6,452 bases of DNA from Microcaldota archaeon (lineage in GTDB: Archaea; Micrarchaeota; Micrarchaeia; Micrarchaeales; Micrarchaeaceae), in the NCBI GenBank assembly GCA_021828345.1, contig JAJZJI010000068.1, forward strand, positions 1-6,452. The letters are read 5' to 3'. The stretch's first letter is position 1; every line of letters starts with the position of its first letter. Positions 1 through 6,452 of this stretch are shown piece by piece. Under the pieces are notes generated by a model, which was not told where the DNA came from, made no database searches, and saw only the letters and a program-made list of their open reading frames with translations. A program made the translations under genes and the position numbers.

Positions 1-1131
1 TGTAATCTGTGAAAGGCCTGAGCCTAATGTAAACCCAGAGCCTACGCTAAAGTTTTCCATAACTGTGCCTTCTGTTGTAGTAACAGGAATGTTTTGGCCT
101 CCAACAAGTCCATTAGTTAATCCTTGAAAGTTTGATAACCCAAATCCTGTTGGAAATGTATTATATGATAATACTTCTTGTCCGTTTTTGAAGGTCTGTG
201 TGTTCGAGGTTAATGAGGTAAAGTTCTTTGGAGATATTATAATATTTCCATTTGAGTATGCAGTTGCAACGCTGCCATAATACCCATTGCCCGATACTGG
301 CACATTTGCAGATATGAAGCCTGTTTGCTGCAATGTTATTGTATTATCTACAACAGAGGGTTTATAGAGTACACTTCCTAAAAATGTGTTTTGGTTTGCA
401 ACTGTTCCATAAACATTTTGTTTAACTACATTATTAGAAGAATTAAATACTCCATTATTAATTGTTCCGATGTTAACTGGTGAATTGGCATTGATTGCCT
501 GCTGGGCCTGCTGTATCTGATTCTGATAATAATCTATTGAATTGTAGTTCTTTGCTGGGCCTGTTGTTGGGAATAATAAATTAGATATTGCATTAGAGTA
601 ATAATTATAATATGCTGGCGCTTGCCCCTGCACTGCGAGCGCATTTTGATAAGATTTTAATGTTTGCTGTGTTGAGTTTAACATCGATGTAGATGCTTGA
701 AGCTTTGCGTTTGCAGTAGCAAGTAATTGAGGATTTGCATTGTAAGATACATTAATATTATTTGATGTTGGAACTTGAATTAAACTATTATTTTTTATTG
801 CATACGTATAATTTTGAACTCCATTAAAATTGGTATTGTTTGAACTTTGCGATATTTTAGTGCTAAATGTTATATTTTTTGCAATACCTATTGGTATATA
901 TTTGCCATTTTGATTTGAATAATTAACTGTTATAACTCCATTAGGCGTATTTACATTTTGTTGTAATAGTCCTGTCGAGTTAGCGGGGTTTATTGCTGTT
1001 GCCGATGCAGTTGCTGCTGGCAGCACTCCGCCGATTGCTGGACCTGGCACAAAAGTTTGGGTTTCGTTATTGGTGTTGGCGTTGTTGCCATACCTGCTTG
1101 GGACTCCTGCTCTAACTACCGCTCGGGCCAT
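1..1131 (-). CDS. Asn/Gln/Ser/Thr-rich putative virion surface or fibre protein (3' end outside window)
   Basis: This frame is open for 377 codons from ATG at 1131 to the left edge, so the C-terminus is missing. The start is supported by a good archaeal Shine-Dalgarno, AGGTGA at 1136-1141, four bases before the ATG. The protein begins MARAVVRAGVPSRYGNN and has no signal peptide or membrane helix that I can see. The first ~60 residues are rich in Ala, Thr, Asn and Pro. A middle part (roughly residues 130-240) is rich in Gln and Ala and could form a coiled coil. The rest is Gly/Ser/Thr/Asn-rich with alternating hydrophobics, as in beta-structured fibres. I found no Cys, His or Trp, only two Asp, and Arg only in the first 13 residues. 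This composition fits an extracellular structural or adhesion protein of an archaeal virus. No family was recognised, so the role is inferred from composition and from the neighbouring coat-like gene. Confidence 0.8.
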   Translation of the reverse strand, partial: MARAVVRAGVPSRYGNNANTNNETQTFVPGPAIGGVLPAATASATAINPANSTGLLQQNVNTPNGVITVNYSNQNGKYIPIGIAKNITFSTKISQSSNNTNFNGVQNYTYAIKNNSLIQVPTSNNINVSYNANPQLLATANAKLQASTSMLNSTQQTLKSYQNALAVQGQAPAYYNYYSNAISNLLFPTTGPAKNYNSIDYYQNQIQQAQQAINANSPVNIGTINNGVFNSSNNVVKQNVYGTVANQNTFLGSVLYKPSVVDNTITLQQTGFISANVPVSGNGYYGSVATAYSNGNIIISPKNFTSLTSNTQTFKNGQEVLSYNTFPTGFGLSNFQGLTNGLVGGQNIPVTTTEGTVMENFSVGSGFTLGSGLSQIT

Positions 1132-1292
1132 ATCTTCACCTTATTTATTTTTATAATATTAGTCGAGGTAAGCTCAGGTCTTGCTGAAAGTATTTTAGAA
1201 CGTATTTTATGAGCCTCGTTATTGCTTTTGCAGAAAATAGGAATTACATCTACAGATTTTTTCTTTCTATTCAATATATTAAATGTATACAT
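1116..1292 (-). CDS. Small basic protein of 58 residues, unknown function
   Basis: An ATG at 1292 opens 58 codons ending in TAG at 1116-1118. The product starts MYTFNILNRKKKSVDVIPIF, has one Cys (residue 21), is Lys/Arg-rich and is otherwise soluble-looking. I do not recognise it. Three things argue that it is real. It fills an otherwise empty 199-bp gap between two genes. A TATA box (TTTAAATAA, 1311-1319) is centred about 23 bases upstream of the ATG, the spacing expected for a leaderless archaeal transcript. Its end overlaps the start of the following large gene by 16 bases, so the two could be translationally coupled. It may be a minor structural or assembly protein going with the large surface protein, but nothing in the sequence proves that. 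The alternative is that the same promoter simply serves the large gene with a ~160-base leader. Confidence 0.5.
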   Translation of the reverse strand: MYTFNILNRKKKSVDVIPIFCKSNNEAHKIRSKILSARPELTSTNIIKINKVKIWPER

Positions 1293-1295
1293 ATT

Positions 1296-1310
1296 AAAGC
1301 CCGGAGCTTT
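1296..1310. repeat. Short inverted repeat between TATA box and start codon
   Basis: AAAGC (1296-1300) and GCTTT (1306-1310) form a perfect 5-bp inverted repeat around CCGGA. It sits exactly between the TATA box and the predicted start of the 58-residue gene. It is too short to be decisive. It could be an operator that blocks initiation, or chance. Confidence 0.25.
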
Positions 1311-1319
1311 TTATTTAAA
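1311..1319 (-). promoter_or_regulatory. TATA box for the 58-residue gene and the large surface protein
   Basis: TTTAAATAA on the minus strand lies about 23 bases upstream of the ATG at 1292. This is the usual TATA-to-start distance in archaea, so the transcript would be leaderless or nearly so. The downstream large gene has its own Shine-Dalgarno and would be read from the same message. Confidence 0.5.
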
Positions 1320-1321
1320 GA

Positions 1322-1340
1322 ACGCTAGTTTTAGTAGCGC
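1322..1340 (-). terminator. Weak stem-loop at the end of the coat-like gene
   Basis: CGCTA (1323-1327) and TAGCG (1335-1339) can pair across a 7-base loop that includes the TAA stop of the coat-like gene, and a G-U pair could add one more step. On the minus strand it is followed by TTCTTT. A 5-6 bp stem is marginal. It might limit read-through or protect the 3' end of an abundant message. Confidence 0.25.
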
Positions 1341-1675
1341 TCTCCGCCGCCTCTAAAAGCGAATGCAACCAACACTATACCTATCAATATCGCTGCAACT
1401 ATTACTAATGCAATCAATGGAAGATAAGACATAATGGTATTTACACCCTTAAGTCCATATCCTGTTGCGTTATAGGCTATACTGTTTGCTGTTATAGATG
1501 AGCTAGACTGGAAATTCTGCAATATAAGTGCGCCAACGCTTCCAACAACTGCTATGAGTACAAAACCCACAACTGCTGGCAGAAGATCCGGTAGACCCAA
1601 TGCTTCTCTCCTTAGCTCTGTCTTGCTTTTAGATTCTTGTATCTGAATCGATTTCACTAAATCACTAATAGTCAT
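1331..1675 (-). CDS. Two-TM coat-like or pilin-like protein, candidate major capsid protein
   Basis: This 114-residue protein has a charged N-terminal segment (1-27), a long hydrophobic helix at about 30-52 (LPAVVGFVLIAVVGSVGALI), a short polar Ser/Asn/Gly-rich loop (53-83), a second hydrophobic helix at about 84-107, and a basic tail ending FRGGGERY. The same architecture of two helices with a short loop is known in coat proteins of spindle-shaped archaeal viruses such as SSV1 VP1, whose N-terminus is removed in the virion. The segment RREALG followed by LPDLLPAVV also resembles a class III (pilin-like) signal peptide, with possible cleavage after Gly27. The two membrane proteases encoded upstream make processing attractive. 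No Shine-Dalgarno precedes the ATG; a GTG at 1655-1657 (codon 7) is an alternative start. A pilin-like or holin-like role cannot be excluded. Confidence 0.7.
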   Translation of the reverse strand: MTISDLVKSIQIQESKSKTELRREALGLPDLLPAVVGFVLIAVVGSVGALILQNFQSSSSITANSIAYNATGYGLKGVNTIMSYLPLIALVIVAAILIGIVLVAFAFRGGGERY

Positions 1676-1719
1676 TAGGTATATAGTTTAAAAAGGAATC
1701 TGTAATTTTTGTTTTTGAA

Positions 1720-1743
1720 TTAAAAAAATAAAAAATAAGAAAG
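1720..1743 (-). terminator. T-rich terminator-like tract after the protease operon
   Basis: Read on the minus strand this stretch is almost pure T (runs of six and seven T), starting about 17 bases after the stop codon of the A24-like gene. Archaeal RNA polymerase terminates at such T-runs without needing a hairpin. It probably ends the long minus-strand operon and separates it from the coat-like gene. Confidence 0.45.
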
Positions 1744-1756
1744 ATTTAAATATTTG
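1744..1756 (-). promoter_or_regulatory. Possible TATA box for the coat-like gene (may work in either direction)
   Basis: On the minus strand, AAATATTTAAAT lies ~70-80 bases upstream of the coat-like ATG and would give a leader of about 50 bases. A second candidate (TTTTTAAAC, 1686-1694) is only ~15 bases from the ATG and would suit the GTG at 1657 better. The core TTTAAAT is nearly self-complementary. On the plus strand its context closely copies the promoter of the replication operon, so its direction is uncertain. Confidence 0.3.
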
Positions 1757-1759
1757 CGT

Positions 1760-2182
1760 TCAGATTAAAGAGATTCCTAAATTTAAAAGCAGCATCGATA
1801 TTAAAAGAAATGGCAGATAAGGGTACATTCGATCTAATCTTTTCATACCAATACCTATTGTAATTAAAAGAAATGATATTGCTATTGCTATTATAGATAT
1901 AGGGGATGCAATAATTAAAAATGTAATTAAATATATATCCGCGGAATAAAGTATTTTTTTAATATATCTTAAGGCAAATGCAAGTATTACTAAGGCTAGT
2001 ATCAATTTAAATATGTAAAGAATATTAAAATTTAATAATAAGTCTAATAATGTAAGTACTGAAAAAAATATTAGCACTGCTCTATAATGATAATCACGTA
2101 TTGATTTGTATTTGTAATCAGCGAGAGCAAGTAATGCTATAGGTATTATACATAATTGAAATATCGCTATTTCTATTACCAT
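1760..2182 (-). CDS. Prepilin peptidase-like (A24) membrane aspartyl protease, short form
   Basis: A 140-residue, very hydrophobic protein with about five or six membrane segments. The features that place it in the A24 (type IV prepilin / preflagellin peptidase) group are ALADYKYKSIRDYHY at residues 19-33, with Asp22 after the first helix; YSADIYLI at 79-86, with Asp82 at the second catalytic position; and YPYLPFLLIS at 120-129, matching the conserved Pro-Phe-x-Pro-Phe-like segment of the family. The usual GxGD is degenerate: both glycines are lost (Tyr79 and Ala81), although archaeal members are known to tolerate a hydrophobic residue before the Asp. Such enzymes cleave the short leader of class III signal peptides at the cytoplasmic face of the membrane. 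The length is near the minimal A24 core and shorter than typical archaeal FlaK/PibD (~230 residues). The start overlaps the end of the A22 gene by 7 bases. The coat-like gene downstream is a plausible substrate. Confidence 0.7.
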   Translation of the reverse strand: MVIEIAIFQLCIIPIALLALADYKYKSIRDYHYRAVLIFFSVLTLLDLLLNFNILYIFKLILALVILAFALRYIKKILYSADIYLITFLIIASPISIIAIAISFLLITIGIGMKRLDRMYPYLPFLLISMLLLNLGISLI

Positions 2183-3003
2183 AATACCGCCAATATTATA
2201 ATCATAACAAATAGTGCGCAGATAACAGGAAGTGCTGCAATAGCTTTGCCATAATAACCTGATATTTTAAAGTCGATGAAAATTCCAATTAAAGTAAGAG
2301 CAATAAATATTACAGAGATAACATAATATCCAACTATGAAAGCAGATATTATTAATGCCAGCGGAAGCAGCACATCACCCCCACCAAGCAACGATGATGT
2401 TGTTTTAATTTTTGTTTTTGTGGTTATCTTTTTAGAGATTTCTTTTATATCCCCTTGTACATAAATGAGCGGCAGTTTCAGATTTATAACTGCTGCCGCC
2501 ATTTTCTGCATCAACCCCAGACGCACTGCTATAATATCATAAATCGAAAAGATTATTAATATTATTAATAACATCAATGGACTTATAAGCAATGCTGCAT
2601 TAATCGCAAATAAGCTGATGTATACTATTGTTTTGATATTTTGACTTTTAATTTTTGATAGTTCATAATATATTACTGCTGCAATTACTATTGTAATCAA
2701 TAACGCTAATAGTGTTGTGGGATTATACAAAAATAACAGAGTACTTAACATTATTAGAAATAATGAAAACTGAACAAAATATTTATAAGTAATTGTTAAC
2801 TTTTTTAATCTCCATGCAATTAGAAAAATTCCTGTAAGTACTGCATAGAATATTAAAGATAATTCATTGCCACTGCTTACGTTCGACGCAGTGGTTGCCT
2901 GTGTTATAACATTACTATTAAATATTAGTATTAGCATCATAAGAAATAAGGATAACGTAATTGTTTCAATTACGTTAAGCATTATTCTTGTTTGGTTGTT
3001 CAT
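2176..3003 (-). CDS. Presenilin/signal-peptide-peptidase-like intramembrane aspartyl protease (A22, archaeal PSH type)
   Basis: A 275-residue polytopic membrane protein, about nine hydrophobic segments. The C-terminal half carries the three family signatures: SIYDIIAV at 153-160 with catalytic Asp156, LLGGGDVLLPLAL at 205-217 with catalytic Asp210 in a perfect GxGD, and AIAALPVI at 254-261 in place of the PAL motif (the first Pro is Ala; Ala-Leu-Pro kept). The region between the aspartates (LPLIYVQGD then a Lys/Thr-rich loop) matches the archaeal presenilin homologue layout. These enzymes cut transmembrane helices inside the bilayer. Archaeal chromosomal homologues are usually somewhat longer (about 300 residues). 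The ATG overlaps the preceding stop in TAATG with GGAG just before it, so the gene is translationally coupled. Possible targets are leader remnants of the coat-like protein or a host membrane protein; this is inferred. Confidence 0.8.
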   Translation of the reverse strand: MNNQTRIMLNVIETITLSLFLMMLILIFNSNVITQATTASNVSSGNELSLIFYAVLTGIFLIAWRLKKLTITYKYFVQFSLFLIMLSTLLFLYNPTTLLALLITIVIAAVIYYELSKIKSQNIKTIVYISLFAINAALLISPLMLLIILIIFSIYDIIAVRLGLMQKMAAAVINLKLPLIYVQGDIKEISKKITTKTKIKTTSSLLGGGDVLLPLALIISAFIVGYYVISVIFIALTLIGIFIDFKISGYYGKAIAALPVICALFVMIIILAVLW

Positions 3004-3386
3004 TACTCCACTTCGCTTATTGTGTACCTTGTACTTTCCTTTTCGCCGGTCCTGCCAACCGAGAGCAGCCGTTTCCCTGATAGCAGGAGCTTCACTAGTT
3101 CCCTCGCTGCTGCTGACTTTGAGCCGACACTAAATACTTTATTTACTCCGCCTGGGGTTTTGTCTTCGAGTTCGAAGTCGAATTTTTTAATTATCTTTCC
3201 CTCATAAGTTACCTCACGCTCGAAGGCGTTTCCTGTAAATTTAAGCAGTGCTGTTTTGCCAGGATCAATTTGGCGAAACCTGCTGTTTTGCTGCTGCTCT
3301 TTTTTCTGCTCATCGAGTTGTTTTTGGATCTGGGCTGGGGAGATTTGGACTCCAATATCTTCGTTTTCGGACATCATATCACGCAT
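3003..3386 (-). CDS. Small charged protein, possible OB-fold ssDNA-binding protein
   Basis: A 127-residue soluble protein. Residues 1-36 are acidic then Gln/Lys-rich and probably disordered or helical (SPAQIQKQLDEQKKEQQQ). From residue ~37 it looks like an alternating beta-barrel: FRQIDPGKTALLKFTGN, then VTYEGKIIKKFDFELED, then VNKVFSVGSKSAAARELVKL with one helix, then LLSVGRTGEKESTRYTISEV. This strand/helix pattern with a Gly-Lys-rich core is compatible with an OB-fold, for instance a viral single-stranded DNA-binding protein, but I recognise no family signature. There are three closely spaced in-frame starts (codons 1, 4 and 5: ATG at 3386, 3377 and 3374) and none has a clear Shine-Dalgarno, so the N-terminus could be a few residues shorter. 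The stop overlaps the next start by one base. GC content is visibly higher than in the flanking protease and zinc-protein genes. Confidence 0.7.
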   Translation of the reverse strand: MRDMMSENEDIGVQISPAQIQKQLDEQKKEQQQNSRFRQIDPGKTALLKFTGNAFEREVTYEGKIIKKFDFELEDKTPGGVNKVFSVGSKSAAARELVKLLLSGKRLLSVGRTGEKESTRYTISEVE

Positions 3387-3407
3387 GATTTGGACTATCT
3401 TTAATAA

Positions 3408-3632
3408 CTAATATTGCTGCAAGGTTTCCTGCGGGTCTGTCTTAACTTCTGCCACCGGCTCTGGAGCTGGCTTGAGCTTCACCTTCAGCTTCCGCGTGGG
3501 GCGGTTGGTTAAATCTAGAATCACATCGGAAAACGATGCGTACTTCTTTTTTGAGAAATATTTTAGGTCTACGAGCCGCTTATGTACCTTTGGGCTGACG
3601 TGTATTATTCTGGTGTCTTCGTTTTGTGTCAT
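3408..3632 (-). CDS. Ribbon-helix-helix-like DNA-binding protein
   Basis: A 74-residue basic protein. RIIHVSPKVHKRLVDLKYF (residues 8-26) fits the beta-strand and first helix of a ribbon-helix-helix domain, and YASFSDVILDLTN (31-43) fits the Ser-Phe-Ser-Asp-Val turn and second helix seen in CopG and VapB-type repressors. The tail (44-74) is Pro/Lys/Glu-rich and probably unstructured. Members dimerise and insert the paired strands into the major groove. Here it is most likely a transcription regulator of the element, perhaps of its own operon or of the divergent replication operon. No toxin gene follows it in the usual tandem arrangement, so a free-standing regulator is preferred over an antitoxin. 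The gene follows the preceding stop by one base and uses a GGTAGAT sequence within the previous gene as its probable ribosome-binding site. Confidence 0.7.
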   Translation of the reverse strand: MTQNEDTRIIHVSPKVHKRLVDLKYFSKKKYASFSDVILDLTNRPTRKLKVKLKPAPEPVAEVKTDPQETLQQY

Positions 3633-3633
3633 A

Positions 3634-3900
3634 TTAATCTACCTTAAATTTCTTTTTAATTGTATTAATAATTGTTTTAAGATTATTATAGTTAGGATTT
3701 ACAAGTTTATCATCTGCATTTTTTATTTCTGCAAATATTCGCTTTGCGGTGTCGGAGCTAGCTTTACTATCTATTATTACAGCTAATCTTGTTAGCATAC
3801 CAAAATAATCAGTTTCGCCGCGTTGCAACTCTGCATTGAAAAGGCGTAGAGTATTAGTTATATATTCTGGTATTTCAGCTCTAACTATTTCGTTTGTCAT
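3634..3900 (-). CDS. Conserved-looking small protein of unknown function
   Basis: An 88-residue soluble, mostly helical protein (EIPEYITNTLRLFNAELQRG at 9-28, then a helix around YFGMLTRLAVIIDSKASSD, then a Lys/Asn-rich C-terminus ending KKKFKVD). I do not recognise it. There is no Cys, no membrane segment and no catalytic motif. The ATG follows the TAA of the zinc-protein gene by a single base, and the last codons (Val-Asp-stop, GTAGATTAA) carry the ribosome-binding sequence of the next gene, so it sits firmly in a coupled operon. Function might be regulatory or related to replication because of its neighbours; that is only context. Confidence 0.7.
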   Translation of the reverse strand: MTNEIVRAEIPEYITNTLRLFNAELQRGETDYFGMLTRLAVIIDSKASSDTAKRIFAEIKNADDKLVNPNYNNLKTIINTIKKKFKVD

Positions 3901-3901
3901 T

Positions 3902-4189
3902 TTAATCTACCAACCTTAATTTTAATATATCATCAAATAACTTATCTACTTCCTTTTTTGTTATTTTTCTGCCATACCTTATTTTATTTTCATCTTCTTC
4001 ACATATCGGACAACAATCTAACGAATTAAATAGAGTATTACATTTCCCACATTTTCTGTCCCATATTTTATATGCACAATTTCGACATACAGGGTCATAA
4101 TCTTCTGTATATACAAAAGTTATCCCTAAATCTTTTTCTTTTAATGGTTTATTACACTCTTCACATTCTATCATATTTTCTTCAGTCAT
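3902..4189 (-). CDS. Small zinc-binding protein with paired CxxC motifs
   Basis: From ATG at 4189 this encodes 95 residues. Cys9-x2-Cys12 and Cys35-x2-Cys38 can bind one zinc, and Cys47-x2-Cys50 with Cys59/Cys60-x2-Cys63 a second, as in double zinc-ribbon or LIM/RING-like treble-clef folds. The C-terminal third (KITKKEVDKLFDDILKLRLVD) is a charged helix. Such small proteins in archaeal viruses often act as protein-protein adaptors or nucleic-acid binders; nothing indicates which here. The frame also permits a GTG start at 4198, but no Shine-Dalgarno precedes it, whereas the ATG has AGTGGT a few bases upstream, so the ATG is preferred. It overlaps the end of the coiled-coil gene by 8 bases (17 with the GTG). 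Codon use is strongly AT-biased. Confidence 0.75.
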   Translation of the reverse strand: MTEENMIECEECNKPLKEKDLGITFVYTEDYDPVCRNCAYKIWDRKCGKCNTLFNSLDCCPICEEDENKIRYGRKITKKEVDKLFDDILKLRLVD

Positions 4190-4397
4190 TTTTACCACTT
4201 TTAATTTTGTTATATTCTGTTAATACTTCTTTTAATTTATTTTCTAAATAATTAAATCTTCTTAAACTTTCATAATATATTAAATCAGCCTCCCCATAAC
4301 GCGCCTTTATATCGTTTAATACCCCTGACACAACTAAAAGTTTTAATGTTAATTTATTTATTCTATTTTCCAATTCTTTTAGTTGCTGTTCATTCAT
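4182..4397 (-). CDS. Small coiled-coil protein, first gene of the minus-strand operon
   Basis: A 71-residue protein with heptad-like Leu/Ile spacing in two helices: MNEQQLKELENRINKLTLKL (1-20) and SLRRFNYLENKLKEVLTEYN (44-63), joined by a Gly-Glu-Ala-containing link. This suggests a helical hairpin or oligomerising coiled coil. No enzyme motif is present and I do not recognise a family. Being promoter-proximal and overlapping the zinc-protein gene, it may act together with it. The ATG at 4397 has no clear Shine-Dalgarno but overlaps the stop (ATGA) of a 12-codon reading frame in the leader, which could couple translation. Confidence 0.7.
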   Translation of the reverse strand: MNEQQLKELENRINKLTLKLLVVSGVLNDIKARYGEADLIYYESLRRFNYLENKLKEVLTEYNKIKSGKND

Positions 4398-4432
4398 ATT
4401 AATACAACGCAGAGGAGGGAGAATAAGATCAT
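4394..4432 (-). other. Possible 12-codon leader ORF ahead of the coiled-coil gene
   Basis: An ATG at 4432 opens MILFSLLCVVLI followed by TGA, which overlaps the ATG of the coiled-coil gene in ATGA. It is hydrophobic and lies across the loop and right arm of a leader stem-loop. There is no good Shine-Dalgarno, and such a short frame can arise by chance. Confidence 0.2.
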
Positions 4433-4467
4433 GGTGACTACAAATGGACTTATATCATTCCTCTGCG
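4408..4467 (-). promoter_or_regulatory. 9-bp inverted repeat forming a leader stem-loop or operator pair
   Basis: CGCAGAGGA (4408-4416) and TCCTCTGCG (4459-4467) are perfect inverted repeats separated by 42 bases. On the minus strand, transcription from the TATA-like palindrome at 4486-4499 would begin close to 4467, so the leader RNA would start with one arm and close into a ~60-nt stem-loop about ten bases before the start codon at 4397. A weaker inner stem (AAG..CAT with ATG..CTT) is possible. It could be a 5' regulatory structure, a protein-binding operator, or part of a replication origin beside the helicase operon. Confidence 0.5.
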
Positions 4468-4485
4468 ATAATATAATGTATAATT

Positions 4486-4499
4486 AGATATATATATCT
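4486..4499. promoter_or_regulatory. 14-bp AT palindrome, probable TATA element of the minus-strand operon
   Basis: AGATATATATATCT is a perfect palindrome. On the minus strand its centre lies ~25 bases upstream of the start of the 9-bp inverted repeat, fitting a TATA box with initiation near 4467. It is also an easily melted site, consistent with an origin. Nearby AT-rich sequence (4468-4520) has the same character. Confidence 0.45.
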
Positions 4500-4525
4500 T
4501 TTGTTAAAATTATAAAATAAGAAGG

Positions 4526-4533
4526 TTTAAATA
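4526..4533 (+). promoter_or_regulatory. TATA box of the replication operon
   Basis: TTTAAATA preceded by the purine-rich AAGAAGG (BRE-like) lies ~35 bases upstream of the ATG at 4565, predicting initiation near 4555 and a ten-base leader. That leader retains GGTG (4556-4559) as a Shine-Dalgarno five bases from the ATG. Confidence 0.65.
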
Positions 4534-4564
4534 TCTTTATATTGTTATATCTTTTGGTGCTTAA

Positions 4565-4750
4565 ATGGCCAAGGATATAACAACTCTTTTAGGTCGACAG
4601 GTCGTTGTCGTTAAGAACGATAGATATATGAAACGTGGAACATTAAAATCGATACATCCGTCTTTTATTGTTCTCGAATTTTCAACAGGTGAACAGGAAT
4701 TAATCGGCTGGGCAGCTATAGATAACATTAAAAAAAGCGAGGTGGTTTAA
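4565..4750 (+). CDS. Small Sm/LSm-like or SH3-barrel protein
   Basis: A 61-residue protein: LLGRQVVVVKNDRYMKRGTL (8-27), SIHPSFIVLEF (29-39) and ELIGWAAIDNIKKSEV (45-60). The run of short strands, with a Gly after the second strand (RGTL), then a His-Pro turn and a final strand holding Ile-Asp-Asn-Ile, resembles the Sm1/Sm2 pattern of LSm or Hfq-type small barrels, which form rings that bind RNA. It is shorter than most archaeal Sm proteins (~75-80) and lacks the canonical N-terminal helix, so a generic SH3-like barrel is the main alternative. It has its own TATA box and a GGTG ribosome-binding site. Its stop overlaps the helicase start (TAATG), and its last codons contain the helicase Shine-Dalgarno, so the two are made together. 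A role in replication or copy control is inferred from this. Confidence 0.75.
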   Translation: MAKDITTLLGRQVVVVKNDRYMKRGTLKSIHPSFIVLEFSTGEQELIGWAAIDNIKKSEVV

Positions 4751-6452
4751 TGCAATGGGATGATTTAACCCCAGAAGAAAAGCGCGCATCTCTAAGCAGC
4801 GATACATATCTTGCAGTATTAAAAATTAAATATCCTGACGTGGATTTTAGTGTTGTTGCCTCGCTCAAAGAAAAATATAAGCTCATTGTTATCTGTAAGA
4901 ATTGTTTTAATGAGCATCTAGTTCCATTTAATAAGATTCCGCCGGTCTGCCAGGAGTGTAGTCAAGTGTCGCTCACTGTTGGTCCTAATACGATAGCACG
5001 GTGGTTTATCTCGCACTACATATTTGTTACCTCCTATGACCGGGACCAAATATTATATATGTATGACGAGACCACTGGAGTTTATAGTGAGGACTACGCT
5101 CTTGCCATGATAACGAAAGAGTGCAACATATTATACGACGATAAGATCTCTGCGCAAAAATTAAACAATACTATTCTTTCAATTAAGGCGCAGACATATC
5201 TTGAAAAGGCAAGTATGAATAGTTTGATGTTTGAGAATGAGGCCACATCTACTATATATTATAATATAGCTAATGGCGTTCTGACCTTCAATAAAAAAAC
5301 GTATGAGATTAAATTGTTGCCGCACAGCCCTAAATTTTACTTTAAGGGTATGTATAATATAGTGTTCGATGAGAATGCAGAAGCTCCGGAGAAGTTTTTG
5401 GATTTTATCGGTGAGATTGCATCGACGGAGGAAAACTTTATTAATTTGATTGAGGCCTTTGCCTTTCCGATGCTGCCCAACTACCCAATCCAGCGCAGCG
5501 TTGCGCTGGTCGGGGCTGGAAAGAATGGGAAGTCCACATATCTTAAAGCCCTCGAAATTTTTTATGGTGAGAGATATATATCGCATTTAACATTGCAGCA
5601 GCTATCATCAGCGATTACGGGCCAGCCCTTCGCGCTGATCCAATTAACTAACAAGATAGCAAATGTTGCTGACGATCTACCCTCAAAGCCGGTTGACTCT
5701 GTTGGGTACTTTAAGCAGCTCACCGGCGGCAGCAGCGTCGAGGCAGAGCGGAAGTTCGGCTCGAGGGTTGCGTTTACCAACAGCGCGAAGTTCTACTTTG
5801 CGGCGAACAGCATGCCTGCTGTAAGTGAGGACACTATTGCATTTTACCGTCGATTTTTATTCATTGAATTTGATAATATAATAAAGAAAACAAGGGATCA
5901 AAAAGAGATGCTTGAGGATATAATTAGCAGTAGCGAGCGATCTGGGGTATTAAATATGTTATTGTTGTATGTGCTGCCTCGCCTCATTGCCCAGAATGAG
6001 TTTACAAGGGCCAAGTCGGTTGAGTTTGTGCAACAACAATACAATAAATATAGCAATACTGCGAAGGTTTTTTTTGAAGAAATTTGCTGCTATAATTCTA
6101 ACTCCCAAATACTAAAATCGGAGCTAAAAAATACCTATAAAAAGTACTGCGAAATTAACAAATATATCATGGTTTCTGACAAAATGTTTTTTAGGACATT
6201 AAATGAGATTTTCCCTACCATTTTTGAGGAGCGTGTCGTCATAAATAACCTAAGACATAGGGTCATAAAAGGGCTTAATGTGGAGTTCCATAATTATGGA
6301 ACGGAAAATAAGCAAAATGCGGAAGCGCAAGAAAAGGACATAATTAAAAATTATTTTATACATAATGCTGAAAATTCCAAAATTATGGAAGATTCTAACA
6401 ATATATTAGAAAAAGAGGTTAAAAATGGTCAACATGGTCAACATGGTCAACA
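4750..6452 (+). CDS. Zinc-finger plus D5-type superfamily 3 helicase, replication protein (3' end outside window)
   Basis: The frame is open for 567 codons from ATG at 4750 to the right edge. GAGGTGG (4739-4745), four bases before the ATG, is a strong Shine-Dalgarno. Residues 49-70 hold Cys49-x2-Cys52 and Cys67-x2-Cys70, a zinc ribbon. About 80-245 matches a D5_N-like helical region. The SF3 core follows: Walker A GAGKNGKST (255-263), Walker B KIANVADDL (302-310, Asp308/Asp309), motif C FYFAANSMP (348-356) and the arginine-finger segment FYRRF (365-369). Residues ~440-510 could be a winged helix, and the visible end is a polar linker with Gly-Gln-His repeats. This family forms hexameric rings that unwind DNA at viral and plasmid origins. 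Unlike many P4/pRN1-type proteins, the visible N-terminus has no archaeo-eukaryotic primase domain; a primase might lie downstream or come from the host. The central part is richer in GC than the C-terminal part. Confidence 0.92.
   Translation, partial: MQWDDLTPEEKRASLSSDTYLAVLKIKYPDVDFSVVASLKEKYKLIVICKNCFNEHLVPFNKIPPVCQECSQVSLTVGPNTIARWFISHYIFVTSYDRDQILYMYDETTGVYSEDYALAMITKECNILYDDKISAQKLNNTILSIKAQTYLEKASMNSLMFENEATSTIYYNIANGVLTFNKKTYEIKLLPHSPKFYFKGMYNIVFDENAEAPEKFLDFIGEIASTEENFINLIEAFAFPMLPNYPIQRSVALVGAGKNGKSTYLKALEIFYGERYISHLTLQQLSSAITGQPFALIQLTNKIANVADDLPSKPVDSVGYFKQLTGGSSVEAERKFGSRVAFTNSAKFYFAANSMPAVSEDTIAFYRRFLFIEFDNIIKKTRDQKEMLEDIISSSERSGVLNMLLLYVLPRLIAQNEFTRAKSVEFVQQQYNKYSNTAKVFFEEICCYNSNSQILKSELKNTYKKYCEINKYIMVSDKMFFRTLNEIFPTIFEERVVINNLRHRVIKGLNVEFHNYGTENKQNAEAQEKDIIKNYFIHNAENSKIMEDSNNILEKEVKNGQHGQHGQ
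6425..6452 (+). repeat. 9-bp tandem repeat at the end of the visible helicase gene
   Basis: The unit ATGGTCAAC is repeated perfectly three times (6425-6433, 6434-6442, 6443-6451), and the array runs into the window edge. In frame it encodes Gly-Gln-His repeats. The unit length keeps the frame, so it could be a low-complexity protein linker, an iteron-like binding site for the replication protein, or a slippage array. Confidence 0.8.

What the first reader, a model, noticed from the sequence alone, without database searches (positions are those of the whole stretch)
1331..3003. Two different GxGD membrane proteases encoded next to a coat/pilin-like protein
The presenilin-type A22 gene (2176-3003) and the A24 prepilin-peptidase-like gene (1760-2182) overlap by 7 bases, and the next gene on the same strand is a two-helix coat-like protein with a charged pro-region. 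Both protease families act on or within the membrane. Inference: a virus-encoded maturation module in which A24 trims the coat leader and A22 clears leader fragments or cuts a host membrane protein. I know of no described archaeal virus using such a pair, but could not search.
Basis: partly seen in the sequence, partly recalled or inferred. Interest (0 to 1): 0.85.

Follow-up and report, generated by a model that had tools for sequence, protein, structure and literature searches.

The report
Archaeal virus with two membrane proteases
A small virus-like genome linked to tiny Micrarchaeota archaea carries a presenilin-family protease and a short pilin-leader-peptidase-like gene right next to its coat-protein gene, which suggests that some spindle-type archaeal viruses may bring their own enzyme to trim their coat, a step whose enzyme was unknown in the best-studied relative.

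Summary
The three genes are real and in the stated order. A22 is sound: beyond two close homologues its relatives are PF06550 proteins (best E 3.5e-6), with YD and GGGD aligned. The A24 call is weaker: no profile hit at cut-off, no GxGD glycines (YSAD), mixed HMM controls; but both aspartates, a DxKxKxI motif, spacing and topology fit, and a profile-profile score exceeds 400 of 400 shuffles. The coat family keeps Ala/Gly, four residues, then Asp/Glu just before its first membrane helix in 62 of 62 distinct sequences, like a pilin-type leader-peptidase site. Relatives point to A24 rather than A22: contig L002 has a topologically matching small membrane protein directly upstream of two coat copies, and L100/L101 have coat relatives 1.5-2 kb from a 139-aa A24-type protein (PF01478 E 1.5e-4 and 0.31). 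A22 was found at none of seven other coat loci in the DNA held. Best reading: a viral A24-like leader peptidase matures a spindle-type coat; A22 is a lineage-specific extra that cuts another membrane protein. 'A22 clears leader fragments' fits poorly, since such leaders are short and hydrophilic. Function is inferred throughout.

The parts
2176..3003 (-). A22 (presenilin / signal-peptide-peptidase-like, PF06550-type) intramembrane aspartyl protease, 275 aa; Y155-D156, G207-G-G-D210, A-A-L-P at 256-259
   Evidence: phmmer; NCBIfam IMP_arch_presen for homologue P0002, under cut-off; motif positions
1760..2182 (-). A24-like (prepilin-peptidase-like) small membrane protein, 140 aa; D22 (DYKYKSIRD) after the first hydrophobic stretch, D82 (YSAD) before the fourth
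   Evidence: curated profile cut-off not reached
1331..1675 (-). two-helix coat-like protein, 114 aa, with leader; predicted cut after A25 (A25 / D30 = -1 / +5)
1601..1675 (-). predicted leader peptide of the coat (residues 1-25)
   Evidence: inference from conservation
2176..2182 (-). 7-base overlap of the A22 stop and A24-like start (ATGGTAA)
3003..3386 (-). upstream 127-aa gene, overlaps the A22 start by one base (TAATG); probably same operon, function not identified
1..1131 (-). large Asn-rich protein running off the window; L002 also has a large protein downstream of coat (same place; homology not tested)
4750..6450 (+). primase-helicase (DUF5906/D5_N), runs off the window; marks the element as virus or plasmid
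   Evidence: 91% DNA match in Micrarchaeota-phylum genome G277

Best explanation
The window is part of a virus-like genome of Micrarchaeota that makes a spindle-virus-type coat as a precursor. The A24-like enzyme works as the virus's own leader peptidase: it cuts the coat after A25, on the cytoplasmic side next to the first membrane helix, as prepilin peptidases do, so that the mature coat starts at its hydrophobic hairpin and can assemble at the membrane. The A22 protease is probably co-translated with it but is an extra of this lineage; it most likely cuts the membrane helix of another protein (a host surface protein, or surplus or misassembled membrane proteins), not the coat leader. Shown: gene order, gene overlaps, A22 homology, conservation of the site, recurrence of A24-type or A24-like genes near coat relatives. 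Inferred: any cleavage, the substrate of each enzyme, virion shape, the host.
For: A22. A24-like: both Asp in register without forcing in the three HMM runs; profile-profile score 24.24 over 88 columns (E 0.0016, probability 16%), 0 of 400 column shuffles as high by score, 1 of 400 as low by E-value; two-part motif in 3 of 3 homologues, in 1, 0 and 1 of 20,000 shuffles of each, and among 105 membrane ORFs of fetched loci 17 hits, all in loci fetched by PF01478. Coat site: 62 of 62 A/G and 62 of 62 D/E. Recurrence: L002 gene order and topology; L100 A24-type protein PF01478 E 1.5e-4 with two coat relatives in the same region. Open question: SSV1 VP1 is cut by 'an unknown protease' and no SSV1 ORF has clear similarity to proteases (PMC5748691, passages).
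Against: The A24-like protein misses every curated cut-off. With the 31-domain model 101 of 2000 shuffles and 5 of 72 non-A24 membrane proteins score as high as the window; homologue P0087 scores like shuffles (501 of 1000; 1494 of 2000); with default filters the A24 profile finds nothing at E 0.05 in 12 sources, the window and L100 included; hhalign against 10 Micrarchaeota A24 domains gave 0.1%. GxGD glycines are missing. Only 9 of 25 reference A24 domains carry the two-part motif, which I wrote after seeing the sequences. Lys/Arg at -2 of the coat site is in 9 of 62 sequences, not in the window. The L002 protein is A24-like by topology and place only. Asp spacing in L100/L101 is 52, outside the 56-65 of 22 of 25 references. 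Micrarchaeota have a PF01478 enzyme of their own (56 of 60 genomes at E 0.001, 50 over cut-off), which could do the cut.
Confidence: 0.45

Rival explanations
1. One reading: A24 trims the coat leader and A22 then clears the leader fragment.
For: Overlap of A22 and A24-like genes; homologues of both at similar divergence exist (P0002 48%, P0087 53%), though on contigs of different length and source.
Against: The predicted leader is 25 residues, charged, without a hydrophobic stretch; the archaeal presenilin cuts within transmembrane regions (PMC2947513, passages). A22 not found at seven other coat loci in the DNA held.
Confidence: 0.07
2. The host's own leader peptidase matures the coat; the viral A24-like protein is inactive or serves another purpose (for example an assembly chaperone).
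For: PF01478 in 56 of 60 Micrarchaeota-phylum genomes; GxGD glycines lost in the viral protein; curated cut-offs missed.
Against: D22, D30 and D82 are the only Asp kept in all three homologues; an A24-type protein recurs near coat relatives in other genomes.
Confidence: 0.22
3. The A24-like and A22 proteins act on host pilins or other surface proteins, for instance to remove a receptor after infection, and not on the coat.
For: In Sulfolobus islandicus, loss of pilins gives resistance to spindle-shaped viruses, although pilin or PibD mutants still adsorb SSV9 (PMC7217056, abstract passage). A22 enzymes cut transmembrane helices.
Against: No test here; the coat itself has a leader-peptidase-type site.
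Confidence: 0.12
4. The small protein is not an aspartyl protease at all but an unrelated membrane protein (holin-like or chaperone), and the motif is chance.
For: No profile match at cut-off; AlphaFold model useless (pLDDT 45.6); hhalign with 10 Micrarchaeota A24 domains 0.1%; control results.
Against: Controls; positional recurrence in L002, L100, L101.
Confidence: 0.22
5. The coat-like protein is a pilin-like surface or holin protein rather than a capsid protein (not exclusive of the others).
For: Pilin-type N-terminus; relatives in host-like flanks in L001, L003, L102, L103; Foldseek and VIA list no capsid protein (inconclusive).
Against: A spindle-virus capsid protein is the best, though marginal, PDB match (E 0.014 to 0.086); tandem copies differing mainly in the loop in L002, L100, L101; primase-helicase in the window.
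Confidence: 0.2

Closest known systems
PSH / archaeal presenilin homologue (PF06550, NCBIfam NF041679; structures 4hyc, 4hyd, 4hyg; MCMJR1 of PMC2947513, the equation of the two names being recalled)
   Same: YD and GxGD motifs, similar length; the 17-row alignment profile, mostly PF06550 proteins, finds 4hyc at E 5e-27
   Different: virus-borne, overlapping an A24-like gene next to a coat gene; AALP instead of PALP; P0002 reaches 36.6 bits against an NCBIfam cut-off of 125, the window protein none
Archaeal prepilin / preflagellin peptidases (A24, PF01478)
   Same: D-x-[KR]-x-[KR]-x-[IV] after the first hydrophobic stretch, second Asp before the fourth, spacing 60 (references: 22 of 25 at 56-65, three at 83-84)
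   Different: 140 aa only, YSAD in place of GGAD/GxGD, below curated cut-offs
Spindle-shaped virus major capsid proteins (SMV1 7RO2; SSV1 VP1)
   Same: two hydrophobic helices joined by a turn (PMC10848311, passages); precursor with N-terminal leader in SSV1 VP1 (PMC5748691, passages)
   Different: leader carries an A/G-x4-D/E site next to helix 1; sequence match only marginal
Mobile elements with prepilin peptidases: thaumarchaeal integrative-conjugative elements (PMC6563490, passages)
   Same: a mobile element carrying a prepilin peptidase and pilins
   Different: there as part of a conjugation apparatus, with FlaI/PilT and VirB homologues; not a virus coat module

Membership tests
A22 presenilin/SPP family (PF06550) | YD and GxGD catalytic motifs | tested here: met
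   Y155, D156, G207, G209, D210 invariant in 17 aligned sequences
A22 presenilin/SPP family (PF06550) | sequence homology beyond chance | tested here: met
   24 of 26 phmmer hits at E up to 10 carry PF06550, best 3.5e-6; the other two are close homologues (only the 7992 candidates sharing most words were scored). The window protein itself misses the Pfam model
A22 presenilin/SPP family (PF06550) | PAL motif in the last helix | tested here: inconclusive
   A-A-L-P at 256-259; PF06550 protein P0004 also has AALP
A22 presenilin/SPP family (PF06550) | nine membrane helices | tested here: inconclusive
   seven clear hydrophobic stretches by a simple 19-residue window
A22 presenilin/SPP family (PF06550) | intramembrane proteolysis | not testable with these tools
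   needs an enzyme assay
A24 type IV leader peptidase (PF01478) | profile score over curated cut-off | tested here: not met
   no hit for window or P0087; P0086 8.2 bits, E 4.7, against 26.5
A24 type IV leader peptidase (PF01478) | two conserved Asp after TM1 and before TM4 | tested here: met
   D22 and D82 in 3 of 3 homologues; topology
A24 type IV leader peptidase (PF01478) | glycines of GxGD/GGAD | tested here: not met
   YSAD in window and P0087, YAAD in P0086; hence 'A24-like', not filed as a member
A24 type IV leader peptidase (PF01478) | distant homology by profile comparison | tested here: inconclusive
   hhalign E 0.0016, 0 of 400 shuffles as high by score; HMM runs mixed; hhalign 0.1% with a smaller set
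Class III signal / type IV pilin (rule recalled) | Gly/Ala at -1 and Glu/Asp at +5 before a hydrophobic helix | tested here: met
   62 of 62 and 62 of 62 distinct sequences
Class III signal / type IV pilin (rule recalled) | Lys/Arg at -2 | tested here: not met
   9 of 62; window has E24; so not filed as a pilin
Spindle-shaped virus MCP | two hydrophobic helices in a hairpin | tested here: met
   H28-57 and H66-108 in a model of pLDDT 76
Spindle-shaped virus MCP | sequence or fold match to a solved MCP | tested here: inconclusive
   7ro2 best of PDB, E 0.086, 0.027, 0.014; an entry labelled sc-CC-6-95 scores E 0.085 in the last run; Foldseek/VIA list no MCP
Spindle-shaped virus MCP | main protein of spindle virions | not testable with these tools
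   needs virions

The most novel reading that the evidence does not exclude
A spindle-type virus of Micrarchaeota carries a membrane-protease cassette of its own: a type IV leader peptidase that turns a pilin-like precursor into coat, and, co-translated with it, the first virus-encoded presenilin-family protease seen in such a virus, cutting helices within the membrane during assembly, exit or take-over of the host surface.
Probability: 0.32. Interest if true: 0.88.

Novelty: new variant of a known kind. Interest (0 to 1): 0.7.

Why it matters
The enzyme that trims the SSV1 coat precursor is reported as unknown (PMC5748691, passages), and the natural substrates of an archaeal presenilin homologue were reported as unknown in 2010 (PMC2947513, passages). 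A virus operon that puts a leader-peptidase-like gene and a presenilin-family gene beside a coat with a pilin-type site makes both questions testable with three small genes. It would also tie spindle-virus coats to type IV pilins in how they mature. No archaeal virus with a presenilin turned up in the searches made here: (no paper holding both 'archaeal virus' and 'presenilin'; listing only), PHROGs (one weak match to a 34-residue family), one IMG/VR pattern scan and tblastn of two proteins against 50,697 phage records.

Tried and rejected
AlphaFold of the A24-like protein with 3 sequences was useless (pLDDT 45.6), so no fold search was run on it. Fold searches of the coat model listed only generic or unrelated helical matches; the absence of a capsid protein there shows nothing. 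IMG/VR pattern scans with A22, coat (three ways), helicase, P0002, an A22 family alignment and the A24-like alignment confirmed no relative (all 8 allowed). tblastn against the phage records of a PF06550 protein (P0018) and of P0002 at E 0.1: none; of the window coat at E 1: none; of L101's coat, A24-type and a 208-aa protein: none. Window A24-like protein against the L002 protein: not significant. Capture of A22 from the Micrarchaeota host: not supported; 13 host A22 proteins group apart from the viral pair (100/99), on long branches. Host A22 next to a pilin gene: 1 of 13 loci by a regular expression, dropped. The A24-like gene in 301 Micrarchaeota-phylum genomes: 19 with matches at E up to 0.1, the best a 40-residue stretch, E 0.004. 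Left part of the virus in G277: not found; coat search E 0.08 with stops inside, A22 search nothing.

Rows dropped before counts: one duplicate among 63 coats (one of the 62, from L003, is cut off by a contig end). For the HMM, three of 28 auto-picked domains (L037, L042, L061) were dropped as mis-picked; still held them. The 29 'membrane controls' held four A24 proteins missed by the picker (60-80 bits; judged by eye from their GGAD motifs), leaving 25 (best 1.6 bits, none as high as the window's 5.3), four of 76 controls were likewise A24 proteins (45-100 bits), leaving 72, of which five score at or above the window's 2.5 (6.5, 5.5, 4.1, 2.9, 2.7; recounted). The motif was written after seeing the sequences, so its shuffle counts are not a clean test. 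L100-L103 were left out of the 62-of-62 count because the alignment sets their G-x4-D/E one column off or opens a gap.

Full report
1. What is in the window. ORFs at the stated places exist. On the minus strand run, in order of transcription, several small genes, a 127-aa gene (3003-3386), A22 (2176-3003), the A24-like gene (1760-2182), coat (1331-1675), a 58-aa ORF (1116-1292) and a large Asn-rich protein that leaves the window (1-1131). On the plus strand lie a 61-aa protein (4565-4750) and a primase-helicase (4750-6450; PF19263 DUF5906 E 5e-16, D5_N 3e-5; PHROG 'DNA primase' E 7e-59). No tRNA and no Rfam match at gathering score. The A22 start overlaps the stop of the gene before it by one base (TAATG) and the A22 stop overlaps the A24-like start by seven (ATGGTAA); 84 bases separate the A24-like gene and coat.

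2. Host. A genome scan with the coat alignment found three loci: two MAGs labelled Candidatus Micrarchaeota (L001, L003) and one labelled Methanoregulaceae, isolate SPRUCE (L002; a peatland project, recalled). Among 301 genomes of the Micrarchaeota phylum the window DNA has one long match, 91% over window 4565-6452 in G277 (L080, a 4.6 kb contig), and one to the coat gene, 69% over 227 bases in G001; the other matches in the capped list are under 80 bases. The coat profile matched 5 of 295 such genomes: G001 and G003 clearly, G057, G116 and G007 weakly and mostly over part. So it is not a housekeeping gene. Micrarchaeota are the likely hosts; this is inference from binning and similarity.

3. 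A22. The window protein matches no Pfam or NCBIfam model by itself. A search of 5.8 billion proteins (the 7992 candidates sharing most words were scored) gave 26 hits at E up to 10: P0001 (99%), P0002 (47%), and 24 proteins that all carry PF06550, the best at E 3.5e-6. In a 17-sequence alignment Y155, D156, G207, G209 and D210 are invariant. P0002 matches the NCBIfam model for archaeal presenilin PSH at E 3.5e-9, under its cut-off. The profile of that alignment, which is mostly PF06550 proteins, finds the PSH structure 4hyc at E 5e-27. The last motif is AALP instead of PALP; P0004, a PF06550 protein, shares this. A tree puts the two viral proteins on a long stem outside the 13 Micrarchaeota host proteins; long branches make the place unsure. 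59 of 60 Micrarchaeota-phylum genomes carry an A22 gene of their own.

4. The A24-like protein. A search found only itself, P0086 (89%) and P0087 (53%). D22, D30 and D82 are the only Asp kept in all three. P0086 aligns over almost the whole of PF01478 (4-101 of 104) at an insignificant E 4.7; P0087 does not. I built profiles from A24 domains of genomes searched with PF01478. In the three HMM runs the window protein aligned with D22 on the first and D82 on the second catalytic Asp. Scores were mixed. With 28 domains, 0 of 500 hydropathy-keeping shuffles score as high as the window (P0086 2, P0087 112). With 25 domains, 6 of 1000 (P0086 5, P0087 501), and 0 of 25 other membrane proteins. With 31 domains, 101 of 2000 (P0086 27, P0087 1494), and 5 of 72 other membrane proteins. 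A24 proteins not used in the profiles score 45-100 bits, the window 2.5-5.3. With default filters the 31-domain profile finds nothing at E 0.05 in 12 sources, the window and L100 included. Profile against profile gives hhalign E 0.0016, probability 16%, over 88 columns; 0 of 400 column shuffles score as high and 1 of 400 has as low an E-value; the A22 alignment gives E 0.02 and the coat alignments 0.23-0.24. An earlier run against 10 Micrarchaeota domains gave E 0.44 and 0.1% probability. A two-part motif (DxKxKxI-type, then small-small-Asp some 40-60 residues on) is present in all three homologues, in 1, 0 and 1 of 20,000 shuffles of each, in 9 of 25 reference A24 domains, and in 17 of 105 membrane ORFs of fetched loci, all 17 in PF01478 loci. 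Topology agrees: D22 follows the first hydrophobic stretch, D82 precedes the fourth. The missing glycines (YSAD) and missed cut-offs keep me from filing it as A24; it is A24-like.

5. The coat. The search gave 58 proteins, the window's own included. The model is a leader plus a helical hairpin. In an alignment of 62 distinct sequences, position 25 is Ala (56) or Gly (6) and position 30 is Asp (53) or Glu (9) in every one; leaders are 3-41 residues long with net positive charge in all rows. This is the -1/+5 signature of class III signal peptides (the rule is recalled, not from a call). Against it, Lys/Arg at -2 holds in 9 of 62. Some divergent members read KG|LNLQE (P0084), RG|YNIGD (L002 second copy) and RG|AGLND (P0081). 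In L100-L103 a G-x4-D/E spacing can be read, but the alignment sets it one column off or opens a gap, so they are not counted. The best PDB match of the coat profile is 7ro2 at E 0.086, 0.027 and 0.014 with three alignments, the capsid protein of SMV1 (PMC10866085, passages); another entry (8qag, sc-CC-6-95) at E 0.085 in the last run shows that this is marginal.

6. Relatives. L002 holds, on one strand, a membrane protein (ORF 383-901, 145 aa from an internal ATG at 464), coat copy 1 (951-1256), coat copy 2 (1317-1700), a small ORF and a large protein: the window's order by position, without A22. That 145-aa protein has five hydrophobic stretches with an Asp after the first and before the fourth, as in the window, but no significant sequence match. 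In 392 genomes of the phylum of G002, four have coat matches, G002 itself included. Two others (G416 in L100, G590 in L101) carry two coat relatives each and, 1.5 and 2.0 kb away on the other strand, a 139-aa A24-type protein: PF01478 E 1.5e-4 in L100 (22.6 bits against a cut-off of 26.5) and 0.31 in L101, 63% identical to each other, with Asp at 23 (QDLRSRLIS, QDLDDRLIS) and 75 (RGDV, TGDV), a spacing of 52. Three L101 proteins (coat, A24-type, a 208-aa protein) match no phage record. G683 has two coat relatives near contig ends in flanks that look host-like by eye. A profile search of 12 sources finds A22 in the window and in the Micrarchaeota host locus L004 only, while coat is found in the window and, in full or cut by a contig end, in L001, L002, L003, L100, L101, L102 and L103, and as weaker matches in L010 and L011. 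Flanks are short in L002, and L001, L003, L102 and L103 show host-like genes, so A22's absence is shown only for the DNA held; no A24-like ORF was noticed in those four either (whose start-codon choice also missed the L100 and L101 proteins).

7. Mechanism. Leader peptidases of the A24 kind cut outside the membrane, while the archaeal presenilin cuts within transmembrane regions (PMC2947513, passages). The coat's site lies before its first helix, so it suits A24 and not A22. The leader that is released has no membrane helix, so A22 is not needed to clear it. I therefore take the A24-like protein as the coat's leader peptidase (0.45) and A22 as an intramembrane protease for another target, perhaps a host surface protein; that target is a guess. 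Host pilins are one candidate: their loss makes Sulfolobus islandicus resistant to spindle-shaped viruses (PMC7217056, abstract passage).

8. Known or new. SSV1 VP1 is a precursor cut by an unknown protease, and its N-terminal part is essential (PMC5748691, passages). Spindle-virus capsid proteins have two hydrophobic helices joined by a short turn (PMC10848311, passages). Mobile elements with prepilin peptidases and pilins are known as thaumarchaeal conjugative elements (PMC6563490, passages). Paper searches joining archaeal or spindle-shaped viruses with prepilin peptidase, class III signal peptide or presenilin listed nothing that I recognised as describing this (listings, with passages seen only of the papers cited here and of PMC12714723). 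The library lacks most subscription papers. I rate it a new variant of a known kind: a spindle-type virus, with proteases that I did not find described for such viruses.

Noticed in passing
L080:2401-2697 (+), contig of Micrarchaeota-phylum genome G277: Just right of the helicase that matches the window at 91%, a 98-aa ORF with signal-peptidase S26-like motifs by eye (GDSMLPTL, GDIV, HRI, KGDN); PF10502 E 0.025, under cut-off. If the window's virus has it too, it would be a third protease gene.
   Followed up: partly
L001:6741-7070; L003:9986-10183; L102:4810-5160; L103:474-824: Coat-like genes close to contig ends next to host-like genes in four cases, one near a tRNA-Gly gene; perhaps repeated or integrated copies that break assemblies.
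   Followed up: no
   Followed up: partly
L004:573-2460: In Micrarchaeota genome G003 the cellular A22 gene is directly followed by a class III pilin-like gene; 1 of 13 host A22 loci looked at.
   Followed up: partly
window 3408-3632 and 4565-4750: Small proteins with weak, below-cut-off matches to VAPB_antitox (PF02697, E 0.0024) and DUF2642 (PF10842, E 0.0007).
   Followed up: no
L010 (G057) and L011 (G116): Other mobile-element-like regions in Micrarchaeota-phylum genomes with coat-like matches (E 2.5e-9 and 1.1e-4); L010 has a Zot-like ATPase by eye.
   Followed up: no
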